From NCBI RefSeq assembly GCF_001422445.1, contig NZ_LMNA01000029.1, forward strand, positions 100,661 to 164,660: DNA of 64,000 nt. Reading direction: 5' to 3'. Below, piece by piece: positions 1 to 64,000 of the stretch. The notes beneath the pieces are model-generated. The model was not told the origin of the DNA, made no database searches, and worked only from the letters and a program-made list of their open reading frames with translations. Made by a program: the position numbers and the translations under genes. Numbering within the stretch: the first letter of the stretch is position 1; each line of letters opens with the position of its first letter. Source of the DNA: Pseudorhodoferax sp. Leaf274. GTDB taxonomy: Bacteria > Pseudomonadota > Gammaproteobacteria > Burkholderiales > Burkholderiaceae_C.

Positions 1-588
1 CTCGCCGCGTGCGCTCACGGCGCCGCCTCCTCGCGGTCGCGCGGGCCCACACGTCGGCTTGGGTCGGCGGCTGGCGCGGTTCGCGCTGGCGTCGATCCCC
101 GCTGCGCGTGGCCCCTCGCCGCGTGCGCTCACGGCGCCGCCTCCTCGCGGTCGCGCGGGCCCACACGTCGGCTTGGGTCGGCGGCTGGCGCGGTTCGCGC
201 TGGCGTCGATCCCCGCTGCGCGTGGCCCCTCGCCGCGTGCGCTTACGGCGCCGCCTCCTCGCGGTCGCGCGGGCCCACACGTCGGCTTGGGTCGGCGGCT
301 GGCGCGGTTCGCGCTGGCGTCGATCCCCGCTGCGCGTGGCCCCTCGCCGCGTGCGCTCACGGCGCCGCCTCCTCGCGGTCGCGCGGGCCCACACGTCGGC
401 TTGGGTCGGCGGCTGGCGCGGTTCGCGCTGGCGTCGATCCCCGCTGCGCGTGGCCCCTCGCCGTGTGCGCTCACGGCGCCGCCTCCTCGCGGTCGTGCGG
501 GCCCACACGTCGGCTTGGGTCGGCGGCTGGCGCCGTTCGCGCTGGCGTCGATCCCCGCTGCGCGTGGCCCCTCGCCGCGTGCGCTCAC
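1..588 (-). CDS. N-terminal part of a gene downstream of the alpha-2-macroglobulin, made of 38-residue repeats (possible pbpC)
   Basis: On the minus strand a frame opens at GTG 588-586, overlapping the TGA of the alpha-2-macroglobulin gene (GTGA), and stays open for 196 codons to the window edge. The product would be five copies of a 38-residue Arg/Pro/Gly/Ala-rich unit beginning VSARGEGPRAAG. In many proteobacteria the gene after a YfhM-type alpha-2-macroglobulin is pbpC (penicillin-binding protein 1C), so this may be its cytoplasmic N-terminus, but no PbpC domain is visible here. Because each unit has its own Shine-Dalgarno and GTG, translation could begin at any of several copies (588, 474, 360, 132, 18) or outside the window, in which case part or all of this stretch is leader. 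Partial at its 3' end. Confidence 0.4.
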   Translation of the reverse strand, partial: MSARGEGPRAAGIDASANGASRRPKPTCGPARPRGGGAVSAHGEGPRAAGIDASANRASRRPKPTCGPARPRGGGAVSARGEGPRAAGIDASANRASRRPKPTCGPARPRGGGAVSARGEGPRAAGIDASANRASRRPKPTCGPARPRGGGAVSARGEGPRAAGIDASANRASRRPKPTCGPARPRGGGAVSARGE

Positions 589-600
589 GGCGCCGCCTCC
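1..600. repeat. Tandem 114-bp minisatellite, five full units plus 30 bp
   Basis: Units begin at 1, 115, 229, 343 and 457, with a 30-bp partial copy at 571-600; the array may continue to the left of the window. Units are nearly identical (single changes near 244, 464, 496 and 533). The period is 38 codons, so reading frames are preserved. On the minus strand each unit carries AGGAGG, seven bases, then GTG, so each unit copies a ribosome binding site and start codon; in the unit starting at 229 the GTG is GTA. The 30-bp partial copy contains the last codons and the stop of the alpha-2-macroglobulin gene. Confidence 0.95.
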
Positions 601-3600
601 ACCTTCACCCGCGCGTTCGGCAGCTCGCCGAACATCTCGGGCGCGTACATGGCCTCCACGCGCGTGGGCGGCAGCGCGAACTCGCCCACGTTGTTGAGCC
701 GCACCGTGTAGCTGGTCTTGACCTCGCCCTTGGGCAGGAAGCCGTAGTAGCTGCGGAAGGCCTCGAAGCCGCGTTCCTCGTAGGCGGGCCAGGTGTTGCC
801 GCCGCTGCGCTCGCCCTGGGTGGCGATGGCCCCGATCGTTGTGTCGCGGCCCAGGCCGCTGCCCAGGATGGTGGCGCCGCCCGGCACCGGGTCGGACAGC
901 ACGACCCAGCTCATGTCCTGCGCGGCCGTCACGGTGATGGTGATGCGCAGGATGTCGCCGCGCGTGGTGCGGCCGGGCCGCGCCTGCTCGATGGGCACCA
1001 CCTCGCGCGCGATGCGGTAGCCGCCATCGAACGGCGCCTTCAGTTCCACCGCGGCCAGCGACTGCAGCGTGAGCCAGGGCTTGCCGCTGCCCTCGTGCGT
1101 GGCCTGCAGCGTGGCGGCGCCGGTGCCGGGCCAGGGCAGGAACTGGGCGGCAGGCGCACCCTTGCCCGGCCAGTCGGCGCGCACGCTCTCGCTGCCCAGT
1201 TGCGCGCGCGTGCTGCCGCTCACGGGGTCGGCCTCGTACCTGGCCGAGAACTTGCGCAGCGCCAGGCTGCCCCAGAGGTTGGCCGTGGTGGTCTGCCAGG
1301 CGCCGCGCTGCTGGCGCGCGATGAGCCCGCTGGCCAGCCGGCCCATATCGGCCTGCCAGCCGGCTTCGTTCTGCACGGCCAGCAGCAGGCGGGCGGCATT
1401 GGCGTCGGTGTTGGCCATCAGCCACCACCAGGCATCGCCCTGCTCGGTGGAGAAGCCCACGCGCGTGCCCGAGAACGCGAGCCGCGTGCGCAGCAGCTGC
1501 TGGGCCTGCTCCAGCCGCTGGGCGCGCTGCGGCACGTCGGGCACGCGCTGCAGGATCTGCAGCCAGTCCAGCAGCGCATGCGTGGGCCACTGCTCGGGCA
1601 CGAGCGTGAGGCTGGACACCATCCGGCCTTGTGCGCGGCCCGTGCGCGACAGCGCCTCCAGCGCCGCGAGCTTGCGCACGTCCAGGTCGGCGCGCGGGCT
1701 CCAGAAGCTGCGCTGCAGGCGGCCCTCGACGAAGGCCAGCAAGCCGTCCTCCATCTGGCGGCGCTGGGCCTCGGGCAGCGCGAAGCGCGGATCGAGCGCG
1801 GCCGCCTCGTGGGTCACGGCCAGCAGGTAGGCCGTCAGCGTGTCGCTGCCGCGCGCGGCCTCGCCGTCGCGCGGCGGGAAGTAGTTGGCCAGGCCGTCGC
1901 TGTCCAGGTAGGTGGGCAGCTGGGCCACCACGCCCTTCCACAGGGCTTCGTCCTCCAGGCCCAGCGCGCGGCTGGCGCTTTGCTCCAGGCAGCTGTAGGG
2001 GTAGCGTTGGAACCAGTCGCGCACGCCGGGCAGGCCATCGGCCAGGCGGGGCTGCAGCGCGAGCGACAGGCCGCCGCGCGGCTTGCCGTTGGTGACCAGA
2101 GCCTGCGCCGGCGGCTTCACCTGCTGCGTGAACGGCCCGTCCAGCTGCACCAGCGTGGCCTGCTGCACGGCGATCGGCACGGCCGGCACGATGCGCTGGC
2201 TGGCCTTGAGCGCATCGCGCGCATTGCCCGACAGGTCGCGCGCCTCGACCTCCCAGAGGATGGCCTCGGTGCGCGTGTGCGCCAGCTGGGTCGGGGCCAC
2301 CACCTCCCAGGTCGCCTCGCGCGCTTCGTTCGGTGGTATCTCGATGGTCTGCGGCGCCAACTCCAGCAGCGTGGCCCGCGGCTTGAACTCCACGCGCATG
2401 GCCTTGGCCGTGGTGTTGCGCAGCGTGAACTGGGCGCGGAAGCGGTCGTCCTCGCGCACCAGCGGCGGCAGGCCGCTGATGATCTGCAGGTCCTGCGTGG
2501 TGCGCACCGTGGCCTGGCCGGTGCCGAACAAGGCCTGGCCGCTGTCGGCCACGGCGACGATGCGGAAACTGGTCAGCGCGTCGTTGAGCGGCACCTCCAC
2601 CGTGGCCTGGCCCTGCGCGTCCAGCACCACGCGCGGGTTCCACAGCAGCAGCGTGTCCAGCAGCTCGCGCGTGGGGTTGCGGCCGCCGCCGCCGCCGGCT
2701 GGCACGGCCTTGCGGCCGTAGTGGCGCCTGCCGATGATTTCCATCTGCGCGGTGGCTGTGTGCACGCCCCAGGCGCGGCGCTGCAGCATCGCGTCCAGCA
2801 GGTCCCAGCTGTCGTTGGGTGCCAGTTCCAGCAGCGCCTGGTCGACGGCGGCCAGCGCCACCTCGGCGCCCGCGGCCGGCTTGCCATCGGGCAGCCTGGC
2901 ACTGATGCGCACCTGCACACGCTCGCGCACCTGGTAGCTCGTGCGGTCGGGCTGCACCTGCACGTCGATGCGGTGCGCGCGCGTGCCCACCTTGAGCTCG
3001 GCCACGCCCAGGCGGAAGGCCGGCTTGGAGAGGTCGACCATGGCGCTCGGCGCCACCACCTCGCCGCGCGCATTCCAGAACGCCGACCACCAGCTGCGCG
3101 GCGCCTTGTAGCCCCAGGTGAAGAACGAGTACCACGGCACCTCGCGCAGCCGGCCGCGCAGCACCAGCGCGCTGACGTAGACGTTGGGCCCCCAGCCTTC
3201 CTGCACCTTCAGGCGCAGCGTCGGGTCCTGCCCGCTCAGTTCCACCACCTCGTGCCAGAGCACGCCCTCGCGCTCCACCGTGACCAGGGCCGTGGCCTGG
3301 CGGAACGGCATGCGCACCTGCAGCAGGGCGGTGTCGCCGGGCTGCACTTCGCGCTGCTCGGGCAGCAGGTCGATGCGGTCGTGGTTCTCGCCGCCGAACC
3401 ACAGTTCGCCCTGGCGCGTGACCCAGACGGAGCTCGACGCCTGCACGCTGCGGCCCGCCTCGTCCTTGGCCGTGACGACCAGCTCGACCTCGCCGCCCTG
3501 GCCCAGCTGGGCCTCGCACAGCAGCAGGCCGCGCGCGTCGCTCTTGCCGCTGCACACGCTGCCCAGGTCCTTGGTCTCGCGCTTGGTGTCGTAGGTGTAG

Positions 3601-6434
3601 AAGCCGCCCACCATGCGCTTGCGGCTGGTCGTGGCCACATGGGCCTGGGCGCGCACGTCCAGTGCCACGCCGGCCTTGGGCTTGCCGTTGAGGTCGAGCG
3701 CCAGCGCCTGCAGCTGCACCTTGCCGCGCGCCGAGACCCAGCCCTCGGTCTTGAGGCCGGCCACCACGCCGGCTGGCCAGACCGTGTGCGTGCCGCGCAG
3801 GGTCTGGATCTCGCCGTTCGGGTCGGCGTAGCGGGCTTCCAGCAGCAGCTCCTGCGCGCGCGGGGCGGCCGGGATGTCGGGCAGCGCCACGCGGCCCGCG
3901 CCCTGGGCGTCCAGCGTCACGGGCAGCTTGTTGGCGATCACGCGCGGGCCGTTGGCGGCCTCGGATTCCTCCTCGCCTTCGTCGGAGTTGCCCTGGCGCC
4001 GGTCGCGCGGCGGCGCGAAGCTGAACGCGTCATAGCCGTCGAAATGCAGCCAGCGCTCGCGCAGCAATGCCGAGACCTCGACCGGCAGCCTGGCCGCGCC
4101 GCCGCCGGCCACGTAGTTCACCTGCACGTTGGCGGCCAGGCTGCCGGGCTGCACCAGCGGCCCGCCGGTGGCCGGCGCGATGCGGCCCTCCATCACGGGC
4201 AGGCGGAACTCCTCCACGCGGAAACGGCCCGACACGAGGCTGCGCTCGGCCTCCTGGTCGATGCCCACGAGTTCGACCTGGTACTCGCCGAGCTTGGCCG
4301 CGGGCGGCAGCTTGAAGCTGCTCTGCGCGCTGCGCCCGCCGGTGGCCGTGTCGCGCCAGGCCAGCGGCTGCTCGAACTGCTGGCCGCTGCCCACGTGGGT
4401 GATGCGCAAGGTGGCCGGGCGCCAGGCGGCCGGCGCCAGGCCGGCGCTGGTCTCGGTGCGCAGCAGGTGCTTCATGCCCACGGTCTCGCCCGCGCGCAGC
4501 AGCGTGCGGTCCAGGATCGTGTGGGCGCGCAGGTCCGGCGCTACCTCCTGGCTGGTCGGCAGGTCGAAGCGCCAGGGCTCGATGCCGCGGTTCCAGTCGC
4601 TGAAGGTGAAGGCCAGGTCGTCCACGCCATCGCTGCCGCGCGCGCGCGCCGTGACGAACCAGGCGGCAGCGCCTTCGTCCTGCGCACACGACGGCGGTTC
4701 GGGCGACAAACCCTTGAGCTGCACGACGCCCTGGCCGTCGGTCTGGCCGCTGGCCACCTCGCGGCCGCGGCAGTCGCTGACCGCCACGCGCGCGCCGGCC
4801 ACGGGCTTGCCGCTGTCCAGCGCGGTGACCCAGGCCATCGCGTTCTCGCGGCCGAGCTTGAAATGCACGCCCAGGTTGGTGACCAGCGCGGCCGTGCGCA
4901 CGACCATGGTGCGCTCCGGGCCGTAGCGTTCGTCGAGCAAGGCCTCGCCCAGCTGGCGCGAGGAGATCTCGACCACGTGAAAGCCTGGCGTCATCGGGAT
5001 GCCCACGACCTCGAACGGCCGCGCCTCGTTGCCATCCGGTGCCGGCAGCTTGAGCTGCTGCACGCCGTTCTGCCCGGCCAGCAGCGACAGCATGCGCGAC
5101 TGCACCCAGTTCTTCTGGTCGGGGTCGACCACGCGCGGCAGCGGCCGCCTGAGGTCGGCGGCGGCCTGCTTGCGCTCGACCTGGAAGCGGTCGTAGCGCT
5201 GCACCTTGCGCCACCAGGCCAGGATCTCGGCATCGCTCTGCGGCCGCAGCGTGGCCACCTGGCCGTCGGCGATGCGCAGCGCACCCACGCCGGGCGCGGC
5301 CTCGATGCGGCGCACGGTCACGGGCAGCAGGGGCGGGCCGTCGGGCTCGGCCAGGCGCTCGACGATGCCGAAGGGCGCGGAGGCGAACTTGGCCAGCGGC
5401 GGCATGGCGCCCGTGCGCACGGCCAGCGGGAAGCTGTCGGCGTTGTCCAGCGGCCGGTCGGAGGCGTCGCGCAGCTTGGCGGGCAGCGTCAGCTGGTAGT
5501 CCGTGCTTTCGGTGAACGGCGGGTCGAAGCGCAGGCCGTCGACGAGTGCGTCCGTGTTGTCGTCGATCTGCGGCGCGATGCTGCGCCCGCCGCCCTGCAG
5601 CCGGATGGCGGCCGCCTGCTCGCGCGGCAGCGGGGCGCTGAACTGCAGGCGCAGCGGCCGGATCGGCAGGCAGTCGGCCTGGGCGTTCTCGCGCTCGCAG
5701 CTGAAGTTGGCCGTGAAGGGCGCGCGCACGGTGAAGTCGAAGCGCCGCTCCACCCGGTTGGCGACGCCGCTGGGCGTGGCCACGCCGGGCCCGTAGACGA
5801 TCTGCAGGTCGGCCGAGGGCGGCAGGCGCCGGTTGCAGGCCAGCGTCTGCACGGCCAGCGGCGCCTTGGCGGCCTCCTGTTCGAGCCGGCGCGCCTGGAG
5901 CAGCGCGGCGCGTTCGGCGCCCTCGACGAGGCGCACGGGCACGCGCTCGCCGATGCCCTCGACGGCGCACCAGACGTTGGCGCGCACGCTCTCCAGCGTG
6001 GCCGGGCCGTTGAGACGCAGCACGAAGAACTGCTGCTCGTCGACCTGGCCGCCGTAGGGCCAGGTGCTGCGCACCACCGGGCCGCCTGTCTGGAAATTGA
6101 AGCGCGTGCGACCCGTAAGTTCCAGACTGGTGTTGGCCGTCAGTTCGCAGCGCTGGCCGGGCGGCAGGTCGTTCTCGAACTGCCAGACCCATTCGCGCGC
6201 GTTGTTCCAGCGGCCGGTGCCGCGGCCGGCGGCCTCGTCGGCGCAGCGCACCGTGGCCGGTGCGGCCGCGCGCGCATCGCCGAAGTGGGTGGCGTCCTGG
6301 TCGAAACGCACGACGACCTGGCGCGCCTCGCGCACCTCGCCCTGGGGCGTGACGGAAGTGATCTGCAGGGCCTGGGCGGCGGGGGCGGCCAGGGCGGCAA
6401 GGAGGAGGGTGGGAAGCAGGGAGTTGAGCGTCAC
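585..6434 (-). CDS. Bacterial alpha-2-macroglobulin family protein (YfhM-like), thioester type
   Basis: A 1949-residue protein, within the range expected for bacterial alpha-2-macroglobulins, which trap attacking proteases in the periplasm. A signal peptide covers about residues 1-22 (hydrophobic LLPTLLLAALAAPAAQA, cleavage after AQA). It has no lipobox cysteine, unlike the E. coli lipoprotein, so it is probably soluble. The thioester motif CLEQ is intact (C1482 to Q1485) within YPYSCLEQSASRAL. The start is GTG with AAGGA eight bases upstream. Macroglobulin-like beta domains precede the thioester region, and the C-terminus ends in EAAP inside the minisatellite. It lies 34 bp after the dnaJ-like gene, so the two may be cotranscribed. 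The downstream partner in other genomes is pbpC, which would repair peptidoglycan after attack. Confidence 0.93.
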   Translation of the reverse strand: MTLNSLLPTLLLAALAAPAAQALQITSVTPQGEVREARQVVVRFDQDATHFGDARAAAPATVRCADEAAGRGTGRWNNAREWVWQFENDLPPGQRCELTANTSLELTGRTRFNFQTGGPVVRSTWPYGGQVDEQQFFVLRLNGPATLESVRANVWCAVEGIGERVPVRLVEGAERAALLQARRLEQEAAKAPLAVQTLACNRRLPPSADLQIVYGPGVATPSGVANRVERRFDFTVRAPFTANFSCERENAQADCLPIRPLRLQFSAPLPREQAAAIRLQGGGRSIAPQIDDNTDALVDGLRFDPPFTESTDYQLTLPAKLRDASDRPLDNADSFPLAVRTGAMPPLAKFASAPFGIVERLAEPDGPPLLPVTVRRIEAAPGVGALRIADGQVATLRPQSDAEILAWWRKVQRYDRFQVERKQAAADLRRPLPRVVDPDQKNWVQSRMLSLLAGQNGVQQLKLPAPDGNEARPFEVVGIPMTPGFHVVEISSRQLGEALLDERYGPERTMVVRTAALVTNLGVHFKLGRENAMAWVTALDSGKPVAGARVAVSDCRGREVASGQTDGQGVVQLKGLSPEPPSCAQDEGAAAWFVTARARGSDGVDDLAFTFSDWNRGIEPWRFDLPTSQEVAPDLRAHTILDRTLLRAGETVGMKHLLRTETSAGLAPAAWRPATLRITHVGSGQQFEQPLAWRDTATGGRSAQSSFKLPPAAKLGEYQVELVGIDQEAERSLVSGRFRVEEFRLPVMEGRIAPATGGPLVQPGSLAANVQVNYVAGGGAARLPVEVSALLRERWLHFDGYDAFSFAPPRDRRQGNSDEGEEESEAANGPRVIANKLPVTLDAQGAGRVALPDIPAAPRAQELLLEARYADPNGEIQTLRGTHTVWPAGVVAGLKTEGWVSARGKVQLQALALDLNGKPKAGVALDVRAQAHVATTSRKRMVGGFYTYDTKRETKDLGSVCSGKSDARGLLLCEAQLGQGGEVELVVTAKDEAGRSVQASSSVWVTRQGELWFGGENHDRIDLLPEQREVQPGDTALLQVRMPFRQATALVTVEREGVLWHEVVELSGQDPTLRLKVQEGWGPNVYVSALVLRGRLREVPWYSFFTWGYKAPRSWWSAFWNARGEVVAPSAMVDLSKPAFRLGVAELKVGTRAHRIDVQVQPDRTSYQVRERVQVRISARLPDGKPAAGAEVALAAVDQALLELAPNDSWDLLDAMLQRRAWGVHTATAQMEIIGRRHYGRKAVPAGGGGGRNPTRELLDTLLLWNPRVVLDAQGQATVEVPLNDALTSFRIVAVADSGQALFGTGQATVRTTQDLQIISGLPPLVREDDRFRAQFTLRNTTAKAMRVEFKPRATLLELAPQTIEIPPNEAREATWEVVAPTQLAHTRTEAILWEVEARDLSGNARDALKASQRIVPAVPIAVQQATLVQLDGPFTQQVKPPAQALVTNGKPRGGLSLALQPRLADGLPGVRDWFQRYPYSCLEQSASRALGLEDEALWKGVVAQLPTYLDSDGLANYFPPRDGEAARGSDTLTAYLLAVTHEAAALDPRFALPEAQRRQMEDGLLAFVEGRLQRSFWSPRADLDVRKLAALEALSRTGRAQGRMVSSLTLVPEQWPTHALLDWLQILQRVPDVPQRAQRLEQAQQLLRTRLAFSGTRVGFSTEQGDAWWWLMANTDANAARLLLAVQNEAGWQADMGRLASGLIARQQRGAWQTTTANLWGSLALRKFSARYEADPVSGSTRAQLGSESVRADWPGKGAPAAQFLPWPGTGAATLQATHEGSGKPWLTLQSLAAVELKAPFDGGYRIAREVVPIEQARPGRTTRGDILRITITVTAAQDMSWVVLSDPVPGGATILGSGLGRDTTIGAIATQGERSGGNTWPAYEERGFEAFRSYYGFLPKGEVKTSYTVRLNNVGEFALPPTRVEAMYAPEMFGELPNARVKVEAAP

Positions 6435-6468
6435 GCTGGCGGTCCTTCGGTCAGCCGCCGAGGTTAGC

Positions 6469-7521
6469 TCACCCGTGGTGTCGCTTGCGTTCGCGCGCCC
6501 GCAGCGTGCGCTGCCACTCGGCCAGCCGCGGATCGGCGCCGACGCTGCTGGCGATCAGCTGGTCGAGCAGGATCTCCTGGTCGGTGCTGAAGCGTTCCGG
6601 AAACACGGGCTCGATCTGCACCACCTGCGTGCCGCGCGGCCCGCGGTGCCGCACTGGAAAGCCCAGGCCGGGCAACTCGTACTGCTGGCGGCCGCGCTGC
6701 AGCGCCAGCGGCTGCACGCCGTCCAGCGTGGGGATGGACACGGGCCGGCCGGCCGCCCAGGCGAAGCCATCGACGGGCACCTTGCAGTGCACGCTGCCGT
6801 CCGCGTGCAGCGTGAACAGCGGGTGCGGCGCCACGCCCACCTGCACCTCCAGGTCGGCAGGAGCTCTGCGTGCTGCCACGTGCAGCAGGTCGCCGTCGCG
6901 CACGCCGGGCGGGATGCGCGCCTGCACCTCGTAGGCCTGCGCGGCGAGCTTGCCCGTGCCTTCGCAGTGGCTGCAGTCTTCGCGCGCCGTGCCGGTGCCC
7001 GCGCAGTCCACGCATTCCTCGGGTTGGCCGGGCCAGCCGAACCAGGCCGATGGCCGCACGAAGGTTCCGCTGCCGCGGCAGCGCCTGCAGGCCTGGCCGA
7101 GCACGCGGTGGCCCAGGCCGGCGCAGTGGCCGCAGTCCGCGGTGAACTTGCCGCGCAGCGTCTTGATGCAGCCGGCCGCGGCCTCTTCCAGCGAGAGCTT
7201 GAGCTTGCGGTGGATGGGCGCATGGGGAGGCCGCGCCTGCTGTTCGGAGGTGGAGGCCCTGGCGGCGGGAGCGGGCGCAGGCGAAGGCGCAGGGGCGGGA
7301 GAAGGGGAGGCGGAGGACGCAGGCGTACCGGCGCTGCCCTCGCGTGCGCGCTGGATGGCCTCGAACGCCTGGTTGATGCGCTGCATCCGGGCCACGGCCT
7401 GCGCGCTGGCGTTGCGGTCGGGGTGCCAGCGCGAGGCCAGGCGGCGCCAGGCGGCCTTGATCTCGGATGGGCTGGCGTCGATGGGCAAGCCCAGTTCGGC
7501 GAAGGCTTGGTCGTTCCCCAC
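6469..7521 (-). CDS. DnaJ-type co-chaperone with four CxxCxGxG repeats
   Basis: 350 residues. The start is GTG at 7521, chosen because AGAGGA lies six bases upstream and the J-domain begins immediately. The J-domain covers about residues 4-65, with the HPD motif at 33-35 needed to stimulate Hsp70 ATPase. A Pro/Ala/Ser-rich linker (about 75-105) replaces the usual Gly/Phe region. A zinc-binding region at about 129-190 has four motifs: CGHCAGLG, CRRCRGSG, CVDCAGTG and CSHCEGTG. The C-terminal part fits a DnaJ substrate-binding fold. It resembles DnaJ type A in architecture but is short and unlikely to be the housekeeping dnaJ, which normally sits beside dnaK. It precedes the alpha-2-macroglobulin gene on the same strand. 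Confidence 0.88.
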   Translation of the reverse strand: MGNDQAFAELGLPIDASPSEIKAAWRRLASRWHPDRNASAQAVARMQRINQAFEAIQRAREGSAGTPASSASPSPAPAPSPAPAPAARASTSEQQARPPHAPIHRKLKLSLEEAAAGCIKTLRGKFTADCGHCAGLGHRVLGQACRRCRGSGTFVRPSAWFGWPGQPEECVDCAGTGTAREDCSHCEGTGKLAAQAYEVQARIPPGVRDGDLLHVAARRAPADLEVQVGVAPHPLFTLHADGSVHCKVPVDGFAWAAGRPVSIPTLDGVQPLALQRGRQQYELPGLGFPVRHRGPRGTQVVQIEPVFPERFSTDQEILLDQLIASSVGADPRLAEWQRTLRARERKRHHG

Positions 7522-7676
7522 GTTGGTTCCTCTGCTCTGGCCGCATGGTAGCCGATGTTGTTGCGCCGCAGCATTTTCCGAGACGGCCGGTTTTTCCTCG
7601 TTTTTCGGTGCTTCGCGCGCCGGCGGCACCGGCCTAATCGGAGCCTTCTTGTCACAACGGGTTACAGGGAGTTCCG

Positions 7677-8828
7677 ATGCGATCCACCGCCACGCCGCTG
7701 TCTGCCACGCCGCCTGCGATCTCGCGCGGCCGGCTGATCCGCGAGCTGTCCATCTTCGCCGCGCCGCGCAACAAGAGCGGCGCACTGCTGCTGCTGCGCG
7801 ACGGCGCGTTGTACTGGGGCCTGTGGGCCGCCGTGCTGTTCGCGCCCGCCATCGGCTGGAAGATCCTGGCCAGCGTGCTGCTGGGCATCCGGCTGACCTC
7901 CATGTACACGCTGGCGCACGACGCATCGCACCGCACGCTGTTCGCCAGCCGCCGCTGGAACTGGATCGCGGCGCTGGCCCTGGGCGTGCCCTCGGTGCAG
8001 AACTACCGCATGTGGACGCACGACCACAACCATGTGCACCACCCGCGCACCAACGGCGACCACTTCGATTTCTACCGCCCGTTCTCCAAGGCCGAGTACG
8101 ACGCCCTGGGCCCGCTGCAGCGGCTGGCCGAGCGCCTGTGCCGCGCGCCCAACGTGTTCGGCCTGTTCGTCTACTGGCTGGTGCGCTGGATTCCCACGCG
8201 CGTGTGGCCCAACCCGCGCACGCCGGTGGCGCAGCGTCGCGTGTCCATGGCCTACGCCGTGCCGTTGGCGCTGTTCCATGGCGGCATGCTGGCCTTCCTG
8301 GCGCTGGTGGCGCCGCGCATCGCGCCCGTCGAGGCCGGCACCGCCGTGCTGCTGGGCTGGTTCGGGCCGCTGATGCTGCACTTCTGGATCAGCAGTGCAT
8401 CGCTGTACCTGATGCACACGCACCCCAACATCCCCTGGTTCAAGGGCGACATCGTGCGCACCGGCGACTACGCGCCCGAGCTGTGCTCCACCGTGCTGAC
8501 CACGCCCGACTGGTTCAGCAAGATGGTCAACAACGTCTACTGCCATGCCGCGCACCACGCGCACCACGGCATCCCCAGCTACATGCTGCTGCCGGCGCAA
8601 AAGCGCATGAACGACCTGCTGGGCAACCGGCTGGTGGTCGAGCCGCTGTCGCTGTTCGGGATGCTGCGCACGCTGCGCACCTGCAAGCTCTACGACTTCG
8701 AGCGCCACCAGTGGTTGGACTTCGACGGCCTGCCGACGGCCGCGCCGATCGACCTGTCGGCGCGCAATGCGGTGGCCGAGCAGGTGGCCGCTGCGCCGCG
8801 CCTGCCCCGGCAGGCCGCGACCGCCTGA
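7677..8828 (+). CDS. Membrane fatty acid desaturase family protein
   Basis: 383 residues of the membrane di-iron desaturase/hydroxylase superfamily. The three histidine boxes are clear: HDASH from residue 81, HDHNHVHH from 115 and HAAHHAHH from 290. Hydrophobic segments flank them (about 45-75, 90-110, 195-250), as expected for an inner-membrane enzyme that inserts a double bond or hydroxyl into an acyl chain using O2. The start ATG has AGGGAG five bases upstream. It is divergent from the dnaJ-like gene across 155 bp, which must hold both promoters. Substrate and regiochemistry cannot be read from the sequence. Confidence 0.9.
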   Translation: MRSTATPLSATPPAISRGRLIRELSIFAAPRNKSGALLLLRDGALYWGLWAAVLFAPAIGWKILASVLLGIRLTSMYTLAHDASHRTLFASRRWNWIAALALGVPSVQNYRMWTHDHNHVHHPRTNGDHFDFYRPFSKAEYDALGPLQRLAERLCRAPNVFGLFVYWLVRWIPTRVWPNPRTPVAQRRVSMAYAVPLALFHGGMLAFLALVAPRIAPVEAGTAVLLGWFGPLMLHFWISSASLYLMHTHPNIPWFKGDIVRTGDYAPELCSTVLTTPDWFSKMVNNVYCHAAHHAHHGIPSYMLLPAQKRMNDLLGNRLVVEPLSLFGMLRTLRTCKLYDFERHQWLDFDGLPTAAPIDLSARNAVAEQVAAAPRLPRQAATA

Positions 8829-8858
8829 GCGCGGCCGCCGTCGCAGCCGCGTGGAAAC

Positions 8859-9665
8859 TCAGCCCGCCACGCGCGTGGCGGTCCAGGCGGCACCGTCCAC
8901 GGTACCGCGCATCGTCGTGCCGGCCACCTGCCCGGTGTAGGTGCGCCCGCCGGCCGTGAAGCGGATGTTCGCGCCGTCCAGCCGCGCATCGGCCAGCGGC
9001 GAATTCGCGCCCAGGCGGCCCGTCAGCTTCTGGAAGGCCTGCGTGAGCACGAGCCGCTCGCCGCCCAGCTGCCAGCTGCCGCCGACCTTGGCCGGCACCA
9101 CCCACTTGAGCGCGTTGCAGTAGCCCGAGCAGCCCTCGACCACGTTGAACGAGTCGTCGGGCTCCCAGTCCTCCATCGTGAACGAGTTGGACATCACACG
9201 TGTGCCGGCCGGCATGTCCAGCAGCGTGGGGCGCAGCCGCATGTTGAGGTTGGGCAGCAGGAACAGCGTGACCACCGTGGCCTCGGAGAAGTTCGACGCG
9301 AAGATGTCGGCCTGCTCGAAGGTGGCGCGCGCCGCCACGCCCTCGGCCTCGGCGGCGCGCTTGGACAGCGCCACCATGTCGGGGTTGTATTCGATGCCGC
9401 GCGCCCGCGCGCCGCGCTTGGCCGCCGTGATCACGAGCCGGCCGTCGCCCGAGCCCAGGTCGACCAGCCGGTCCTGCGGCGTGAGGCCGGCCATGTCCAG
9501 CATGCGGTCCACCAGGGCCTGCGAGGTCGGCACCCACACCACGTCCTTGCCGCCCTGGCCGACCTGCGGCTGGTAGGCGGTGCCGCCCGGTTGCGCCCAG
9601 GCATGCTGGGCGAGGCTGGCCGCGCCGAGCGCGGCACCGAGGAAGGATCTGCGTGCAATGGTCAT
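8859..9665 (-). CDS. SAM-dependent methyltransferase-fold protein with a Tat-like signal
   Basis: 268 residues. The N-terminus MTIARRSFLGAALG has a twin-arginine motif, hydrophobic stretch and AWA cleavage site near residue 24, so export by Tat is predicted. The mature part has a class I methyltransferase motif I, LVDLGSGDGRLV, at about residues 67-78 and an acidic residue after the second strand (GIEYNPDM). The rest is about 100 residues with no recognised domain. The start ATG has AGGAGA ten bases upstream. An exported enzyme that needs cytoplasmic S-adenosylmethionine is odd; the fold may bind something else. It is the last gene of a minus-strand run and is separated from the TPR-methyltransferase by 110 bp. 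Confidence 0.82.
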   Translation of the reverse strand: MTIARRSFLGAALGAASLAQHAWAQPGGTAYQPQVGQGGKDVVWVPTSQALVDRMLDMAGLTPQDRLVDLGSGDGRLVITAAKRGARARGIEYNPDMVALSKRAAEAEGVAARATFEQADIFASNFSEATVVTLFLLPNLNMRLRPTLLDMPAGTRVMSNSFTMEDWEPDDSFNVVEGCSGYCNALKWVVPAKVGGSWQLGGERLVLTQAFQKLTGRLGANSPLADARLDGANIRFTAGGRTYTGQVAGTTMRGTVDGAAWTATRVAG

Positions 9666-9709
9666 TCGAAGCTCTCCTGGGCAAGGGTCGGATGGAGGGA
9701 ATGGCGGGG

Positions 9710-9731
9710 CCCGCGGCCGGCCGGCGGCGGG
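9710..9731 (-). terminator. GC-rich imperfect hairpin, possible terminator
   Basis: An imperfect inverted repeat of CCCGCsGCC-type arms lies in the 110-bp gap just after the stop of the TPR-methyltransferase gene. There is no T-run, so termination by this element is uncertain. Confidence 0.25.
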
Positions 9732-9775
9732 CGGGACCGGCGATGGAGTCCGGCCGCGCCCCGAATGTTCCGCGT

Positions 9776-11005
9776 TCAGGCGTCGCTGGCAAGGCCCGGC
9801 GCGCGCAGGCACAGCACCAGGCCCTGGATGGGCTGGCGCTGGTCTTCGCGCAGCGTGAGCATCTGCTCGTGCACGGGTTGCAGGCCATGCCGGGCCGCCA
9901 GCGCGCGCAGGTGGGCGGCGCCATGCGCATAGCGCAGGCTGGGCCGCAGCAGCAGGTCCTCGCCATCGGACAGCTCCACCGAGAACGCGAACACGCCGCC
10001 GGGCTGCAGCACGCGCCGCACGCCCGCGAACACCGCGTCGAGCGCGCCGACGTAGATGAACACGTCGGCCGCGGCGACCAGGCCGTAGCGCTCGGGCGTC
10101 TCGTGCAGGTAGGCGGCCAGGTCGGCCTGCACCAGCTGGTCGTAGGCGCCGCGTGCGCGCGCCTGTTCCAGCATCGTGGGCGACAGGTCCAGGCCGTGCA
10201 GGCTGCGGGCCAGCGGGCGCAGCAGCGGGCCGCACAGGCCGGTGCCGCACCCCAGGTCGAGCGCGGCGGCCACCGGCGTGCCGGCCAGGGCCGCCGCGGC
10301 CGCCTGCGCCACGGCCTCGTGGGCCCGGTAGCGCAGCACCGTCAGCAGGTGCGGCTCGAAGTCGTCGGCGTAGCTGTCGAACAGCCCGCGCACATAGGCC
10401 TGTGGCGCGGTGGCCGGCGCCTCGCCCGCGCCCAGGCCGGCGAGGAAATAGCGGCACAGCGCGGCATCGGCGCCGGCGGCCAGGGCCTGCTCGAAGGCGG
10501 CGCGCGCCGCGGCGGGGCGCTGCAGGTCGCGCAGCAGCTGGCCCAGCAGCAGGCCGGCCTCGGCCAGGCCGGGGTCGAGGGCCACCGCGCGTTCGTAGGC
10601 GGGCAGGGCCTCGGCGTGGCGTTCCAGCGCCTGCAGCGTCTGCCCGCGCAACTGGTGCGCGGCGGCGGTGCCGGGGTGCTCGGCCAGCAGGGCGTCGAGC
10701 AGCGCCAGTGCCTCGGCGTGGCGGCCGAGCTGGTTCAGCGCCAGTGCACGCTGGAAGCGGCCGGCCGGGTGCCCGGGCTCCAGCGCGGCCAGCGCATCGA
10801 GCGCTTGCAGCGCATCGGCCGGACGCCCCAGGCGCAGCCGCACCACGCCCAGGTTGAGCAACGTCGACGGCCGGCCGGGCACGAGCGCGGCAGCGGCCTG
10901 GAGCCGGCTTTCGGCCTCCGCATGGCGGCCGGCCTCGGTCAGGGCCACGGCGTCGAGGAACAGGGTCTTGGCCTGCGCGAAGGCGTCAGCGGTCGGTTCG
11001 GTCAT
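9776..11005 (-). CDS. TPR-repeat protein fused to a SAM-dependent methyltransferase
   Basis: 409 residues. The N-terminal half (about 10-200) is a run of about five tetratricopeptide repeats with the usual small/large pattern (AEAESRLQAAAAL, ADALQALDAL, AEALALLDALL). The C-terminal half is a class I methyltransferase with motif I LDLGCGTGLCGPLL near residue 250, then HGLDLSPTML. The closest described architecture is the TPR-methyltransferase group sometimes annotated as biotin-synthesis BioC-like; the substrate is unknown. Its ATG overlaps the TGA of the EamA gene by 4 bp (ATGA), which indicates translational coupling. Confidence 0.87.
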   Translation of the reverse strand: MTEPTADAFAQAKTLFLDAVALTEAGRHAEAESRLQAAAALVPGRPSTLLNLGVVRLRLGRPADALQALDALAALEPGHPAGRFQRALALNQLGRHAEALALLDALLAEHPGTAAAHQLRGQTLQALERHAEALPAYERAVALDPGLAEAGLLLGQLLRDLQRPAAARAAFEQALAAGADAALCRYFLAGLGAGEAPATAPQAYVRGLFDSYADDFEPHLLTVLRYRAHEAVAQAAAAALAGTPVAAALDLGCGTGLCGPLLRPLARSLHGLDLSPTMLEQARARGAYDQLVQADLAAYLHETPERYGLVAAADVFIYVGALDAVFAGVRRVLQPGGVFAFSVELSDGEDLLLRPSLRYAHGAAHLRALAARHGLQPVHEQMLTLREDQRQPIQGLVLCLRAPGLASDA

Positions 11006-11967
11006 GCGGCCGCAGCATAGCGGCTGGGCGCGGGCCGGCGGTGCGCGTGCACGCAGCTCAGCACGCTGGCGGCGACGCAGGCCATGGCCAGCCACTCCGC
11101 CACGGTGGGCGTGCGCCATTCCCACAGGAAACCGTAGAGCAGCGCGAACAGGGTCTCGAACAGGATCATCTGGCCGACCAGGGTCAGCGGCAGCAGCCGG
11201 CTCATGCGGTTCCACAGCGCGTTGCCGACGATGGACGCCGCCAGCGCCACGCCCACCGCCACGCCGGACAGGCGCAGCCAGTCGGCGCCGGCGTGGTCGC
11301 GCGGATCCAGCCACAGCGCGAACGGCAGCAGCGCGAGGGCCTGCGCGCCGGTGGCCACGCCGGTGGCCAGGTTCCAGTCCTGCACCGAGACGTGCGGTCG
11401 CTGCGCCAGCGCGCGCGCATTGCCGACGGCGTAGGCCGTCCAGCAGGCCAGTGCGCCGAGCGCGCACAGCATTCCCAGCGGCGAGGCGGCGGCGTGGCCC
11501 AGCGATTGCCAGCCGATGCAGGCGATGCCGGCCAGCCCGCACAGCAGCGAGGGCAGCAGCCGGCGCAGCGGCAGCGCGCCCTGCGCGCGGCTGCCGATCA
11601 CGGTCACGGCCACCGGCAGGAAGCCGATCACGAGCGAGGTCATGGCGATGCCGCCGCGCTGCACGGCGTTGGCCAGCAGCAGGTAGTACAGCGTGTTGCC
11701 CAGCAGCGCCAGGCGCGCGAGCAGGGCCCAGTCGCCCCGGCCGAGTTGTGCGGCCAGCCGGCGCCAGCGCGGCAGCAGCAGCGCGCAGGCGATGAGGCCA
11801 TAGGCCAGGAAACGGCCCGCCGTGAGCTGCAGCGGCGTGAAGCCATGCGCGAGTTCGGGCGCGAGGAACACCAGGCCCCAGAGCGCGCCGGCGGCCATGC
11901 CGCACAGGATGCCCGCCCAGTGGCCGTAGGCTGCGCAAGAGGGGGAAGAGGGGGACGAAGAAACCAT
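11002..11967 (-). CDS. EamA/DMT-family transporter
   Basis: 321 residues with about ten predicted membrane helices in two EamA halves (about 15-150 and 165-310), the usual drug/metabolite transporter layout. The first helix contains GMAAGALWGLVFLAPELA. Substrate is not predictable; relatives export amino acids or metabolites. The stop overlaps the start of the TPR-methyltransferase, and the gene lies 53 bp downstream of the AraC regulator, so the regulator may control it. The start ATG has only a weak ribosome binding site. Confidence 0.88.
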   Translation of the reverse strand: MVSSSPSSPSCAAYGHWAGILCGMAAGALWGLVFLAPELAHGFTPLQLTAGRFLAYGLIACALLLPRWRRLAAQLGRGDWALLARLALLGNTLYYLLLANAVQRGGIAMTSLVIGFLPVAVTVIGSRAQGALPLRRLLPSLLCGLAGIACIGWQSLGHAAASPLGMLCALGALACWTAYAVGNARALAQRPHVSVQDWNLATGVATGAQALALLPFALWLDPRDHAGADWLRLSGVAVGVALAASIVGNALWNRMSRLLPLTLVGQMILFETLFALLYGFLWEWRTPTVAEWLAMACVAASVLSCVHAHRRPAPSRYAAAA

Positions 11968-12020
11968 ACCCGCACTGTCGCGCGGCGGGCCGGCACCGTC
12001 TCGGCCAGGACTGCCGCGTT

Positions 12021-12767
12021 TTAGGCCCGGCCTCGCGCTGCGCGCCGGACCGCGGCCGGCGTGCTGCCGGTGGCGCGCCGCATGGCGCGCGTCAGTGCGT
12101 TCTGGTCGGCATAGCCGGCCGCCAGCGCCAGTTCGGCGATGGGGCGGTTGGTGGTGACCAGCCATGCGCGCACGCGTTCCAGCCGCAGCTGCTGCAGCCA
12201 GGCGGCCGGCGTGCGGCCGAGCTCGCTGCGGAACAGCGCATGCAGGCGGCTCGTGCTCAGGTGCGCCTCCTGCGCCATGCGCTGCGCCGTCCATGGCGCA
12301 CCGGGCTCGGCCTGCACCCGGGCCAGCAGGGCGCCGAGCCGCGACACCGCGCGCGGCGCCTGCTGGGCCAGCTGGTCCAGCAGCAAGGGCACCCAGTGCT
12401 GCAGCTGGCCGGTGGTGGCGGGCCCGCCCTGCAGCACCAGGCCCATGTAGTCGACGAGCCGCCAGGCGGCCGGCGCGATCGCCTGGTAGGGCTGCGCGGC
12501 CAGCCGGTCCAGCAGCGGCATGGGCACCTGCTGCGCATCGAGGTCGAGGATCAGCGCCTGGTTGTGTTCATGGGACACCTGGGTGTGGCGCATGCCGGTC
12601 TCCACGAAGGCGGCCTGGCCCTGGCCGAGCAGGCGCTCGCGCCCGCCGATGTCCAGCAGCAGCCGGCCGGCCAGCGGCAGCACCAGCTGCGCATGCGCAT
12701 GGCGGTGCTCTTCGGCAGCCAGGCCGTAGCTGCGCAGGTTCAGCGTGAATGGAGGGAGGGCAACCAT
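12021..12767 (-). CDS. AraC-family transcriptional regulator
   Basis: 248 residues. The N-terminal 110 residues form an AraC-type cupin ligand-binding domain (EHRHAHAQLVLPLAGRLLL). The C-terminal 100 residues are the double helix-turn-helix, with MAQEAHLSTSRLHALFRSEL and the second helix pair ending IAELALAAGYADQNALTRAM. The start ATG at 12767 lies next to a GGTTGCC stretch without a strong ribosome binding site. It is followed directly by the EamA transporter, a common arrangement of an efflux gene under an AraC sensor. Confidence 0.9.
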   Translation of the reverse strand: MVALPPFTLNLRSYGLAAEEHRHAHAQLVLPLAGRLLLDIGGRERLLGQGQAAFVETGMRHTQVSHEHNQALILDLDAQQVPMPLLDRLAAQPYQAIAPAAWRLVDYMGLVLQGGPATTGQLQHWVPLLLDQLAQQAPRAVSRLGALLARVQAEPGAPWTAQRMAQEAHLSTSRLHALFRSELGRTPAAWLQQLRLERVRAWLVTTNRPIAELALAAGYADQNALTRAMRRATGSTPAAVRRAARGRA

Positions 12768-12801
12768 GGCCTGCAGCGTACCGCAGCGGCCGGCCCCGCC
12801 G

Positions 12802-13740
12802 TCACTTGCCGCGCACCAGCGCCATGATCTTGGCGGTGTCCAGCGTGCGCGCCTGCTCGCGCATCTGCGGCAGGTACTGCTGGTGCAGGCCCTGGGCCTG
12901 CTGCGTGAGGCTGGCGTAGCTGTCCTTGAGCAACTGTGTGGACAGCACGCGGCCGCCCGCGTAGTAGCGCTTGGCCACATGGCCGAGTGCGTAGGTGGTG
13001 GCAAAGCTCATGCCGGAACTGACGGCCTGGCGGCCGACGCCGCCCAGCAGCCCGCCGCCGAGCTTGCCGAGCAGGCCGCCCAGCAGCTTGCGGCCGGCCT
13101 GTTCCAGGTATTGCGAGGTCAGCCCCACGCCCACGGTGGCCAGGAAGTCCTTGATGTGGCCGCTGTCCAGCGCGTAGCCGTGCGCCTTGCCGATGTTGAA
13201 CACCAGGCGCATCTGCAGCGGGATGATGGCCATGGTCGACAGGCTCTCGGGCAGCAGCTCGAGCGCGCCGTTCAGGATGGCGGCGTTCAGGATGGTCTTG
13301 TCGAGCGCAGCCTCGTCCACCGCGGAGCGGGCCGGTGCCGGCGGGGCATCGGCGGTGGCCAAGGGTGCTGCCGCCACGACGTCGGCCTGCTGAAGGAAGC
13401 CATCGGCCGCGGCCGGGGCCAGGGCCAGTGCGGCCTTGGCCTGCTCGAGGAAGCGCAACTCGGCCGGCGAGTGCACGCCGTCGGCATCGCACACGCAGAC
13501 CGCCATCTCGTAGGCCAGCTGGCGCGCATCGGCGCCCGGCAGGGCGGCAGCGATGCCGTCCAGTTGCACGCGCTTCATGAGCACGTCCTGCACCAGCGTG
13601 GGCAGGTGCACGCCATCTGCCTGGGCCAGGCTGTCGGCAATGCGGCGGATCTCGGCGCGCTCGCGCTCGTGCTTGTCGCCATCGACAAAGGCGGCCATCA
13701 GCGTCAGCGACAGGATGGCGCGGGTTTCTTCAACGGTCAT
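12802..13740 (-). CDS. TerB-like protein with C-terminal DUF697-type domain
   Basis: 312 residues. The first 110 residues match the TerB/TerB-like helical fold (MTVEETRAILSLTLMAAFVDGD, then AYEMAVCVCDADGVHSPAE), which carries acidic metal-binding residues. An Ala/Pro-rich linker (about 115-145) leads to a second domain (about 150-260) resembling DUF697, with a Gly-rich amphipathic stretch GGLLGKLGGGLLGG that may touch membrane. The C-terminus is a charged helix. TerB relatives are linked to tellurite resistance and membrane stress, but no other ter genes are nearby, so function is unassigned. It starts 62 bp after the thioredoxin-like gene. Confidence 0.78.
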   Translation of the reverse strand: MTVEETRAILSLTLMAAFVDGDKHERERAEIRRIADSLAQADGVHLPTLVQDVLMKRVQLDGIAAALPGADARQLAYEMAVCVCDADGVHSPAELRFLEQAKAALALAPAAADGFLQQADVVAAAPLATADAPPAPARSAVDEAALDKTILNAAILNGALELLPESLSTMAIIPLQMRLVFNIGKAHGYALDSGHIKDFLATVGVGLTSQYLEQAGRKLLGGLLGKLGGGLLGGVGRQAVSSGMSFATTYALGHVAKRYYAGGRVLSTQLLKDSYASLTQQAQGLHQQYLPQMREQARTLDTAKIMALVRGK

Positions 13741-13802
13741 GGAATGGTCTCGGCAGCTTCAACCTGGATGCGAAGGCCCCGGTGGCCGGGGCGGGCCGCA
13801 GC

Positions 13803-14132
13803 TTAAGCCTGGGTGTCGGCCAATGCGTGCAAGGCCTTGGCCACCGGATGGTGATCGATGGGGCGCACCAGCCGGTCGACTTCGCGGCCGTCCTGCAGGA
13901 ACACCAGCGTGGGCCAGAGCTTCACGCCGAACGAGCGGCCCAGCGGCCGGCCACGGCCATCGGCGATCTTGAGGTGGCGCACGTCGGGCCGGTCCTGCAG
14001 CGCACGCGCGATGGCGGGCTCGGCCGCGCGGCAGAAGCCGCAGAAGTTGTCGCCGAACTCCAGCAGCACGGGGCCGCGCATGGCGTCGACGTCGGCCCGG
14101 CCTGGTTCGTCGGAGCTGTAGGGTGTGGACAT
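13803..14132 (-). CDS. Thioredoxin-like protein
   Basis: 109 residues with a thioredoxin fold and a CGFC active site (FGDNFCGFCRAAEP, near residues 31-34) and the cis-proline loop VKLWPTLVFL. There is no signal peptide, so it is cytoplasmic. The CGFC centre differs from thioredoxin CGPC and is typical of thioredoxin-family proteins of unknown partner. It sits in a minus-strand run between the small acidic protein (36 bp upstream) and the TerB-like gene. Confidence 0.87.
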   Translation of the reverse strand: MSTPYSSDEPGRADVDAMRGPVLLEFGDNFCGFCRAAEPAIARALQDRPDVRHLKIADGRGRPLGRSFGVKLWPTLVFLQDGREVDRLVRPIDHHPVAKALHALADTQA

Positions 14133-14168
14133 GGCAGCTGGGCCGTGGAAGGGGCTCTGCTTCAGCGT

Positions 14169-14456
14169 TCAGCGGCCCCGCACGGGCGAGGTGGGTGCCT
14201 GCGTGCGGGCGCCGACCTGGCGTGCGCGCTCCTGCGCCAGTTCTTCGGCCTCGGCTTCGGCCTCGAGCGCGGCATCGGCGTCGGCCTTGACCTGGGCCCG
14301 TGCACGCGCGGCGCGGGTCGCGTCGTCCGTCTCGCCGGCGGACTCGCGCACCGGGTCGGTGATGGCCTTGCCCAGCGATTCGAGCATGCTGTCGGACTGC
14401 GCGGGGCGGGCCGGCGTGGGTTCTGCGGGGCGGCGGGGCGTGTCGGATTCGGCCAT
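14169..14456 (-). CDS. Small charged hypothetical protein
   Basis: 95 residues, start MAESDTPRRPAEPTP. The ATG is well supported by AGGAGA six bases upstream. The N-terminal third is Pro/Arg-rich; the rest is Ala/Glu/Arg-rich and predicted helical (AALEAEAEAEELAQERARQV), possibly a coiled coil. There is no signal peptide or membrane segment. I do not recognise the family. It begins the minus-strand run that continues into the thioredoxin-like gene. Confidence 0.65.
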   Translation of the reverse strand: MAESDTPRRPAEPTPARPAQSDSMLESLGKAITDPVRESAGETDDATRAARARAQVKADADAALEAEAEAEELAQERARQVGARTQAPTSPVRGR

Positions 14457-14496
14457 GTTGATCTCCTGTTTCGGTGTGCCGCCATGTTCGCGCCAT

Positions 14497-14521
14497 GCCG
14501 GCCGGCCCGCTGCCGGCCGGC
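14497..14521 (-). terminator. Perfect 10-bp stem, 5-base loop hairpin after htrA
   Basis: GCCGGCCGGC, CCGCT, GCCGGCCGGC forms a perfect hairpin about 80 bases past the HtrA stop on the minus strand and before the next start. It has no T-run, so it is a candidate terminator or transcript-end stabiliser. Confidence 0.4.
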
Positions 14522-14599
14522 GTCCCGCCAGCGCGCGGCGGTGGGGCGCTGGCCACTGTAGTCGCAGGCCTACAGCGCCCGGGGTCCATGCGCCGCGGT

Positions 14600-16105
14600 T
14601 CAGCCCAGGCGCACCGGCACGAAGATCTTGTCCTCGCCGCGCTGGATCAGCAGCGCCACCGACTTGTCGGCCCGGGCCACCGCGGCGCGCGCCTGCTCGG
14701 TGCTGCCGACGGGTGTGCCGTTGATGGCCAGCAGCACGTCGCCGGCCTCGACCCCCGCGCGGGCCGCGGCACCGCCCACCTGTTCGACCACCAGACCGCC
14801 CTCGGCCACGCCCGCCGCCTGGCGTTCCTGCGGCTGCAGCGCACGCAGCGCCAGGCCCAGCCGTCCCTGCGCCGCGGCATCCGGCGTGGCCGCGGCCACG
14901 GCCTGGTCCTTGGCGCCGCCCAGCTTGGCGCGGATCTCCTGCGCACTGCCCTTGCGCCACACATCGAGCTTGACCGTCTCGCCGGGCGCGGACAGGCCGA
15001 TCGCCGCCGGCAGGTCGCCCGAGGCCACGATGGCCTTGCCGTCGATGGCGCGGATCACGTCGCCCGCCTGCAGGCCGGCCTTCTCAGCCGGGCCGCCCTT
15101 CTCCACGCTGGCCACCAGCGCGCCCTCGGGCTTGTCGAGCTTGAAGGAATCGGCCAGGGTCTGGTTGACCTCCTGGATGGACACGCCCAGGCGCGCATGC
15201 TCGACCTTGCCGTGCTGCACGATCTGCTGCTGGATGCGGCCCACCAGGTCGATCGGGATCGCGAACGACACGCCCTGGTAGCCGCCCGTGCGGCTGTAGA
15301 TCTGCGAGTTGATGCCTACCACCTCGCCGCGCGTGTTGAACAGCGGGCCGCCCGAGTTGCCGGGGTTCACGGGCACGTCGGTCTGGATGAACGAGACCGC
15401 GCTGTCGCTGGGCAGCGAGCGGCCCTTGGCGCTGACCACGCCGGCCGTCACCGTGTTCTCGAAGCCGAACGGCGAGCCGATGGCCAGCACCCATTCGCCG
15501 GGCTGCAGGTCGGCGGGCGAGCCGATCTTGACCACCGGCAGGTTCTTGGCATCGATCTTGAGCACCGCCACGTCGGTGCGCGGATCGGCGCCCAGCACCT
15601 TGGCCTGGTACTCGCGCCGGTCGGTCAGCTTGACCGTGACCTCCTTGGCGCCCTTCACCACGTGCGCATTGGTCAGGATGGTGCCGTCGGCGCTGACGAT
15701 GAAGCCCGAGCCCTGGCCGCGCACCAGGGGCGCCTCTTCGCGGGGGCCGCGGCCCTGGCGCTGGCCCTGGCCCTGACCGGGCTGCTGGAAGCGGCGGAAG
15801 AACTCGAAGAACGGGTCGTTGCCGAACGGATCGTCGCGCTGGGCGGCGCGCTCCTGGTCCGCCTCGTCGGCGGTGCCGGTCACGCTGATGTTGACCACCG
15901 CCGGCCCGTATTGCCGCGTGATCTGCGAGAAGTCCGGCAAAGCAACAGCTACAGGTGTTGCAGTTGTAACTATTGGTGTTGGCGCGGCATGGGCGATCTC
16001 GGTGCGCACGAGGCCCACGCCAGCGCCGCCGATGGCCCCGGCTGCCAGCAGCGCCAGCACGAGGCGGGAATTTTTCACGGAAAACTGGCTGAATCTCGGG
16101 TTCAT
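14600..16105 (-). CDS. HtrA/DegP-family periplasmic serine protease (Do-like)
   Basis: 501 residues from ATG 16105, which has AAGGA eight bases upstream; an in-frame ATG at 16114 is possible. A signal or anchor helix covers about 15-38 (LVLALLAAGAIGGAGVG). The trypsin-like domain has an intact triad: H148 in TNAHVVKG, D178 in RTDVAVL and S251 in GNSGGP. Two PDZ domains follow (about 285-370 and 400-490). A Gln/Gly/Arg-rich insert, QPGQGQGQRQGRG, lies in the loop before the catalytic histidine. The family degrades or refolds misfolded envelope proteins. It is divergent from the response regulator over about 190 bp. Confidence 0.93.
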   Translation of the reverse strand: MNPRFSQFSVKNSRLVLALLAAGAIGGAGVGLVRTEIAHAAPTPIVTTATPVAVALPDFSQITRQYGPAVVNISVTGTADEADQERAAQRDDPFGNDPFFEFFRRFQQPGQGQGQRQGRGPREEAPLVRGQGSGFIVSADGTILTNAHVVKGAKEVTVKLTDRREYQAKVLGADPRTDVAVLKIDAKNLPVVKIGSPADLQPGEWVLAIGSPFGFENTVTAGVVSAKGRSLPSDSAVSFIQTDVPVNPGNSGGPLFNTRGEVVGINSQIYSRTGGYQGVSFAIPIDLVGRIQQQIVQHGKVEHARLGVSIQEVNQTLADSFKLDKPEGALVASVEKGGPAEKAGLQAGDVIRAIDGKAIVASGDLPAAIGLSAPGETVKLDVWRKGSAQEIRAKLGGAKDQAVAAATPDAAAQGRLGLALRALQPQERQAAGVAEGGLVVEQVGGAAARAGVEAGDVLLAINGTPVGSTEQARAAVARADKSVALLIQRGEDKIFVPVRLG

Positions 16106-16298
16106 GGCGTCCATCCTTGGGGTGTGTTGCGGATGTCCGAAATGATGAAGAGCCAGCCTTAGACCAGTCTTAAACCGGTCACGCACCGTTTCCAATGCTT
16201 ACTGGCACAACTGACAGCTGACGCATGCCGATTGCCCTGGTGCAATCGCGCACTTTGTTGCAAACACAGTACGCCTGTGCACCGATGCAGGGCATGAC

Positions 16299-18530
16299 AT
16301 GAACGATCAAGAATTACTCGAGTTCGTGGAGGATGGGGACGGGCCCGCGCCGGCACCGCCTGGAGACGCCACCCCGTGGCGCATCCTGGTGGTCGACGAC
16401 GACGCCGACGTGCACGAGAGCACGGCCTTCGGCCTGCGCGGCATGGAGATCGAGGGCCGGCCGCTGGAGCTGCTGCACGCCTATTCGGGCGTGGAGGCGG
16501 TGGCAATGCTGCGTCACGAGCGCGACATCGCCGTCATCCTGCTCGACGTGGTGATGGAGAGCGAGGAAGCCGGCCTGGCGACGGTGGACCGCATCCGCGG
16601 CGAACTGGGCCTGGCCCATGTGCGCATCGTGCTGCGCACCGGCCAGCCCGGCCACGCGCCGGAGATCGACACCATCCGGCGCTACGACATCAACGACTAC
16701 AAGACCAAGAGCGAACTCACGCGCGTCAAGCTGTACACGGCGCTGACGGCCGCGATCCGTTCGTACGACCAGTTGCTGCGGCTGGACGCCAGCCGCCGCG
16801 GGCTGGAGAAGATCATCGAGGCCAGCAACCAGTTCCTGGCCGAGCAGGGCCTGCGCACCTTCGCCGAGGGCGTGATCACGCAGATCGCCAGCCTGATCGG
16901 CGTGCTGCCCGAGGGGCTGGTCTGCGCGTCGCGCCCCACGCCGGACGGCGGCCTGGCCACGCGGTGCACCGTCATCGCCGCAGCCGGCGCCTTCGCCGCG
17001 CTGATGGACCGCGACATCGCCGACATCGGCGACAACGTGGTCGCAGACAGCCTGGGCCGCGCGCTGGCCGAGCGGCGCAACCTGCTGGAGCCGCACCACC
17101 TGACGCTGTTCTTCGCCGGTCGCGACGGCAACGACTTCGCCGCCTTCGTGCGGGCCGGCAAGCCGCTGCGCGACGTGGACGTGCGGCTGCTCAACGTGTT
17201 CTGCGCCAACATCGCGCTGTCGGCCTCCAACATCGACCTGCTGGTGCGGCTGCGCGAGTACGCGTTCAAGGACCGGCTGCTGGACCTGCCCAACCGCATG
17301 GCGCTGCTGCAGCACATCGACCACGAGGCCGACGCGGGCCGCGGCGCGGGGCAGGTGCTGGCGCTGCTGGACATCGACCGCTTCGCCGAGACCAACGACA
17401 TGTTCGGCTACGCCTACGGCGACCTGCTGCTGGCGGCGATCGCGCGGCGCCTGGTGCAGGGCCTGCCGCAGCGTTGCCTGCTGGCGCGCGTGGCCGGCGA
17501 CACCTTCGGCATCTGGGGCGCGCACGCGGCGCTGGAGCCGGCTCGGCTCGCCGCCTTGCTGGAGCCGCCTTACGAGATCGAAGGCGTCGCCCGGCCCGTG
17601 TCCTTCTCCATGGGCCTGGCGCCCAGCGAGTCCGGCGCCGGCTGCAGCGGCCAGGAGCTGTTCAAGAACGCGCTGATCGCGCTCAAGCAGTCCAAGAGCG
17701 CGGGCCAGGGCCATGCCCATACCTACACGGCCGAGGTCGGCATCGCCGCGCGCGAGCGCACCCGCCTGCTGCACGGGCTGCAGCAGGCCTTCGACCGCGA
17801 GAACCTGTTCGTCGTCTACCAGCCGCAGCTGTCGCTGGCCAGCGGCCGCGCGGTCGGCGCCGAGGCACTCGTGCGCTGGCGCACCGAGGACGGCCGCTTC
17901 GTCCCGCCGGCCGCGTTCATTCCGGTGGCCGAGCAGTCCGGCCTGATCGTGCCCATCGGCCACTGGGTGCTGCGCACGGCGCTGCGCGCGCTGGTGCACC
18001 TGCGCCAGGAGCAGGGCGATCTGCGCATGGCGGTCAATGTGTCGCCGCTGCAGTTCGCGCAGCCGCAGTTCCTGGCCGAGGTCGATGCCGCGCTGCGCGA
18101 TGCCGCGCTGCCCCCCGACAGCCTGGAGCTGGAGATCACCGAATCGGTCGCCGTGATGGGCATGGAACGCGTGTCGGCCCTGCTGCAGCAGATCAAGGCG
18201 CGCGGCATCGCGGTCGCCATCGACGACTTCGGCACCGGCTTTTCCTCGCTGTCCTACCTGGACCGCCTGCCGGCCGACCGGCTCAAGATCGACCGCGCCT
18301 TCGTGACCGCGCTGGATGCGGCCGACGGCACGGCCCGCATCGCCGAGATGATCGTGCCGCTGGGCCACCGGCTCGGCATGCAGGTGCTGGCCGAGGGCGT
18401 GGAGACCGAATCGCAGGCGCAGGCGCTGCGCCACCTCGGCTGCGACGAGGTGCAGGGCTACTTGTACGGCAAGCCCATGCCGCTGGACGACTTCGCGGCC
18501 TGGCTGGTCCAGCGGCAAGGCGGTGCATGA
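16299..18530 (+). CDS. Response regulator with DUF3369, degenerate GGDEF and EAL domains (predicted c-di-GMP phosphodiesterase)
   Basis: 743 residues. The receiver domain (about 27-155) has phospho-acceptor D83 (AVILLDVVME). A DUF3369-type sensor region follows (about 170-310). The GGDEF domain (about 325-465) has its signature replaced by AGDTF at 399-403, so cyclase activity is unlikely. The EAL domain (about 480-735) keeps the EAL motif (E522), NVSPLQFAQPQF, LEITES, DDFGTGFSS and AEGVETE, so it should hydrolyse c-di-GMP. It is the only receiver-containing protein in the cluster of four kinases that follows, and the obvious phosphate acceptor. Its stop overlaps possible upstream starts of kinase 1. 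Confidence 0.93.
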   Translation: MNDQELLEFVEDGDGPAPAPPGDATPWRILVVDDDADVHESTAFGLRGMEIEGRPLELLHAYSGVEAVAMLRHERDIAVILLDVVMESEEAGLATVDRIRGELGLAHVRIVLRTGQPGHAPEIDTIRRYDINDYKTKSELTRVKLYTALTAAIRSYDQLLRLDASRRGLEKIIEASNQFLAEQGLRTFAEGVITQIASLIGVLPEGLVCASRPTPDGGLATRCTVIAAAGAFAALMDRDIADIGDNVVADSLGRALAERRNLLEPHHLTLFFAGRDGNDFAAFVRAGKPLRDVDVRLLNVFCANIALSASNIDLLVRLREYAFKDRLLDLPNRMALLQHIDHEADAGRGAGQVLALLDIDRFAETNDMFGYAYGDLLLAAIARRLVQGLPQRCLLARVAGDTFGIWGAHAALEPARLAALLEPPYEIEGVARPVSFSMGLAPSESGAGCSGQELFKNALIALKQSKSAGQGHAHTYTAEVGIAARERTRLLHGLQQAFDRENLFVVYQPQLSLASGRAVGAEALVRWRTEDGRFVPPAAFIPVAEQSGLIVPIGHWVLRTALRALVHLRQEQGDLRMAVNVSPLQFAQPQFLAEVDAALRDAALPPDSLELEITESVAVMGMERVSALLQQIKARGIAVAIDDFGTGFSSLSYLDRLPADRLKIDRAFVTALDAADGTARIAEMIVPLGHRLGMQVLAEGVETESQAQALRHLGCDEVQGYLYGKPMPLDDFAAWLVQRQGGA

Positions 18531-18609
18531 GGCACCGGAGCCTGCGCGCAGGCCGGGGCAGGGGCAGACGGGCCGCGTCGGCCGCTGGCAGCCGCCCCGC
18601 GCCGACGCG

Positions 18610-20967
18610 ATGAAATCCGGGCGGGTCTGGAAGCTGCGCGCGCACCTGTTCGCGCTGCTGCTCACGACCATGGGGTTGACCTTCACGGTGGTCAACATCG
18701 CCATGCTGTTCTGGCGCGTGCCGCAGATCGAACGCGAGAGCCTGCAGGTCTTGCGCAACGAGGCGCAGGACGTGGCCGACCGGCTGGAACTGCTGCTGGG
18801 CGCGCGCCAGTCGCGGCTGGAACTCATGGCCAGCCACCTGCGCGGCCGCACGCCGGCGCAGGCCGGCGCCATGCTGGCCTCCAGCCTGCGTGGCGACAGG
18901 CTGTTTCGCGCCGTCTACCTGGTGTCGCCGCGTGGGCGGGTCGAAGCGCTGGCGCTGGCGCCGCAGGCTGGCGGGCAGGGCCGGGATTTCCTGGGCAGCG
19001 ACCTGTCGGCCCATGCCCTGTTCCAGGCCGTCGACGCCGCACGGCCCACGGCATGGAGCGGTCGGCTGGTGTCGGCGCTGTCTGGCGCGCCCGTGGTGGG
19101 CGTGGCGCACCGCGACAGCAGCGGCCGCGTGCTGGTCGGCGAGGTGCCCACGGCGGCGCTGCTGGACGAGCTGCGCTCGGTCGCCAGCGCACACGCGCCG
19201 ATGCTCTGGCTGGTGGACCGCAGCGGCGAGGTGGTGGCCGACACCGGTGGCAGCACCACGGGCCGGCTCGCGCTGCACGACTGGCCGCTGCTGCAGGCCG
19301 CGTTGCAGGGCCGGCACGTGCCTGAGCACTTCACATTCGAACGGCAGCGCATGCAGGCGGCCCTGGCACCGGCACCGACGCTGGGCTGGTACGTCATCGG
19401 CGGCATGGCGCGCGGCTGGGGCCATCCAGAGGTCCGGCGCCTGGCGCTGTACGTCTGCGTCGGCGTCGTGGGTTGCCTGTTGATCGGCCTGCTGCTCGCG
19501 CCGTTCTGGGCCAGCAGGCTGGTGCGGCCGCTGCAGCGCATCGTCGCGCGGGCCGCGCTGAACACGGCCGGCCGCGGGGGCGGCAGCCCCTGGCCACGTG
19601 GGCCGGTGGCCGAGTTCAACCGCCTGGCCGGCGACCTGGAGGCCATGGGCCAGGCCGTGCAGGAACGCGAGCACAAGCTGCAGGCCCTGTTCAACCTGGC
19701 GCCGGTGCCGATGGCGGTGACGGACATGGACGAGGCCCACTGCTTCCTGGACGTCAACAGCGCCTGGTGCGAGGAGACCGGCTACACCCGCGCCGAGGCG
19801 ATCGGCCTCAACTCGCTGGAGTTGGGCATGTGGAGTTCGGTGCAGCACCACGAAGACCTGCTGCAGACGCTGGAGGACGGCAGCTTCGCCGGCGAGGTCG
19901 AGATCATCTGCAAGAACGGCGAGGCCAGGCTCTACCAGTCCTTCGGCCGCCTGCTGGATTTCAAGGACCAGCGCCTGGTGGTGTGGGGCAGCATCGACAT
20001 CGGGCCACTGCGCGCGGTCGAGCGGGAGCTGCGCGCGCTCAACCACGACCTGGAGGTGCGCGTGGCCCAGCGTGCCGATGCGCTGGCCATGGCCAACGAG
20101 GAGCTGTCCGGCACGCTGGCGCAGCTGCGCTCGGCCCAGGCCGGGCTGGTGCAGACCGAGAAGATGGCCGCGCTGGGCGCCCTGGTGGCCGGCGTGGCGC
20201 ACGAGCTCAACACCCCGCTGGGCAATGGCGTCATGGCCGTCAGCGCGATGGCCGACGAGACGCGGCGCCTGCGCGCCACGCTGCAGGCCGGCCTGCGCCG
20301 CGCCGATCTGCAGCACTGGGTCGACGGCCTGGCGCAGGGCTGCGACATCGCCGGCCGCAACCTGCGCCGCGCGGCCGACCTGGTGCACAGCTTCAAGCGG
20401 GTGGCGGTGGACCAGACCAGTTCGCAGCGGCGCCGATTCGAGCTGGCGGAGGTGGTGCACGAGCTGGTGGTGAGCCTGCGGCCCAGCTTCGCACGCACGG
20501 CCTACCGCATCGTGGTGGAGGTGCCGGAGCACGGCTTGCGGCTGGACAGCTATCCCGGTGCGCTGGGCCAGGCCCTGGCCAACCTGATCCAGAACGCCGT
20601 GCGCCACGGCTTCGACGGCCGCGACCACGGCACGGTGCGCATCACGGCCGGGCGCGAGGGCGGTGGTGACGCAGGGGACGGGAGCGAGGGGGGCGATGCG
20701 ACCGATCGCCGCATCTGGCTGCGCGTGCAGGACGACGGCGTCGGCATCCCGGACACCGTTATCGGCCGCATCTTCGACCCCTTCATGACCACCAAGATGG
20801 GCCAGGGCGGCACGGGGCTGGGGCTGCACATCAGCTACAACGCCGTGGTCCAGCTGCTGGGTGGCACGCTGGCCGTGGACAGCACGCCGGGCCACGGCGC
20901 CGCGTTCGAGATGCGGCTGCCGCCCGTGGCGCCGCGCACCGCGACCGAACCCGAGGCCGCGCTGTGA
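18610..20967 (+). CDS. Membrane sensor histidine kinase 1 (Cache-like, PAS, HisKA, HATPase)
   Basis: 785 residues from ATG 18610, chosen because MKSGRVWKLRAHLFALLL aligns with the starts of the three paralogs; a GTG at 18523 overlapping the regulator stop is possible. TM1 is about 13-36 and TM2 about 278-300, enclosing a roughly 240-residue periplasmic double-Cache-like domain. A PAS domain (about 350-455) and coiled coil precede the H-box VAHELNTPLGN with H531. The ATPase has N-box LIQNAVRHGFDG, G1 DDGVGIP and G2 GGTGLGLH, all intact. It overlaps kinase 2 by GTGA. The H-box is of the HELNTPLG type. Confidence 0.92.
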   Translation: MKSGRVWKLRAHLFALLLTTMGLTFTVVNIAMLFWRVPQIERESLQVLRNEAQDVADRLELLLGARQSRLELMASHLRGRTPAQAGAMLASSLRGDRLFRAVYLVSPRGRVEALALAPQAGGQGRDFLGSDLSAHALFQAVDAARPTAWSGRLVSALSGAPVVGVAHRDSSGRVLVGEVPTAALLDELRSVASAHAPMLWLVDRSGEVVADTGGSTTGRLALHDWPLLQAALQGRHVPEHFTFERQRMQAALAPAPTLGWYVIGGMARGWGHPEVRRLALYVCVGVVGCLLIGLLLAPFWASRLVRPLQRIVARAALNTAGRGGGSPWPRGPVAEFNRLAGDLEAMGQAVQEREHKLQALFNLAPVPMAVTDMDEAHCFLDVNSAWCEETGYTRAEAIGLNSLELGMWSSVQHHEDLLQTLEDGSFAGEVEIICKNGEARLYQSFGRLLDFKDQRLVVWGSIDIGPLRAVERELRALNHDLEVRVAQRADALAMANEELSGTLAQLRSAQAGLVQTEKMAALGALVAGVAHELNTPLGNGVMAVSAMADETRRLRATLQAGLRRADLQHWVDGLAQGCDIAGRNLRRAADLVHSFKRVAVDQTSSQRRRFELAEVVHELVVSLRPSFARTAYRIVVEVPEHGLRLDSYPGALGQALANLIQNAVRHGFDGRDHGTVRITAGREGGGDAGDGSEGGDATDRRIWLRVQDDGVGIPDTVIGRIFDPFMTTKMGQGGTGLGLHISYNAVVQLLGGTLAVDSTPGHGAAFEMRLPPVAPRTATEPEAAL

Positions 20968-23408
20968 CGGCGCCGATGCCGCAGCGCGAGCAGGCGCCGC
21001 GCACTTGGCGCCTGCGCACCCACCTGTCGGCGCTGCTCGTCGTCACCATGCTGCTGACCATCGCTTTGGTGGGCAGCGCCATCGTGGTCGCGCGGCTGCC
21101 CGGGGCCGAGCGCGACACCCAGGCCGACCTGCAGACCGAGGTGGAGCAGCTGGCCGGCCGGCTGGAGCTGCTGCTCGGCACCGCGCAGGACCGGCTCGAA
21201 CTGCTGGCCGCGCTGCTCGACGGGGCCGGGCCCGGCGCCGCCAACGCGCTGCTGGACGAGGGGCTGCGCGCCGGTCTGCGCTTCGATGCGGTCTACCAAC
21301 TCTCGCGCAGCGGTGTGGTGCAGGCCGCCGGGCTGCTGGACGAATGGCAGCCGCGCCGCCGCGGCCTGGTCGGCCGAGACCTTTCGTCCAGCAGCCTGTT
21401 CCAGGAGGCGTCGCAACGCGCCGGTGCGGTCTGGAGCGGCCGCTATGCGTCCGTGCTGACGGGCCTGGGCGCCGTCGGCCTGGCGGTGCGCGGCGAGGAC
21501 GGCCGGGTGCTGATCGCGGAGGTCTCCTCCGAGACCCTGCTGGGCGCCGTGCGGGTGGCGGCAGGGCGCAGGGGCGCGTCGGTCTGGATCGTGGACCGCC
21601 ACGGCGACGTGATCGCCGACACCGATGGCGGGCGCGAGCAGGGCCGGCTGAACATCCGCGACTGGCCGCTCATGCAGGCGCAGCCGGTCGGCGGCACGGG
21701 GGTGGTGGCGTTCGGGCACCGCGGCCAGACGCGGCATGCGGCCATCGCGCATTCCGACGCGCTCGACTGGTACCTGGTAGGCCACGCGCCGCAGGGCTGG
21801 GCCAACCCGCGCGTGCAGCGCCTCGTCATCTACCCGGCCGCCAGCTTTGCCACCTGCCTGCTGGTCGGCCTGGTGGTGGCGCCGTTCTGGGCGCACCGGC
21901 TGACACGGCCCCTGCAGAGCATCCTGGACCGGGCGGCCCGCGCCACCCGCGGCGAAGCCGGCGACCGGGCCTGGCCGCGCGGTCCGGTCGCCGAGTTCAA
22001 CCAGCTCTCCCGCGACCTGGAGGCCATGGCCAACGCGCTGATGGAACGCGAGCAGAAGTTCCTCGCGATCTTCAACGCGGCCCCGGTGCCGATGAGCGTG
22101 ACCGATGCGCGCCGCGGCTACGCCCTGCTCGACGTGAACGAGGCCTGGTGCCGCGCGTTCCGCTACCAGCGCGCGCAGGTGCTGGGGCGCACCGGCGTGG
22201 ACATCGGCATGGTGTCGATGGCGCAGGGCAAGGCCCTGCAGTCCCGCCTGCGGGCGCTGCGCATGCAGGACGAGGCGGTGCTGCTGTGCGGCGACGGCAC
22301 GCCGATCCAGGTGCAGGTGTTCGCGCAGCGCGTGGAGCTGGCGACGCAGGATCTGGTGCTCTGGGCGGCGGTGGACATCGGGCCGCTGCGCCGGGTCGAG
22401 CAGCAGCTGCGCGAGCTCAACCAGCAGCTCGGTGCGCGCGTGGCGCAGCGCACCGAGGCGCTGGCCGCCTCCAACGCCGAGCTGGCCAGCACCGTGGCGC
22501 AGCTGGGTGCGGCCCAGGAGGAACTGGTGCGCACCGAGAAGATGGCCGCGCTGGGCAGCCTGGTGGCCGGCGTGGCGCACGAGCTGCACACGCCGCTGGG
22601 CAATGGCGTGATGGCGGTCAGCGCCATGGCCGACGCGGTGGGGCGCTTCCAGGCCGGCATGCGAGCGGGCATCCGGCGCAGCGACCTGCAGCAGGTGCTC
22701 GACAGCGTGGAGCAGGGCTGCGACATCGCCGGGCGCAACCTGCGCCGCGCCGCCGATCTCGTGCACAGCTTCAAGCAGGTGGCGGTGGACCGCACCAGCG
22801 CGCAGCGCCGCAGCTTCGAGCTCGCCGAGGTGGTGCACGAGATGGTGGTGAGCCTCAAGCCCAGCTTTGCGCGCCAGCCCTGGCGGATCGAGGTGGACGT
22901 GCAGGCCGAAGGCCTGCGGCTGGACAGCTACCCCGGTGCGCTGGGCCAGGTGCTGGGCAACCTGATCCAGAACGCGGTGCTGCATGGCTTCGACGGACGC
23001 GACCACGGCACCGTGCGCATCACGGCAGGCCGCGGCGACGACGGGGCGATCCGGCTGCGCGTGGCCGACGACGGGCGCGGCATCGCGCCCGCGCACCTGG
23101 CGCGCGTGTTCGAGCCCTTCATGACGACCCGCATGGGCCGCGGCGGCACCGGGCTGGGCCTGCACATCAGCCGCAACGCCGTGGCCGAGTTGCTGGGCGG
23201 CACGCTCACGGTGCAGAGCACCGAGGGCCAGGGTGCCGTGTTCGAGGTGTGCCTGCCCGCGGTGGCGCCCGTGGTGGCCGCCGCTGCGGGGGCCGGCGGG
23301 GAAGGTGCGGGCGAGGCGCAGGCTCAGGCGCATGGGATGGGGGCGGCCGGGCCAGGCAGGGCGATGGCGCCCGCCCGGCACCGTGGCGCCGGGAGCGCCG
23401 GCGCATGA
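20964..23408 (+). CDS. Membrane sensor histidine kinase 2 (paralog of kinase 1)
   Basis: 814 residues, starting at GTG within GTGA of kinase 1; an alternative ATG is at 20976. The architecture is the same as kinase 1: TM1 near 24-48, a periplasmic Cache-like sensor, TM2 near 285-310, PAS, coiled coil, H-box VAHELHTPLGN (H539), N-box LIQNAVLHGFDG and GGTGLGLH. The C-terminal 40 residues are an extra Ala/Gly-rich tail. The kinase core is closely similar to kinases 1 and 3, while the periplasmic part has diverged, suggesting different ligands. Confidence 0.91.
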   Translation: MTAPMPQREQAPRTWRLRTHLSALLVVTMLLTIALVGSAIVVARLPGAERDTQADLQTEVEQLAGRLELLLGTAQDRLELLAALLDGAGPGAANALLDEGLRAGLRFDAVYQLSRSGVVQAAGLLDEWQPRRRGLVGRDLSSSSLFQEASQRAGAVWSGRYASVLTGLGAVGLAVRGEDGRVLIAEVSSETLLGAVRVAAGRRGASVWIVDRHGDVIADTDGGREQGRLNIRDWPLMQAQPVGGTGVVAFGHRGQTRHAAIAHSDALDWYLVGHAPQGWANPRVQRLVIYPAASFATCLLVGLVVAPFWAHRLTRPLQSILDRAARATRGEAGDRAWPRGPVAEFNQLSRDLEAMANALMEREQKFLAIFNAAPVPMSVTDARRGYALLDVNEAWCRAFRYQRAQVLGRTGVDIGMVSMAQGKALQSRLRALRMQDEAVLLCGDGTPIQVQVFAQRVELATQDLVLWAAVDIGPLRRVEQQLRELNQQLGARVAQRTEALAASNAELASTVAQLGAAQEELVRTEKMAALGSLVAGVAHELHTPLGNGVMAVSAMADAVGRFQAGMRAGIRRSDLQQVLDSVEQGCDIAGRNLRRAADLVHSFKQVAVDRTSAQRRSFELAEVVHEMVVSLKPSFARQPWRIEVDVQAEGLRLDSYPGALGQVLGNLIQNAVLHGFDGRDHGTVRITAGRGDDGAIRLRVADDGRGIAPAHLARVFEPFMTTRMGRGGTGLGLHISRNAVAELLGGTLTVQSTEGQGAVFEVCLPAVAPVVAAAAGAGGEGAGEAQAQAHGMGAAGPGRAMAPARHRGAGSAGA

Positions 23409-23478
23409 TGCATGCCCGGCGGCCCGCGGGGCGCCTCTTCACTACCTGGCGCTACGGTGGGCCGCAGGCCCGCAGGGG

Positions 23479-23593
23479 GACTGCGGCAGGCCTTCGACGG
23501 CGGGCAGCTGTTCCTGCTCGACCAGCCGCAGCTGGCGTTGGCCAGCGGCCAGGCCATCGGCGCCTGGCTGCTGCGCACCGCACTGCAGGCGCT
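23479..23593 (+). pseudogene. Remnant of an EAL-domain gene with an internal deletion
   Basis: About 115 bp between kinases 2 and 3 is clearly related to the EAL region of the response regulator upstream. Positions 23479-23563 match 17775-17861 (encoding QAFDGGQLFLLDQPQLALAS here, QAFDRENLFVVYQPQLSLAS there), and 23564-23593 match DNA from 17964 on (LLRTALQAL, VLRTALRAL). The intervening 102 bp, including the catalytic EAL motif, is missing. The fragment can be read in a short frame from ATG 23412 that overlaps the start of kinase 3, but no functional domain remains. It indicates an ancestral regulator-kinase duplication in which the second regulator was lost. Confidence 0.82.
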
Positions 23594-23643
23594 GGCCGGC
23601 ATGCAGTCGCTCGTGCCGGGCGCGCGCACCGGACGGCAGCCCA

Positions 23644-25950
23644 ATGACGGTCCGGGCCTGGCGGCTGCGCACCCACCTGTCGGCGCTGCTGCTGGCCACC
23701 ATGGCGCTGGCCTTGGCCATCGTGGTGGTGTCGGGCCTGTTGTGGCGGCTGCCGCAGTTCGAGCGCGATAGCCAACGCCAGCTGCGCCAGCAGACGCGCG
23801 ACGTGGCGGCGCGCATCGAGCTGCTGCTGGGCGCACGCCAGGCGCGGCTCGCGCTGCTGGCCGGCGTGCTCGGTGGCGAGGCCTCGGGCGACGAGGCGGT
23901 GCTGCAGGCCCAGGTCGGGCCGGGCCAGGATTTCCAGGCGCTGTACCTGCTGTCGGCCCAGGGCGTGGTGCGGGCCGTGGGCGAGGCGGGCGGCACGGCG
24001 ATGGTCGCTCCGGGGCGCAGCCTGGCGGCCAATGCGCTCTTCGCCGCGGTGCGCGGCGGGCGCAACACCGCGTGGAGCGGCGATCCCACGGCCCTGCCTT
24101 CCGGCGCGGCCAGCGTGGGCCTGGCCTACCGCCGGTCCGACGGCATGGTGCTGATCGGCGAGCTGCCGCTGGCCTTGCTGCACGAGGTGCTGCAGGCCGT
24201 GGCCGGGCATGGCACGGCGGAGGTCTGGGTGGTGGACCACGCCGGCACCATCCTCGCCGACACCGAGCAGGGCCGCGACTGGGCACAGCTGCCGCCCGGT
24301 GCCATGCCGGTGCTGCAGGCCATGCGCGCCGGCCAGGCGGTGCCGGGCGGGTTCGCCATCGGCACGCAGCAGCTGTGGGCGGCGGCGGCCGAGTCCGAGC
24401 GGCTGGGCTGGTTCTTCATCGGCCGCGCGCCGGCCGGCTGGGACCACCCGGCCGTGCGCGAGCTGCTGCCCTATGGCGTCGCCGTGTTCGGCGCCTGCCT
24501 GGCGCTGGGCCTGCTGATCGCCGCCGCCTGGGCACGCCGCATGGGACGGTCGCTGCACGAGATCCTGGCGCGCGCGGCACAGACGACGGCGGGCCAGGCC
24601 GGGGGCGGCGCCTGGCCGCGCGGCAGCGTCGCCGAGTTCAATGCCATCTCCAGCGACCTGGAAGGCCTGGCCGCGGCGCTGCAGGAGCGCCAGCAGAAGT
24701 TCCGCGCCATCTTCAACGCGCTGCCGGTGCCGATGGCCGTGACCGACGCGGACGACGACGGCCGCGCGCTCAATGTGAACGAGGCCTGGTGCCGCGTGCT
24801 GGGCCACCGGCGCGAGGACGTGCTGGGCCGCACCGAGACCGAGATCGGCCTGTTCCCGCCCGGGCAGCGCGCCTGGATGCTGGAGCAGCTGCGCGGCGAC
24901 AGCACGACGCTGGAGTTCCAGATGCTGCGCAAGGACGGCCAGGCGCTGCCCATGCGCTCGTCCTGCCGGCGCGTGCGCCTGCCGCACGCGCACTGGCTGG
25001 TCTGGGCCAGCGTGGACATGGGCGCGCTGCGCTCGGTCGAGCGCGAGCTGCGCGAACTCAACCAGCAGCTGGAGCAGCGCGTGGACCGGCGCACCCAGGC
25101 GCTGGCCGATGCCAACACGCAGCTGGCACGCCAGGTGCAACAGCTGCGCCTGGTGCAGGACGGCCTCGTGCATTCGGAGAAGATGGCCGCCCTCGGCGCG
25201 CTGGTCGCGGGCGTGGCGCATGAACTCAACACCCCGCTGGGCAACGGCGTGATGGCGGCCAGCGCGCTGGGCGACGCGGTGCGGCATTTCCGCGGCCTGG
25301 CGCAGGCCGGCCTGCGGCGCGCCGACCTGCAGCAGCTGACCGAGGCCGTGGCCCAGGGCGTGGACATCGCGCAGCGCAACCTGCGCCGCGCGGCCGACCT
25401 GGTGCAGAGCTTCAAGCAGGTGGCGGTGGACCAGACCAGCTCGCAGCGCCGGCGCTTCGAACTGGGCGAGGTGGTGCACGAGATGGTGGTGAGCCTGCGC
25501 CCGAGCTTCCACCGCACGCCCTACCGCATCGAGGTCGACGTGCCCGAGACCGGCCTGCTGCTGGACAGCTATCCCGGCGCGCTGGGCCAGACCATCGGCA
25601 ACCTGATCCAGAACGCCGTGCTGCACGGCTTCGACGGGCGCGCGCACGGCACGGTGCGGATCGCCGCCGGCCGGGGCACCGACGACGCCACGGTCTGGCT
25701 GCACGTGCAGGACGACGGCAAGGGCATCGCGCCCGAGCACATCGACCGCATCTTCGAGCCCTTCATGACCACCCGCATGGGCCGCGGCGGCACCGGCCTG
25801 GGCCTGCACATCAGCTACAACGCGGTGGTCAACGTGCTGGGCGGCACGCTCACGGTGCAGAGCGCGCCCGGGCAGGGCAGCTGCTTCGTGCTGCGCATCC
25901 CCAGCGAGGCGCCGCTGTCGGTGCCGCAGCCGCTGGAGCCCCTCGCATGA
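23644..25950 (+). CDS. Membrane sensor histidine kinase 3 (paralog)
   Basis: 768 residues from ATG 23644, since MTVRAWRLRTHLSALLLATM aligns with the paralog starts; longer frames upstream run into the EAL remnant. TM1 is about 10-35 and TM2 about 275-300, with a Cache-like periplasmic region between. Then come PAS (NALPVPMAVTD), H-box VAHELNTPLGN with H526, N-box LIQNAVLHGFDG, DDGKGIAP and GGTGLGLH. All catalytic motifs are present. It overlaps kinase 4 by ATGA. Confidence 0.91.
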   Translation: MTVRAWRLRTHLSALLLATMALALAIVVVSGLLWRLPQFERDSQRQLRQQTRDVAARIELLLGARQARLALLAGVLGGEASGDEAVLQAQVGPGQDFQALYLLSAQGVVRAVGEAGGTAMVAPGRSLAANALFAAVRGGRNTAWSGDPTALPSGAASVGLAYRRSDGMVLIGELPLALLHEVLQAVAGHGTAEVWVVDHAGTILADTEQGRDWAQLPPGAMPVLQAMRAGQAVPGGFAIGTQQLWAAAAESERLGWFFIGRAPAGWDHPAVRELLPYGVAVFGACLALGLLIAAAWARRMGRSLHEILARAAQTTAGQAGGGAWPRGSVAEFNAISSDLEGLAAALQERQQKFRAIFNALPVPMAVTDADDDGRALNVNEAWCRVLGHRREDVLGRTETEIGLFPPGQRAWMLEQLRGDSTTLEFQMLRKDGQALPMRSSCRRVRLPHAHWLVWASVDMGALRSVERELRELNQQLEQRVDRRTQALADANTQLARQVQQLRLVQDGLVHSEKMAALGALVAGVAHELNTPLGNGVMAASALGDAVRHFRGLAQAGLRRADLQQLTEAVAQGVDIAQRNLRRAADLVQSFKQVAVDQTSSQRRRFELGEVVHEMVVSLRPSFHRTPYRIEVDVPETGLLLDSYPGALGQTIGNLIQNAVLHGFDGRAHGTVRIAAGRGTDDATVWLHVQDDGKGIAPEHIDRIFEPFMTTRMGRGGTGLGLHISYNAVVNVLGGTLTVQSAPGQGSCFVLRIPSEAPLSVPQPLEPLA

Positions 25951-28268
25951 AACCCCGTGCCTGGCGGCTGGCCGACCACCTGACCGCGCTGCTGCTGGTC
26001 GCCATGCTGGCCAGCTTCGCGCTGGCCGCCGCGGCGCTGCTGCTCTACCGCATCCCCGAGATCGAACGCCAGGCCGGTGCGGTGCTGCAGCGCGAGGTGG
26101 ACGGCATGTCCGAACGCCTGGCGCTGCTGCTGCAGACGCTGCAGGGCCGGCTCGAGCAGTCTGCGCAGCTGCTCGACCAGTTGCCCGCCAGCCGGGCCGA
26201 GGCCTTGCTGGACGCCACCATCGACACGGCCCAGGTGGCGGTGGCGCTGTACCGCCTCGGGCCGGACGGGCGGCTGCAGGTGCTGGGCCTGCCGTACGAC
26301 CAGCGCGGCCGGCGCCATGCGTCGATCGGCAGCGACCTGTCGCGCAGCCCGCTGTGGGCGGCCCTGGCCTCCGGGACCGGCGTGGCCTGGGACAGCGGGC
26401 ATCTCTCGCCCATCACCGGCCTGCCCACCGTGGCCGCGGCCTGGCGCGACACGCACGGCCACGTGCTCGTGGCCGAGATGCCGGCCGGCGCGCTGGTGCG
26501 CACGGTGGCGCTGGCGGCGGCCACGGACGCCGCGCCCATGTGGGTGGTCGACCGCAGCGGCGAGGTCGTCGTCGACGCCAGCGGCCAGGGCGACGAGGGC
26601 CGGCCGGACCTGCGCGAGCGGCTGGCGGCGGCCGCGCCGCACCTGCCTGGCCAGCTGCATTGGCAGGGCCGCGACTGGCGCGCCGCCGTGGCCGAGGCGC
26701 CCGCGCTGGGCTGGCGCATCGTCGGCCGCGCGCCTTCGGGGCTGGACAACCTGCAGGTACGCCGGCTGTTGCTCTTCAACTGCGTTGCGCTGGCGGCCAG
26801 CCTGTTGGCCGGCGCGCTGATCGCGGCGCTGTGGTCGCAGCGCATGGCGCAGCCGCTGCAGGCCACCGTCGAGCGTGCGCGCCAGGCCATGGCCGGCGAA
26901 CTGCCGCTGCCGGCGGCGCGGCGCAGCAACGTCGTCGAGTTCAACCAGCTGGCGCAGGAGCTGCAGACCATGGCCGTGGCGCTGCACGAGCGCGAGCTGC
27001 GCTGGCAGAGCATCTTCAACGCCGCGCCCCTGGCCATGGGCGTGGCCGACGCCCGCACGGCCATGCGGCTGCTGGCCGTGAACGATGCGTGGTGCCGCGA
27101 TTTCGGCTTCACGCGCGAGGAGGCGGTGGGACGCAGCGTGCTGGAGCTGGACATGCTCCTGAAGCCGCCGAGCGAAGAGGAGCTCGCCGGGCTGGTCGCG
27201 GCCGGGCCGGCCCGCACCGAACTGCCGCTGCGCAGGCGCGATGGCCGCATCGTGCAGACGCTGATGTTCGGCCCGCACCCCGTGCCCGGCAGCGACCGCG
27301 AGGTGATCTGGGCCTCGATGGACCTCAGCGCCTTGCGCGAGGCCGAAGATGCGCTGCGCGAACTGAACCAGCAGCTCGAGGCCCGGGTGGCGCAGCGCAG
27401 CCATGCGCTGGCCACGTCGAACGAGGCGCTGGCGCGCAGCGCCGAGCAACTGCGCCTGGCCCAGGCCGAGCTCGTGCAGGCCGAGAAGATGGCGGCGCTG
27501 GGTGCGCTGGTGGCCGGCATCGCGCACGAACTGCAGACGCCGCTGGGCAACGGCCTGCTGGCCATCGGCAGCCTGGCAGCGGTGCTCGAGCGCTTCCAGG
27601 AGGCCAGCCGGGCGGGCCTGCGCCGGGCCGACCTGGCGGCTTTCCTCGCCGGCCTGGAGGAGGGTGCGGAGATCGCCGAGCGCAGCCTGCGCCGCGCGGC
27701 CGATTTGGTGCAGAACTTCAAGCAGGTGGCGGTGGACCAGACCAGCGCGCAGCGCCGGCGCTTCGAGCTGCACGACGTGGTGCGCGACATGGCCGCCAGC
27801 CTGCGCCCGGGCCTGGCCGGCACGCCCTACACCATCGAGGTGGACGTGCCGGCCACCGGCCTGCTGCTGGACAGCTACCCCGGCGCGCTGGGCCAGACGC
27901 TGGGCCAGCTGGTGCACAACGCGGTGCTGCACGGCTTTGACGGGCGCGACCACGGCTGCGTGCGCATCACGGGTGGCCGCGGCGAGGACGGCCAGGCCTG
28001 GCTGCGCGTGGCCGATGACGGCAAGGGCATCGCGGCCGGGCGCATCGCGCAGCTGTTCGACCCCTTCGCGGCCGGCCAGGGCGCGCAGGGCGGGCCGCAT
28101 GGTGCAGGGCTGGGCCTGTACATCGCCGCCAATGCGGTGGCCAGGCTGCTCGGCGGCGGGCTGACGGTGCACAGCACCGAGGGGCAGGGCAGCTGTTTCG
28201 AACTGCGCCTGCCGGACCACGCGCCGGGCCCGCGCAGCGCGCGCGACGGCGCGAGGGAACCCTGGTGA
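25947..28268 (+). CDS. Membrane sensor histidine kinase 4 (paralog, divergent ATPase)
   Basis: 773 residues starting in the ATGA overlap (MKPRAWRLADHLTALLL). The layout is the same: TM1 about 12-35, periplasmic sensor, TM2 about 275-300, PAS, H-box IAHELQTPLGN (H527), N-box LVHNAVLHGFDG and G1 DDGKGIAA. The lid and G2 region reads FAAGQGAQGGPHGAGLGLY instead of the MTTRMGRGGTGLGLH shared by kinases 2 and 3 (kinase 1 nearly the same), so this copy has diverged most. It is the last gene of the plus-strand run and converges on the CoA transferase with an 88-bp gap. Confidence 0.9.
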   Translation: MKPRAWRLADHLTALLLVAMLASFALAAAALLLYRIPEIERQAGAVLQREVDGMSERLALLLQTLQGRLEQSAQLLDQLPASRAEALLDATIDTAQVAVALYRLGPDGRLQVLGLPYDQRGRRHASIGSDLSRSPLWAALASGTGVAWDSGHLSPITGLPTVAAAWRDTHGHVLVAEMPAGALVRTVALAAATDAAPMWVVDRSGEVVVDASGQGDEGRPDLRERLAAAAPHLPGQLHWQGRDWRAAVAEAPALGWRIVGRAPSGLDNLQVRRLLLFNCVALAASLLAGALIAALWSQRMAQPLQATVERARQAMAGELPLPAARRSNVVEFNQLAQELQTMAVALHERELRWQSIFNAAPLAMGVADARTAMRLLAVNDAWCRDFGFTREEAVGRSVLELDMLLKPPSEEELAGLVAAGPARTELPLRRRDGRIVQTLMFGPHPVPGSDREVIWASMDLSALREAEDALRELNQQLEARVAQRSHALATSNEALARSAEQLRLAQAELVQAEKMAALGALVAGIAHELQTPLGNGLLAIGSLAAVLERFQEASRAGLRRADLAAFLAGLEEGAEIAERSLRRAADLVQNFKQVAVDQTSAQRRRFELHDVVRDMAASLRPGLAGTPYTIEVDVPATGLLLDSYPGALGQTLGQLVHNAVLHGFDGRDHGCVRITGGRGEDGQAWLRVADDGKGIAAGRIAQLFDPFAAGQGAQGGPHGAGLGLYIAANAVARLLGGGLTVHSTEGQGSCFELRLPDHAPGPRSARDGAREPW

Positions 28269-28356
28269 TCGTCATGGCCCCCGCACCGCCGCGCGGGCGG
28301 CGTGCCGGCGCCGGCTGGCACGTGCGTCGGCCGGCGCCCGACTGCGCCGGGGCGGG

Positions 28357-29550
28357 TCAGCCGCCCGTGACCTGGCGGGCCCGCAGGTCGGCGATCTCCG
28401 CCTCGCCGTAGCCCAGCTCGCGCAGCAGCGCATCGCCGTGCTCGCCGGTGGCCGGCGGCTGCAGCCGGATGCCGGGCCGCTGCCCGTCCAGCGTGAAGGG
28501 CAGCAGCGGCACCTTGGACATCCGGCCGTCGTTCATGCGCACCGCGCCGAAACCGCCGCTCTCGTTCAGGTGCGGGTCGTCGAACAGGTCCTGCGGCCGG
28601 GCGATGGGCGCGAACGGCAGTTCGTTGGCCTCGAACACGGCCGCCAGCTCGGCGGCGCTGTGCCCGGCCAGGTGCGTGCGCAGCCTGGGCAGCAGCCAGC
28701 CGCGCGCCAGCACGCGGTCGTTGTTGGTCTTGAGCCGCGGATCGGCCAGCAGTTCATGCAGGCCGAAGGCCTGGCAGAACACGGCCCACTGCCTGTCGCT
28801 GACGGCGGCCAGGAAGATCTGCTCGCCATCCCTGACCGTGAACACGTCGTACACGGCCCAGGCCGAGATGCGGCTGGGCATGGGGTCCGCGGCGCGGCCC
28901 GTGGCGGCGAACTGCATCATGTGCTGCATCACCAGGAACACGTTGTTCTCGAACAGCGCGGCCTGCACCTCGCAGCCCTGGCCGGTCTGCTCGCGCTGGC
29001 GCAGCGCGGCCATGGCACCGATGGCGCCGAACATGCCGCCCATGATGTCGTTGACGCTGGTGCCCGCGCGCAGCGGGTCGCCGGCGCGGCCCGTCATGTA
29101 GGCCAGGCCGCCCATCATCTGCACCACCTCGTCCAGTGCCGTGCGCTGCTCGTAGGGGCCGGGCAGGAAGCCCTTATGGCTCACGTAGACCACGCGCGGG
29201 TTGAGTTTCTTGACGCTGGCGTGGTCCAGTCCCAGCCTGGCCATGGTGCCGGGCTTGAAGTTCTCGCTCACGATGTCGGCCGTGGCCACCAGCCGCAGCG
29301 CGGCCTCGCGGCCTTCGGGCTGCTTCAGGTCGAGCGCGATGCTCTTCTTGTTGCGGTTGAAGGCCGGGAAGAAGCCGGCGCCCGCGCCGAGCAGCCGGCG
29401 CGTGTTGTCGCCTTCCAGCGGCTCGACCTTGATGACCTCGGCGCCCAGGTCGCCCAGCAGCATGCCGCAGGTCGGGCCCATGACCATGTGGGTGAATTCG
29501 ACGATGCGGATGCCGGCATAGGGCAGCGGTGCGGGGCAGGGGGTGTTCAT
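28357..29550 (-). CDS. Family III CoA transferase (CaiB/BaiF type)
   Basis: 397 residues of the formyl-CoA transferase/CaiB fold, with the N-terminal signature GIRIVEFTHMVMGPTCGMLL and LGAEVIKVEPLEGD, then NRNKKSIALDL, and typical length. The family moves CoA between carboxylic acids; substrates cannot be told from sequence. The ATG overlaps the stop of the histidine kinase gene (ATGA), placing it in one operon with a two-component system, an unusual partner. No hydratase or dehydrogenase is adjacent. Confidence 0.9.
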   Translation of the reverse strand: MNTPCPAPLPYAGIRIVEFTHMVMGPTCGMLLGDLGAEVIKVEPLEGDNTRRLLGAGAGFFPAFNRNKKSIALDLKQPEGREAALRLVATADIVSENFKPGTMARLGLDHASVKKLNPRVVYVSHKGFLPGPYEQRTALDEVVQMMGGLAYMTGRAGDPLRAGTSVNDIMGGMFGAIGAMAALRQREQTGQGCEVQAALFENNVFLVMQHMMQFAATGRAADPMPSRISAWAVYDVFTVRDGEQIFLAAVSDRQWAVFCQAFGLHELLADPRLKTNNDRVLARGWLLPRLRTHLAGHSAAELAAVFEANELPFAPIARPQDLFDDPHLNESGGFGAVRMNDGRMSKVPLLPFTLDGQRPGIRLQPPATGEHGDALLRELGYGEAEIADLRARQVTGG

Positions 29551-30866
29551 GGCGCGGGGTCGGGGGCGAAGCGCACGGCGGCGGCCAGGCCGCCCAGCCG
29601 CGCGGATGGGGCGAGCTGCAGTGTCGCACCGTGGCGCTCGGCGATGGCGTGCGCGATGGTCAGGCCCAGCCCGCTGCCGCCGGCCGGGGCGCCGGGGCTG
29701 CGGTAGAAGCGTTCGAACACGCGGGCGCGTTCCTCGGGGGCGATGCCCGGGCCGTCGTCGTGCACGGCCAGCTGCCATGGCGCCACCACCAGGTCGATGC
29801 GGCCGTCCGCGGCGCCGTACTTGATGGCGTTGTCCAGCAGGTTGCGCAGCAGGATGGCCAGCGCGTCGGCGTCGCCGCGCACCGGCGCCAGGGCGGCTTC
29901 GTCGCCCTCGATCTCCAGGCCCAGGTCGATGCCGCGTGCCTGGGCCTGCGGCAGCGCCTCGGCCAGGGCCTGGCGGGCGAGCGGCGCCAGCGCCAGCGGC
30001 GGCAGCGGGCCGCTGTCCTGCACCGCGGCTTCCTGGCGCGCGAGCAGCAGCAGTTGCTGCATGAGCCGGATCGCGCGGTCGATGCCCTGCTGCAGCCGGG
30101 CCAGCGCCACGCCGCGTGCGGGGGCGTCGGCGGCCCGTTCCACGGCCTGGGCCTGCAGCTTGAGCGCGGCCAGCGGCGAGCGCAGTTCGTGCGCGGCGTT
30201 GGCCACGAAGGCGCGCTGCGCGGCGAACGCCTGGTCGAGCCGGCGGAACAGCGCGTTGATCTCGTCCACCAGCGGGCGCACCTCGTCCGGCAGGCCGGTG
30301 CCCTGCAGCGCAGACAGGTCGTCGGCCGCGCGCACGGCCACCTCGGCCTGGGTGCGGGCGAGCGGCGCCAGCGAGCGGCTGATGCCCCACCACACCAGCA
30401 GCATCAGCACGGGTGCCATCAGCGCCATCGGCAGCGTGGCGCGCAGGGCCAGCGCGCGGGCCCGGGCCTGGCGCGCGTCCAGGTCCTGGGCGATCTGGAT
30501 GGTTTGGAAGCGCGTCTGCACCGTGTAGACGCGGTAGTGCACGCCGTCCAGCCGCGCGTCGGAGAAGCCCAGCACGGCGCGCGGCGGCAGCGGCGTGGGC
30601 ACGGAGCGGAACAGCTGCACGCCGTCGGCGCCCCAGATCTGCACGAGGTACTCGTCGCTGCCGTCCGCGTCGCGCGTGGGCGGTGCCAGCGGCAGGCCGC
30701 CGCGCAGCGCATGCGCCATCTGCTGCAGGTGGTAGTCGAACATCTCGTCGGCCTGGCGCAGCGCGCTGCGCCAGGCGGTGCCGGCGAGCACCGCCGCCGC
30801 CAGCACGATGACGGTCATGACGTAGCCGAGCAGCCGGCTCCTGAGGGAGTGACGGGAAGCGTTCAT
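29547..30866 (-). CDS. QseC-like sensor histidine kinase
   Basis: 439 residues. TM1 (about 14-30), a short periplasmic loop of about 130 residues, TM2 (about 160-180), HAMP-like linker, HisKA with NAAHELRSPLAALK, N-box LLDNAIKYGA, HDDGPGIAPEE and GGSGLGLTIA. The small periplasmic domain and sequence style resemble QseC/TctE-type kinases. The ATG overlaps the regulator stop (ATGA), and its own stop overlaps the CoA transferase start. The ligand is unknown. Confidence 0.9.
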   Translation of the reverse strand: MNASRHSLRSRLLGYVMTVIVLAAAVLAGTAWRSALRQADEMFDYHLQQMAHALRGGLPLAPPTRDADGSDEYLVQIWGADGVQLFRSVPTPLPPRAVLGFSDARLDGVHYRVYTVQTRFQTIQIAQDLDARQARARALALRATLPMALMAPVLMLLVWWGISRSLAPLARTQAEVAVRAADDLSALQGTGLPDEVRPLVDEINALFRRLDQAFAAQRAFVANAAHELRSPLAALKLQAQAVERAADAPARGVALARLQQGIDRAIRLMQQLLLLARQEAAVQDSGPLPPLALAPLARQALAEALPQAQARGIDLGLEIEGDEAALAPVRGDADALAILLRNLLDNAIKYGAADGRIDLVVAPWQLAVHDDGPGIAPEERARVFERFYRSPGAPAGGSGLGLTIAHAIAERHGATLQLAPSARLGGLAAAVRFAPDPAP

Positions 30867-31522
30867 GCCTTGGGCATCAGGTAGCCCAGCCCCCGCACGT
30901 TCTGGATCAGGCCGGGCCCGAGCTTCTTGCGCAGGCCGTGGATGTAGACCTCGATGGCGTTGGAGCTGATGTCGTCCTTCCAGCCGTAGAGCTTCTCTTC
31001 CAGCTGCGCGCGCGAGAACACCACGCCGGGCCGGGCCATCAGCGTCTCGAGCACGGCCCATTCGCGCGCCGACAGCACCACGGGCTCGCCGCCCTTGCTG
31101 GCCTCGCGCGTGGCCGGGTTGAGCGCCACGTCCTGGTAGCGCACCACGGGGTCGGCACGGCCGTGGGCGCGGCGGATCAGCGCGTGGATGCGGGCCAGCA
31201 GCTCGTCCAGGTCGTAGGGCTTGAGCACGTAGTCGTCGGCACCGGCATTCAGGCCGGCCACGCGCTCGGCCACGGCGTCGCGCGCGGTCAGGATCAGCAC
31301 CGGCACCGTCTCCTGGCGCGCCCGCAGCGCGCGCAGCACCTCCAGGCCGTCGCGTCGGGGCAGGCCCAGGTCGAGCAGCACGAGGTCGTAGCGCTCGGCC
31401 TGCAGCGCGGTGTCGGCCATCTCGCCGTCGCGCACCCAGTCCACGGCGAAGTGCTCGGCCCGCAGCAGGTCGAGCACGGTCTCGCCGATCATGGTGTCGT
31501 CCTCGACCAGAAGCAATCGCAT
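30863..31522 (-). CDS. OmpR-family response regulator (QseB-like)
   Basis: 219 residues. The receiver begins MRLLLVEDDTMIGETVLDL; the phospho-acceptor Asp is in LVLLDLGLPRRDG, with Thr in LILTARD and Lys in VLKPYDLDEL. The C-terminal winged helix carries EWAVLETLMARPG and the recognition helix around SNAIEVYIHGLRKKL. The start ATG has GAGGAC six bases upstream. It pairs with the kinase that follows. Confidence 0.93.
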   Translation of the reverse strand: MRLLLVEDDTMIGETVLDLLRAEHFAVDWVRDGEMADTALQAERYDLVLLDLGLPRRDGLEVLRALRARQETVPVLILTARDAVAERVAGLNAGADDYVLKPYDLDELLARIHALIRRAHGRADPVVRYQDVALNPATREASKGGEPVVLSAREWAVLETLMARPGVVFSRAQLEEKLYGWKDDISSNAIEVYIHGLRKKLGPGLIQNVRGLGYLMPKA

Positions 31523-31632
31523 GCGGTGTCCTCGTTGGCGGCGATTATCCCGACGGGGCCGGCGCGAAACTGAAGCGGAACTGAAAGCCGGCCGCCCGTG
31601 GCTTAATACCGGGTTTTTCAAGGAGATGCGAC

Positions 31633-32346
31633 ATGGGCGCGCAGTGGAAATCGAAGGGCAAGGAGCTCGTGGCCAATGCCAAGGGCAAGCTGTTCAGCAA
31701 GCTGGCCAAGGACATCATGCTGGCCGCACGCAACGGCGCCGACCCGGCCAGCAACGCCAAGCTGCGGCTGGTGGTGGAGCAGGCGCGCAAGGCGTCCATG
31801 CCCAAGGACACGCTGGACCGCGCCATCAAGAAGGGCGCGGGGCTGACCGGCGAGACGGTGCACTTCGACCACGTCATCTACGAGGGCTTCGCGCCGCACC
31901 GCGTGCCGGTGATGGTCGAGTGCCTGACCGACAACGTGAACCGCACCGCCCCGGAGATGCGCGTGCTGTTCCGCAAGGGCCAGCTCGGCACCTCGGGCTC
32001 GGTCTCCTGGGATTTCGACCACGTCGGCATGGTGGAGGCCGAACCCGCTGCCGCCGGTGCCGACCCCGAACTGGCCGCCATCGAGGCCGGCGCGCAGGAC
32101 TTCGAGCCGGGCCACGAGGAGGGCAGCACGCTGTTCCTGACCGACCCGGGCGACCTCGACCTGGTCAGCCGCGCGCTGCCGGCCCAGGGCTTCACGGTGC
32201 TGTCGGCCAAGCTCGGCTACAAGGCCAAGAACCCGGTCGACCCGGCCAGCCTGTCGGCCGCGGACCTGGAGGAGGTCGAGGCCTTCCTGGCCGCCATCGA
32301 CGCCAACGACGACGTGCAGAACCTGTTCGTGGGACTGGGCGGTTGA
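31633..32346 (+). CDS. YebC/PmpR-family protein (TACO1 fold)
   Basis: 237 residues, the expected family length. The start [18 protein letters not shown] and the [14 protein letters not shown] motif are family hallmarks. Members act as DNA-binding regulators (PmpR) or as ribosome-associated factors aiding proline-rich translation; which one applies here cannot be told, and a second copy often exists beside ruvC. The ATG is preceded by a strong AAGGAG. It is divergent from the response regulator across 110 bp. Confidence 0.9.
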
Positions 32347-32368
32347 CGCCAGGCCCGGAGCGAAGGTC

Positions 32369-33535
32369 CTACCGCGCCAGCCGCATCAGCTTGCCGCTGT
32401 CGGTGAGCAGCAGCAGCGCGCCGTCGGGCGCCTGCCGCACATCGCGGAAGCGCTCGCCCAGCGTGCCGAACATGGCCTCGCGCGCGCTCACGGTGTTGCC
32501 GTCCAGCGTGAGGCGCCACAGGGCCTGGCCGGCCAGCGATCCCGAGAACAGCTGGCCGCGCCATTCGGGGAACATGCTGCCCGTGTAGAACGCCAGGCCG
32601 GCCGGCGCGATGGACGTGGGCACCCAGTAGGTCAGCGGCTCCACGTAGTCGGGCGCGTGCGTGCCGCCGCCGATGCGGCAGCCCGTGCCGACCGGCGATC
32701 CATAGGGGCAGCCGTAGCTGCGCAGGGGCCAGCCGTAGTTGGCGCCGGCACGGGCGATGTTGAGCTCGTCGCCGCCCTGCGGACCATGCTCGCTGACCCA
32801 CAATTCGCCCGTGCCGGGGTGCAGCGCGGCACCCTGCGGGTTGCGGTGGCCCATGCTCCACAGGCCGGGCAGCGCACCGCTGCCGAAGGAGGGGTTGTCC
32901 GCCGGTGCCGTGCCGTCGCGCTGGATGCGCACTACCTTGCCCAGCGTCTGGGCCGCGTCCTGCGCGGGGCTTTCCAGCGCGCGTTCGCCCAGCGTCACGA
33001 ACAGCGTCTTGTCGCGGCCGAACGCCATGCGCGCGCCAAAGTGGTTGCCGCCCGTGGTCTTGGGCACCTGGCGCAGGATGACGGTGGCGTCCACCAGCGC
33101 ATCGCCCGCCAGCCGCGCGCGCAGCACGGCCGTGCCGGCGGTGCCGGCCTGGGCGCCCACGCCGGGCTCGGCATAGCTCAGGTAGACCCAGGGTGCGCCC
33201 GCGCTGTAGTCGGGGTCGAGCGCCACGTCGAGCAGGCCGCCCTGTCCGGCCGCCGCGACGGCCGGCACGCCGGCGATCTGCGCCAGCGTCGTGCGGCCGT
33301 CGGCCGACAGGCGCAGCAGGCTGCCGGCCTTCTGTGTCACGAGCATCTGGCCGTCCGGCAGCACCGCCAGGCTCCAGGGACTGGCGAGGCTGCTGTGCAG
33401 CGTGGTGAGCTGCGGCTCGGCGGGCGTTGGGGGCGGCGTGGCCGCGTCGTCGCTGCCACCGCCGCCGCAGGCCACGGCCCCGAGCACGAGGAGCAGGGCG
33501 GCTGCGGCAAGGCGCGGACCGGTCGTCGTCGTCAT
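32369..33535 (-). CDS. PQQ-dependent sugar dehydrogenase-like lipoprotein
   Basis: 388 residues from ATG 33535, with GGAGA upstream (an ATG at 33550 lacks a ribosome binding site). A lipoprotein signal ends LLLVLGAVAC followed by GGGGSDD, so it is probably lipid-anchored. The beta-propeller matches the glucose/sorbosone dehydrogenase family (PQQ, YliI-like): ASPWSLAVLPDG, then GLLDVALDPDY, TGGNHFGARMAF, SMGHRNPQGAALHP and SEHGPQGGDELN. The family oxidises aldoses with PQQ in the periplasm; no pqq genes are in the window. Confidence 0.88.
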   Translation of the reverse strand: MTTTTGPRLAAAALLLVLGAVACGGGGSDDAATPPPTPAEPQLTTLHSSLASPWSLAVLPDGQMLVTQKAGSLLRLSADGRTTLAQIAGVPAVAAAGQGGLLDVALDPDYSAGAPWVYLSYAEPGVGAQAGTAGTAVLRARLAGDALVDATVILRQVPKTTGGNHFGARMAFGRDKTLFVTLGERALESPAQDAAQTLGKVVRIQRDGTAPADNPSFGSGALPGLWSMGHRNPQGAALHPGTGELWVSEHGPQGGDELNIARAGANYGWPLRSYGCPYGSPVGTGCRIGGGTHAPDYVEPLTYWVPTSIAPAGLAFYTGSMFPEWRGQLFSGSLAGQALWRLTLDGNTVSAREAMFGTLGERFRDVRQAPDGALLLLTDSGKLMRLAR

Positions 33536-33628
33536 GGCGTTCTCCAGCATGAGAGTGCGCGCATGCTAGGCAAGGATCGCGGCGCCGGCTGTAGGCCCCG
33601 GCCGCGTCCGTCCGGGGTCAGCCCAGGG

Positions 33629-34561
33629 TCAGTCCAGCGGTTGCGTCAGGTACACGGCCTCGCGTCCGACGATGGGCTCGCGCGTGGGCATGAACACCGT
33701 GCAGTCGTCGCAGGGCGCCACGATGGCGTGCGGCCCGTCGGTGGCGATCAGTTCGCCACGGGCGAAGCTCTCCAGCCCGATCAGCGGCCGCGTGAAACGG
33801 AAATCCGCGGTGCGCACCAGGTGCGTCTCCAGCAGCTCGAAGCGCAGTTGCGGCTGCGCGGGGCGTTCGGCGGGCGCATCGACGAGGCCGAAATGCGCGA
33901 GGAAATCCAGCGTCACGGCCGTCGCCAGGCTGGCGGAGGCCTGCTGGAAGTGCTGGCCGCACTCGACCACCAGCGCCACGCCCGGGCCCGGCCCCTCGTT
34001 GCCGTGCGTGCCGTACTGGATCAGCGGCGTGCCCGAGCCCAGCCCCCGCGGCATGACCAGGTGCAGGGCCGGCCGGCCGATGGCCAGCGCCACGGCGGCA
34101 TTGCGCGAGAACGCCGGATAGACCCAGAACGGCGGCACCGCCTGGCTGGTGGAATGGATGTCGAGGATGTGGTCGGCCGCATCGACCACGCTGCGCAGGG
34201 CCCGCGCACGCTGCAGCTCCGGGCTGTCCTCGGCGCCGTCAAGCCAGTCGGCGGACCAGATGCGGTTCATGTTGTGCACGAGTTGGCGGCTGTCGAACGG
34301 ACGCTCGATGTCGAAGCTCTCGTAGGCCGCCACGTTGGCGAAGCTGACCGTCAGCGTGCCGATGCTCGGCCGCACGCCGGTGTCCAGCAGGTGCGTGGCG
34401 GCCACCATGCCGCAGATCTCGTTGCCGTGCGTGAGCGCGTTGATCAGCACGTGCGGGCCGGGTTTGCCGGAGCTGAAGCGGTGCACGTAGTCGACACCGG
34501 TGTTGCCCTGGCGGTAGGCGGAGAGGTCGCGCGGCAGGACTTCGAGAGGGGGCGTGGTCAT
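33629..34561 (-). CDS. Succinylglutamate desuccinylase/aspartoacylase-family hydrolase
   Basis: 310 residues of the zinc M14-like AspA/AstE family. Metal ligands appear in ALTHGNEICGM and in LDIHSTSQAV, with a candidate catalytic Glu in VALVVECGQHF. The family deacylates N-acyl amino acids. It is divergent from the acyl-CoA ligase across 117 bp holding the TTGAATTCAA operator, so the GntR regulator may control it too. Confidence 0.86.
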   Translation of the reverse strand: MTTPPLEVLPRDLSAYRQGNTGVDYVHRFSSGKPGPHVLINALTHGNEICGMVAATHLLDTGVRPSIGTLTVSFANVAAYESFDIERPFDSRQLVHNMNRIWSADWLDGAEDSPELQRARALRSVVDAADHILDIHSTSQAVPPFWVYPAFSRNAAVALAIGRPALHLVMPRGLGSGTPLIQYGTHGNEGPGPGVALVVECGQHFQQASASLATAVTLDFLAHFGLVDAPAERPAQPQLRFELLETHLVRTADFRFTRPLIGLESFARGELIATDGPHAIVAPCDDCTVFMPTREPIVGREAVYLTQPLD

Positions 34562-34601
34562 CGGGTCATCTTACGATCGGCCACCGCGGCAAGCACCGCG
34601 G

Positions 34602-34623
34602 AAAATTGAATTCAAAATAGAAT
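34602..34623. promoter_or_regulatory. Candidate GntR operator and -10 for the acyl-CoA ligase
   Basis: The palindrome TTGAATTCAA (34606-34615) lies in an AT-rich island between divergent genes, immediately upstream of TAGAAT (34618-34623), a good -10. The 14-bp core AAAATTGAATTCAA recurs exactly in front of the ABC importer operon. Adjacent to a GntR gene, this is the natural repressor site. Confidence 0.6.
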
Positions 34624-34678
34624 CCCATTCGATGCGCGCGCCAGGACATGCGCGCACGACACCCAGGAGACCTTGCCC

Positions 34679-36229
34679 ATGCCCACCCCCTCCCCGCGCC
34701 GCCAGACGCTGGCCGACCTGCTGCGCCGCACGCGCCTGCGCTACCCCGCCAAGACCGCCATCCGCTGCGGCGCGGTGTGCTGGACCTACTCGGAACTGGA
34801 CGACACCTGCACCCGCCTGGCCCGCGGCCTGGCCGCGCAGGGCGTGGCCGCGGGCGACCGCGTGGCCGTGCTGGCGCGCAACTCGCACGCCTTCGCCGCG
34901 CTGCGCTTCGCGGTGGCGCGGCTGGGCGCCGTGCTGGTGCCGATCAATTTCATGCTGAACGCCGAGGAGGTGCGCTACATCCTCGACCACTCGGGCGCCA
35001 GCCTGCTGGCCATGGACAGCCTGTCGGGGGCCGTGGCCCGCGAGGCCGCCACCGGCACGGCCGTGCGCCAGCAGCTCTGGCTGCCGGGCGAGGATGCGTC
35101 AGAGCCGATGCCGGGCCTGCCGACGTTCGAGTCGCTGCTGGTCGACGGCCCGGCGCTGCCCGAACCGGCGCTCGACTCCGACGCGCTGGCCCAGATCATC
35201 TACACCAGCGGCACCGAGTCGCGGCCCAAGGGCGCCATGCTCACGCATGCCGCCGTGATCGCCGAATACGTCACCTGCCTGGTCGATGCCGAGATCGCGC
35301 ACGGCGACGTGGTGCTCCATGCGCTGCCGCTGTACCACTGCGCCCAGCTCGACGTGTTCCTGGGCCCCTGCATCTACGTGGGCGCCACCAACGTCATCAC
35401 GTCCAAACCGACGGCCGACAACCTGCTGGCGCTGATGGGCCGCGAGGGCATCACCTCGTTCTTCGCGCCGCCGACGGTGTGGATCGCGCTGCTGCGCGCG
35501 CCGCAGTTCGACACCACCGACCTCACGCGGCTGGCCAAGGGCTACTACGGCGCCTCCATCATGCCGGTGGAGGTGCTGAAAGAGATCCTGCGGCGCCTGC
35601 CCGCCGCGCGGCTGTGGAACCTGTACGGCCAGACCGAGATCGCGCCCGTGGCCACCGTGCTGCTGCCCGAAGACCAGCTGCGCAAGGCTGGCTCGGCCGG
35701 CCGCGCCGCGCTGAACGTGGAGACGCGCATCGTCGACGACGCGATGCAGGACGTGGCGCCCGGCCAGGTTGGCGAGATCGTGCACCGCTCGCCGCAGCTG
35801 CTCAGCGGCTACTACCGCGACCCCGAGCGCACCGCCGCGGCCTTCGAGGGCGGGTGGTTCCACAGCGGCGACCTCGGCGTGCTCGACGACGAGGGCTACC
35901 TCACCGTGGTCGACCGCAAGAAGGACATGATCAAGACCGGCGGCGAGAACGTGGCCAGCCGCGAGGTGGAGGAGGTGCTGTACGGCATCGAAGGCGTGTC
36001 CGAGGTGGCTGTGATCGGCCTGCCGGACCCCAAGTGGATCGAGGCCGTCACCGCCGTCATCGTCCTCAAGCCGGGCAGCCCGCTGGACGAGGCCGGCGTG
36101 ATCGCCGCGGCCAGCACGCGCCTGGCGCACTTCAAGCTGCCCAAGCGCGTGCACTTCGTCGAGGCGCTGCCCAAGAACCCCAGCGGCAAGCTGCTCAAGC
36201 GCGAGCTGCGCCGGCTCTACGACAACTAG
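34679..36229 (+). CDS. AMP-forming acyl-CoA synthetase (fatty-acid/aromatic acid CoA ligase type)
   Basis: 516 residues from ATG 34679, with AGGAGA eight bases upstream; a TTG six bases earlier is less likely. ANL-superfamily motifs: the phosphate loop is IIYTSGTESRPKGAML (usually TSGTTGxPKG), then LYGQTEIAP, FHSGDLG, DRKKDMIKTGGENV, and the C-terminal catalytic lysine in PSGKLLKREL. It activates a carboxylic acid to its CoA thioester; the acid is unknown. It ends tail to tail with the GntR gene, the two stops sharing CTAG. Confidence 0.92.
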   Translation: MPTPSPRRQTLADLLRRTRLRYPAKTAIRCGAVCWTYSELDDTCTRLARGLAAQGVAAGDRVAVLARNSHAFAALRFAVARLGAVLVPINFMLNAEEVRYILDHSGASLLAMDSLSGAVAREAATGTAVRQQLWLPGEDASEPMPGLPTFESLLVDGPALPEPALDSDALAQIIYTSGTESRPKGAMLTHAAVIAEYVTCLVDAEIAHGDVVLHALPLYHCAQLDVFLGPCIYVGATNVITSKPTADNLLALMGREGITSFFAPPTVWIALLRAPQFDTTDLTRLAKGYYGASIMPVEVLKEILRRLPAARLWNLYGQTEIAPVATVLLPEDQLRKAGSAGRAALNVETRIVDDAMQDVAPGQVGEIVHRSPQLLSGYYRDPERTAAAFEGGWFHSGDLGVLDDEGYLTVVDRKKDMIKTGGENVASREVEEVLYGIEGVSEVAVIGLPDPKWIEAVTAVIVLKPGSPLDEAGVIAAASTRLAHFKLPKRVHFVEALPKNPSGKLLKRELRRLYDN

Positions 36230-36945
36230 GAAGCGCGCTGGTTCCGCGCGCTGGCCGGCAGGTCCGGCCCGGCACCGGGCAGCTCGACCGGCACGCCGGA
36301 CTCCGCGCTGTAGCGGTGCTTTTCCATCTCGCCGATGCAGCGTGCGCGGTCGTGTGCAGCCAGCGCGTCCAGCAGCCGGGCATGCTCGTCCAGCGTGCGC
36401 GCGCGGTCGTCGGCGCGTTCGTACTTGTTCCACATCAGCGGCTCGGCCATGGCCCACAGGCGCCGCACCTCTTCCAGGATCAGGTTGTTCGGCGACAGGC
36501 TGAACATGCGGAAGTGGAACTGCCGGTTCAGCTCGATCAGGCCGCGGATGTCGACCGCCGCCGCGCTCTTGCGCATGCCCTCGTTCAGCTGGCGCAGCAT
36601 GGCCAGCGTCTCGTCGTCGGGCCAGCGGATCGTGCTCATGAGCTCGGTCTCCAGCAGGTGCAGCATGCGGCGGATCTGCGCATGCTCGGCCGGCGCGCGC
36701 TTGGTCACGAAGTAGCCCTGGTTGCGCCGGTGCACCAGCAGCCCCTGGTCGGCCAGCACGTTCATGGCCTCGCGCAGCGGCACGCGGCTCACCTCCAGCT
36801 GCTCGGCCATCTCCTCCTGGCGGATCTGCTCGCCCGGACTCAGCTCGCCGTTGACGATCATGGCTTTGAGCTGCTGCAGCGTGTGCGCCATGGCGCCGCG
36901 GGCCTTCTCGGGCGTGGTTTTCGGAGTGGTCGCGGTGTCGGTCAT
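36226..36945 (-). CDS. GntR-family regulator, FadR/FCD subfamily
   Basis: 239 residues. Winged helix at about 30-95 (GEQIRQEEMAEQLEVSRVPL), then an FCD ligand-binding domain (about 100-225) with the metal-binding histidines expected for the family (LNRQFHFRMF, LDEHARLLDAL). These regulators usually repress catabolic operons until an acid metabolite binds. It is divergent from the ABC importer operon, whose promoter carries the palindrome also found at the ligase promoter. Confidence 0.92.
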   Translation of the reverse strand: MTDTATTPKTTPEKARGAMAHTLQQLKAMIVNGELSPGEQIRQEEMAEQLEVSRVPLREAMNVLADQGLLVHRRNQGYFVTKRAPAEHAQIRRMLHLLETELMSTIRWPDDETLAMLRQLNEGMRKSAAAVDIRGLIELNRQFHFRMFSLSPNNLILEEVRRLWAMAEPLMWNKYERADDRARTLDEHARLLDALAAHDRARCIGEMEKHRYSAESGVPVELPGAGPDLPASARNQRAS

Positions 36946-37035
36946 GGCTTGCCTGCAAAGCGTCCGGCGCGGAAGGCGCCCGGCGGAAGTGCCAGATGCT
37001 AGCGCCCCCGTCCCCTAGGGGGAACCCCGATCCCA

Positions 37036-37058
37036 TTCAAAATTGAATTCAATATGAT
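37036..37058. promoter_or_regulatory. Candidate GntR operator and -10 of the importer/catabolic operon
   Basis: The 12-bp palindrome ATTGAATTCAAT (37042-37053) overlaps TATGAT (37053-37058), a 5 of 6 match to a sigma-70 -10. Extra half-sites ATTCAA and TTGAAT flank it at 37035 and 37068. A repressor bound here would block both the operon and the divergent gntR. Confidence 0.6.
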
Positions 37059-37147
37059 CTAACGCAATTGAATGCGATGCTGCGCGGCCAGCGCCCGCCT
37101 TCAAGTCCATCCCACGACAGACCTCGCAGAGGCAGAAGGAGACAAGG

Positions 37148-38317
37148 ATGCGCAGAACATGGAACCGCGTGGCGGGCTTGCTGCTGGCAGGCGCGCTGGC
37201 CTGCACGGCGCAGGCGCAGGAGACCGTCAAGGTCGGCGTGCTGATGAGCTATTCCGGCGTCAGCGCGCTGGCCGGCCAGTCCACCGACAACATCATCAAG
37301 CTGTACCAGGCCAGGTACGGCGCCGAGGCCGGCGGCCGCAAGCTGGAGTTCGTGCGGCGCGACAGCACCGGCCCCAACCCCGAGGTGGCGCGCCGGCTGG
37401 CGCAGGAACTCATCGTGCGCGAGAAGGTGCAGATCCTGATCGGCCCCGACTTCACGCCCAACGTGCTGGCCGTGGCGCCGCTCGTGACCGAGGCCAAGGT
37501 GCCGGCCATCATCACCGGCGCCTCCACGCAGGGCATCATCGGCGAGAAGTCGCCGTACTACCTGCGCACGTTCTATTCGGTCCCGCAGGTGGTGCGGCCG
37601 ATGGCGCAGTGGGCCGCACGCAACGGCATCAAGAAGGTGGCCGTCATGGTGGCCGACTACGGCCCGGGCCAGGATGCCGAGGCCACCTTCGCCAAGAGCT
37701 TCACCGAGGCTGGCGGCAGCATCGCCACCACCATCAAGGTGCCGGTGCGCAACCCCGAGTTCTCGGGCTACATGCAGCGCCTGAAAGACGCGAACGCCGA
37801 TGCGGCCTTCGTCTTCATGCCCATCGGCGAGCTGTCGCTGCAGTTCCTCAAGGCCTATGCCGACGCCGGCCTCAAGGACGGCAGGATGAAGCTGCTGGCC
37901 ACCTCCGACGTGACCGACGAGACCACGCTGGACGCCGCCGGCGACGCCGCGCTGGGCGCCATCACGGCCGGCAACTACTCGCCGCTGCACGATTCGGCGC
38001 TGAACCGCGAGTTCGCCGCCGCCTACGACAAGGCCGTGGGCAAGACGCCGCGCCTGTCGCTCTACCACCCGGTGATGTGGGATGCGATGCACATCCTGTA
38101 CAGCGCGCTGGAGGCGCAGCGCGGCGCGAAGTTCGATGCCGACAAGTTCATGGCCCACGCGCGCGGCATGGCCTTCGAGAGCCCGCGTGGCCCCATCGCG
38201 ATCGACAGGCAGACCGGCGACATCGTGCAGGACACCTACATCCGCCGTGTCGAGCGCGTGAACGGCGTGCTGCAGAACGTCGAGTTCGACGTGGTCAAGA
38301 ACGTGCCGGCCAGGTAG
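37148..38317 (+). CDS. Periplasmic substrate-binding protein of a branched-chain-amino-acid-type ABC importer
   Basis: 389 residues. Signal peptide about 1-23 (VAGLLLAGALACTAQA, cleavage before QETVKVG). The mature part is a Leu/Ile/Val-binding fold (VKVGVLMSYSGVSALAGQ, then LIGPDFTPNVLAVAPL). Relatives beside aromatic catabolic genes bind aromatic acids rather than amino acids. The ATG has AAGGAG ten bases upstream. It is the first gene of the importer operon. Confidence 0.92.
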   Translation: MRRTWNRVAGLLLAGALACTAQAQETVKVGVLMSYSGVSALAGQSTDNIIKLYQARYGAEAGGRKLEFVRRDSTGPNPEVARRLAQELIVREKVQILIGPDFTPNVLAVAPLVTEAKVPAIITGASTQGIIGEKSPYYLRTFYSVPQVVRPMAQWAARNGIKKVAVMVADYGPGQDAEATFAKSFTEAGGSIATTIKVPVRNPEFSGYMQRLKDANADAAFVFMPIGELSLQFLKAYADAGLKDGRMKLLATSDVTDETTLDAAGDAALGAITAGNYSPLHDSALNREFAAAYDKAVGKTPRLSLYHPVMWDAMHILYSALEAQRGAKFDADKFMAHARGMAFESPRGPIAIDRQTGDIVQDTYIRRVERVNGVLQNVEFDVVKNVPAR

Positions 38318-38381
38318 GCCGCGTTCCAGGTCCACGCCCGCCACCGACCCACCACGCCGCGCCCGCACGCGGCACGCCACG

Positions 38382-39251
38382 ATGATTCTTCTCACCACCC
38401 TGTTCAACGGGCTGGCCTACGGCATCTTGCTGTTCGTCATGGCCGTCGGGCTGTCCATCACCATGGGCATGATGCGCTTCGTCAACCTGGCGCATGTGAG
38501 CCTGTGCATGCTGGGCGGCTACGTGTCGGCCAGCGCCATGGAGCTGTGGGGCCTGCCGTTCCTGGCTACCCTGCCGCTGGCCTTCGTGGCCACCGCGCTG
38601 TTCTCGGTCGCGCTCGAACGGCTGGTGCTGCGGCACTTCTACGGCAGCGACGACCTCACCCAGGTGCTGCTGACCATCGGCCTGGTGTTCATGTCGGTGT
38701 CTGCCGCGGCCTTCGTCTGGGGGCCGTCGTTCAAGCCGGTCGAGGTGCCCGCATGGCTCACCGGCCGGGCCGCGGTGGCGGGCCTGGAACTGGAGCGCTA
38801 CCGCCTGTTCCTGCTCGCGGTGGGCGCGCTGCTCACAGTGGCCATCTTCTTCGGCCTGGAGCGCACGCGCTTCGGCGCCATGGTGCGCGCCTGCGTGGAC
38901 AACCGCCGCGCCGCCTCGGCCTGCGGGCTGGACACGCACAAGGTCTTCGCGCTGACCTTCGCCATCGGCGGCGGCCTGGCCGGACTGGGCGGTGCGCTGT
39001 CGGCCAGCCTGCTGGGGCTCGATCCGAACTTCCCGTTCCGCTACCTCGTCTACATGCTGATCGTGGTCTCGGTCGGCGGCATGGGCACCATCCTCGGCTC
39101 GCTCGCCGCGGCGCTGTTCATCGGCGTGGCCGACGTGGCCAGCAAGTACTACCTGCCGGCCGCGGGCGGCTCCGTGATCTACCTCGTGACGGTGGCCGTC
39201 ATGCTCTGGCGGCCCGAAGGCCTGCTGGGCCGCAAGGGTCGCCATGCATGA
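38382..39251 (+). CDS. ABC importer permease, LivH type
   Basis: 289 residues with about eight membrane helices and the family motif NGLAYGILLFVMAVGLSITM near the N-terminus and GLDTHKVFALTFAIGGGLAG (the EAA-like loop). It forms the heterodimeric channel with the next gene, overlapping it by 8 bp. Confidence 0.92.
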   Translation: MILLTTLFNGLAYGILLFVMAVGLSITMGMMRFVNLAHVSLCMLGGYVSASAMELWGLPFLATLPLAFVATALFSVALERLVLRHFYGSDDLTQVLLTIGLVFMSVSAAAFVWGPSFKPVEVPAWLTGRAAVAGLELERYRLFLLAVGALLTVAIFFGLERTRFGAMVRACVDNRRAASACGLDTHKVFALTFAIGGGLAGLGGALSASLLGLDPNFPFRYLVYMLIVVSVGGMGTILGSLAAALFIGVADVASKYYLPAAGGSVIYLVTVAVMLWRPEGLLGRKGRHA

Positions 39252-40257
39252 GTCGCCACACGCCTTCTTCCGCACCCGCGCGCGCTGGAGCCCTTGGGAA
39301 ACCGCGTTCTGGCTCTGCTGGGCCATCGCCTTCTTCGTGCCGGGCGCCAACCTCGCGCTGCTGACCCAGGTGCTGATCTGGGGCCTGTTCGCGCTGTCGC
39401 TGGACCTGCTGCTGGGCTACCGCGGCATTCCCTCGCTGGGGCACGCGGCCTTCTTCGGCATCGGCGCCTACACCGCAGGTTACCTCGGCAAGTTCGGCTG
39501 GACCGAGCCGATCTCCGGCCTGGTGCTGGCCGCGCTGATGGCCGGCCTCACCGGCCTGGCCACGGGGCGCATCGTGCGCGGGCTGCATGGCGTGGGCCTG
39601 CTCATGGTCACGCTGGGGCTGAACCTGCTGCTCTACGACTTCGTGCACCGCTCCACCGCGCTGACCGGCGGCGACGACGGGCTGCAGGGCATCGACATCG
39701 CGCCGGTGCTGGGCCTGTTCCGCTTCGACATGTTCGGCCGCACCGGCTACGTCTACGTGCTGGCCGTGGTGTTCGTGCTGTTCCTGCTGGTGCGCGCGCT
39801 GCTGCACTCGGCCTGGGGCCTGGCGCTGCTGGGCGCGCGCGACAACGCGCGGCGCATGACCATGCTGGGCGCGCCCGTCGCGGCCGACCTGACCTGGGCC
39901 TTCGGCATCTCGGCCGCATTGGCCGGCGTGGCCGGTGCGCTGCTGACGCAGACCACGCAGTTCGTCTCGCCCGAGGTCATGTCGTTCCAGCGCTCGGCCG
40001 ACCTGCTGGTGGTGCTGGTGATCGGCGGCGCAGCCATGCTGTACGGCGGCTTCGCGGGCGCGCTGGTGTTCCTGGTGCTGCGCGACCTGCTGGCGGCGCT
40101 GAACCCGATCTACTGGTACTTCTGGATCGGCCTGATGCTGGTGCTGATCGTGGCCTTCTTCCGCAAGGGCATCCTGCCGACGCTGCGCAGCGCGCTGCAG
40201 CGCAGGGCGAAGGCGCGTGCGCCGCAGCCCGTGCCTGCGACCGAGGTGGTGCAATGA
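39244..40257 (+). CDS. ABC importer permease, LivM type
   Basis: 337 residues, about nine helices, with the LivM motif DLLLGYRGIPSLGHAAFFGI and the coupling loop MLGAPVAADLTWAFGISAAL. Its stop overlaps the start of the LivG-type gene (ATGA). The short soluble C-terminus is Arg/Ala-rich. Confidence 0.92.
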   Translation: MHESPHAFFRTRARWSPWETAFWLCWAIAFFVPGANLALLTQVLIWGLFALSLDLLLGYRGIPSLGHAAFFGIGAYTAGYLGKFGWTEPISGLVLAALMAGLTGLATGRIVRGLHGVGLLMVTLGLNLLLYDFVHRSTALTGGDDGLQGIDIAPVLGLFRFDMFGRTGYVYVLAVVFVLFLLVRALLHSAWGLALLGARDNARRMTMLGAPVAADLTWAFGISAALAGVAGALLTQTTQFVSPEVMSFQRSADLLVVLVIGGAAMLYGGFAGALVFLVLRDLLAALNPIYWYFWIGLMLVLIVAFFRKGILPTLRSALQRRAKARAPQPVPATEVVQ

Positions 40258-40997
40258 ACGACACCGTGCTGGCCACACGCGGCCTGGGCATGTCCTTCGG
40301 CGGCCTGCGCGTGTTCTCGGGCATCGACTTCGCGCTCGCGCGCGGCGAGCGCCATGCCGTGATCGGCCCCAACGGCGCCGGCAAGAGCACCTTCGTCGCC
40401 ATCGTCACCGGACTGCTGCGGCCGACTGCGGGTGCCGTGCTGCTGGACGGCCGCGACGTGACGCGCAGCAGCGCCGGCGAACGCGTGGCCGCGGGCATCG
40501 TGCGCACCTTCCAGATCAACACGCTGTTCCCTTCGCTCACGCCGCTGGAGTCGGTGGTGCTGGCGCTGTGCCAGCGCGACCGCAAGGCACGGCCCTCGCT
40601 GCGCGCGTTGCGCCACCGCACGGAACAGATCGACGAGGCCGCTGCGCTGCTCGAACGCTTCGGCCTGGCCGACGACGCGCAGCTGCCGACGCAGGAACTG
40701 GCCTATGGCCAACAGCGCCTGCTCGAAGTCGTGCTGGCCTACGCGCTGCGCCCACGCGTGCTGCTGCTGGACGAGCCCGCCGCGGGCCTGTCGACCACGC
40801 AGGGCCATGCGCTGTTCGAACGTCTGGCCACGCTGACCGAAGGCACGACGCTGTTGTTCATAGAGCACGACATGAACATCGTCTTTCGCTACGCCGAGCG
40901 CGTGACCGTGCTGGCCGGCGGCAGCCTGCTGGCGCAAGGCACGCCCGACGAGATCCGCGCCCACGCAGGCGTGCGAAAGGCCTACCTTGGAAGCTAG
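40254..40997 (+). CDS. ABC importer ATPase, LivG type
   Basis: 247 residues. Walker A GPNGAGKST, signature region ELAYGQQRLLEV (a degenerate LSGGQ, normal for LivG), Walker B VLLLDEPAAGL, and H-loop FIEHDMNIVF. The ATGA overlap with the permease indicates translational coupling. Confidence 0.93.
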   Translation: MNDTVLATRGLGMSFGGLRVFSGIDFALARGERHAVIGPNGAGKSTFVAIVTGLLRPTAGAVLLDGRDVTRSSAGERVAAGIVRTFQINTLFPSLTPLESVVLALCQRDRKARPSLRALRHRTEQIDEAAALLERFGLADDAQLPTQELAYGQQRLLEVVLAYALRPRVLLLDEPAAGLSTTQGHALFERLATLTEGTTLLFIEHDMNIVFRYAERVTVLAGGSLLAQGTPDEIRAHAGVRKAYLGS

Positions 40998-41700
40998 CAC
41001 CGCCTTGCTCGAACTGCGCAACCTGCAAGCCGGCTACGGCCCCTCGCGCGTGCTGCACGGCCTGAGCCTCACGCTGCACGCCGGCGAGACGCTGGTCGTC
41101 ATCGGCCGCAACGGCGTGGGCAAGACCACGCTGGTGGAAACCATCATCGGCCTGACCGACCACCACGGCGGCGACATCCTGCTCGACGGCGTGCCCATGC
41201 ACGCGCTGGCGCCGCACCTGCGCAACCGCGCCGGTATCGCCTGGGTGCCGCAGCAGCGCGAGGTGTTCCCCTCGCTCACGGTGGAGGAGAACCTCCAGGT
41301 GGTCGCGCGGCCCGGCGACTGGACGCTGGCGCGCGTGTACGAACTGTTTCCGCGGCTGGCCGAGCGCCGCCGCAACCATGGCGACGAGCTCTCCGGCGGC
41401 GAACAGCAGATGCTGGCCCTGGGCCGCGCGCTGATGACCAATCCGCGCGTGCTGCTGCTCGACGAGCCGGTCGAGGGCCTGGCGCCCATCGTCGTCGAAG
41501 AGATGCTGCAGGCCATCGACCGCATGCGGGCCACCGGCCGCATGGGCATCGTGCTGGTCGAGCAGAAGTACGACCTCGCGCTGGCGCGTTCGGAGCGCTG
41601 CATCGTCATCGACCACGGCGCCGTGGTGCACGCCGGCCCCAGCGCCGCGCTGCTGGCCGACCAGGCGCTGATCGACCGCCACCTCGGCCTATCGCATTGA
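40987..41700 (+). CDS. ABC importer ATPase, LivF type
   Basis: 237 residues. Starts at TTG 40987, 11 bp inside the LivG gene, with AAAGG six bases upstream; no ATG or GTG fits better. Walker A GRNGVGKTT, signature ELSGGEQQML, Walker B VLLLDEPVEGL, and LVEQKYDLAL in the H-loop region. It completes the five-gene importer. Confidence 0.92.
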   Translation: MEASTALLELRNLQAGYGPSRVLHGLSLTLHAGETLVVIGRNGVGKTTLVETIIGLTDHHGGDILLDGVPMHALAPHLRNRAGIAWVPQQREVFPSLTVEENLQVVARPGDWTLARVYELFPRLAERRRNHGDELSGGEQQMLALGRALMTNPRVLLLDEPVEGLAPIVVEEMLQAIDRMRATGRMGIVLVEQKYDLALARSERCIVIDHGAVVHAGPSAALLADQALIDRHLGLSH

Positions 41701-41720
41701 CCTTCCAGGAGAGACCCGCC

Positions 41721-42128
41721 ATGTCCAGTTCCACCACCCGCCGCCCGCGCTCGATCGAAGTCGAAGGCGTGACGCACGGCGCCGCGCCCATCCCGATGGC
41801 CGCACGCGTCGGCAACATCCTCATGACGTCGGGCGTGCTCGGCAAGGACCCGGCCACCGACACGCTGCCGGCCGACGGCCCGTCGCAGGCCCGCTTCCTG
41901 TTCCAGAACCTGCGCACGCTGCTGGCCAACGGCGGCGCGACCCTGGACGACGTGGTGCGCATCACCGTGTTCGTGAAAGACAACGGCCAGCGCGAGGCCA
42001 TCAATGCCGAGTGGCTCAAATGCTTTCCCGACCCGCACGACCGGCCGGCGCGGCATACGCAGGTGGTGGATCTGCCTGGGGCCATGTTGGTCCAGCTGGA
42101 AGCCATGGCTGTGGTGCAGGAGCGTTGA
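41721..42128 (+). CDS. RidA/YjgF-family protein
   Basis: 135 residues of the RidA fold (ARVGNILMTSGVLGKD, then LANGGATLDDVVRITVFV, and RHTQVVDLPGAMLVQLEAMA). RidA proteins hydrolyse reactive enamines/imines; in catabolic operons relatives act as deaminases or tautomerase-like enzymes. The ATG has AGGAGAG upstream, 20 bp after livF. The catalytic Arg typical of true RidA is not evident (the corresponding strand reads RHTQVVDL), so this is probably a distinct subfamily. Confidence 0.85.
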   Translation: MSSSTTRRPRSIEVEGVTHGAAPIPMAARVGNILMTSGVLGKDPATDTLPADGPSQARFLFQNLRTLLANGGATLDDVVRITVFVKDNGQREAINAEWLKCFPDPHDRPARHTQVVDLPGAMLVQLEAMAVVQER

Positions 42129-42180
42129 GATGACGCCTTTCCACGGTATGTGTCCTGACCGCGCCGACGGTGTGCACCAC

Positions 42181-42393
42181 TCCGCGAATGTCCCCCGCCC
42201 CGGGCCGCAGGCGGCCCGAGGCTCCTCCTTTATTTCGCTGCGTGGAGCACACCATCGTCGTGGTCCTTTGGCGCTGCGCTTGACCGGCCCGCACAACGCG
42301 TGGCTTCCAGGGTCGAGGGTACCGGGTGGCCCCTGCAGCGAAATCAAGGAGGAGCCAGGGCCGCCTGCGGCCCTGGCGGGGGACATTCGCGGA
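42181..42393. repeat. Large structured inverted repeat between ridA and the first RraA gene
   Basis: The 359-bp gap 42129-42487 holds no gene. Its left arm 42181-42241 and right arm 42335-42393 are inverted copies, about 60 bp each and over 90% matching, around a 93-bp centre. Each arm contains its own hairpin (CGGGCCGC-AG-GCGGCCCG on the left, CAGGGCCGC-CT-GCGGCCCTG on the right) and the arms differ by paired changes that keep the stems. It may be a MITE-like or REP-like element, or a strong RNA structure separating the importer from the enzyme genes. The 42394-42450 part repeats a GGGTGGCC-type stretch also seen near 42325. Confidence 0.85.
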
Positions 42394-42487
42394 AGGGGCC
42401 ACCCGGTGGCCTCGGCCCGCGCGCCACGCCCGCACCCGAGTGTGTTGTCTTCGACCCATGCGCAACACACCGCAGGAGGGCACTGAA

Positions 42488-43150
42488 ATGCCCGAAGACT
42501 TCGTCAAGCGCCTGAACAGGCTGGACTGCTGCGCCGTCTCCGACGCCATGGACAAGCTGGGCCTGGCCGGTGGCGTCAGCGGGCTCGAGCAGCGCGCCGG
42601 CACACGCCGCATCGCCGGCCGCGTCGTCACCTACAAGCTCGTGCCCAAGGACCAGGCACCCGTGGTGTCCGGCCCGCCACGCCACCTGGGCACCACCGCC
42701 ATCGAGACCGCGCAGCCCGGCGACATCGTCGTCGTGGAGCAGCGCACCGGCCTGGACGCCGGCTCCTGGGGCGGCATCCTCTCGCTGGCCGCCAAGCTGC
42801 GCGGCGTGGCCGGCGTGATCGCCGACGGCCCCGTGCGCGACATCGACGAGGCCCGCGGCTACGACTTTCCCGTCTACTGCCGCAGCCTCACGGCGCGCAC
42901 GGCCCGCGGGCGCGTGGCCGAAGCCTTCACCAACGCGCCCGTCACCGTGGGCGAGATCACCGTCCACCCAGGCGACTACGCCATCGCCGACGCCAGCGGC
43001 GTGGTCTTCGTGCGCGCCGACGACATCGCCCGCGTGCTCGACGCCGCCGAGGCCATCGCCGGACGCGAGGCGGCCATGGCCCGCGCGCTGCTGGCCGGCC
43101 TGCCCGTCAGCCAGGTGATGGGCGCCGACTACGAACACATGCTGCGCTGA
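42488..43150 (+). CDS. RraA-fold protein 1 (RraA/CHA-aldolase family)
   Basis: 220 residues. ATG with AGGAGG nine bases upstream. The fold is shown by WGGILSLAAKLRGVAGVIAD, the Arg-Asp pair in DGPVRDIDEA, and HPGDYAIADASGVVFV. The family includes metal-dependent 4-hydroxy-4-methyl-2-oxoglutarate/CHA aldolases and the RNase E inhibitor RraA. It begins the enzyme part of the operon. Specific substrate unknown; it is likely a decarboxylase or aldolase given the context. Confidence 0.86.
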   Translation: MPEDFVKRLNRLDCCAVSDAMDKLGLAGGVSGLEQRAGTRRIAGRVVTYKLVPKDQAPVVSGPPRHLGTTAIETAQPGDIVVVEQRTGLDAGSWGGILSLAAKLRGVAGVIADGPVRDIDEARGYDFPVYCRSLTARTARGRVAEAFTNAPVTVGEITVHPGDYAIADASGVVFVRADDIARVLDAAEAIAGREAAMARALLAGLPVSQVMGADYEHMLR

Positions 43151-43177
43151 ACGCGCGGCCCATTCCCGAGGACCACC

Positions 43178-43834
43178 ATGACAGACCCGAACGTCGCGCG
43201 CGCCGCGCTACTGGACACCGCCACCCTCAGCGATGCGCTGGACAAGCACGGCCTGAACGGCCAGTGCCACCGCATCGCGCCGCGCAGCACCGATTCGCGC
43301 ATGACCGGCCGCGCCTGGACCCTGCTGTACGGCCCGGCCGGCACGCCGGCCGGCACGGTCGGCGACTACATCGACGACGTGGCGCCCGGCAGCGTCATCG
43401 TGCTGGACAACGGCGGGCGCGACAACGCCACCGTCTGGGGCGACATCCTGACCGAGGTGGCCCATGCCAAGGGCATCGCCGGCACCGTGATCGACGGCAT
43501 CAACCGCGACGTGGCGCTGAGCCTGCAGCTGGGCTACCCCATCTACAGCCGCGGCCACTGGATGCGCACCGGCAAAGACCGCGTGCAGGTCGAGGCCACG
43601 GGCGTGCCCGTGAACATCGGCGACGTGCGCGTGTGCCCGGGCGACCTGGTGCGCGGCGACGCCGACGGCGTGGTCGTCATCCCGAAGTCGCACGAAGAGC
43701 AGGTGCTGGCCACGGCCGAGGCCATCCAGCAGGCCGAGGACGCGATCCGCCGCTCCGTGCGCGAGGGCATGGCCCTGCGCGAGGCCAGGGTGCAGCACGG
43801 CTACCACCAGCTGCAGACGCGGGAGGCGAAGTGA
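43178..43834 (+). CDS. RraA-fold protein 2
   Basis: 218 residues, same fold: NATVWGDILTEVAHAKGIAG, active-site Arg-Asp in DGINRDVALS, and CPGDLVRGDADGVVVIP. The conserved residues that bind a divalent metal and pyruvate are retained. It differs from proteins 1 and 3 by GINRD in place of GPVRD or GCVRD. Its stop overlaps the start of protein 3 (GTGA). Confidence 0.86.
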   Translation: MTDPNVARAALLDTATLSDALDKHGLNGQCHRIAPRSTDSRMTGRAWTLLYGPAGTPAGTVGDYIDDVAPGSVIVLDNGGRDNATVWGDILTEVAHAKGIAGTVIDGINRDVALSLQLGYPIYSRGHWMRTGKDRVQVEATGVPVNIGDVRVCPGDLVRGDADGVVVIPKSHEEQVLATAEAIQQAEDAIRRSVREGMALREARVQHGYHQLQTREAK

Positions 43835-44499
43835 GCATCGAGCTGCCCCGGCCGGCCGGCCCGACCATCCGGGACGCCATCGAGCGGGTGGACGCAGCCA
43901 CCGTGGCCGCTGCGCACGCATTGCCGGCCGCCACGCTGCACGAGGCCGGTGGCCGCATCGGCGTGCTGCCGTCCGCCATCAAGCCGGTGGCCCCGGCGTT
44001 CCGCATCTGCGGCCCCGCCGTCACCGTGCAATCGCCGGGAGGCGACAACCTCTGGCTGCACCGCGCGCTGTATGTCGCTGCGCCTGGCGACGTGCTGGTC
44101 GTGCACGTGAGCGGCGCGCACGACTTCGGCTACTGGGGCGAGATCATGTCGGCCGCGGCCAACGCGCGCCAGCTCGGCGGGCTGGTCATCGACGGCTGCG
44201 TGCGCGATGGCGCGGTGCTGGCCGATTTCGGCTTTCCCGTGTTCGCGCGCGGGCTGTGCATCCGCGGCACCGGCAAGGACTTCGGCGCGCGCGGCTGGAT
44301 CAACCACCCCTTGCTGTTCGACGACCTCGTGGTGCAGCCGGGCGACCTCGTCGTGGGGGACACCGACGGCGTGGTCGCGCTGCCGCGTGCACGGGCCGCC
44401 GAGATCGTGCAGCTGGCCCAGGCCCGCGAGGCCAAGGAGGCCGGCATCGTGCAACGCATCCAGGCCGGCGAGCGCACGCTCGAGGTCTACAACTTCTGA
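43831..44499 (+). CDS. RraA-fold protein 3, probable 4-carboxy-4-hydroxy-2-oxoadipate (CHA) aldolase
   Basis: 222 residues from GTG 43831. Best match of the three to LigK/ProA-type CHA aldolase/oxaloacetate decarboxylase: WGEIMSAAANARQLGGLVID, DGCVRDGAVL, FPVFARGLCIRGTGKDFGAR, and QPGDLVVGDTDGVVALP. The enzyme splits CHA to pyruvate and oxaloacetate, the last step of protocatechuate 4,5-cleavage and gallate pathways. A LigJ-like hydratase that would make CHA is two genes downstream. It overlaps the reductase gene by TGATG. Confidence 0.85.
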   Translation: MSIELPRPAGPTIRDAIERVDAATVAAAHALPAATLHEAGGRIGVLPSAIKPVAPAFRICGPAVTVQSPGGDNLWLHRALYVAAPGDVLVVHVSGAHDFGYWGEIMSAAANARQLGGLVIDGCVRDGAVLADFGFPVFARGLCIRGTGKDFGARGWINHPLLFDDLVVQPGDLVVGDTDGVVALPRARAAEIVQLAQAREAKEAGIVQRIQAGERTLEVYNF

Positions 44500-45491
44500 T
44501 GGCCGCCACCTCCCACTGGCTGTCCGTGCGCGTGCACGCGGTGCGCGCCGAGGCGCTGGACGTGCAGTCCTTCGACCTGCGCGCGCCGGACGGCGGCGCG
44601 TTGCCGGCCTTCACCGCGGGCAGCCATGTCGATGTCGAGGTTTCCACCGCCACAGGGCCGCTGCTGCGCCAGTACTCGCTGTGCAACGACCCGGCGGAGC
44701 GCCACCGCTATGTGATCGGCGTGGGCCGCGACGCGGCCAGCCGCGGCGGATCGGTGGCCCTGCACGACCAGCTGCGCGCCGGCGCCATCCTGCGCATCGG
44801 CGCGCCGCGCAACAACTTCGCGCTGGACGAAGCTGCGCCGCACAGCGTGCTGGTGGCCGGCGGCATCGGCATCACGCCCATGTTGGCGATGGCGCGCCGC
44901 CTGGCGCTGCTGGGCCGGCCGTGGACGCTCTACCACTGCGTGCGCTCACCCTGCCGCGCGGCCTTCGCCGAAGAGCTGCAGGCGCTCGCGCCGCCCGGCG
45001 GGCCGGGCCGCGTGGTGACGGTGGTCGATGGCCTGCCGGGCGCGGTCCGGCTCGACCTCGCCGCGCTGGTGCGCGAGGCGTCGCATGGTGCGCACTTCTA
45101 CTGCTGCGGTCCCGTGCCCATGCTCGAAGCTTTCGGCCGTGCCACGGCCGGGGTGGGCGATGCCCGTGTGCACGTCGAGTGGTTCAGCGCGCCGGCGCCG
45201 GCCGCTACGGCCGATGCACCGGCCGGCAGCTTCAGCGTGCAGTTGAAACGCAAGAACCGCCGCTTCGACATCCCGGCCGACCAGTCGATCCTCCAGGTGC
45301 TGCTGGACGGCGGCATCGACGTGGACCACTCGTGCCGCGAAGGCCTGTGCGGCACCTGCGAGACGCGCGTGCTGGCCGGCATGCCCGACCACCGCGATCC
45401 CATCCTCGCCGGCCGCAAGGACCCGCCGCAGGACCGCATGCTGGTCTGCGTATCCCGTTGCGCTGGCCCCGAGCTGGTGCTCGACCTCTGA
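44499..45491 (+). CDS. Phthalate dioxygenase reductase/VanB-type oxygenase reductase
   Basis: 330 residues with the PDR order: FMN-binding domain (RQYSLC), NAD domain (GGIGITPMLA, then FYCCGPVPMLEAF), and a C-terminal plant-type 2Fe-2S domain with C279, C284, C287 and C317 (CREGLCGTCETRV). It passes electrons from NADH to the Rieske oxygenase encoded four genes along. ATG overlaps the previous stop. Confidence 0.93.
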   Translation: MAATSHWLSVRVHAVRAEALDVQSFDLRAPDGGALPAFTAGSHVDVEVSTATGPLLRQYSLCNDPAERHRYVIGVGRDAASRGGSVALHDQLRAGAILRIGAPRNNFALDEAAPHSVLVAGGIGITPMLAMARRLALLGRPWTLYHCVRSPCRAAFAEELQALAPPGGPGRVVTVVDGLPGAVRLDLAALVREASHGAHFYCCGPVPMLEAFGRATAGVGDARVHVEWFSAPAPAATADAPAGSFSVQLKRKNRRFDIPADQSILQVLLDGGIDVDHSCREGLCGTCETRVLAGMPDHRDPILAGRKDPPQDRMLVCVSRCAGPELVLDL

Positions 45492-45517
45492 CACCTTTTT
45501 TTCCAGGAGACCTACCC

Positions 45518-46507
45518 ATGATCATCGACTCCCACGCCCACGTCGTCGTCCCGCCCGAGAGCTACAAGTACATGGCCGAGCTGGTCGCCAGCCGCGCCAA
45601 CCCGGCGGCCGCGCCCAAGCTGACCGACGAGGCCGTGCGCACCGCGGGCCAGAGCATCGTCGACATCATGGACAAGGTGGGCACGGACATCCAGTTCCTG
45701 TCGCCGCGGCCCTACATGCAGATGCACTCGGTCAAGCCGGCCAAGGTCACCGCGCTGTGGACCCGGCACATGAACGATCTGGTCTACCGCACGGTGCAGA
45801 TGTTCCCCACGCGCTTTCGGGCCGTGGCGGGCCTGCCGCAGTACCGCGACGAGAGCCCCGAGAACTGCCTGGCGGAGCTGGAGTTCCGCGTGAAGGAGCA
45901 GGGCTTCATCGGCTGCCTGCTGAACCCGGACCCGACCGAGGGCGACGCCTCGCCGCCGCCCGGCCTGGGCGATGCGTTCTGGCATCCGCTGTACGAGAAG
46001 CTCTGCGCGCTGGACATCCCTGCGCTGATCCACTCGGCCGGCAGCTGCCAGCCGCGCGAGAGCTACACGCTGAAATTCATCAACGAGGAGAGCATCGCCA
46101 TCGTCTCGCTGATGAACTCCGATGTGTTCGAGAGATTTCCGGACCTCAAGCTCATCGTGCCGCACGGCGGCGGTGCCATTCCGTACCACATGGGGCGTTT
46201 CCGCGCGTGGAGCGTGCGGCGCGGCGGCGAGTTCTTCGACGACCAGTTGAAGCGCCTGCACTTCGACACCACCACCTACGACCAGGACGCGCTGGAGCTG
46301 CTGTTCAAGGTGGTCGGGCCGGACCGCGTGCTCTTCGCCACCGAGAACCCGGGCACTGGCAGCGCCATTGACCCCAAGACCGGCCGCGCCTACGACGACC
46401 TCAAGCCTGTGATCGAGGCCATCCCGTTCCTGACCGAGGCGGACCGGCGCAACGTCTTCGAGTGCAACTGCACCAAGCTGTACAGCCGCTTCCGGCGGGA
46501 CGCCTGA
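45518..46507 (+). CDS. Amidohydrolase-fold protein, probable 4-oxalomesaconate hydratase (LigJ-like)
   Basis: 329 residues, start MIIDSHAHV with CAGGAGA upstream. The metal HxH is H6 and H8. Several stretches look like LigJ of protocatechuate 4,5-cleavage: GTDIQFLSPRPYMQM, LLNPDPTEGDA, YEKLCALDIPALIH, VPHGGGAIPYHMGRF and FATENPGTGSAIDPKTGRAY. LigJ adds water to 4-oxalomesaconate to give CHA. It could instead be a related decarboxylase of the ACMSD family, but context with a CHA aldolase and LigB-like dioxygenase favours hydratase. Confidence 0.85.
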   Translation: MIIDSHAHVVVPPESYKYMAELVASRANPAAAPKLTDEAVRTAGQSIVDIMDKVGTDIQFLSPRPYMQMHSVKPAKVTALWTRHMNDLVYRTVQMFPTRFRAVAGLPQYRDESPENCLAELEFRVKEQGFIGCLLNPDPTEGDASPPPGLGDAFWHPLYEKLCALDIPALIHSAGSCQPRESYTLKFINEESIAIVSLMNSDVFERFPDLKLIVPHGGGAIPYHMGRFRAWSVRRGGEFFDDQLKRLHFDTTTYDQDALELLFKVVGPDRVLFATENPGTGSAIDPKTGRAYDDLKPVIEAIPFLTEADRRNVFECNCTKLYSRFRRDA

Positions 46508-46508
46508 G

Positions 46509-47504
46509 ATGGCGCAGATCGTCCTGGGCATCGGCGCCTCGCACACGCCGCTGCTGACCCTCACGGCCGAGCAGTGGCAGCACCGCGCGGCCGTGGACTA
46601 CGCCAACACCCAGCTCAACATGAGCGACGGCCGGCTGCTGCGCTACGACGAGGTGCTGGCCGAGCTCGGCCCGCGCTGCGCCGACCAGGTGACGCCGGAA
46701 ATCCTGGCGGCCAAGGAACGTGCCTGCCAGGCCGCGCTCGACCGCCTGGGCGATGCGCTGGCCAGTGCCGCGCCCGATGTGGTGGTGATCGTGGGCGACG
46801 ACCAGCGCGAGCTGTTCGGCCCGGCCAACCAGCCGGCGATTGCCATCTTCCACGGCGAGGAGATCGTCACCAGCGACAAGTTTGGCGACGAGGAGGGCGC
46901 CGACTGGGTCAAGGCCATGGGCCGCGGCTACCTGATGGACGACGCGCACGTGGTGCCCGGCGCGGGCGCGTTCGCGCTGGAGCTGGTCCGCGGGCTGATC
47001 GACGCCGAGTTCGACATCGCCGCCTGCGCGCGCGTGGACGACCCGAAGACGGCCGGCTTCGGCCACGCCTACGGCTTCATCGTCAAGCGCCTGTTCCAGG
47101 GCCGCGCGATCCCGGTGGTGCCGGTGCTGCTGAACACCTACTACGGCCCCAACGTGCCCAGCCCGGCGCGCTGCTGGAAGCTGGGTGCGGCGCTGCGCCA
47201 GGTGATCGAGGCCAGCCCGGGCCACCAGCGCGTGGCGGTGGTGGCGTCCGGGGGCCTGAGCCACTTCGTCGTCGACGAGGTGCTGGACCGTGGCGTGCTC
47301 GACGCGATGGCGCGTGGCGACGCCGGGTTCCTCGGCGCCATCCCGCGCGGTGCGTTGAACTCGGGCTCGTCCGAGATCCTGAATTGGATCGTCGCGGCGG
47401 GCGCGGCCGGCGGCCTGCCGCTGCGCTGGCACGACTACCAGCCCCTGTACCGCACGCCGGCCGGCACCGGCGTGGGCGCGGCCTTCGCCGTCTGGGGCGC
47501 TTGA
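46509..47504 (+). CDS. LigB-like class III extradiol ring-cleavage dioxygenase
   Basis: 331 residues, ATG one base after the hydratase stop. Matches to LigB: iron-ligand H12 in GIGASHTPLL, acid-base H252 in SGGLSHFVV, and Glu ligand E289 in NSGSSEILNW. The second His ligand of LigB (in YNDHAS) is replaced by Gln (Q99 in IVGDDQRELF). No LigA-type small subunit is present. It should cleave a catechol or trihydroxybenzoate next to a hydroxyl; if the product is directly 4-oxalomesaconate, as with gallate, the neighbouring hydratase and aldolase finish the route. Confidence 0.85.
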   Translation: MAQIVLGIGASHTPLLTLTAEQWQHRAAVDYANTQLNMSDGRLLRYDEVLAELGPRCADQVTPEILAAKERACQAALDRLGDALASAAPDVVVIVGDDQRELFGPANQPAIAIFHGEEIVTSDKFGDEEGADWVKAMGRGYLMDDAHVVPGAGAFALELVRGLIDAEFDIAACARVDDPKTAGFGHAYGFIVKRLFQGRAIPVVPVLLNTYYGPNVPSPARCWKLGAALRQVIEASPGHQRVAVVASGGLSHFVVDEVLDRGVLDAMARGDAGFLGAIPRGALNSGSSEILNWIVAAGAAGGLPLRWHDYQPLYRTPAGTGVGAAFAVWGA

Positions 47505-47525
47505 ACCGAACGAAAGGAGACCACG

Positions 47526-48836
47526 ATGTTGAGCGAAGAAAAGAACCGCCTGCTGACCCAGGTCGGCCCCGGCAAGCCCATGGGCGAACTGCTGCGGCGC
47601 TACTGGATGCCGATCGCCGGTGTCTCGGAGTTCGCGCAGCGCAGCACCAAGCCCATGCGCCTGCTGGGCGAAGACCTGGTGCTCTACAAGGACCTCTCGG
47701 GCGCCTTCGGCCTGGTGGACCGGCGCTGCGCGCACCGCCGCGCCGACCTGGCCTACGGCATGGTCGAGCAGCATGGCCTGCGCTGCAACTACCACGGCTG
47801 GTGCTTCAACCAGACCGGCCAGTGCGTGAGCCAGCCGTTCGAGGACACCTGCTTTCCCGAGCGCAACACCAAGGAGCGCGTGCGCATCAAGGCCTACCCG
47901 GTCGAGCAGAAGGGCGGCATGCTGTGGACCTACATGGGCCCGCAGCCCGCGCCGCTGCTGCCCGACTGGGAGGCCTTCTCCTGGCCCGACGGCTTCGCCC
48001 AGGTGGTGATCTCCGAGGTGCCGTGCAACTGGTTCCAGTGCCAGGAGAACTCCATCGACCCGGTGCACTTCGAGTGGATGCACGAGAACTGGGGCAAGCG
48101 GCTGCGCACGGGCGACACCACGCTCGGCCCCACGCACCTGAAGCTGGAGTTCGACGAGTTCGAGCACGGCTTCGTCTACCGCCGCATCAAGGAAGACACC
48201 GACGAGCGCGACGACGCCTGGACCATCGGCCGCGTCTGCCTGTGGCCCAACGGCTTCTTCCTGGGCGAGCACTTCGAATGGCGCGTGCCCATCGACGACG
48301 AGAACACGCTCAGCGTGACCTGGAAGTACACCCGCGTGCCGAAGGGCCGCGAGCCCTACGTGCAGGACAGCATCCCCACCTGGTATGGCCCGCTGCGCGA
48401 TGCCGACGGGAAGTGGATCGACACCCACGTGATGAACCAGGACTTCCTGGCCTGGGTGGGGCAGGGCACCATCGCCGACCGCACGCAGGAGCGGCTGGGC
48501 GCCAGCGACCGCGGCATCGTGGCCATCCGCCGCCGCTTCTTCGAGGAGATGGAGGCCGTGGCCGCGGGCGGCGAGGCCAAGGGCACCATCCGCGACCCCG
48601 CGCGCAACGTGCGCGTGCCGCTGCCGATGATGGACCGCGCGCAGACGTTGGAGGGCTACACGGTCGAGCAGATCCTGGCCAGCCCGCGCATGAAGCTGTT
48701 CTACACCACCTACATCTTCCAGGCCGGCCAGCCCGAGGCCGTGCAGCGCGCGTTCTCGCAGGCCATGGGCATCGAGGTCGGCGCGTTCGATGGCGTGATC
48801 GGCTCGCGCGGCTCAACGGCCCAGGCCGCGGCCTGA
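47526..48836 (+). CDS. Rieske non-haem iron oxygenase, phthalate 4,5-dioxygenase-like
   Basis: 436 residues. Rieske 2Fe-2S ligands C68, H70, C87 and H90 (CAHR, CNYHGW). Mononuclear iron site NSIDPVHFEWMH with H181, H186 and probable D306 (NQDFLAW), and bridging D178. Size and ordering match the phthalate dioxygenase/vanillate demethylase oxygenase group, which works with the PDR-type reductase upstream. Likely role: ring hydroxylation or O-demethylation to make the diol for extradiol cleavage. ATG is 21 bp after the dioxygenase stop. Confidence 0.93.
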   Translation: MLSEEKNRLLTQVGPGKPMGELLRRYWMPIAGVSEFAQRSTKPMRLLGEDLVLYKDLSGAFGLVDRRCAHRRADLAYGMVEQHGLRCNYHGWCFNQTGQCVSQPFEDTCFPERNTKERVRIKAYPVEQKGGMLWTYMGPQPAPLLPDWEAFSWPDGFAQVVISEVPCNWFQCQENSIDPVHFEWMHENWGKRLRTGDTTLGPTHLKLEFDEFEHGFVYRRIKEDTDERDDAWTIGRVCLWPNGFFLGEHFEWRVPIDDENTLSVTWKYTRVPKGREPYVQDSIPTWYGPLRDADGKWIDTHVMNQDFLAWVGQGTIADRTQERLGASDRGIVAIRRRFFEEMEAVAAGGEAKGTIRDPARNVRVPLPMMDRAQTLEGYTVEQILASPRMKLFYTTYIFQAGQPEAVQRAFSQAMGIEVGAFDGVIGSRGSTAQAAA

Positions 48837-48860
48837 CCACGAGACAACGAGGAGACAAGC

Positions 48861-49853
48861 ATGCAGACCCCACGACATTTCTCGCGCCGGCAGTTGCTGG
48901 CCGCCGGCGCCGGCCTGGCCGCGTGGCACGGCACCGGCGCGCACGCGCAGGGTGGCGAGTTCCCCAACCGGCCCGTGCGCATCGTGCTGCCGTTCCCGCC
49001 CGGCACGGTCAACGACGCCGTGCTGCGCCTCGTCGGCGACGGCCTGGCGCAGCGCTGGAAGCAGCCCGTCGTCATCGACAACCGGCCCGGCGCCAGTTCC
49101 ATCATCGGCACCGACCACGTGGCCAAGTCCGCGCCGGACGGCTACACGCTGCTGGCCAACATCACGCTGGTGGTGCAGAACCCGGCGCTGCGCAAGAAGC
49201 TGCCCTATGCCTTCAACGACCTGCGGGCGGTGACGCAGTTCAACCGCCAGCAGCTGCCGGTGTTCGTGCGCGCCGACCTGCCGGTGCAGAGCGTCACGCA
49301 ACTGCTGGCGCTGGCGCGCGCCCAGCCCGGCAAGATCAACTTCGCCACCTGGGGCCTGGGCTCCACCGCGCACCTGCTGCAGGAGAAGATGCGCGTGGAC
49401 AACGGCGCGCCGATGACGCACGTGCCCTACAAGGGCGGCGCGGACATCATCAAGGCGCTGCTGTCGGGCGAGGCCGACGTGGCCGTGGCCGACCTGCTGA
49501 GCCCGGACGCGCATTTCAAGTCGGGCAAGCTGCGCGTGATCGGCGTCACCGGCCCGGCACGGCCGCCCAACATGCCGAACGTGCAGACGCTGCAGGAGGC
49601 CGGCGTGACTGGTTTCGACGGCTACAACTGGCTCGGCCTGTTCGCCCCGGCGCGCACGCCGGACGCCATCGCGCGCAAGCTGTCGGACGACATCAACAGC
49701 GTGCAGGCCGATCCCGCGCTGGCGCGGCGCTTCATGGAAGAGATGTACGTGAACCCGTCCGCCACCACGCCCGAGCAGTTCGCGCAGATCGTCGACCGCG
49801 ACCTGCAGACCTGGACCGGCGTGATCCAGCGCGTGGGGGTGGCGCTGGACTGA
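48861..49853 (+). CDS. Bug-type (tripartite tricarboxylate) solute receptor
   Basis: 330 residues. A Tat-like signal SRRQLLAAGAGLAAW (about 8-30), then the mature Bug fold: NRPVRIVLPFPPGTVND, DNRPGASSIIGTD, PYKGGADIIKALL. It captures a carboxylate in the periplasm, possibly the aromatic substrate. No TctA/TctB membrane partners are nearby, as is common for orphan Bug receptors. It ends the operon with AGGAGA before the ATG. Confidence 0.91.
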   Translation: MQTPRHFSRRQLLAAGAGLAAWHGTGAHAQGGEFPNRPVRIVLPFPPGTVNDAVLRLVGDGLAQRWKQPVVIDNRPGASSIIGTDHVAKSAPDGYTLLANITLVVQNPALRKKLPYAFNDLRAVTQFNRQQLPVFVRADLPVQSVTQLLALARAQPGKINFATWGLGSTAHLLQEKMRVDNGAPMTHVPYKGGADIIKALLSGEADVAVADLLSPDAHFKSGKLRVIGVTGPARPPNMPNVQTLQEAGVTGFDGYNWLGLFAPARTPDAIARKLSDDINSVQADPALARRFMEEMYVNPSATTPEQFAQIVDRDLQTWTGVIQRVGVALD

Positions 49854-49879
49854 CGGGCGGGCTGGCGGTTGGGCCCTGG

Positions 49880-49896
49880 CCCGGCGCCTGGCCGGG
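49880..49896 (+). terminator. Short GC hairpin after the catabolic operon
   Basis: CCCGGC, GCCTG, GCCGGG forms a 6-bp stem 27 bases past the Bug gene stop. There is no T-run; a weak terminator candidate at the expected place. Confidence 0.3.
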
Positions 49897-49933
49897 GTCT
49901 GGCCGAGGCCGACGTTGCTGCGCCGCACACATT

Positions 49934-49962
49934 TTGAGATGTGCGTGGTTTGCGCGTATGTT
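49934..49962 (+). promoter_or_regulatory. Candidate sigma-70 promoter of the GGDEF-EAL gene
   Basis: TTGAGA, 17 bases, TATGTT lies in an AT-rich patch about 90 bases before the chosen start. The 49983-50051 stretch that could extend the gene upstream has low GC at codon third positions, unlike the coding region, so it is taken as leader. Confidence 0.5.
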
Positions 49963-50051
49963 TTCTGTGATTCGCGTCAATTATGATGCGGATTGCTCGG
50001 CAGCAAGTGCTTCCCTTCGTGTTGGAAAAGGGGGCCTCGGGCGCAGGCAGC

Positions 50052-53000
50052 ATGACCAGACCCAGCCCTTCCGCGCCCGACCACCGGCCCGCGCCGCAGG
50101 CCGCACCGACCAGCGTGCACCGCGCCACGTGGCTGCGCCCTGCCGTGGCCGCGGGACTGACCAGCCTGGCGCTGGCGGTGGTGCCCCTGCTGTACTGGCA
50201 GAACCGCCAGCACGACGCCGAGCACGTGCTGCAGATGCTGGTCGCCCAGCAGGCCGATGGCGCCGTCGCCGACGTGCAGACCCAGCTGCGCGCGTTCGAA
50301 CTCGTGATGCGCGGCGTCAAGGGCTTCTTCGAAGGCTCGGACGCGGTCGATGCCGCCGAATTCAGCGCCTTCGTCGGCTCGCTGGCGCTGCAGCGCACGG
50401 CGCCGGGGCTGCAGGGCGTCGGCTTCGTCGCCCATTTGCACGATGCGGCAGTGCCGCAGCATGCCGCCGCGGCCGCCTTCGATGCCTCCGGCCTGGTGCT
50501 GCGGCCGGCAGGCCAGCGCGCGGCCTATGCGCCCATCCTGTTCCTGGAGCCCCGCACGCGCGACAACCAGGCGGCGCTGGGCCTGGACGTGCTGACCGTG
50601 CCGGCCGCGCGTGCCGCGATCGACCGGTCCATCGCCACCGGGGCGCTGGCCCTGACGGGCAAGCTGCAACTGGCGCAGGATGCCGGCAGCGCGCCGGAGC
50701 CCGGCTTCGTGATGTACCTGCCGGTGTACCTGCCGCAGACGCGTGCGCCGGGGCAGGACGCGTACGGCGTGCCGCCCGCGGGCTGGGCCGACGGCCCGTT
50801 CCGGCTGCGGGAGCTGCTGGCGCCGGTCGCGGCCGACCTGCTGCCCGGCCTGCACCTGCAGGTGTTCGACGGCGACGGCCCGTCCGCGCGCAACCACCTG
50901 TTCGGCCTGCTCGATGGCCAGTCCGCCGCCTTCGTCAGCACCGCGCAGACGCCCTACGCCGTGCGCCGCGTGGCCGCCTTCGGCGGGCGCACCTGGACCT
51001 ACGAGCTGCTGCCCACCGAGGCCTTCATCGAACGGCACCGCAGCAGCGACCACCACGGGCTGGCGGCCGCCGGCCTGCTGCTGAGCCTGTCCGCGGGCGC
51101 CATCGTGTTCCTGCTGCTGAACGCGCGCGACCGCGCGCAGCGGCTCGCGTTGGAGATGAGCGGGGAGGCGCGCGCACTGTCGGCCGAGATCGCCGGCACG
51201 CTCAACGCCATCCCCGACCTGCTGGTCGAGATGGACGGCGAGGGCCGCTACCTGGCGCTGCGGGCGCGCCGCCTGGACGGGCTGGTCGCGCCGCCCGAGC
51301 GGATGATCGGGCGCACCGTGGACGAGGTGCTGCCGCCCGCCGCGGCCCTGACGGTGTTGGAGGCGCTGGCGCAGGCGCGCGTGCGTGGCCGCAGCGCCGG
51401 CCTGCGCATCGAGGTCGCCATCGCCGGCCAGCCGCGCTGGTTCGAGCTGTCGGTGGCCTTGAGGGACCAGCATGCCGACGCCGCGCAGGCGCGCTTCATC
51501 GTGGTGTCGCGCGACATCACCTCGCGCATGCGCGCACTGCAGGCCCTGCAGGAGAGCGAGCGCGTGCTGCTGGAGGCGCAGCGTGTCGCGGCGCTGGGCC
51601 ATTTCTGGGTCGAACGGCAGGCCCGGGCCTGCCGCCTGTCGCCGGCCTGCGCGCGCCTGCTGGGCCTGCCGCCGGCCGAGCGGCTGGCGTTCGACTGCTT
51701 CCTGGCCTGCGTGGATGTGCGCCAGCGCCAGCGCGTGGAGGCGCTGTGCCTGGGCGAGGCCACGCCGGTGACGCTGGAGTACGAGTTCCGCGTGGCCCAG
51801 GGCGACGACGCCGCGCCGCGCTGGATGCTGCTGAGCACGCCCGGCGCGTCGGAGGGCGATGCCGAGCGCTTCTTCACGCTGCAGGACATCAGTTCGCTGC
51901 GCGCCTCGCAGGACCAGCTGCACCGGCTCGCCTACTACGACCATCTGACCGGGCTGCCCAACCGCAGCCTGTTCGTGAAGGAGGCCACGCAGGTGCTGCA
52001 GGCCGCCCACGCGCAGGGCAAGGTCGGTGCGGCCATCCTGCTGGACCTGGACCGCTTCAAGGCCATCAACGACAACTGGGGCCACCGCAGCGGCGATGCC
52101 GTGCTGCGCGAGGTGGCGCAGCGCCTGCGCGCCTGCGTGCCCCCGGAACACCTGGTGGCGCGCCTGCATGCCGACGAGTTCATCGTGCTGCTGGACGCGC
52201 TGGGCCACGGCGAGGACGAGGCCACCCAGCGCGCGCAGGACCGCTGCCGCAACGTGCTGCGCATGCTGGCCGCGCCGGCCCAGGTCGGCGGGCGCGAGCT
52301 GTACTGCTCGGCCAGCATGGGCATCGCGGTGTTCGGCCACGAGGCACTGACGCTGGAGGAACTGCTGGCGCGCGCCGATTCGGCCATGGAACTGGCCAAG
52401 CACGACGGGCGCAGCACCTTCCGGCTGTTCGACGAAGGCCTGCGCGGACGGCTGGCCGAGCACGCGCAGCTGGAGGCGGCGCTGCGCCAGGCCGTGCCCC
52501 GCAACGAGCTGACGCTGCTGTACCAGCCGCAGATCGACGCCGGCGGCGCGCTGGTGGGGGCCGAGGCGCTGTGCCGCTGGACGCATCCCGAGCGCGGGCC
52601 GGTGTCGCCGGCGGTGTTCATCGCGCTGGCCGAGGACAGCGGCAGCATCTACGCGGTGGGCGAATGGGTGCTGCGCACGGCCTGCCGCGAGTTGGCCAGC
52701 TGGCGGGCCGGCACGCCGCTGGGCGAGGCGGTGATGGCGGTCAACGTCAGTGCGCGGCAGTTCCACCACCCGGACTTCGTCAGCCAGGTGCTGGACGCGC
52801 TGCACAGCGCCGACGCCGACCCGGCACGGCTCAAGCTGGAACTCACGGAAAGCGTGGTCGCGCGCGACCTGGACGCCATCGTGACCAAGATGGGCGCGCT
52901 CAAGGCGCTCGGGGTGCGCTTCTCGCTCGACGATTTCGGCACCGGCTATTCGTCGCTGAACTACCTCAAGCGGTTGCCGCTGGACCAGCTCAAGATCGAC

Positions 53001-53225
53001 CAATCCTTCGTGCGCGACCTGCTGGCCGACCCGAACGACGCGGCCATCGTGCGCACGGTGATCGCGCTGGGCGCGAGCCTGGGCCTGTCGGTCGTGGCCG
53101 AGGGCGTGGAGACCGCCGAGCAGCGCGCCATGCTGCTGGCGGCCGGCTGCCACATCTACCAGGGCTACCTGTTCGCGCCGCCGCTGCCGGCCGAGGCGCT
53201 GCTGGCGCTGGCCGGGCGGGGCTGA
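50052..53225 (+). CDS. CHASE-PAS-GGDEF-EAL membrane protein (predicted c-di-GMP phosphodiesterase)
   Basis: 1057 residues from ATG 50052 (starts at 49983 or 49986 are possible but unlikely). TM1 about 30-50, a CHASE-like periplasmic sensor (about 75-300), TM2 about 337-357, PAS and a second sensor segment (about 380-620), GGDEF (about 635-795), EAL (about 810-1055). The GGDEF signature reads HADEF (706-710), so synthesis is doubtful, whereas substrate-fold residues LDLDRFKAIND are kept. EAL is intact: E838 in GAEALCRW, LELTES, LDDFGTGYSS, AEGVETAE. Stand-alone gene with its own promoter; an environmental signal probably controls local c-di-GMP breakdown. Confidence 0.92.
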   Translation: MTRPSPSAPDHRPAPQAAPTSVHRATWLRPAVAAGLTSLALAVVPLLYWQNRQHDAEHVLQMLVAQQADGAVADVQTQLRAFELVMRGVKGFFEGSDAVDAAEFSAFVGSLALQRTAPGLQGVGFVAHLHDAAVPQHAAAAAFDASGLVLRPAGQRAAYAPILFLEPRTRDNQAALGLDVLTVPAARAAIDRSIATGALALTGKLQLAQDAGSAPEPGFVMYLPVYLPQTRAPGQDAYGVPPAGWADGPFRLRELLAPVAADLLPGLHLQVFDGDGPSARNHLFGLLDGQSAAFVSTAQTPYAVRRVAAFGGRTWTYELLPTEAFIERHRSSDHHGLAAAGLLLSLSAGAIVFLLLNARDRAQRLALEMSGEARALSAEIAGTLNAIPDLLVEMDGEGRYLALRARRLDGLVAPPERMIGRTVDEVLPPAAALTVLEALAQARVRGRSAGLRIEVAIAGQPRWFELSVALRDQHADAAQARFIVVSRDITSRMRALQALQESERVLLEAQRVAALGHFWVERQARACRLSPACARLLGLPPAERLAFDCFLACVDVRQRQRVEALCLGEATPVTLEYEFRVAQGDDAAPRWMLLSTPGASEGDAERFFTLQDISSLRASQDQLHRLAYYDHLTGLPNRSLFVKEATQVLQAAHAQGKVGAAILLDLDRFKAINDNWGHRSGDAVLREVAQRLRACVPPEHLVARLHADEFIVLLDALGHGEDEATQRAQDRCRNVLRMLAAPAQVGGRELYCSASMGIAVFGHEALTLEELLARADSAMELAKHDGRSTFRLFDEGLRGRLAEHAQLEAALRQAVPRNELTLLYQPQIDAGGALVGAEALCRWTHPERGPVSPAVFIALAEDSGSIYAVGEWVLRTACRELASWRAGTPLGEAVMAVNVSARQFHHPDFVSQVLDALHSADADPARLKLELTESVVARDLDAIVTKMGALKALGVRFSLDDFGTGYSSLNYLKRLPLDQLKIDQSFVRDLLADPNDAAIVRTVIALGASLGLSVVAEGVETAEQRAMLLAAGCHIYQGYLFAPPLPAEALLALAGRG

Positions 53226-53254
53226 GAAGCTGCGCATTCACAGCGTCCGATCCT

Positions 53255-54043
53255 TCAGCGGCCCTCGAAGCGCGGCGGCCGGCGTTCGGCCATCGCGCGC
53301 ACGCCCTCGCGGAAGTCGGCCGTGGCGTAGTGCGCCTGCTGCATCTCGCGCTCGTGGCGGTTCACGCGCTCCACCTCGTCGGCCAGGCCGCGGCGCAGCG
53401 TGGCGCGCGTGCTGGTCACGGCCAGCGGCGCAGACACCGCGATCTCGGCCGCCAGCGCCAGCGCGCTGGCGCGCACCTCGGCCTCGTCGACCAGCTGGTC
53501 CGCCAGGCCCATGCGCACGGCGTCCTCGCCGCCGATGCGCCGCCCGGTGAACAGCAGCAGGGCCGCCTGCTGCGGGCCGACCAGGCGCGGCAGCGTGGCG
53601 CTGAGGCCGAAGCCGGGGTGGAAGCCGAGGCGGTTGAAGTTGGCGGAGAAGCGCGCCTGGGCACAGGTCACGCGGAAGTCGGCGGCCACGGCCAGGCCCA
53701 GGCCCGCGCCGATGGCCGCGCCGTGCACCGCGGCCACCAGGGGCTTGGCGGTGCGGAACAGCCGCATGGCCTGCACGTAGAACGCGGCCGGGTCCTGCGC
53801 GCCGCCGCTGAAGTCGGCGCCGGCGCAGAACACGCGGCCCTCGGCCGCCAGCACGGTGCAGCGCACGGCGGGGTCGGCGTCCAGCCGCTCCAGCGCGTCG
53901 GCCAGTTCGCGCAGCATCTCCAGGCTGGCGTGGTTGTGCGGCGGGCGGCGGATCTCCAGCAGCGCCACGTGGTCGTGGCCGGAGTCGAGCAGGGCGATGT
54001 CGGTCATGGGATGGCTCGTGGCGGGGTGGCCTGTGGTGGTCAT
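53255..54043 (-). CDS. Enoyl-CoA hydratase/isomerase family protein 1
   Basis: 262 residues from ATG 54043, which overlaps the Bug stop (ATGA); a start at 54007 giving 250 residues is equally credible because the first 12 residues are low in information. Crotonase-fold motifs: oxyanion holes in EGRVFCAGADFSGG and VHGAAIGAGLGLA, then NRLGFHPGFGLSATLPR and GLADQLVDEAE. The family adds water to, or isomerises, acyl-CoA double bonds. The first catalytic Glu is not at the usual place, so activity may be isomerase or other. Confidence 0.88.
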   Translation of the reverse strand: MTTTGHPATSHPMTDIALLDSGHDHVALLEIRRPPHNHASLEMLRELADALERLDADPAVRCTVLAAEGRVFCAGADFSGGAQDPAAFYVQAMRLFRTAKPLVAAVHGAAIGAGLGLAVAADFRVTCAQARFSANFNRLGFHPGFGLSATLPRLVGPQQAALLLFTGRRIGGEDAVRMGLADQLVDEAEVRASALALAAEIAVSAPLAVTSTRATLRRGLADEVERVNRHEREMQQAHYATADFREGVRAMAERRPPRFEGR

Positions 54044-54996
54044 TGGATGTCGATCTTGGCGATCTCGACGTACTGCTTCCACTTCGCGCGCTCCTCGCGC
54101 TCGAAGGCGGCCAGCTCGGCCAGGCCCACCCTGGCCGGCGAGAAGGCGAAGCCCTCCAGCCGCGACTTGATCGGGTCGGTCGTCACGGCCTCGTTGATCC
54201 AGCCGTTGAGCTGCTGCTGCGTGGCCAGCGGCGTGGCGGCCGGCACGGCGATGCCCAGGAAGCCGCCGCGGATCGTGAAGTTGGGGATGCTCTCGGCGAT
54301 CAGCGGCAGGTCGGGGTAGCGCTGCAGCCGCTTGTCGCTGTGCACGGCCAGCGCGCGCAGCTGGCCCGAGGCCACGAAGGAGTCGCCCTGCACGGTGTCG
54401 GTGAACACCACCTGGATCTGGCCCGCCATGAGTTCGGACATGGCCTGCCCGACCTGCTTGTAGGGAATGGCCGTGAGCGCGATGCCGGCCTCGTGCGCGA
54501 ACAGCGCGGCCGTGACCTTGGAGGTGGCGTTGAAGTGGCCGTAGTTGATCTGTCCGGGCGCGGCCTTGGCCGCGCGCACGAAGTCCTGCAGCGTCTTGTA
54601 GGGCGCGTCCGGCCGCACCAGCAGGTAGGTCGAGCCGGGGCCGAACGAGCCGACCAGCCGGAAGTCCTTGCCCGGGTCGTAGGGCAGCTTGTGGAACAGC
54701 GCCGGGTTGGCCAGGTGCGTGGAGGTGGTGGCCAGCAGCAGCACCGAGCCGTCGGCCGGCGCGATGCGCGCGGCCTCCACGCCGATGATGCCGTTGCCGC
54801 CGGGCTTGTTGTCCACGACCACGGCGCGCCCGGTCTTCCTGGTCAGGAACTCCGACAACATGCGCGCCGAGATGTCGCCCGAGCCGCCGGGGCCGAACGG
54901 CACGATGATCTGGATGGGTTTGTCCTGCGCGTGCGCGGGCAGCGCCGCGGCCAGCGGCAGCGCGGCCAGGCCCATGAGCCACTGTCTTCTGTCCAT
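54040..54996 (-). CDS. Bug-type (tripartite tricarboxylate) solute receptor 2
   Basis: 318 residues. Signal peptide about 1-23 (MDRRQWLMGLAALPLAAALP), then IQIIVPFGPGGSGDISARML, VVDNKPGGNGIIGVEAA, IPYKQVGQAMSEL. The ATG has AAGGAGA upstream. In an operon with a CoA transferase and two hydratases, it probably captures the acid they degrade. No membrane partner gene is present. Confidence 0.91.
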   Translation of the reverse strand: MDRRQWLMGLAALPLAAALPAHAQDKPIQIIVPFGPGGSGDISARMLSEFLTRKTGRAVVVDNKPGGNGIIGVEAARIAPADGSVLLLATTSTHLANPALFHKLPYDPGKDFRLVGSFGPGSTYLLVRPDAPYKTLQDFVRAAKAAPGQINYGHFNATSKVTAALFAHEAGIALTAIPYKQVGQAMSELMAGQIQVVFTDTVQGDSFVASGQLRALAVHSDKRLQRYPDLPLIAESIPNFTIRGGFLGIAVPAATPLATQQQLNGWINEAVTTDPIKSRLEGFAFSPARVGLAELAAFEREERAKWKQYVEIAKIDIQ

Positions 54997-55022
54997 GCGT
55001 GTCTCCTTGTTCGTTGGTGGAA

Positions 55023-56165
55023 TCAGCCCCGCAGGTCCTGCGTGTGCTCGCCCAGCTCCGGCGCACGCCCGCGCATCGGCGGGCGTTCGCCGTCGAAGGA
55101 CAGCGGCAGGCCGACCACGCGCAGGTCGACCCCGGGAATGTTCTGGAAGATGCCGATGGCCTCGGTCTGCGGCTGCGCCATCACCTGCGCGAAGTCCTGG
55201 ATCGGGCCGCAGGGGATGCCGGCGTCCTCCAGCGCCGTGATCCAGTCGGCCGTCGGGCGCTGGCGGAACAGCGCCTCCAGCTGCGGCACCAGCTCGGCCT
55301 TGTGCTGTACGCGCAGCGCGTTGCTGGCGTAGCGCGGGTCGGCTGCCCATTCGGCGTGGCCGACCAGGCGCGCCAGCTTGGCGAACAGCCGGTCGTTGGC
55401 GGCGGCGACCACCACCTCGCCGTCGGCCGTCGGCAGCGCCTGGAACACCACCACGTTGGGGTTGCCGCTGCGGTGCCGCGCGGGCTGCTGGCCGGTGGCC
55501 TGGAAGCCCGCCATGGCCACCTGCAGCCAGCCCAGCGCGGTCTCGAACAGCGAGGTGTCGACCACGCAGCCCTTGCCGCTGCTGGTGCGCTGGAACAGGG
55601 CAGCGATGCAGCCCAGCGCGGCCCAGATGCCGCTGCCCAGGTCCAGCACCTGCATGCCCACGCGCGCCGGCGGCCCGTCGGCGGCGCCGTTGACGCTGAA
55701 CAGGCCCGCATAGGCCTGCACCATGGGCTCGTAGCCGGGCGCCAGCTGCTTGGGGCCCTTGTGGCCGAAGGCCGTCAGCGAGCAGTACACCAGGCGCGGG
55801 TTGGCCGCGCACAGCACATCGGGGCCCAGCTGCAGCTCGGCCAGCGAGCCCGGCCGCATGTTCTGCACGAACACGTCGGCCTGCGCGATGTGCTCGCGCA
55901 GCCACTGCAGGTCGGCCGCGTCCTTCAGGTCCAGCGTGATGCTCTTCTTGCCATGGTTCATGGCCTGGAAGGTGGTGGCCGTGCCGCGCCAGAACGGCGG
56001 GCCCCAGCCGCGCGCGTCGTCGCCGGTGCCGGGGCGCTCGACCTTGACGACGTCGGCGCCCAGTGCCGACAGGATCTCGCCCGCGTAGGGGCCGGCGATG
56101 TTCTGCGCGATCTCGACCACGCGGATGCCCTTGAGCGGTTGTGCGGCGAAGTTTTCCATGCTCAT
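55023..56165 (-). CDS. Family III CoA transferase 2 (CaiB/BaiF type)
   Basis: 380 residues. The family signature is GIRVVEIAQNIAGPYAGEIL, with LGADVVKVERPGTGDDAR, MNHGKKSITLDL and the C-terminal GIPCGPIQDFAQV. Start in the ATGA overlap with hydratase 2 (56165; 56159 also possible). It likely activates the substrate captured by the Bug receptor by exchanging CoA, before hydration. Not the same as the copy at 28357. Confidence 0.9.
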   Translation of the reverse strand: MSMENFAAQPLKGIRVVEIAQNIAGPYAGEILSALGADVVKVERPGTGDDARGWGPPFWRGTATTFQAMNHGKKSITLDLKDAADLQWLREHIAQADVFVQNMRPGSLAELQLGPDVLCAANPRLVYCSLTAFGHKGPKQLAPGYEPMVQAYAGLFSVNGAADGPPARVGMQVLDLGSGIWAALGCIAALFQRTSSGKGCVVDTSLFETALGWLQVAMAGFQATGQQPARHRSGNPNVVVFQALPTADGEVVVAAANDRLFAKLARLVGHAEWAADPRYASNALRVQHKAELVPQLEALFRQRPTADWITALEDAGIPCGPIQDFAQVMAQPQTEAIGIFQNIPGVDLRVVGLPLSFDGERPPMRGRAPELGEHTQDLRG

Positions 56166-56935
56166 CGTCCCGTGAAGCGGGGCGCGCGCTTCTCGATGAA
56201 GTGCTGCACGCCCTCGCGGAAGTCCTCGGTGCCGCGGCAGGCTGCGATCTCGCGGTCGCCCGCGTCGGTGGCCTCTGGCAGCGTCTGCGTGCGGGCCTCG
56301 CGCAGCTGGCGCTTCATGGTGCGCACCGAGCGCGGCGAGGTGGCGTTGGCCAGCTCGCGCGCCTGCTGGAGCACGGCGTCGATGAAGCCCTCGGCCGGCA
56401 GCATGCGCGCCAGGCCCATGCGCTCGGCCTCGTCGGCCAGCAGCGTGCGGCCGCTCAGCAGCAGGTCGGCCGCGTGCATCGGGCCGACCAGCCGCGGCAG
56501 CAGCCAGGCGATGCCGTGTTCGGCCGCCAGGCCGCGCCGCGCATACGGGGCCGTGAGCTTGGCGCCGGCGGCCACGAAGCGCAGGTCGCAGTACAGCGCC
56601 AGGCACAGGCCGACGCCGGCCGCCGCGCCGTTGATGGCGGCCACCAGCGGCTTGTCGATGCGGTCCATGAACAGGTAGCGCCGGCCCTCGGCCAGCGGGC
56701 CGCCGCTGCGGTCCCCGGACGCGCTCAGCACCTCCATGTCCATGCCGGCGCAGAAGGCGCGGCCGGCGCCGGTCAGCACGATGCAGCGCACGCCGTCGTC
56801 CTGCTCGGCCAGCGCCAGAGCCTGGCGCAGTTCGGTCTCCAGCGTGGCGGTCCAGGCGTTCATGCGCTCGGGCCGCTCGAAGCGCAGCACGGCGACGCGG
56901 TCTGCGACGCTGTAGTGCAGCTGTGTGAATTCCAT
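56162..56935 (-). CDS. Enoyl-CoA hydratase/isomerase family protein 2
   Basis: 257 residues of the crotonase fold, ATG with GGAGA upstream. Oxyanion-hole regions in GAGRAFCAGMDMEV and INGAAAGVGLCLAL, then LAAEHGIAWLLPRLVG and MGLARMLPAEGF. The residue set resembles PaaG/PaaB-like or 2-cyclohexenylcarbonyl-CoA isomerase groups; exact reaction unknown. First gene of the minus-strand operon, divergent from iclR. Confidence 0.89.
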   Translation of the reverse strand: MEFTQLHYSVADRVAVLRFERPERMNAWTATLETELRQALALAEQDDGVRCIVLTGAGRAFCAGMDMEVLSASGDRSGGPLAEGRRYLFMDRIDKPLVAAINGAAAGVGLCLALYCDLRFVAAGAKLTAPYARRGLAAEHGIAWLLPRLVGPMHAADLLLSGRTLLADEAERMGLARMLPAEGFIDAVLQQARELANATSPRSVRTMKRQLREARTQTLPEATDAGDREIAACRGTEDFREGVQHFIEKRAPRFTGR

Positions 56936-57002
56936 CGGTTGTCTCCGTTGTCGTCGAGCCGACTGGCAGTATTGCGAGGCCACCCTCGAGCGGCAAGCGC
57001 AC

Positions 57003-57023
57003 AATTTCGGAATTCGAAATTGC
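57003..57023. promoter_or_regulatory. Candidate IclR operator
   Basis: CAATTTC, 7 bases, GAAATTG is a perfect inverted repeat with a GAATTC-type centre, in the gap between the divergent hydratase and iclR genes and just before the iclR start. Shape and position fit an IclR-family site controlling both directions. Confidence 0.65.
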
Positions 57024-57036
57024 AGCGGACCTTGCC

Positions 57037-57852
57037 ATGGCCTCCGAACACTCCACGCGCACGCGCACACGCGCCTCCGGCAGCTTCGTGCGCAGCACGC
57101 CCGGCAGCCAGTCGCTGGAGCGCGGCCTGCTGCTGCTGCGCGCGTTCCGCCTCGGCGGCCGCACGCTGGGCAACGCCGAGCTGGCCGAGCGCAGCGGCCT
57201 GCCGCGCCCGACCGTGAGCCGGCTCACGCGCTCTCTGGTGGACGCCGGCTTCCTGGCCTACGACCACCAGCAGCAGGGCTACCGCCTGGGGCCGGTGTGC
57301 CTCACGCTGGCGCTGGTGTACCGCGCGTCGGAACGCGCGCTGGAGGTGGCCTTGCCGCTGATGCGCTCGCTGGCCGAGGGGCGGCGCGTCAACGTCGGCC
57401 TGGCCATGGCCGACCAGCTGGAGATGGTCTACCTCGACTCGGTGCGGCTGAGCCGGCTCGGCATGTTCCGGCGCATCGTGCCGGGCTCGCGCATTCCCAT
57501 CGCCAGCACGGCGCTGGGCTGCGCCTTCCTGTCCGGCATGGCCGTGGCCGAGCGCAAGGCGCTGCTGGCGCGGCTGCGCCAGGCCCATGGCGGCGGCTGG
57601 CCCGCCTTGCAGCGCGGCGTGGATGCGGCGCTGGCCAGCGTGCGCGCGCAGGGTTTCTGCCGCGCGCAGTGGCAGGCCGGCATGGTCTCGGTGGCGGCGC
57701 CGCTGCGCACGCCGGGCGGCGAACTGTACGCACTGAACGTGAGTTTCCCGGTGCCCGCGGCGTCCACGCAGGAGGGCGACGAGAACCATGTGGGCCTGCT
57801 GCTGCGGCTGGCCGCCGACATCCAGGCCGCCTGGGCCGCGGCCGACCTGTAG
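57037..57852 (+). CDS. IclR-family transcriptional regulator
   Basis: 271 residues. The N-terminal winged helix has LERGLLLLRAFRLGGR, then AELAERSGLPRPTVSRLTR; the ligand-binding GAF-like domain (about 95-260) has ERALEVALPLMRSLAEGRRV and IPIASTALGCAFLSGMA. These regulators sense small acids and control divergent catabolic operons, here probably the CoA transferase/hydratase operon. Confidence 0.92.
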   Translation: MASEHSTRTRTRASGSFVRSTPGSQSLERGLLLLRAFRLGGRTLGNAELAERSGLPRPTVSRLTRSLVDAGFLAYDHQQQGYRLGPVCLTLALVYRASERALEVALPLMRSLAEGRRVNVGLAMADQLEMVYLDSVRLSRLGMFRRIVPGSRIPIASTALGCAFLSGMAVAERKALLARLRQAHGGGWPALQRGVDAALASVRAQGFCRAQWQAGMVSVAAPLRTPGGELYALNVSFPVPAASTQEGDENHVGLLLRLAADIQAAWAAADL

Positions 57853-57886
57853 ATCGAGCGCCGCGCGGCCACGCGGCCAGGCCGGG

Positions 57887-58141
57887 TCAGTCCGGCGTGA
57901 AGCGCGCCTCGAAGCGTGCGGCGTCGGCCTGCAGCTCGAAGGTGACGAGCTGGCCGTTCTTGCCATCGGCCAGCCGGTGCGCGGCGAACAGGCTCCAGCG
58001 GCCCTGCGGGTCGTAGCTGGGCGGGTCCACCAACGCGTACATGTGGGGCACGAAGACCTCGTGCGCGAAGAGCTGGCGGTCGCGGTTGCGCGGCGAGGGG
58101 TAGAGCTTGTAGATGGGGGTGGTGATGGCTTGTTCGGGCAT
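57887..58141 (-). CDS. Small hypothetical protein
   Basis: 84 residues beginning MPEQAITTPIYKLYPSPRNR. No signal peptide, membrane segment or recognised motif. It lies 24 bp downstream of the 104-residue gene, in line with the helicase operon. Codon use is typical of the region, and the start has only a weak GGAC site. Confidence 0.55.
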   Translation of the reverse strand: MPEQAITTPIYKLYPSPRNRDRQLFAHEVFVPHMYALVDPPSYDPQGRWSLFAAHRLADGKNGQLVTFELQADAARFEARFTPD

Positions 58142-58165
58142 GTCGGTCGTCCGTGGGAGTGCGGT

Positions 58166-58480
58166 TCAGGCCAGTGCGTCGCCGAAGCGGCTCTCGAATG
58201 CCGCGCAGAACGCCGCCGAGCCGGCCAGCGACAGGCTGAACACCCGGCGCGGCGTTCCGCTGCCGTCGGCCTCCTCGCTGCACTGCACTTCGGCATGCCA
58301 TTCGCCGCCGTCTTCCAGCGGCGCGGGCACGCCGAAGTGCCCGCCGGCCCAGTCCAGCACGGCGGCGATCTCGGCCTCGACCGCGCCGGCCTGCGCGGGC
58401 AGCACGGCGGCCATGGCCTCGAAGGCGCCGGTGCCGTCGCCGCCTTCGCTCTGGTCGAACAGCAGGAACTGCAGCGTCAT
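58166..58480 (-). CDS. Small hypothetical protein following the helicase
   Basis: 104 residues, start MTLQFLLFDQSEG, overlapping the helicase stop by ATGA. Composition is acidic and Ala-rich; no known domain is evident. The tight coupling makes it a real gene and suggests a role tied to the helicase or its operon. Confidence 0.68.
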   Translation of the reverse strand: MTLQFLLFDQSEGGDGTGAFEAMAAVLPAQAGAVEAEIAAVLDWAGGHFGVPAPLEDGGEWHAEVQCSEEADGSGTPRRVFSLSLAGSAAFCAAFESRFGDALA

Positions 58481-59748
58481 GGCTTGCCCGCGTCGGCAGC
58501 GGCGGCGGCGGCGCGCAGCTTGTCCTTCTTGCTCGGCCGGCGGCCCTTGATGCCGCCCTGCGGGTCGGACACGGCGGCCGGTGCCGCTTCCCGGGCCTCG
58601 AAGCCCGGCACCTGTTCGCGCGCCACGGCCAGGCCCTGGCGCTTTTCGATGAGCTGGAAATGCGCCTCGGACGCCGGGGGCACGAAGCTCAGCGCCACGC
58701 CGCTCGCACCGGCGCGCCCGGTGCGGCCGATGCGGTGCACGTGCTCGGTGGGCGAGCGTGCGAGGTCGAAGTTGACGACGGCGGGCAGCTGCACGATGTC
58801 GATGCCGCGCGCGGCCAGGTCGGTCGCCACCATCACCTGCACACGGGCGGCCTTGAAGTCGGCCAGCACCTGGCTGCGCTTGCCCTGGCTCAACTGGCCG
58901 TGCAGCGGCTCGGCCGACAGGCCGGCCTTGCGCAGCTTGGCGGCCACCGTCTCGCAGGCCAGCTTGGTGGCCACGAACACCAGCACCTGCGGCCAGGCCT
59001 CCTGCGCGATGAGGTGGCGCAGCAGCTGCGTGCGCCGCCCGGTGTCGACCACGATGGCGCGCTGGGCGATGTCGGGCAGGGCCGCCAGCTGCGCCGGTGC
59101 CTGCACCTGGGCGGGGTCGCGCAGCAGGCCGTCGGCCAGTGCCTGCACGGCGGGCGGGAAGGTGGCCGAGAACAGCAGCGTCTGGCGTTCGGCGGGCAGC
59201 CGGCGCAGCAACTGCTGCAGTTCGTCGGCGAAGCCCAGGTCGAGCAGGCGGTCGGCTTCGTCCAGCACCAGCGCCTGCAGCCCGTCCAGGCGCAGCGCAT
59301 GGCGCGCGGCCAGGTCGAGCGCACGGCCCGGCGTGGCGACCACGATGTCGGCGCCGCCACGCAGCGCCAGCATCTGCGGGTTGATGGAGACGCCGCCGAT
59401 GGCGCGCACCAGGCGCGGCGGTTCGGGCAGCGCGGCGGCCAGCGCCTGCACCTGCTCGGCCACCTGGGTGGCCAGTTCGCGCGTGGGCACCAGCACCAGC
59501 GTGTGCAGGTGGCGCGGCTGCTGGCGCGGCGCCCCGGTCCAGCGCTGCAGCAGCGGCAGCACGAAGGCGGCGGTCTTGCCCGATCCGGTGGGGGCGCTGG
59601 CCCGCAGGTCGCGGCCCTGCAGCAGCAGCGGGATGGCGGCGGCCTGCACGGGCGTGGGCTGGTCGTAGCCCTGCGCGGCGGCGGCGTGCGCCAGCGCGGG
59701 CACCAGGCCCAGGGCGGAGAAGGGCAGGGCCGGATCGGGTTCGTTCAT
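58477..59748 (-). CDS. DEAD-box RNA helicase (RhlE/SrmB-like)
   Basis: 423 residues from ATG 59748 (no clear ribosome binding site). Motifs in order: Q motif GYDQPTPVQAAAIP, I SAPTGSGKTA, Ia PTRELA, TPGR, II DEADRLLDLGF, III SATFPP, then VFVATKLACETVAAK, ARGID and VI HRIGRTGRAG. A basic C-terminal tail (KGRRPSKKDKLRAAA) probably binds RNA. ATP-dependent remodelling of RNA, often ribosome assembly or cold growth. Confidence 0.92.
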   Translation of the reverse strand: MNEPDPALPFSALGLVPALAHAAAAQGYDQPTPVQAAAIPLLLQGRDLRASAPTGSGKTAAFVLPLLQRWTGAPRQQPRHLHTLVLVPTRELATQVAEQVQALAAALPEPPRLVRAIGGVSINPQMLALRGGADIVVATPGRALDLAARHALRLDGLQALVLDEADRLLDLGFADELQQLLRRLPAERQTLLFSATFPPAVQALADGLLRDPAQVQAPAQLAALPDIAQRAIVVDTGRRTQLLRHLIAQEAWPQVLVFVATKLACETVAAKLRKAGLSAEPLHGQLSQGKRSQVLADFKAARVQVMVATDLAARGIDIVQLPAVVNFDLARSPTEHVHRIGRTGRAGASGVALSFVPPASEAHFQLIEKRQGLAVAREQVPGFEAREAAPAAVSDPQGGIKGRRPSKKDKLRAAAAAADAGKP

Positions 59749-59795
59749 GCGGAGAAGGGCGGCGTGCGCGGGGTGCGGCGCGGCAGTGTACGTGG

Positions 59796-59814
59796 GCAGC
59801 CCCGCGGGGGCTGC
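59796..59814. other. Perfect 8-bp hairpin between divergent helicase and dehydrogenase genes
   Basis: GCAGCCCC, GCG, GGGGCTGC lies in the 136-bp divergent gap. It could be a regulatory structure in a leader; nothing else supports a role. Confidence 0.4.
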
Positions 59815-59884
59815 GGTCTTGCCGGTATGGCGCGGCCGGCGGGTATGCTGCGCGCGCTGGTTCAAGACGCGACAGGATTCCACC

Positions 59885-60916
59885 ATGACCACTCCCATTC
59901 CCGCCACCCTGATTCCCGGCGACGGCATCGGCCCCGAGATCGTCGAGGCCACCGTGGCCGCGCTCGACGCGCTGGGCGCACCCTTCGCCTGGGACCGCCA
60001 GATCGCCGGCCTGGGCGGCGTGCAGGCCGCCGGCGACCCGCTGCCCCAGGCCACGCTGGACAGCATCCGCCGCACGCGGCTGGCGCTGAAGGGCCCGCTG
60101 GAGACGCCCTCGGGCGGCGGCTACCGATCGTCCAACGTGCGCCTGCGCGAGGAGTTCAAGCTCTACGCCAACCTGCGGCCCGCGCGCACGGTGATCCCGG
60201 GCGGGCGCTTCGACAAGATCGATCTGCTGGTCGTGCGCGAGAACCTCGAAGGCCTGTACATCGGCCACGAGCACTATGTGCAGATCGACGACGATCCGCA
60301 CGCCGTGGCCATGGCCACGGGCATCAACACGCGGGCCGGCAGCCGCCGCATCCTCGAATATGCGTTCGACACGGCGATCGCCACCGGCCGCAAGAAGGTC
60401 ACGCTGGTGCACAAGGCCAACATCATGAAGGCGCTGACGGGCATCTTCCTGGAGACCGGCGAGCAGCTCTATGCCGAGCGCTACCAGGGCAAGTTCGCGC
60501 TGGAGACCGTGATCGTCGACGCCTGCGCGATGAAGCTGGTGCTGAACCCCTGGCAGTTCGACATGCTGGTGACGACCAACCTGTTCGGCGACATCCTCTC
60601 GGACCTCGTGGCCGGCCTGGTCGGCGGGCTGGGCATGGCGCCGGGTGCCAACATCGGAAAGGACGCGGCGATCTTCGAGGCGGTGCACGGCTCGGCGCCC
60701 GACATCGCGGGCAAGGGCATCGCGAACCCCGTGGCCATCATGCTGGCCGCCGCGCTGATGCTGGAGCACGTGCAGCTGCCAGACCTCGCGCGCCGCTTGC
60801 GCGAGGCCATCGACGCCACCCTGAACATCGACCAGGTGCGCACCGGCGACCTGGGCGGCCAGGCCGGCACGGCCCGGTTCACGCAGGCGCTGGTGGCGCG
60901 CATCCGCGGCGGCTAG
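59885..60916 (+). CDS. NAD-type isocitrate/isopropylmalate dehydrogenase family protein
   Basis: 343 residues. Motifs: TLIPGDGIGPEIVEATVAAL, ALKGPLETPSGGGYRSSNV, LRPARTVIPGG, NLEGLYIG, then KANIMK, DMLVTTNLFGDILSDL and the VHGSAPDIAGKGIANPVA of the cofactor loop. The SGGGYRSSN stretch favours isocitrate dehydrogenase over isopropylmalate dehydrogenase (whose leu genes would be nearby). Converts isocitrate to 2-oxoglutarate with NAD. Its TAG is shared with the convergent GGDEF gene through CTAG. Confidence 0.88.
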   Translation: MTTPIPATLIPGDGIGPEIVEATVAALDALGAPFAWDRQIAGLGGVQAAGDPLPQATLDSIRRTRLALKGPLETPSGGGYRSSNVRLREEFKLYANLRPARTVIPGGRFDKIDLLVVRENLEGLYIGHEHYVQIDDDPHAVAMATGINTRAGSRRILEYAFDTAIATGRKKVTLVHKANIMKALTGIFLETGEQLYAERYQGKFALETVIVDACAMKLVLNPWQFDMLVTTNLFGDILSDLVAGLVGGLGMAPGANIGKDAAIFEAVHGSAPDIAGKGIANPVAIMLAAALMLEHVQLPDLARRLREAIDATLNIDQVRTGDLGGQAGTARFTQALVARIRGG

Positions 60917-62145
60917 GCTGCGGCCGCCAGGTCGCGTTGCCGCGCGGGGCCGTACAGCACGCGCCCGCCCAGCGCCGGGTCGAGCACCACGCAGTTGCGG
61001 CCCCGCGCCTTGGCCTCGTAGAGCAACTGGTCGGCCCGGCGGCACAGCGACGCGGCGGACTCGTCCGGCGCCAGCAGCGCGCAGCCGGCGCTGACGCTCA
61101 GCCGGTCGGTGGTGGCCGAGGCGGCATGCGCGATGCCGAGCGCGCGCACCTCCTGCAGCATGCGCGCGCCCAGCGCCACGGCGTCCTGCGCGGTGGCGCC
61201 GTGCAGCAGCAGGCACATCTCCTCGCCGCCGGTACGGAACGCCTGGCCATGCGGCGGCGGGGCGATGCGGTCCAGCGCGCGTGCGAGGCGCTGCAACGCC
61301 AGGTCGCCGGCCTGGTGGCCGCAGGTGTCGTTGTAGAGCTTGAAGTGGTCCACATCCAGCATGACCAGCAGCGCGGGCGCCTCGCGCTGGCGCGCCGCGT
61401 CCAGCGCGGCCGTGAAGACGCGCCGGTTGAACAGGCCGGTGAGCGCGTCGCGCGAGGCCTGCCACCGCAGTTCGTGCAGCAACAGGAACTGCCCGCGCTG
61501 GGCGTACTCCCGCATGTAGGCGCTGGTGGCGCCGGCCACGCCGGCCACCAGCATCAGGATGGCCAGCCGCGTGAGCGTCGCGGCCGCATCGGCCTGCGGC
61601 AGCACGGCGCCCAGCACCGCCACGGCGCCGGTGCAGGCCAGCGCCACGGCCGCGGCCTCGAAGAAGCCGAGTCCCAGCGGCAGGAAAACGGCGATCATGA
61701 CCAGCGCCAGCACCCAGTTGTCGTGCGACTGGCGCAATTCGAGGTAGATGGCGATGGCCGCGGCCCCACCCAGGGTCAGCAGGAACAGCATGCCGGCCAC
61801 CAGCACGCGCTGGCGGGGGTGGTGGCCGCGCCACAGCGCCACCATGCCGACGACGAAGACCAGCAACACCAGCGCGCGGATCGCGGCCAGCCGCCACAGC
61901 GGCGCAGGCCAGTGCGGAAAGCGCGCCACCAGGTCGAGCCGCGCGAAGTCCATGCCGATGAACACCAGCCAGACGGCCATGCCGGCCGCTCCGGCCACCA
62001 GGGTCAGGTGGCTGAGTCCCTGCAGCGATGCGGCGCGGTACTCCGCCTCCAGCGCTGGCGCGAACCGCAGCCAGCGGAAGCCGGCCCGCAGCTGCTGGCC
62101 GTAGGGCGTATCGGTGGTCTCGGTCGGCAGCGGAGGAGCGAACAT
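60913..62145 (-). CDS. Membrane diguanylate cyclase (GGDEF, variant GGEEM)
   Basis: 410 residues from ATG 62145 (longer frames upstream are unlikely). About six membrane helices at 35-225, then a GGDEF domain (about 245-400). The active site is GGEEM at 306-310, keeping G-G-E-E but with Met for Phe; the metal and fold residues [19 protein letters not shown] are present, so it should make c-di-GMP. No I-site RxxD is clear. It is the one likely synthase against two predicted phosphodiesterases in the window. Confidence 0.88.
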
Positions 62146-62290
62146 CGAACGTGGAGCCTTGCGTCGGTGCAGGCAGCGTGTGCCGGCGGGCAACAATGCC
62201 GCCCGGTGCGGCGCCTGTTGCCGCATCTTTGCCGGAGAACCTGCCCATGACCGCATGCATGTTTGTAATCACCTGTATCCCGGAGGGTGC

Positions 62291-62974
62291 ATGAGCACCG
62301 CCGGGCCGCTCCGGGGGGTGCCCGTCCTTTCCCTCGCCGAGGCGCGCGTGCTGGGCGTGCTGATCGAGAAGCAGCGCACCGTGCCCGACACCTATCCGCT
62401 GACGCTGAACAGCCTGGTGGCCGGCTGCAACCAGAAGACCAGCCGACATCCGGTGATGGAGCTGAGCGAGGCCCAGGTGCAGGACGCGCTGGACAGCCTG
62501 CGCAGCATGGCCTTCACCAACGAGACCAGCGGTGGGCGCGCCATGCGCTATGCCCACAACGCCGATGGCGTGCTGCGCATCCCGTCGCAGTCGCAGGCGC
62601 TGCTCGCAGTGCTGTTGCTGCGCGGGCCGCAGACGGCGGGCGAGCTGCGCATCGCCAGCGAGCGCATGCACAACTTCGCCGACATCTCCTCGGTCGAGGC
62701 CTTCCTGGACGAACTGGCCGAGCGGCCCGCCGGTGCGCTGGTGGCGCGGCTGGCGCGGTTGCCCGGTGCGCGCGAGAGCCGCTGGATGCACCTGCTGTCG
62801 GGCGATGCGCCCGAGGCCGCCGCTGCGCTGGACGCGCCGCTTTCGGCGGCCGATCCGGTCGGCGAAGTGCCCGCGCTGCGTGCCCAGGTGCAGCGGCTCG
62901 AAGGCGAGGTGGCCGCGCTCAAGGCCACGGTGGCGCGGCTGTGCACGGAGTTGGGCATCGCCCCGCAGGCCTGA
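62291..62974 (+). CDS. yceH: YceH-family (DUF480) protein
   Basis: 227 residues. YceH hallmarks: [38 protein letters not shown], and a winged-helix second half with [15 protein letters not shown]. The C-terminus has a predicted coiled coil ([20 protein letters not shown]). Function of the family is unproven. ATG with GGAGG five bases upstream; divergent from the cyclase. Confidence 0.92.
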
Positions 62975-63076
62975 CGCGCGGCGCAGATGTAACTCCTCTT
63001 GAACGCGCCGCTGCACACCGGAAACCGCAGCAGAATCACCGTCCCGCACCGTATGCAAGACAAGAGGAGACTTTCG

Positions 63077-64000
63077 ATGCGTTGGACCTTTTCCCTTTCG
63101 CTTTCCGTCTGCGCCGCCGGCTGCGCGGCGGTGTGGACCAGCGCCGCGCTGGCGGCCTCGCAGGCGCCGGTGGCGGCCGAGAACGGCATGGTCGTCTCGG
63201 CCCAGCACCTGGCCACGCGCGTCGGCGTGGATGTGCTCAAGGACGGCGGCAACGCCGTCGACGCGGCGGTGGCCGTGGGCTATGCGCTGGCCGTCGTCTA
63301 CCCGGCGGCCGGCAACCTGGGCGGCGGCGGCTTCATGACCATCCGCCTGGCCGATGGCCGCAGCACCTTCCTGGATTTCCGCGAGAAGGCGCCGCTGGCC
63401 GCGACGGCCAACATGTACCTGGACAAGGACGGCAACGTCATCAAGGGCGCGAGCACGCTGGGCCACCTGGCCGTGGGCGTGCCGGGCTCGGTGTCGGGGC
63501 TGGAGTACGCGCGCGAGAAGTACGGCACGCAGCAGCGCGCCACGCTGATCGCGCCGTCGATCAAGCTCGCGCGCGACGGCTTCGTGCTGGAGCAGGGCGA
63601 CATCGACCTGCTGGCCACGGCCACGGCGGACTTCCGCCGGGATGCGCCGACGGCCGACATCTTCCTGAACCGCGGCGAACCGTTCCAGAGCGGCCAGAAG
63701 CTCGTGCAGCGCGACCTCGCGGGCACGCTGCAGGCGATCAGCGAGCGCGGCGTGGACGGCTTCTACAAGGGCCCGGTGGGCGCTGCCATCGTGGCCTCCA
63801 GCCAAGCGGGCAAAGGCATCATCACGCAGGCCGATCTGGACCAGTACAAGACGCGCGAGCTCAAGCCGGTGGAGTGCAACTACCGCGGCTACGGCATCGT
63901 CTCGGCACCGCCGCCGAGCTCGGGCGGCGTGGTGATCTGCGAGGTGCTGAACATCCTGGAAGGCTACCCGCTCAAGGACCTGGGCTGGGGCGCGGCGCAG
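63077..64000 (+). CDS. ggt: Gamma-glutamyltransferase, 5' part (truncated by window end)
   Basis: 308 codons visible. Signal peptide about 1-27 (MRWTFSLSLSVCAAGCAAV, cleavage after ALAA). Large-subunit features: ENGMVVSAQHLATRVGVDVL, GNAVDAAVAVGYALAVVYP, GNLGGGGFMTIRL, FLDFREKAPLAAT, and SAPPPSSGGVVICEVLNI. The precursor cleaves itself before a Thr nucleophile that lies beyond the window. It hydrolyses glutathione and gamma-glutamyl compounds in the periplasm. ATG with AGAGGAGA upstream. Confidence 0.93.
   Translation, partial: MRWTFSLSLSVCAAGCAAVWTSAALAASQAPVAAENGMVVSAQHLATRVGVDVLKDGGNAVDAAVAVGYALAVVYPAAGNLGGGGFMTIRLADGRSTFLDFREKAPLAATANMYLDKDGNVIKGASTLGHLAVGVPGSVSGLEYAREKYGTQQRATLIAPSIKLARDGFVLEQGDIDLLATATADFRRDAPTADIFLNRGEPFQSGQKLVQRDLAGTLQAISERGVDGFYKGPVGAAIVASSQAGKGIITQADLDQYKTRELKPVECNYRGYGIVSAPPPSSGGVVICEVLNILEGYPLKDLGWGAAQ

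Follow-up and report, generated by a model that had tools for sequence, protein, structure and literature searches.

The window, a 64,000-nucleotide stretch of the Pseudorhodoferax sp. Leaf274 genome (G000), opens with a tandem array on its minus strand (1..600; five 114-bp units plus a 30-bp stub) downstream of a minus-strand gene for a bacterial alpha-2-macroglobulin (A2M; 585..6434, 1949 aa), whose product scored above the Pfam cut-offs for bMG3, bMG10, A2M_BRD, MG2 and A2M. The 114-bp repeats had been noticed in a sequence-only reading of this DNA, and Tandem Repeats Finder recovered them with a period of 114, 5.3 copies, 98% matches and a score of 1172, against 53–76 for the nine remaining rows of the window. 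The A2M stop adjoins the array as that reading had described, with TGA at 585–587 overlapping the first GTG of the repeats at 586–588 in a GTGA motif (585..588, minus strand). The 5′ bases of the units on the minus strand lie at window positions 588, 474, 360, 246, 132 and 18 (converted from locus L009). The AGGAGG-N7-GTG arrangement claimed for each unit does recur, but the unit at 246 reads GTA (244..246, minus strand), which leaves a start codon in 5 of the 6 listed units. A search of the organism's own genome, Tandem Repeats Finder and the flanking sequence showed that the array reaches 108 bp past the left window edge (L009 5553–6260), for 6.2 copies in all. A single n at L009 5660, in the leftmost unit, sits at a CTC-n-CTC join and looks like an assembly join, so the copy number of the array in the assembly is unreliable. 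The five complete units differ from one another by 0–3 per 114 nt, and recent or ongoing slippage is a plausible source of this near-identity.

The A2M-proximal unit (475..588, 114 nt) shows the parts of the repeat, all on the minus strand. Directly 3′ of the GTGA lies a helix with a conserved tip (H1, 539..584), marked by compensatory changes. Next comes an arm, guide1 (ACGGCGCC, 529..536), which is the complement of GGCGCCGT at the A2M end and forms a helix with it in the alignment described below, and then guide2 (GCCGCC, 522..527), complementary, again by alignment, to the Shine-Dalgarno region ahead of the following start. That Shine-Dalgarno sequence and its spacer make up the 3′ end, D (AGGAGGCGGCGCC, 475..487). 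The upstream end, U (589..604), consists of the last bases of the A2M gene and lies outside the element; its final bases pair with guide1. Only the A2M-proximal unit of the six carries ACGGCGCC, and the other five have ACCGCGCC instead.

The sequence-only reading took the array for the start of the next gene, a tunable module possibly acting on pbpC. The left-hand sequence, once obtained, refuted this for G000. Immediately to the left, a convergent gene for a PIN-domain (VapC-like) protein (PF01850, 51.6 bits) is carried on the opposite strand with its stop abutting the array, together with a MazE/VapB-like antitoxin partner (PF04014, 21.1 bits, under its cut-off of 24.7). pbpC (Transgly, Transpeptidase, BiPBP_C) starts far outside the array at an ATG of its own (L009 4844, ~700 bp away); with this separate start and the vapBC-like pair in between, the array does not start pbpC in G000. 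The GTG frame is open all along the array, but it then runs antisense into the vapC-like gene and not into pbpC. The vapBC-like pair occupies L009 4840–5548, left of the window, between cassette and pbpC, and a palindrome, AGATATCATGGAAGATATCT, separates the diverging starts of the antitoxin gene and pbpC, so pbpC may now share the control region of the vapBC-like pair; as a guess, the palindrome could be an operator.

Relatives vary at this junction, with 0 units in G004, 1 in G002, 1 in G005 and 6 in G000. In G004 the A2M stop overlaps the pbpC GTG directly (GGAGGCGCCGTGAAG), and both the unit and the toxin pair are absent. G002 has a single unit between A2M and pbpC, 113 nt from start to start, and here the unit does what it does not do in G000: its end, AGGAGGTGGCGCCGTGA, gives pbpC an AGGAGG-N7-GTG. 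One 114-nt unit followed by a convergent vapC-like gene is found at A2M in G005, and by eye G001 and G017 have a vapC-like gene beside A2M and no unit. The underlying idea of a module that brings a ribosome-binding site and a start codon was borne out in part, as every unit of the family described below is a Shine-Dalgarno-plus-start cassette and pbpC adjoins A2M in relatives.

Relatives of the array unit are scattered through genomes, mainly of betaproteobacteria, and make up a family. With 18 copies as its input, a covariance model gave 19 matches at E≤0.01 in 13 places of G000, with 6 of the matches in the array (150 of 21,551 candidates scored), and matches at E≤0.001 in at least 16 of 100 genomes, its own included (at most 36 candidates scored per genome). 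The 69 model-found copies analyzed below are 71 model rows less six (two further L009 array units, the partial match L010 2426, L108 2492, and weak matches at L103 2327 and L035 1301) plus four tandem units unlisted by cmsearch (two in L019, one in L023, one in L120); the ends of overlapping matches were restored by hand at L034, L010, L021, L096 and L117. A scan of GTDB genomes for the hairpin-core pattern yielded at least 117 stretches, a set that overlaps the model-found copies in some rows (e.g. L137, L148, L176, L177). Among the 80 rows listed, titles were mostly betaproteobacteria or Burkholderiales, with the genera Nitrosospira, Nitrosovibrio, Thiobacillus, Polaromonas, Ramlibacter, Rivibacter, Variovorax and Pseudorhodoferax as well as Rhodocyclaceae and MAGs; several were titled just Pseudomonadota or Proteobacteria, two rows were a single Nevskiaceae MAG, and one was a Blastocatellia MAG. 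Assignment to a known RNA family was dropped, as Rfam returned no match at E≤1 across 14 loci. Tandem variants occur elsewhere too: at a ROK/ABC-ATPase junction that by eye is apparently one site, we found 1, 1 and 4 units in G000, G005 and G003 (L012, L043 and L019), which makes a natural copy-number series.

Copies of the family typically sit between a stop and a start, the ATG or GTG of the element and that of the downstream gene each being overlapped by the TGA of the reading frame before it. The element begins with [AGT]TGA in 60 of the 69 copies, and in 58 the TGA that overlaps this element start closes an upstream ORF of 60 codons or more. Within the element, a micro-ORF of ~36–39 codons in the typical copy stops exactly at a terminal [AGT]TGA overlapping the next start in 45/69; in these copies it is not fused to the following protein, and a tunable N-terminal repeat, as proposed for the array, misfits such intact members. 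A closed micro-ORF flanked by upstream and downstream ORFs of at least 60 codons is present in 34/69, and the downstream Shine-Dalgarno sequence is carried by the element. The distance from start to start was measurable in 59 copies (69 less the 10 without a terminal NTGA), being 107, 110, 113 or 116 nt in 46; it was in phase in 48, where one third would be expected if lengths were free, a comparison that is not a probability as the copies are related. It is the phase and not the peptide that is preserved, as compensating indels in L008, L021, L023 and L044 shift the frame within the element and change residues but keep the phase. Neighbours of operon type were identified by Pfam in G000, with branched-chain amino-acid permeases on both sides of L014, ABC ATPases on either side of L015, and a ROK/ABC pair at L012. 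For the hairpin-core set, double coupling was counted in 80 of the 117 stretches (94 matches, of which 7 lay at edges and 87 could be evaluated) and was found, by loose criteria, in 23/87. No stop codon was present in the 26 nt before the core in 27/87, and others followed TAA or TAG or were seemingly intergenic. The hairpin family is thus wider than the coupled form, and coupling is not the whole story. This set includes a palindromic type that is common in Nitrosospira.

Covariation points to two helical systems in the RNA of the element. In an RNAalifold alignment of 18 copies, a hairpin directly 3′ of the AUGA and a helix joining the downstream Shine-Dalgarno sequence to an internal arm both showed compensatory changes. 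When the alignment was extended upstream, the bases that end the upstream gene, as far as the AU of AUGA, paired with the segment after GCGA. For the whole structure, assessed in 16 type-A copies picked for alignability, 30 pairs had 95.8% of cells paired and 11 of the 30 were changed on both sides; none of 500 shuffles reached either value. The U-guide1 helix alone was 90.6% paired and scored 0.404 versus 0.196 (sd 0.024), and sliding its partners by 1 to 3 columns reduced pairing to 27–57%. Covariation was also seen between guide2 and the downstream Shine-Dalgarno sequence. Unusual stability of single sequences was mostly absent, with z-scores of −2.6 to +0.4 in 10 sequences, 7 of them above −1.5, and the lowest-energy folds of four of ten (L013, L012, L092 and the window unit) lacked the U-guide1 helix; thermodynamics alone is therefore no proof. 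A hammerhead-like reading of the AUGA and GAA around the hairpin was dropped by reasoning only, since U pairs directly with guide1.

Guide1 also matches the host gene end locus by locus. The best-register comparison used 54 of the 69 copies (each tandem locus represented by one copy, and certain weak or degenerate copies omitted) less L091, giving 53 copies with 36 distinct U. With the best of 16 registers taken for both, 23 of the 36 distinct U reached at least 7 of 8 when set against the arm of the same locus, a level that 7.3% of mismatched loci attained. The 3′ end D matched guide1 at 7 of 8 or better in 11/36 distinct loci (0 of 5,000 shuffles on the mean, with the reservation, here and in the other shuffle tests, that family copies are related and shuffles overstate independence). 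As D too matches above chance, U-guide1 and D-guide1 pairing are not fully separable; where U and D differ, U was the better fit in 17, D in 2, and the two were equal in 7. In a fixed register, which also left aside L123, L106 and L115 (50 copies, 31 distinct U) and kept the one-base-off pairers L010, L113 and L107, which scored low, 16 of 31 distinct U reached 6.5 versus 11.2% for mismatched loci, and the mean was 5.85 versus 4.63 (0 of 10,000 shuffles). In the hairpin-core set (all 117 stretches, 136 matches, 123 kept, 114 distinct), at least 8 contiguous Watson-Crick pairs were found in 27/114 versus 3.1%, again with 0 of 2,000 shuffles on the mean.

Changes between species point the same way. 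Ramlibacter loci L155, L181 and L185 look orthologous (L155 is 88–89% identical to the other two over 600 nt upstream); their arms differ between species yet stay perfectly complementary over 15–16 nt, and one compensatory pair separates Polaromonas L156 from L200. Perfect stems of 15, 14, 15 and 16 nt lie behind gene stops in Ramlibacter L155, L179, L181 and L185. These stems include the stop codon, and the opposite arm matches TAA in L155 and TGA in L185. At L013 the arm, GTGGCGC, exactly complements GCGCCAC of the empty site in G002 and G003, but only in a register shifted by two bases; this was not relied on, as the match is poor in the standard register and the empty site in G004 differs. 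The notion of a fixed guide that chooses targets is disfavoured, as copies in one genome carry different guides that match their own sites, and this variety argues against a fixed targeting guide.

Sites with and without an element were compared at several junctions. Between A2M and pbpC, GGCGCCGTGA occurs once in the empty G004 site, and in G002 it flanks the unit on either side. At the L013 junction G002 and G004 lack the element (as does G003, judged by its 3′ side) and ATGAGCGAAGG is continuous, and G000 has 113 nt between two copies of ATGA at this place; GCCACATGAGCG is present once in G002 and G003, and G000 has it at the 3′ end of the element and reads GCGACATGAGCG on the 5′ side, the same as the empty G004. 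An empty site together with a duplicated junction, as in target-site duplication, was thus seen at two junctions only, A2M/pbpC and L013. The element is also absent from the L014 site in G001, G002 and G004 and from the L011 site in G001, G002 and G003, where the flanks are more diverged. Direct repeats of host sequence flank L158 and L183 (19 and 21 nt, partly by eye). The repeated 19 and 21 nt belong to the coding start of a gene that begins MTLTELKYIVAV, and this start, which reads TELKYIVAV, is apparently left intact; the gene is cysB-like by eye. In the hairpin-core set the direct-repeat signal includes tandem copies and overstates target duplication. Taken together, we infer from these comparisons that the element is mobile now or was formerly, inserting at NTGA and duplicating the junction.

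No mobilizing enzyme was found among the one candidate family examined, PF01797 (RAYT-like). Each of six genus genomes has one such gene (C2:47173–47457 in G000, and likewise in five relatives; L247–L252), and RAYT was rejected as the mobilizer because nine 3.3-kb loci around PF01797 genes contained no copy of the core motif at up to 5 substitutions. Spread by plasmid or phage is likewise unsupported, one type-A copy having had no blastn match at E≤1e-5 in plasmid and phage collections.

Several other accounts of the array and its family can be weighed against these data. The claim that the array tunes pbpC through multiple ribosome-binding sites and an Arg/Pro/Gly repeat of varying length at the N terminus draws on two real features, the Shine-Dalgarno-GTG in each unit and the single unit that serves pbpC in G002. 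In G000, however, pbpC has its own distant ATG with oppositely directed vapBC-like genes in between, one unit reads GTA, and the frame ends at the next start in 45/69 family copies, and we regard this account as hardly credible. It is also very unlikely that the product of the micro-ORF is a conserved peptide with a function (MSAxGEGPRAAGIDAS...). Its N-terminal residues do seem conserved in many copies, but that conservation follows the hairpin, the C-terminal half is widely variable, and the compensating indels in L008, L021 and L044 alter residues while the length stays in phase. Vertical inheritance of an immobile cis-regulatory RNA, with presence and absence explained by loss, would suit loci that by eye seem common to species (L012/L043/L019; L094/L098/L125; L022/L089/L090/L016). 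This appears unlikely in view of the 13 places in one genome, the A2M/pbpC and L013 junctions that are empty in relatives, the absence of the element from the L014 site (G001, G002, G004) and the L011 site (G001, G002, G003), and the direct repeats of ~20 nt around L158 and L183.

A stronger competitor concerns the origin of the complementarity. Quasipalindrome template switching is a mutational process, and fold-back of the hairpin during replication could copy the flank into the arm, so that U-guide1 complementarity would be a by-product without selection on RNA. The very long perfect stems behind gene stops in L155, L179, L181 and L185 lie outside most coding constraint, and the arms of the orthologous-looking Ramlibacter loci L155, L181 and L185 have changed and are still perfectly complementary, both as such copying would predict. 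Simple copying should, on the other hand, erase the GA/GA mismatch by the stop and the other internal loops, which stay unpaired in the type-A alignment, and guide2 covaries with the downstream Shine-Dalgarno sequence as well. We consider fold-back copying a real possibility, though on balance not the expected one. The flank-complementary arm may have arisen during insertion, by fold-back copying or by selection.

The array is probably best explained as a tandem expansion of a small dispersed stop-start cassette, now a relic in G000, that relays ribosomes from gene to gene. Both the mobility and the translational function of the cassette are proposed on comparative grounds. By covariation, the 6–8 bases that end the upstream gene, as far as the AU of AUGA, pair with guide1 around the conserved hairpin, and guide2 covers the downstream Shine-Dalgarno sequence in a second helix. 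Ribosomes finishing the upstream gene would melt the first helix and restart at the overlapping start; they would then translate the micro-ORF, open the second helix, stop, and restart at the downstream gene. Such a relay would make the insertion transparent to coupled translation, and the downstream start would stay closed if the upstream gene were not translated. In G000 the vapBC-like pair between the cassette and pbpC leaves the cassette without a downstream gene, and with a unit of 114 nt rather than 113 the frame is no longer closed. A cassette lacking a downstream gene or a closed frame would be free to expand into a relic array, and the mutated arm that five of its six units share could have arisen without constraint.

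A further proposal, which we advance tentatively and hold to be somewhat improbable, is that these ~110-nt betaproteobacterial elements are mobile, insert where the stop of one gene and the start of the next overlap, and rewrite their internal arm into the reverse complement of the bases that end the host gene, making a host-specific RNA lock and a self-fitting, transparent insertion. If this were true, intact copies would lock a stop codon that is opened only by ribosomes finishing the host gene, in series with the lock on the Shine-Dalgarno sequence.

Among known systems, the mycobacterial MIRU is the nearest kind; by analogy the G000 family is MIRU-like in its working, and we do not assign it as MIRU. 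The inner ORF of a MIRU overlaps both neighbouring genes by 4 nt, and MIRUs insert at NTGA stop-start junctions in operons. The source work for MIRU features is reportedly that of Supply et al. 1997. In the present family, a two-sided 4-nt overlap is seen in the 45/69 copies closed by [AGT]TGA, in the 34/69 with both flanking ORFs and in 23/87 of the hairpin-core set; placement at NTGA junctions is seen in the 58/69 upstream ORFs, in the Pfam neighbours on both sides of L012–L015 in G000 and at the empty sites; and tandem copy number varies, both at the ROK/ABC-ATPase junction (1/1/4 in G000/G005/G003) and at A2M (0/1/1/6 in G004/G002/G005/G000). The host of the array is Pseudorhodoferax and not a mycobacterium. 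Compared by MIRU descriptions alone, this family differs in its covarying RNA helices and its arm complementary to the host gene end. Passages of two papers describe MIRUs as short repeats of apparent mobility whose insertion sites are start codons, with an inner ORF that couples at −4 nt (PMC12548453), and give sizes of 53 and 77 bp (PMC4213456), against mostly 107–116 nt from start to start for this family of Betaproteobacteria. Short dispersed units, several copies per locus varying between strains and apparent mobility are shared with MIRUs as those passages present them, and the passages give no mechanism of spread (PMC12548453, PMC4213456).

Classical translational coupling and transposon guides offer narrower parallels. 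An inhibitory hairpin can keep a downstream Shine-Dalgarno sequence closed until ribosomes pass. Unlike classical coupling, the present arrangement is a repeated cassette, and another helix, at the upstream stop, stands in series with it. Delivery of ribosomes to a coupled gene by a short upstream ORF is described in a passage of PMC12548453. REP/BIME sequences with TnpA-REP (RAYT) and IS200/IS605 elements resemble the family in their small dispersed hairpins and in a "guide" that pairs with a neighbouring site, the IS200/IS605 guides being, in the part of PMC8266576 at hand, tetranucleotides 5′ to a palindrome that choose cleavage sites. The arm described here, of ~8 nt, is on the 3′ side of the hairpin and varies from copy to copy, in contrast to the guides in that text, and core copies are not beside a RAYT-like gene in the nine 3.3-kb loci; the likeness to IS200/IS605 guides is an analogy only. 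No description of the element was found in the literature searched, a search outside which most subscription papers fall, and a text search with three stretches of the conserved core gave no match for two of them. None of the papers that these searches found describes an arm that pairs in this way with the host gene's last bases.

Natural copies of the family are numerous in bacteria other than mycobacteria, largely environmental ones, and come with empty sites and tandem variants; the family predicts testable rules of in-phase length, pairing and coupling. Its members could supply natural couplers to those who design operons, and a minisatellite at the end of a gene may be a coupler that has become detached rather than a protein-tuning repeat. 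Among the hairpin-core records, those of Nitrosospira and Nitrosovibrio (L128, L133, L139, L149, L159, L167, L171, L174, L178, L197, L199 and L204) have the core within longer, seemingly intergenic multi-hairpin repeats, which are in tandem in L204. A separate sequence of ~260 nt just downstream of the L011 copy (about L011 2600–2877) is highly repeated in G000–G004; it matches on both strands and is partly self-complementary.
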